From positions 1 through 9,675 of the forward strand of contig JAKADE010000077.1 of NCBI GenBank assembly GCA_021820785.1: a stretch of 9,675 bases of DNA, written 5' to 3'. The translations under genes were made by a program, and so were the position numbers. The DNA comes from Pseudomonadota bacterium (lineage in GTDB: Bacteria > Pseudomonadota > Gammaproteobacteria > Steroidobacterales > Steroidobacteraceae). Below are positions 1 to 9,675 of this stretch, piece after piece (the stretch's first letter is position 1; each line of letters starts with the position of its first letter). The notes under the pieces were generated by a model, which saw nothing but the letters and a program-made list of their open reading frames with translations, was not told the origin of the DNA and made no database searches.

Positions 1-326
1 GGGAAGCGGCCATCGGGGCGCCGCGCGAATTCGAGGTTGTGCGCTGCCTGAATCACCTGCCGCTCGAGCGCCCGGCCATGGCTCGGATGTTCCTCTCAGC
101 CTATCTGCGCGAGCGTCCGCTGCGTGCCGCACGGTTGCCCTGGGCGGTGGATACCGCATGTCTGATGCACGCGCTGAAACACTGGGTGCTGCGGGGCTGG
201 CTCGCCGGTCGCAGCGGCTCCGCAGTGGCGCTGCAGGGCGCAATGCAGATCGTCCCGATGCTCGCCGCTCGGCGCGAGCAGCTTGCCGAGTTCTTTGTGC
301 GCGCGGTCGAGGCGGGAGGAGGCTAG
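1..326 (+). CDS. C-terminal part of a possible APH-fold kinase (5' end outside window)
   Basis: The reading frame is already open at base 3 and ends at the TAG at 324-326, so this is the last ~107 codons of a gene that starts upstream. A GTG at 39 is in frame, but nothing supports it as a true start. The visible part is helical, with Arg/Leu/Ala-rich stretches, an FLSAYLRERPL segment and a later ALKHWVLRGWL segment. That pattern resembles the C-terminal helices of aminoglycoside-phosphotransferase/homoserine-kinase-like proteins, where a conserved aromatic-Leu helix follows the catalytic loop. The catalytic HxDxxxxN and DFD motifs would lie upstream and cannot be checked, so the family call is a guess. 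It ends 5 bases before the radical SAM start, and that gene's ribosome binding site lies inside its last codons, so the two are almost certainly cotranscribed. No membrane segment or signal peptide is visible. Confidence 0.45.
   Translation, partial: EAAIGAPREFEVVRCLNHLPLERPAMARMFLSAYLRERPLRAARLPWAVDTACLMHALKHWVLRGWLAGRSGSAVALQGAMQIVPMLAARREQLAEFFVRAVEAGGG
314..322 (+). promoter_or_regulatory. Strong Shine-Dalgarno site for the radical SAM gene
   Basis: GGGAGGAGG contains AGGAGG at 317-322, placed 9 bases before the ATG at 332. It overlaps the last codons of the upstream gene. It decides the start of the radical SAM gene against the in-frame ATG at 158, which would place 58 extra codons over the upstream gene. 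It is the best ribosome binding site in the window. Confidence 0.8.
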
Positions 327-331
327 CGACG

Positions 332-1177
332 ATGTCCAGTGTGCCAAAGTCCCACGTTTTCCCACCGCCGCTCGATCGACGCTATCGCCTCGAGGACGGT
401 CGCGTGCGGACGCGCTCCCTGGAGGCACACATCGTCGATCACTGCAATCTCACGTGTGCCGAGTGCTGCTCGCTTTCGCCATTACTGCCGCCCTGGTGTG
501 CCGATCCGCAGGAGCTCGAGCGCGATGTGCGGCGTTGCGCGTCGGTGCTGTCGCCGGCGGTCTTCAAACTGGTCGGTGGCGAGCCGCTGCTACATCCGGG
601 CTTGCTCGAGATCCTCCAGCGTGTGCGCCGAACCGCGATCGCGCCGGTGATCTCCCTCACCACCAACGGTTTGCTGCTCGGCGAGATGCCCGACGCATTC
701 TGGTCGGCGCTCGATGCGCTGACGATTTCACGTTACCCGCGCCCGCGGCTATCGGCGCAGCTGATCGCGCAGATCGAGTCCCGGGCCGCGCAATTCCACG
801 TGCGTTTGAACTGGAAGATGCAGGACCAATTCGTGCACATGTCGCGCGATCCTTCAAGCGCCGGGATTGATGAAACGCAGCGGGTGTTCCACGATTGCTG
901 GATTCGCGAACGCTGTCACATGGTTCGCGGCGGGGTGTTCTATACCTGTACGCGTCCGCCGCATCTGCACACGCTGCATCGCGGCCGCATCAATTTCTCA
1001 GGCGACGGGGTCCGGCTGCACGGTGGGCCGGGCTTGCGCGAGGAACTGCTGACGTACCTGCAGCGCGATGAGCCGCTTCAGGCGTGCTTTCATTGCCGTG
1101 GCGGGAACGCTGCGATGCAGCCGCACCGGCTGCTGCGCCGTGCGCAGATCGAAGCACAGCGAGCCGCGTACGAATGA
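332..1177 (+). CDS. Short radical SAM enzyme with cysteine-rich (SPASM/twitch-like) tail
   Basis: This 281-residue protein is a radical S-adenosylmethionine enzyme. Residues 38-46 read CNLTCAECC, which gives the CxxxCxxC cluster motif (Cys38, Cys42, Cys45) plus an extra adjacent Cys46. A GGEP motif for SAM binding sits at 82-85, followed by a typical TTNG strand end at 110-113. The stretch VDHCNL...C..C..LSPL resembles the radical SAM group common in glycan and natural-product clusters (VDHCNLxCxxCxHxSP). The last third has Cys189, Cys195, Cys206, Cys252 and Cys255. This pattern suggests an auxiliary Fe-S cluster of the twitch/SPASM kind, although the protein is shorter than full SPASM maturases. 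The start is set by the AGGAGG at 317-322. Its stop overlaps the next gene's start (ATGA, 1174-1177), so the two should be translated together. The substrate is unknown. It could be a sugar, an amino acid or a peptide. Family call firm, reaction unknown. Confidence 0.88.
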   Translation: MSSVPKSHVFPPPLDRRYRLEDGRVRTRSLEAHIVDHCNLTCAECCSLSPLLPPWCADPQELERDVRRCASVLSPAVFKLVGGEPLLHPGLLEILQRVRRTAIAPVISLTTNGLLLGEMPDAFWSALDALTISRYPRPRLSAQLIAQIESRAAQFHVRLNWKMQDQFVHMSRDPSSAGIDETQRVFHDCWIRERCHMVRGGVFYTCTRPPHLHTLHRGRINFSGDGVRLHGGPGLREELLTYLQRDEPLQACFHCRGGNAAMQPHRLLRRAQIEAQRAAYE

Positions 1178-2214
1178 TCCTCTGGCGACGTGACCCGTTC
1201 GGCTTCACGCGACAATTTTATCAATACGCTGGCAAGGCTTTGGGCGAGAGCCTGCGGGACGTGCTGCGCGAGTGCCCGAAGGAGAACTGGGCGATCGATG
1301 TACAGGCCGTCGCAGGCTACAGAAGCGGCCGCCGACTCCGCGGTCGCACAGTGGTGCGCGGTGTGCACGAGGTTCCGCCGGGTCACGTCCTGCTGCGCTC
1401 GGCTCAGGGTCTGTGCACCCGCGAGGACCCGATCATGCCGGCGCGCGCCCGGCTCGATGAGCTGCTCGGCGCAGCGCTGCGTGTGGCGCTCGAGCGCGGC
1501 CGTCGTGTGGCGCTGGCGCTCAGCGGCGGACTCGACAGCGCATTGCTGCTCGCTCTGCTGCGCGCGCTCGGGGCACATGAGGTGCCCGCGTATATCCTCG
1601 CCGCCGACATCCCGGGCTACGGGGAGCTGCCCGAGGCGCTCGACAGCGCGCAACGCCTGGGCGTGACGCCGATCGTGGTGCGGGTTGACGCGCAAGCCTT
1701 CACCCGCGCGCTGCCGCAGGCGATGGCACACATCCAGGAGCCCCTCTACAACCTGCATCCGGTTGCCAAGCTGCTGCTCGCTCAGGCGATGCGCCGCGAT
1801 GGCATCGAGTGGGCGATCAGCGGGGACGGTGCCGATCAGGTGCTCGGCCGAGACCGCTCGGCCGACTACCTGCCACTCGCCCGCGTGCTCTTCAGCGCTG
1901 CCGGAGTGACTCTGCACGCGCCGTTTCTCGATTCGGCCGTGGTCGCACACCTGCTCAGCTACCCGCCTGATGCCGACAAGCGATGTCTGCGGGAGCTGGC
2001 CGCCCGCTACGGCGTGCCGTCGCGTCTGGTGGCCGGCCCGAAGCGCCGGACGATGACGCCGCCGCTGCCGCTCGGTGGTCTGCTCGATGGAGAGCGCATC
2101 GGTGCGCTCGCACAGCGCTTGGGGGAGACGCCTCCGGCGCTCACTGACGATGCCGAGCGTGTCCACTGGGCGACGCTGCTGGCCGTGTTGGACGCGCTCG
2201 GAGTCGTAGACTGA
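1174..2214 (+). CDS. Asparagine-synthetase-like amide ligase lacking the glutaminase nucleophile region
   Basis: This 346-residue protein has the C-terminal ATP-pyrophosphatase domain of the AsnB / beta-lactam synthetase / lasso cyclase group: PP-loop SGGLDS at 117-122, EPLYNLHPVAK at 189-199, SGDGAD at 216-221 and APFLD at 249-253. Such domains adenylate a carboxylate and pass it to an amine. The N-terminus starts at MILWRRDPFG, which lines up with about residue 136 of the downstream AsnB (ARDRLGVKPF). Its residues 1-80 match only the last part of the glutamine-amidotransferase domain, ending in VPPGH (PAGH in AsnB). The catalytic Cys2 half is absent. It therefore probably cannot make ammonia from glutamine and would use another amine, intramolecular closure, or ammonia from the next gene product. 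The ATG overlaps the radical SAM stop by 4 bases. Upstream in-frame starts such as 1084 would run over the radical SAM gene and do not restore the missing domain. Confidence 0.88.
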   Translation: MILWRRDPFGFTRQFYQYAGKALGESLRDVLRECPKENWAIDVQAVAGYRSGRRLRGRTVVRGVHEVPPGHVLLRSAQGLCTREDPIMPARARLDELLGAALRVALERGRRVALALSGGLDSALLLALLRALGAHEVPAYILAADIPGYGELPEALDSAQRLGVTPIVVRVDAQAFTRALPQAMAHIQEPLYNLHPVAKLLLAQAMRRDGIEWAISGDGADQVLGRDRSADYLPLARVLFSAAGVTLHAPFLDSAVVAHLLSYPPDADKRCLRELAARYGVPSRLVAGPKRRTMTPPLPLGGLLDGERIGALAQRLGETPPALTDDAERVHWATLLAVLDALGVVD

Positions 2215-3992
2215 TGTGTGGGCTGGCCGGTTTGATTCGGGTTGATGCGGCCGCGAACTCGCGCCGCGCCGCGGTGTACTCGATGCGAGCGCGGCTGAAA
2301 CATCGTGGACCTGACGGCGAGGGACTCTGGAGCGATGCCTGCGCAGTGCTCGGGCACACCCGTCTGGCGTTGCTCGATGCCGCACACGGCGAGCAGCCGC
2401 TCGCGAGTCCCGATGGCCGTTATGTGCTGGTGTACAACGGCGAGATCTACAACCACGCCGAGCTGCGCCGGCTGCTGGCCCCGGGCTGGCCATTTCGCAC
2501 TCGGTGCGATACCGAAGTGGTGCTCGCCGCTTACGCCGCGTGGGGCGAGGAGTGCGTGCAGCGGTTCAATGGCATGTTCGCATTTCTGGTCTGGGACACT
2601 CGGGAGCGGCGTGCTTTCGCGGCGCGCGACCGGCTCGGCGTCAAACCGTTCGTATATCTGCGCCAGGGCGAGGAATTCGTGTTCGCTTCGGAAGCCAAAG
2701 CGATTCTGCCGGCGTTGCATGCGCCGCCGCGCGCCGATCTCGAGGCGGTCACGGAGTATCTGGTCGCACCGTATTTCAGCGGCGTCGCGCAACCCATGTT
2801 CGCCGGCATGTCCTATCTCCCGGCCGGTCACGCGCTGACGTTTCGGGATGGCATCGTGCGCGTCACCCGTTGGGCGCATGAGCCGGAGGATGAGGACTCC
2901 GTGGCGCAACGCGGAAGGATCCCCGAAGTGCTGCGCGGGCATCTTGGCGAGGCGGTGCGGCGCACGCTGCAGGCCGACGTGCCGGTTGGGCTGTTTTTCA
3001 GCGGCGGCCTCGACTCGACGCTCATCGGCGCGTTCGCCCGCGCCGCCGGCGCGCGACCGAAGTGCTTCACGGTGTGCTTCGAGGGGCAAGCGCACTACCC
3101 ATACGAACAGTCCGTGATCGTGACCGCCGATGATCGACCGCACGCCGAGACTGCTGCGGGGCTGCTCGGGCTGGCGCAGGACATCGTCGCGGTGCCGCGT
3201 GCCGGTCTGGCCTCGGACCTGCGACAGCTCGCGATGCATAACGATGCGCTGCCGGCCTGGGAGCAGGAACTTGCGCAACATCATCTGGCGCGGACCGCGG
3301 CGACTCAGTTGAAGGCCGTCATGGTCGGGGACGCCGCCGACGAGACGCATTTCGGCTACCATTTTCTACTCGACGAGCACGCCACTGCCGATCCGATGCA
3401 CGTGCTTGAGCGCCTGACGGGGGACCCGTACCTGCGCGCCGATCTGCTGCACCAGCCGCTCGCGCACTATGGAGCGCACTACCGCGAACTCGCGGCGCGT
3501 GCCGGCCAGCACTGGCGTACGCCGTCGGCGCGCGTGCGCGCAACCCAATGGCTGGTTCGCCACCGCTGGCTGCAACGGCTGCTGCACAACGGTGATATCC
3601 ACAGCATGGCTCATGGCCTGGAGGCGCGGGTGCCATTCGCCGACACCGAGTTGCTGAAGGCGGCGGCGCGCGTGCCTGCCGCACTCGCGCTCAGTGAGGG
3701 GCGTGAGAAGGCCATGCTGCGCGCGGCCGCGCGCGGCCTAGTGCCCGAGTCGATCCGTTGTCGGCGCAAATCGGCGCTACCGAAGGATCAAGGCAACGGA
3801 GAGTGGCTGCGGCGGATCGCCCGCCGGCTGCTCATCGAGCAGCATGAGCGCGTCGCGGGCATCCTCGATGTCCCGCGGCTGCTGCGCCGCTGTGAACATC
3901 CCGCGCCGCTCGATGAGCGCGAGCGCGCGGTGCTGTTTCGCAGCGCTGCGCTGGTCCATTGGGCGCAGCACTACGAAGTCACATTGCCATGA
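2214..3992 (+). CDS. asnB: Glutamine-hydrolysing asparagine synthetase-type amidotransferase (AsnB)
   Basis: This 592-residue, full-length AsnB-type enzyme hydrolyses glutamine in its N-terminal Ntn domain and uses ATP in its C-terminal domain to amidate a carboxylate. The nucleophile Cys2 follows the start Met (MCGLAGLIR). Further landmarks are KHRGPDGEG at 29-37, YNGEIYN at 74-80, FNGMFAF at 118-124, ARDRLGVKPF at 137-146, FASEAKAI at 157-164 and PAGH at 203-206. The synthetase domain has SGGLDS at 263-268, GDAADE at 372-377 (usually GEGADE, followed here by THFGY instead of FGGY), SMAHGLEARVPF at 464-475 and RRKSALP at 517-523. All essential motifs are present, so it should be active. It could be a housekeeping-like asparagine synthetase, but its place in the operon suggests amidation of a pathway intermediate. 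The ATG at 2214 shares one base with the previous stop, and a weak GGAG lies at 2200-2203. Confidence 0.93.
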   Translation: MCGLAGLIRVDAAANSRRAAVYSMRARLKHRGPDGEGLWSDACAVLGHTRLALLDAAHGEQPLASPDGRYVLVYNGEIYNHAELRRLLAPGWPFRTRCDTEVVLAAYAAWGEECVQRFNGMFAFLVWDTRERRAFAARDRLGVKPFVYLRQGEEFVFASEAKAILPALHAPPRADLEAVTEYLVAPYFSGVAQPMFAGMSYLPAGHALTFRDGIVRVTRWAHEPEDEDSVAQRGRIPEVLRGHLGEAVRRTLQADVPVGLFFSGGLDSTLIGAFARAAGARPKCFTVCFEGQAHYPYEQSVIVTADDRPHAETAAGLLGLAQDIVAVPRAGLASDLRQLAMHNDALPAWEQELAQHHLARTAATQLKAVMVGDAADETHFGYHFLLDEHATADPMHVLERLTGDPYLRADLLHQPLAHYGAHYRELAARAGQHWRTPSARVRATQWLVRHRWLQRLLHNGDIHSMAHGLEARVPFADTELLKAAARVPAALALSEGREKAMLRAAARGLVPESIRCRRKSALPKDQGNGEWLRRIARRLLIEQHERVAGILDVPRLLRRCEHPAPLDERERAVLFRSAALVHWAQHYEVTLP

Positions 3993-5194
3993 GACGCGTC
4001 CTGTTCTGTGTGTTGCCCGAGCAAGGCCATCTCAACCCCTGCATTGGACCTGCTCAGCGCCTGCAGGCCCACGGTCTGGAGGTGGCCTTCCATGGCGCGC
4101 AGTCCCTCGGCGCGCAGCTGCGGCGTGCCGGTCCTTTCTTGCAGCTCGGAGCGGCCGCTGTGCCGCGGCACGATGCGCTGCGGCGTGGCGCGCAATTTGC
4201 CGCCAGCGTCCGCGATGCAGCTTGGCTGCGCCGATGGATTCGAGAGCTGCTCATAGACCGTGTGGCCGACGAGGTGCCGGCGCTGCGCGCCGCCATCCGC
4301 CACTGGCGGCCCGACGTCATCGTCATCGATCCGCTGTGCTACGCCGCGGCGATCGCTGCCGAGCGGGAAGGTCATCGCTGGGTGGCGCTGTCGAACTCAC
4401 TGAACCCCGTATTACCCGATGCGCTGGACTCCGAGCTGCTCGCCACCGTACGCGAACTCCTTCCGGCTCGACGTGCGCTGTTCGAGCGATTCGGCGTTGC
4501 GGCGCACTTTCGTGGCTGCGACGTGCTCTCGCCGTACTTGACGATGGTGTTCGCGACTGAGGCGTTGGTCGGACCGCCGCCGGTCGGAGTGACTCTTCTC
4601 GGACCCTCCTTGCCGGCGACGATTCGCGGTGACGAGAGCGAATTTCCGTGGGCGCGGCTCGACGCTGCGCTACCTCTGGTGTACCTGTCCTTCGGCAGTC
4701 AGATTTACCATCAACCCGAATTGTTCGCCAAAGTCACCGCGGCGCTGCGCGACCTGCCGCTGCAACTGGTGCTCTCGGCCGGGGAGCTGGCCGACTCGCT
4801 CACTCGCACGGCGCTCGATACCCGAACGGTGATCGTTCGCTATGCGCCGCAACTGGCGCTGCTGCGCCGCGCACGCCTGTTCATCACGCACGGGGGCGCG
4901 AATTCTGTGATGGAGGCATTGGCCTGTGGCGTACCTCTGCTGATCTCGCCGCTGTGCAACGACCAGTTTCATCAGGCGTATTTCATTGAGCGTGCCGGTG
5001 TGGGTCGGCGCCTGGATCTGCGCGAGGCGTCGTGTCAGGATATCGCCGCTGCTGTGGGGTCGCTGCTGAGCGTCGGGGCGCATCGGGAACGACTCGAAGC
5101 GATCCGGGCCAGCTACCGCCGCGACGGTGCGGACGAGGCTGCGCGGCTGATCAGCGCTCTCGCCGCAGAAAGCCGCCCGGGCAGAGCGTCATGA
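3989..5194 (+). CDS. GT1 family glycosyltransferase (MGT/UGT type, GT-B fold)
   Basis: This 401-residue protein resembles macrolide/flavonoid-type glycosyltransferases of family GT1, which move a sugar from a nucleotide donor to a small-molecule acceptor in the cytoplasm. Near the N-terminus, PEQGHLNP at 10-17 carries the family's catalytic histidine (His14). The C-terminal donor-binding domain has LSFGSQ at 233-238, YAPQLALL at 285-292 and HGGANSVMEALACGVP at 301-316, then SPLCNDQFHQA at 320-330. The last two segments are the sugar-nucleotide signature (HGG...E...GVP...P...DQ). Length is typical. No signal peptide or membrane segment is visible. The ATG overlaps the asnB stop (ATGA, 3989-3992). 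A longer start (TTG at 3959) would add ten codons inside asnB and is less likely. The 3' end overlaps the opposite-strand methyltransferase-family gene by 44 bases. The sugar and acceptor cannot be read from sequence. Confidence 0.9.
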   Translation: MRRVLFCVLPEQGHLNPCIGPAQRLQAHGLEVAFHGAQSLGAQLRRAGPFLQLGAAAVPRHDALRRGAQFAASVRDAAWLRRWIRELLIDRVADEVPALRAAIRHWRPDVIVIDPLCYAAAIAAEREGHRWVALSNSLNPVLPDALDSELLATVRELLPARRALFERFGVAAHFRGCDVLSPYLTMVFATEALVGPPPVGVTLLGPSLPATIRGDESEFPWARLDAALPLVYLSFGSQIYHQPELFAKVTAALRDLPLQLVLSAGELADSLTRTALDTRTVIVRYAPQLALLRRARLFITHGGANSVMEALACGVPLLISPLCNDQFHQAYFIERAGVGRRLDLREASCQDIAAAVGSLLSVGAHRERLEAIRASYRRDGADEAARLISALAAESRPGRAS

Positions 5195-5840
5195 GGACGT
5201 GGTTCTCGATGTCCCGGTCGACGGCAAAGCGTGCATCCTCCCCCAGGAAGGTGGCTACGGCACTCGCGGGACTGTTGCCCGGTCCATACGGCCTGCCAGT
5301 GAACAGCGCTGCCGGCAGGTATTCGATCATGGTGTCCATGACGATGCAGTAGCTTCCCGGGCTCACCAGTCCGGCGTACTGCCTCAGCTCCTCAAGGACA
5401 TGTGCGTGCGTAGGATTGAGATCGAGAATCACCATCACCGGGGCATGAGTACCGAGCTCGGCATGTACCGCACGCAGCACGTCCGGCGCATTGGAGAGAC
5501 GCTCGATCAGCCGCATCCGCCGCGCCAGCGGATGTGTCGCGAGACGTTCGCGCACCGTCTGGCGCAGGTTCGGTTCGATTGCCACCACCTTCCCGTCGGC
5601 GCCGAGCAGCTCCAGCATCGAGGCCGAGAAGACCACGCCGCCGCCGGCGGCGACACCGGTCTGCACGATGCGGGCCGGCTTGTGCTGCCAGATGAGCTCC
5701 TGCAGAGCGAGCATGTCGCCCGGCAGATGAAAGAAGCGCTCGCCGAGCCACCGGTTCTGAAAGAGGTGGCCGAACTCGGCGGCCCGAGTGAGCCACTCGA
5801 CGCTGAGCGCATGCATGCGCGCGTGGGGTTGTTCTGACAT
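5151..5840 (-). CDS. CmcI / rhamnosyl O-methyltransferase family protein (cephalosporin hydroxylase-like)
   Basis: This 229-residue protein fits the family of CmcI (cephamycin biosynthesis) and rhamnosyl O-methyltransferases, SAM-dependent enzymes with a Rossmann fold that often work on natural products or sugars. Features are FQNRWLGERFFHLPGDM at 27-43, the SAM-site strand and glycine loop IVQTGVAAGGG at 58-68, FSASMLELLG at 71-80, acidic end-of-strand VVAIEPN at 85-91, VILDLNPTHAHVL at 137-149, LVSPGSY at 158-164, FLGEDARFAVDR at 198-209 and PGGFLRR at 221-227. In CmcI, as I recall, Mg2+ is held by an Asp and a Glu-Asp pair. Here Asp140 and Asp169 remain, but the Glu is Met168 and the usual DSDH is DLNPTH. 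The metal site may be changed. The ATG at 5840 is chosen as the first ATG, although no clear ribosome binding site precedes it. A TTG at 5855 is possible. It overlaps the glycosyltransferase 3' end and shares start-codon bases with the kinase gene. Confidence 0.88.
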   Translation of the reverse strand: MSEQPHARMHALSVEWLTRAAEFGHLFQNRWLGERFFHLPGDMLALQELIWQHKPARIVQTGVAAGGGVVFSASMLELLGADGKVVAIEPNLRQTVRERLATHPLARRMRLIERLSNAPDVLRAVHAELGTHAPVMVILDLNPTHAHVLEELRQYAGLVSPGSYCIVMDTMIEYLPAALFTGRPYGPGNSPASAVATFLGEDARFAVDRDIENHVLMTLCPGGFLRRER

Positions 5841-6831
5841 GACGGTGTACGCCAATCGGTGGATCCGCGAGTCGATGCTTGTGCCGCTTCTGCAGGCGCA
5901 TTGGGGTCTTCGGCAGGTGCAGATCGAGCCTGAGCGGGCCGGTCATGTCAACAGTAGCTTTCGGGTGAGCTGCAGCGAGGGTCTATTCGTGGTGCGCGCA
6001 TCCTGGCCGGCAAAGTCACGCGCGCAACTGCGCCGCGAGCAGACGGTGCTGCGCGCGCTGGGCGGGGCGCCGTCCTGCCCGGAAGTCCCGCGCCTGCGCT
6101 CCACGGTGCACGGTCACCCAGGGGTGCGAACGGGGCAGGGGTCCTGGCTGCACCTGTTCGAGTGGATTGACGGACGCGCCGAACTCCCCGCCGATGCGCC
6201 GGGCGGAACACGTGCTGCGATGCGCGCCCTGGCCGGGCTGCACGCGGCGCTCGCTGCTTTGCCGGTGCGACGCGCAAGTCCCGTCCGATGGCTGCTGGAG
6301 CGGCACCGGCGCGTGGTGCGGCGCAGTCCGCCGCAGATGCCCGGCGAGATCAATGGTGCCTACGAGAGGATGCTCGAGCGGATCGGGGAGCGGCTCGCGG
6401 ACGTGGCGAGCGCGGTTCCGGGGCCGATGAGTTGGCTGCATGGGGATTTCCATCCCGGTAACGTCCTGTTTGACGGCGTTGAGGTTCGCGGCATCATCGA
6501 TTTCGATGATGTCGGGGCCGGAGCGCAGTTGTTCGAAACGGCCTTCGCGCTCTTCACGTTCTCCCGCTGCACGACAGCAGAGGAACAGTTTGAATTCGAT
6601 GCCTGGCGATGGGAGCAGGGCTTGCGGGCGTACGCTGAGGCAGCCCCTGCCACCGCTGTCGGATGGCTGCGCGCCCGATGCGAGGCGATGGTGTTGCTCT
6701 TCTGTGTCGATCAGGTCCTGATGCATCTCGAGGCGGCGCAGCGCGGTTTATGGATATTGGCGCCAGGCGTCGGATTTCTCGGATGTTGGAATAAATTGCA
6801 GTGTGCGCCGCAGTCTGCCTGGATGGTCTAG
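5839..6831 (+). CDS. APH-fold phosphotransferase (aminoglycoside / homoserine kinase-like)
   Basis: This 330-residue protein carries the diagnostic kinase motifs of the aminoglycoside phosphotransferase superfamily: HVNSSFRV at 36-43 (nucleotide-binding lobe), Brenner-type catalytic loop HGDFHPGN at 201-208 (His201, Asp203, Asn208) and the metal-binding IDFDD at 220-224. The C-terminal part is the usual helical substrate lobe. It should phosphorylate a hydroxyl on a small molecule with ATP or GTP. In this cluster that could be an intermediate, a sugar, or the finished product as self-resistance. The start is uncertain. The ATG at 5839 shares two bases with the opposite-strand start codon and has no good ribosome binding site, and the ATG at 5875 (MLVPLL...) would still leave the whole kinase domain. 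Its stop codon abuts the stop codon of the opposite-strand deacetylase with no base between, which leaves no room for a terminator. Confidence 0.9.
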   Translation: MTVYANRWIRESMLVPLLQAHWGLRQVQIEPERAGHVNSSFRVSCSEGLFVVRASWPAKSRAQLRREQTVLRALGGAPSCPEVPRLRSTVHGHPGVRTGQGSWLHLFEWIDGRAELPADAPGGTRAAMRALAGLHAALAALPVRRASPVRWLLERHRRVVRRSPPQMPGEINGAYERMLERIGERLADVASAVPGPMSWLHGDFHPGNVLFDGVEVRGIIDFDDVGAGAQLFETAFALFTFSRCTTAEEQFEFDAWRWEQGLRAYAEAAPATAVGWLRARCEAMVLLFCVDQVLMHLEAAQRGLWILAPGVGFLGCWNKLQCAPQSAWMV

Positions 6832-7461
6832 TCAGACCTGCAGCAGCAGCCGGACGGCCTGGACGGTTGCGTCGCGCGTCTCGCCGCGCGGCGATCCGTC
6901 GTGCAGGCATAGTGTCGCAGCCTCGCCGCGTGCCCGTTGCTCGACGATGTGGCGGCGCATCGATGTGGCGAGCTGTGCGGCGGGGCGGGTGAGCCAGTCC
7001 TCGAACAGCCCCGTCCATCCGACGTGAGAGCGTCCGAGTTGTCGCAGTGCGCTCAGCCGGCGATCGCCAGGCCTTACGCCGTACGGAAGACGCAGTGGGA
7101 TCGAGTCCGGGGGTCGCAGGTCGGCCGTCCGATATGCGGCCCGGATGAGCCGATCCGTCCGGTGGATTTCATCGATCAGCGCATCGATGCTGAGGGCGCC
7201 GGCCGGTGCGTGCGAGAACGTGTGATTCCCGAGAGTGTGGCCCTCGTGGAGCATGCGGACCGCCACGGCCAGGTCGGTCCGCAGATGGCACCCCAGGGCA
7301 AAGAATGTCGCGGGGCAGCGGGCGGTGGCGAGTGCATCGAGCAACGCTCGGGTCGAGGGACCCGGGCCGTCGTCGAACGTCAATTGCATGGCGAGCGGAT
7401 GGATAGGACATGGGCGGTCGGCTTGGACCGGAAGACGCGCAGCGGTGCGGGTATCGTGCAT
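6832..7461 (-). CDS. Polysaccharide deacetylase (CE4 / NodB homology domain)
   Basis: This 209-residue protein is essentially a bare NodB-type domain, which removes N-acetyl (or other acyl) groups from sugars by a metal-dependent mechanism. All five CE4 motifs are visible: LTFDDGPGPS at 27-36 (Asp30, metal ligand Asp31), HTLGNHTFSH at 75-84 (metal ligands His80 and His84), RLPYG at 124-128, the FEDW segment at 153-156 and LCLHDG at 184-189. There is no signal peptide or membrane anchor, so it probably acts in the cytoplasm on a small glycoside and not on cell wall. The start at 7461 is supported by AGGA at 7467-7470, 5 bases upstream. An in-frame ATG at 7467 has no such site. The frame stays open for 201 further codons upstream, but part of that is antisense to an ATPase-gene remnant, so the extension is not real. 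Deacetylation after transfer of an N-acetylhexosamine by the GT1 enzyme is a reasonable inference. Confidence 0.92.
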   Translation of the reverse strand: MHDTRTAARLPVQADRPCPIHPLAMQLTFDDGPGPSTRALLDALATARCPATFFALGCHLRTDLAVAVRMLHEGHTLGNHTFSHAPAGALSIDALIDEIHRTDRLIRAAYRTADLRPPDSIPLRLPYGVRPGDRRLSALRQLGRSHVGWTGLFEDWLTRPAAQLATSMRRHIVEQRARGEAATLCLHDGSPRGETRDATVQAVRLLLQV

Positions 7462-7464
7462 GGT

Positions 7465-7562
7465 CATCCTAAGGTGAAATGTACACTGCTCGCGTGCGGC
7501 GACGGCATCGCAGCCGAAGAAGTCTTCAGCCGACCGCTCGCCCAAGGGCTGGCACGCCGACG
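7465..7562 (+). pseudogene. 3'-end remnant of a DUF4143-type ATPase gene
   Basis: Bases 7471-7555 align without gaps to 9552-9636, the last 28 codons of the intact ATPase gene, with 64 of 85 bases identical by hand count. The translation runs KVKCTLLACGDGIAAEE... against KVKRTLLVGGDGIAVEE..., with 18 of 28 residues identical. The frame is unbroken across the aligned part, but the TGA stop of the intact gene (9639-9641) is CGA here (7558-7560), so the frame reads through to 7704. Upstream the similarity ends at about 7465, where the opposite-strand deacetylase start lies. No other part of this ATPase copy is visible to the left in the window. Confidence 0.82.
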
Positions 7563-8005
7563 GGCGAAGAGTTCCAAGCGAGCGCCACTGGGCGATGTTC
7601 CGGACTTTCTTGAGGCTCTGCGCAATGCTTTGCACCAGACGGTGTGCCCCCCCAGTGCGTCGCACGCCACCTCGTTCGACGAATCGCAACAACAGGGTGA
7701 GTGACCGCTCAGCTACCAGGCTAGCGCCCGGATAACCGATCAGGCGGTGGATAGAACTGGTTATTCGCGGCCAGAAGCATTGGTATTCCGGATGACGATG
7801 GACACCCATCGACAGCCCTGAACGCGATCCGGCGTTCAGCACCTGCTCGCGGCGGAAGAGCGTATCTATTAGATTTATAAGGTTATTCCGAAGCTCCGCG
7901 CCACGGTAGCTACGGGGATTGCTACAGCGCCTTCCAAGGCGGTCGCGCTCCTGGCGGGCGCCCTGGAACTGCGCAGCGTACTGCGAAGCGCCATGGCCGC
8001 GATGA
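7563..8005. other. Intergenic stretch with no supported gene
   Basis: I see no supported gene in this ~440-base stretch. The minus strand is open across it in the deacetylase frame, but the predicted residues are Arg/Leu/Ser-rich, match no family I know, and the frame is not needed for the deacetylase. A comparatively AT-rich patch lies at about 7862-7890 (tctattagatttataaggtt). A 6-base inverted pair ataacc/ggttat (7732-7737 and 7759-7764) is too weak to call a terminator. The stretch probably consists of decayed coding or mobile DNA. Confidence 0.5.
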
Positions 8006-8107
8006 GTTCGCAGTATGGTGCGCAGGCCAGATGGTTGAGTAAAAATACTCAATAATGTGAGCAAAAAGCAAAACCGAGTTCCGACGCCCTCAGGCCGCTA
8101 CCCTGAC
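8006..8107 (+). pseudogene. 5'-end and promoter remnant of the DUF4143-type ATPase gene
   Basis: This block matches 8385-8482, which is the promoter region and first ~15 codons of the intact ATPase gene. It has the same 29-base upstream spacing (18 of 29 identical), the same 18-base palindrome (8035-8052) and the same 4-base gap to a GTG (8057). It then reads gtgagcaaaa, followed by a block ending in ccgagttccgacg as in the intact gene. One extra base after gtgagcaaaa (agcaaaaccgag against tacaggccgag) shifts the frame, and similarity fades after about 8107. The region aligned with the intact gene's TTGCAC -35 box is GTGCGC here, so the promoter also looks damaged. Confidence 0.8.
8035..8052. 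repeat. 18-base perfect palindromic element, copy 1
   Basis: TTGAGTAAAAATACTCAA consists of 7-base arms TTGAGTA/TACTCAA around AAAA. It sits 4 bases before the GTG of the broken 5' ATPase remnant. It is identical in all 18 bases to the element before the intact gene, although the flanking sequence has diverged, which suggests it was under selection. Confidence 0.9.
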
Positions 8108-8384
8108 CACATCGAGCCGATTTCCACAGGGCGTCGCCGATTCTCGCCTGGCCTGAACGGGATGGCGGGCGAGCACAACGCGGTCGCGGCAGCCGCACGA
8201 GTATGGCGGACGCGGGTCAGGGGTCGATATTGAGCAAAGAAAGCCAATCCCGGAGAAGCCGTTTCGCCGCAGAGTGGCCGAAAAGTCAAGCAAAACATAG
8301 GCTTTCGCCTTTGCTAAACAGAGGCTTTGGCCGGGATTCTAGTCAAGGTTTCTAGCAAAGGGCTCAGTCGCGAGGATTGGGTGA
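8108..8384. other. Intergenic spacer between ATPase-gene remnant and intact copy
   Basis: No plausible gene is visible. Two overlapping minus-strand frames of 66-67 codons (8090-8298) have no clear ribosome binding site and no recognisable family. An imperfect inverted repeat joins aatcccggagaagcc (8246-8260) and ggctttggccgggatt (8323-8338). A 9-base inverted pair cctttgcta/tagcaaagg lies at 8308-8316 and 8353-8361. These could be scars of a small mobile element, but no target duplication could be identified. Confidence 0.4.
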
Positions 8385-8396
8385 GTTTGCAGTCAG

Positions 8397-8425
8397 TTGC
8401 ACCGCTCACATCATTGAGTAAAAAT
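8397..8425 (+). promoter_or_regulatory. Predicted sigma70-type promoter of the ATPase gene, overlapping the palindrome
   Basis: TTGCAC at 8397-8402 can serve as a -35 box. TAAAAA (8419-8424) or AAAAAT (8420-8425), inside the palindrome, can serve as the -10 box, giving 16- or 17-base spacing. Transcription would then start at about 8431-8434, only 2-5 bases before the GTG at 8436. The mRNA would have almost no leader, in keeping with the absence of a ribosome binding site there. Predicted from sequence only. Confidence 0.5.
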
Positions 8426-8431
8426 ACTCAA
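8414..8431. promoter_or_regulatory. 18-base palindromic operator candidate, copy 2
   Basis: TTGAGTAAAAATACTCAA is a perfect inverted repeat with 7-base arms and an AAAA centre, covering the predicted -10 region and ending 4 bases before the ATPase start. The same element precedes the broken copy at 8035-8052. Its symmetry and place fit an operator for a dimeric repressor or for self-regulation. A terminator is unlikely because the arms are AT-rich and it lies directly before a start codon. Confidence 0.65.
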
Positions 8432-8435
8432 CGAC

Positions 8436-9641
8436 GTGAGCAAAATACAGGCCGAGTTCCGACGTCCACAAGCCGCTGTGCTGGCCGAGCGGTTGGCCGA
8501 GCCGCGCCGCTTCCTGCACGTCGTCGCAGGCCCCCGCCAGGTCGGCAAGTCGACCCTGGTCCAGCAGGTCACAGATGAGCTGAGCCTGCCTGTCCGCTAC
8601 GCCAGTGCCGACGAGCCGACGCTCCGAGGTGTGGACTGGATCAGTCAGCAATGGGAGGCGGCGCGGCTCGAGGCATCGGGCGAAGCCGGTGCCGTGCTCG
8701 TGCTCGATGAGATCCAGAAGATTCCGTCCTGGTCCGAGACGGTCAAGCGGCTCTGGGACGAAGACACGCGTAAGAAGCGACCGCTCAAGGTCGTACTGCT
8801 CGGATCAGCCCCGCTGCTGATTACCCAGGGACTGACTGAGAGCCTCGCTGGCCGGTTCGAGACGCTGCGCCTACCGCACTGGTCCTACGCCGAGATGCGC
8901 GAGGCCTTCGGTTTCACGCTCGAGGAATACCTCTACTTTGGCGGATATCCCGGTGCGGCGCCGCTCATCCGGGATCCCCTCCGCTGGTCCCGCTACATCG
9001 CGGATAGTCTCATCGAGACTTCCATTGCGCGCGACGTGCTGCTGCTCACCCGTGTGGACAAGCCGGCGTTGCTGCGCCGCTTGTTCGAGCTGGCGTGCCG
9101 TTATTCCGGACAGATCCTCTCGTACACGAAGATGCTGGGACAGCTGCAGGACGTGGGTAATACGACGACGCTGGCACACTACCTCGATCTGCTGACCGGC
9201 GCGGGCATGGTCTGTGGCCTGCAGAAGTACGCCGGTGATGCGGCGCGCAGCCGCGGGTCGAGCCCGAAGCTGCAGGTGCTGAATACCGCACTGATGACTG
9301 TGACTGCCGCGGTCAGCCCGCAAGAGGCGCGATCGGATCGTGAATTTCGCGGGCGGCTCATCGAGTCAGCGGTCGGCGCGCATCTGGCAAATGCCGCGGC
9401 TGCCGGTGAGTGCGAGGTTTTCTACTGGCGCGAGCGGGGTCAGGAAGTCGACTTCGTCGCAAAGGCCCGCTCCACGCTGATCGCCATTGAAGTGAAGAGC
9501 GGCCGAGCGCCGCAGGCCCATCCCGGGACGGCGGCCTTTGCGGCGGCATTCAAGGTGAAACGTACATTGCTTGTCGGCGGCGATGGCATCGCGGTCGAGG
9601 AATTCCTGAACCGGCCCGTTGCGCATTGGCTGGCACACTGA
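8436..9641 (+). CDS. AAA-type ATPase with C-terminal DUF4143 domain
   Basis: This 401-residue protein has the layout of the widespread ATPase/DUF4143 family. The N-terminal P-loop is at 32-40 (GPRQVGKST, Walker A). The Walker B strand VLVLDEIQKI lies roughly at residues 88-97, followed by the sensor strand KVVLLGSAPLL. A central YLYFGGYPGA segment marks the domain junction, and the C-terminal region holds EVFYWRERGQEVDF and LIAIEVKSG. The VDF...IEVK pattern resembles the D/ExK core of PD-(D/E)xK nucleases, as is often noted for this family, although activity is not established. The biological role is unknown. These genes are typical of accessory regions and often occur in several copies. The GTG start is chosen because FRRPQAAVL leads directly into the ATPase domain and because the broken copy has the same palindrome-GTG layout. 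There is no ribosome binding site. It is probably not part of the upstream biosynthetic cluster. Confidence 0.92.
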   Translation: MSKIQAEFRRPQAAVLAERLAEPRRFLHVVAGPRQVGKSTLVQQVTDELSLPVRYASADEPTLRGVDWISQQWEAARLEASGEAGAVLVLDEIQKIPSWSETVKRLWDEDTRKKRPLKVVLLGSAPLLITQGLTESLAGRFETLRLPHWSYAEMREAFGFTLEEYLYFGGYPGAAPLIRDPLRWSRYIADSLIETSIARDVLLLTRVDKPALLRRLFELACRYSGQILSYTKMLGQLQDVGNTTTLAHYLDLLTGAGMVCGLQKYAGDAARSRGSSPKLQVLNTALMTVTAAVSPQEARSDREFRGRLIESAVGAHLANAAAAGECEVFYWRERGQEVDFVAKARSTLIAIEVKSGRAPQAHPGTAAFAAAFKVKRTLLVGGDGIAVEEFLNRPVAHWLAH

Positions 9642-9675
9642 CGTTGCAGGAACGAACTGGCGCGCCGACCGGCGA

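What the first reader, a model, noticed from the sequence alone, without database searches (positions are those of the whole stretch)
1..7461. Tailoring-enzyme cluster without a visible core synthase
Seen: radical SAM enzyme, two adjacent AsnB-type ligases, GT1 glycosyltransferase, CmcI-family protein, one clear and one possible APH-fold kinase, and a NodB-type deacetylase, all packed without spacers. Known: each family recurs in antibiotic or glycoconjugate pathways. Moenomycin biosynthesis is a precedent for a pair of AsnB-type enzymes working beside glycosyltransferases. Inference: this set, with no NRPS/PKS/terpene core or precursor-peptide gene visible, matches no pathway I can name and may make an undescribed amide-linked glycoside or aminosugar compound.
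Basis: partly seen in the sequence, partly recalled or inferred. Interest (0 to 1): 0.72.

Follow-up and report, generated by a model that had tools for sequence, protein, structure and literature searches.

The report
Core-less gene cassette for aminosugar compound
A compact set of eight or nine genes, found in scattered and only distantly related bacteria, looks like the recipe for a small sugar-based compound with some of the chemistry of aminoglycoside antibiotics, but it has none of the usual core genes by which such recipes are found.

The parts
3..326 (+). 3' end of APH1, an APH-fold kinase (333 aa; starts 675 bases left of the window, L002 10061-11062)
   Evidence: PF01636 8.8e-09 on the whole protein; H205, D207, N212, D225 identical in 27 of 27 loci with a match
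332..1177 (+). Twitch-type radical SAM enzyme, SpeY/HygY clan (probable sugar epimerase)
1174..2214 (+). Short AsnB-type amide synthetase without glutaminase domain
2214..3992 (+). Full-length AsnB-type glutamine amidotransferase (optional in the cluster)
   Evidence: PF13537 3.1e-44 and PF00733 9.2e-56; C2 kept in 9 of 9 relatives; absent from 26 of 28 proteobacterial loci
3989..5194 (+). GT1 glycosyltransferase of the small-molecule (MGT) kind
   Evidence: PF00201 4.2e-20; TIGR01426 MGT 1.5e-40, below its cut-off; best PDB relatives Kcn28, oleandomycin glycosyltransferases, YjiC, CalG enzymes
5151..5840 (-). CmcI/rhamnosyl O-methyltransferase family protein; its 3' end overlaps GT1 by 44 bases
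   Evidence: PF04989 1.5e-57; motif residues checked are identical in 27 of 27; overlap of 44 bases in 26 of 27 loci, 47 in the other
5839..6831 (+). APH2, APH-fold kinase; start codon overlaps that of CmcI head to head
   Evidence: PF01636 5.5e-26; H201, D203, N208, D221 identical in 27 of 27 loci with a match
6832..7461 (-). NodB-type (CE4) N-deacetylase, no obvious signal peptide (by eye)
   Evidence: PF01522 8.9e-21; NodB model TIGR04243 7.4e-21, below its cut-off; FDDGP, N80, H81, H85, R125, P127, Y128, H188, D189 identical in 27 of 27, S84 varies (S 20, T 6, G 1)

Best explanation
This is a horizontally spread biosynthetic cassette (8 genes, 9 with the full AsnB) for a small, cytoplasm-made aminosugar glycoside. 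Proposed steps: (1) GT1 transfers GlcNAc from UDP-GlcNAc to a small acceptor taken from primary metabolism (inferred). (2) NodB removes the acetyl group to expose the amine; in the second architecture a PIG-L enzyme does the same (families shown, substrate inferred). (3) The SpeY/HygY-type radical SAM enzyme abstracts a hydrogen from a sugar carbinol and Cys195 returns one from the other face, giving an epimer (fold and cysteine shown, reaction inferred). (4) The short AsnB adenylates a carboxylate and joins it to an amine, either the freed sugar amine or ammonia; where present, the full AsnB makes a carboxamide from glutamine (fold and motifs shown, substrates inferred). (5) The FkbM-like and CmcI enzymes methylate; the two APH kinases phosphorylate an intermediate or the product, the latter as self-protection (inferred).
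Against: No acceptor-making gene was seen. In 6 host genomes there are 1 (five genomes) or 2 (Brevifollis) DHQ-synthase domains, so no sign of an extra 2-deoxy-scyllo-inosose synthase in the five (that the single copy is AroB is assumed). No exporter or regulator is shared with the set beyond 12 Burkholderia loci; the flanking ORFs were not annotated. Epimerase versus dehydrogenase rests on one cysteine; a second invariant cysteine (C46) next to the SAM motif has no counterpart in SpeY or the HygY-like protein and is unexplained. Paraliomyxa L043 has short AsnB, AsnB, GT1 and PIG-L but no rSAM even at E < 1, so the rSAM step is not universal. The donor sugar of GT1 was not tested. NodB, AsnB and FkbM also fit polysaccharide loci.
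Confidence: 0.55

Rival explanations
1. Envelope glycan locus: the enzymes decorate a lipid-linked or surface polysaccharide (methylation, deacetylation, uronamide formation).
For: Asparagine synthases (wbpS), NodB-type deacetylases and FkbM proteins do occur in polysaccharide loci, for example in Rubrivivax (PMC3684757, passages seen). A Bordetella homologue of the short AsnB is annotated as an O-antigen enzyme (P0079).
Against: The Rubrivivax loci hold wzx, wzy and many glycosyltransferases; here nothing outside the eight genes is shared beyond Burkholderia neighbours (flanks not annotated gene by gene). GT1 groups with small-molecule enzymes and the rSAM with aminoglycoside enzymes.
Confidence: 0.18
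2. Mycothiol-like cofactor or metallophore: glycosylate, deacetylate, ligate an amino acid to the amine, for the cell's own redox or metal use.
For: GT, deacetylase and amide ligase recur together; the type-B deacetylase also hits BshB1 weakly (4.9e-06, far below cut-off); no shared exporter was seen (not annotated).
Against: Sporadic distribution: 13 of 200 Burkholderiaceae, rSAM in 2 of 369 genomes of the class; type-specific kinases and methyltransferases are unlike a core cofactor (inference).
Confidence: 0.12
3. RiPP or other peptide pathway with a short precursor that was missed; the short AsnB is a macrolactam-type cyclase.
For: AsnB-fold enzymes close lasso peptides (recalled); a weak match to the macrolactam cyclase model NF033561 (6.5e-12, below cut-off).
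Against: Spacers between the genes are mostly 0 to 46 bases. In 700 bases on either side of 13 upstream and 12 downstream stretches, shared ORFs occur only within close pairs of loci or at the FkbM start itself. The nearest rSAM relatives act on sugars, not peptides.
Confidence: 0.04
4. Drug-inactivation cassette: kinases, GT1, methyltransferase and deacetylase modify foreign antibiotics.
For: APH and macrolide-GT models are hit, all below curated cut-offs.
Against: A radical SAM enzyme and an AsnB-type synthetase have no obvious place in detoxification (inference), yet the rSAM goes with the short AsnB in 33 of 35 loci, one of the two exceptions being cut by a contig end.
Confidence: 0.05

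Closest known systems
SpeY and HygY-like twitch radical SAM enzymes (spectinomycin, hygromycin B; compound names recalled)
   Different: Has the cysteine that SpeY lacks and the HygY-like protein has, plus a further invariant Cys46; sits in Gram-negative clusters without a visible aminocyclitol gene
2-deoxystreptamine aminoglycoside clusters
   Same: Glycosyltransferase, deacetylase, radical SAM sugar enzyme and APH kinases in one cluster
   Different: No sign of inosose synthase in five of six hosts; GT1 of the MGT kind; AsnB-type amide synthetase; found in Proteobacteria, Verrucomicrobiota, Myxococcota and others
Teicoplanin Orf2 and Dbv21 GlcNAc-pseudoaglycone deacetylases
   Same: The type-B PIG-L protein hits both (2.5e-07); GT1 followed by GlcNAc deacetylase is the same logic (recalled)
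   Different: No glycopeptide NRPS; proteobacterial clusters use NodB instead
Moenomycin AsnB pair (MoeF5/MoeH5; recalled)
   Same: Two AsnB-type enzymes beside a glycosyltransferase in the window
   Different: Here one lacks the glutaminase domain and the other is missing from most relatives

Membership tests
SpeY/HygY twitch radical SAM enzymes | CX3CX2C SAM motif, four auxiliary-cluster cysteines and SpeY fold | tested here: met
SpeY/HygY twitch radical SAM enzymes | Epimerase-type hydrogen-donor cysteine (HygY Cys183; the number is recalled) | tested here: met
   Cys195 aligns with Cys183 of the Streptomyces SAT1 homologue; invariant in 36 of 36
SpeY/HygY twitch radical SAM enzymes | Acts on an aminoglycoside sugar | not testable with these tools
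   Needs an enzyme assay
2-deoxystreptamine aminoglycoside cluster | 2-deoxy-scyllo-inosose synthase in the producer | tested here: not met
   One DHQ-synthase domain each in 5 of 6 host genomes, not at the cluster; two in the sixth, Brevifollis, which stays open. The window's own genome is 87% complete. Flanks were not scanned for other aminocyclitol genes
AsnB-type amide synthetases (short AsnB) | PP-loop SGGxDS, GDGxDQ motif, Lys and Arg of KxxxR | tested here: met
   33 to 35 of 35 at the positions checked
Glutamine-dependent asparagine synthetase (short AsnB) | N-terminal glutaminase domain with Cys2 | tested here: not met
   Protein begins at the equivalent of residue ~132 of E. coli AsnB; no GATase Pfam hit
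Beta-lactam/carbapenam synthetase (short AsnB) | Catalytic Tyr in the GxG motif (recalled) | tested here: not met
   Asp218 in 35 of 35
RiPP cluster | Conserved short precursor gene | tested here: not met
   (13 upstream and 12 downstream stretches, type A only)
Moenomycin cluster | Two AsnB-type enzymes retained together | tested here: not met
   Full AsnB absent from 26 of 28 type-A loci

The most novel reading that the evidence does not exclude
A separate class of sugar-amide natural products, aminoglycoside-like in its chemistry but built on a primary-metabolite acceptor by a glutaminase-free AsnB synthetase and a radical SAM epimerase, spread as a minimal cassette through Burkholderia, Bordetella, Luteibacter, Steroidobacteraceae, Myxococcota and Verrucomicrobiota (with single loci in Planctomycetota and Acidobacteriota), and likely to be missed by miners that look for core synthases.
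Probability: 0.35. Interest if true: 0.78.

Novelty: new variant of a known kind. Interest (0 to 1): 0.62.

Why it matters
If right, a family of natural-product clusters without a core gene has gone unnoticed in much-sequenced genera such as Burkholderia. The two architectures give a way to work out the chemistry by comparison: what both keep (short AsnB, GT1, a deacetylase, nearly always the rSAM) should make the scaffold. It would also add a new setting for twitch radical SAM epimerases outside actinomycete aminoglycosides, in a cassette small enough for a laboratory host.

Tried and rejected
Considered and rejected: viperin (pVip models hit only residues 31-133, 7.6e-10; SpeY is far better); MoaA (best NCBIfam hit 1.5e-11, far below cut-off); beta-lactam synthetase (no Tyr); lasso/RiPP; 2-DOS aminoglycoside; RNA structure upstream of FkbM (z -0.03). 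Led nowhere: PDB sequence searches for FkbM and the two kinases; the plasmid search gave one distant hit, useful for the rSAM only; the PDB-code search of papers.

Results against or short of the reading: L043 has no rSAM and no GT2 even at E < 1, and L045 no fam130 or PIG-L. APH2 aligned only in part in L030 and L033. The other rSAM of the class sample is a lone gene. The flank test used 13 of 29 type-A loci upstream and 12 downstream. It did find shared flanks between Achromobacter L025 and Bordetella L033 (85-88% identical DNA), within Bordetella (L030-L032) and within Burkholderia (L015-L026), and a short match of L024 and L035 at the FkbM start; nothing was common to more than such pairs except the FkbM start itself. 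The tree of rSAM, short AsnB and GT1 groups the 28 type-A loci with the window (support 0.999) but leaves the window-Luteibacter pairing unresolved (0.10). Not done: Verrucomicrobiota sample, MIBiG comparison (no tool), Pfam annotation of all flanking genes.
Full report
What is in the window. Gene calls and families are as the finding says. The window lies on a 19.3-kb contig of an uncultured gammaproteobacterium, placed from contig base 10737 on. It is probably a member of the Steroidobacteraceae: the homologues of the neighbouring DUF1614 protein that bear an organism name among the 120 listed read Steroidobacteraceae or Gammaproteobacteria, the closest of them 84% identical. The contig adds on the left an FkbM-like protein (L002 9311-10060) and the missing part of APH1 (10061-11062); beyond them lie unrelated genes. 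A second genome of the same genus carries the end of the short AsnB, AsnB, GT1 and CmcI in the same order at 95-99% identity. Among 60 genomes searched, own included, only these two have a family-level short AsnB; the next best match is 3e-18.

The set is a unit. A 27-member alignment of the short AsnB was used to scan 84,980 species genomes: 56 loci, of which 35 (L013-L047) are relatives of the short enzyme and 21 (L048-L068) are other AsnB genes. Since loci were fetched by the short AsnB, its presence is by construction; that of the others is not. Type A, 28 loci, all Proteobacteria (Burkholderia, Paraburkholderia, Trinickia, Chitinasiproducens, Bordetella, Achromobacter, Verticiella, Luteibacter): FkbM, APH1, rSAM, short AsnB, GT1, CmcI(-), APH2, NodB(-). 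All eight are found in 26 of 28; L029 and L040 run off their contigs. Type B, 7 loci (Verrucomicrobiota 2, Myxococcota or Deltaproteobacteria 3, Planctomycetota 1, Acidobacteriota 1): rSAM, short AsnB, AsnB, GT1, GT2, an unnamed family, PIG-L deacetylase. AsnB and GT1 are in 7 of 7; rSAM, GT2, the unnamed family and PIG-L in 6 of 7 each. L043 lacks rSAM and GT2 even at E < 1. A further genome of the phylum of Paraliomyxa, found by a separate search, has the full type-B order. None of the 21 control loci has any of the ten partner families at E 1e-8. Outside the set, no ORF family is shared by more than 12 of 35 loci, all of those Burkholderia.

Place of the window. The full AsnB lies between the short AsnB and GT1 in the window and in type B, and follows the short AsnB in Luteibacter L029, whose contig ends there. 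It is missing from the other type-A loci except Trinickia L035, where it lies beyond NodB; in one Burkholderia genome a 66%-identical copy sits on another replicon, away from the cluster. So the window keeps the arrangement shared by both types; loss in the rest is the simplest reading. In 9 of 11 other type-A hosts no AsnB better than about 45% identity was found. The joint tree puts the window and L029 outside the betaproteobacterial loci, without resolving their pairing.

Gene packing. GT1 and CmcI overlap tail to tail by exactly 44 bases in 26 of 27 type-A loci that hold both, and by 47 in the other; in the window 5151-5194 is also 44. The starts of CmcI and APH2 overlap head to head in 23 of 27 (estimated from aligned starts); L025 and L037 have small gaps, and L030 and L033 could not be measured. 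Spacers inside the set are mostly 0 to 46 bases. Flanks of 700 bases (13 upstream, 12 downstream stretches) share ORFs only within close pairs of loci or at the FkbM start.

Short AsnB. The model (pLDDT 93.5) aligns with AsnB, beta-lactam and carbapenam synthetases from residue 114-136 of those chains on. The ATP-binding motif and the Lys/Arg positions checked are kept; the glutaminase domain is gone, and Asp218 stands where beta-lactam synthetases have Tyr (recalled). It should still activate a carboxylate and form an amide, with an amine or free ammonia as nucleophile (inference).

Deacetylase slot. Type A has NodB, type B has PIG-L: unrelated folds with the same kind of reaction (established knowledge). 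The PIG-L protein's best PDB relatives are 6iiy ('deacetylase', 7.3e-08), Dbv21 and the teicoplanin pseudoaglycone deacetylase (2.5e-07 each), of which the last two deacetylate a GlcNAc put on by a GT1 (recalled). This is the main hint that GT1 transfers GlcNAc. The donor was not tested.

Distribution. Short AsnB family: 13 of 200 genomes of the family of Burkholderia sp. MS389, 2 of 188 of the phylum of Paraliomyxa. rSAM family at E 1e-50: 2 of 369 genomes of the window's class, one being the window's own and the other a lone gene. Sporadic presence in mostly different flanks speaks for horizontal spread.

Literature. Ten searches of open-access full texts were made: five aimed at the gene set and five at the radical SAM relatives or PDB codes. 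None listed a paper that I could recognise as describing this set; held no paper. The one paper (PMC3684757, passages) describes Rubrivivax polysaccharide loci with wbpS-type asparagine synthases and deacetylases but also wzx, wzy and many glycosyltransferases; it is counted for the envelope rival. PMC5461906 (aminoglycoside review, passages) gave background. Subscription papers and MIBiG were out of reach, so 'undescribed' is only as good as that.

Verdict. Observation confirmed; interpretation upheld in outline and sharpened. Shown: families, synteny, fold matches, residue conservation, no visible core gene. Inferred: substrates, order of steps, product, role of the kinases.

Noticed in passing
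window 7471-7562, 8003-8108 and 8436-9641: The DUF4143/AAA_14 gene at 8436-9641 (PADLOC PDC-S01, 2.8e-178) has a tail remnant at 7471-7562 (64% aa identity over 28) and a start remnant within 8003-8108 (67% over 15), both on the + strand: probably decayed tandem copies, one next to the NodB start.
   Followed up: partly
window 5151-5194 and 5839-5840: Alternating-strand genes with a 44-base tail-to-tail overlap kept in 26 of 27 loci and head-to-head overlapping starts leave no room for a CmcI promoter outside APH2; possibly a non-contiguous operon.
   Followed up: partly
window 467-469 (Cys46 of the rSAM): A cysteine directly after CX3CX2C is invariant in 36 of 36 family members but is Ala in SpeY and Ser in the HygY-like protein.
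   Followed up: no
L042 14869-15672 and relatives in L041, L043, L044, L046, L047, L086: A family of about 265 aa, without a Pfam match in L042 and L044 or an NCBIfam match there, precedes PIG-L in type-B clusters.
   Followed up: no
window 8601-9675: The last ~1.07 kb of the window is beyond the end of the held contig, which is 99.5% identical to the rest: window and held assembly are not the same sequence.
   Followed up: no
G104 C1:1790883-1791608 (L080, L081): A more distant relative of the rSAM (E 1e-67) in another gammaproteobacterial genome stands without any of the cassette's other genes within the 16 kb read.
   Followed up: partly
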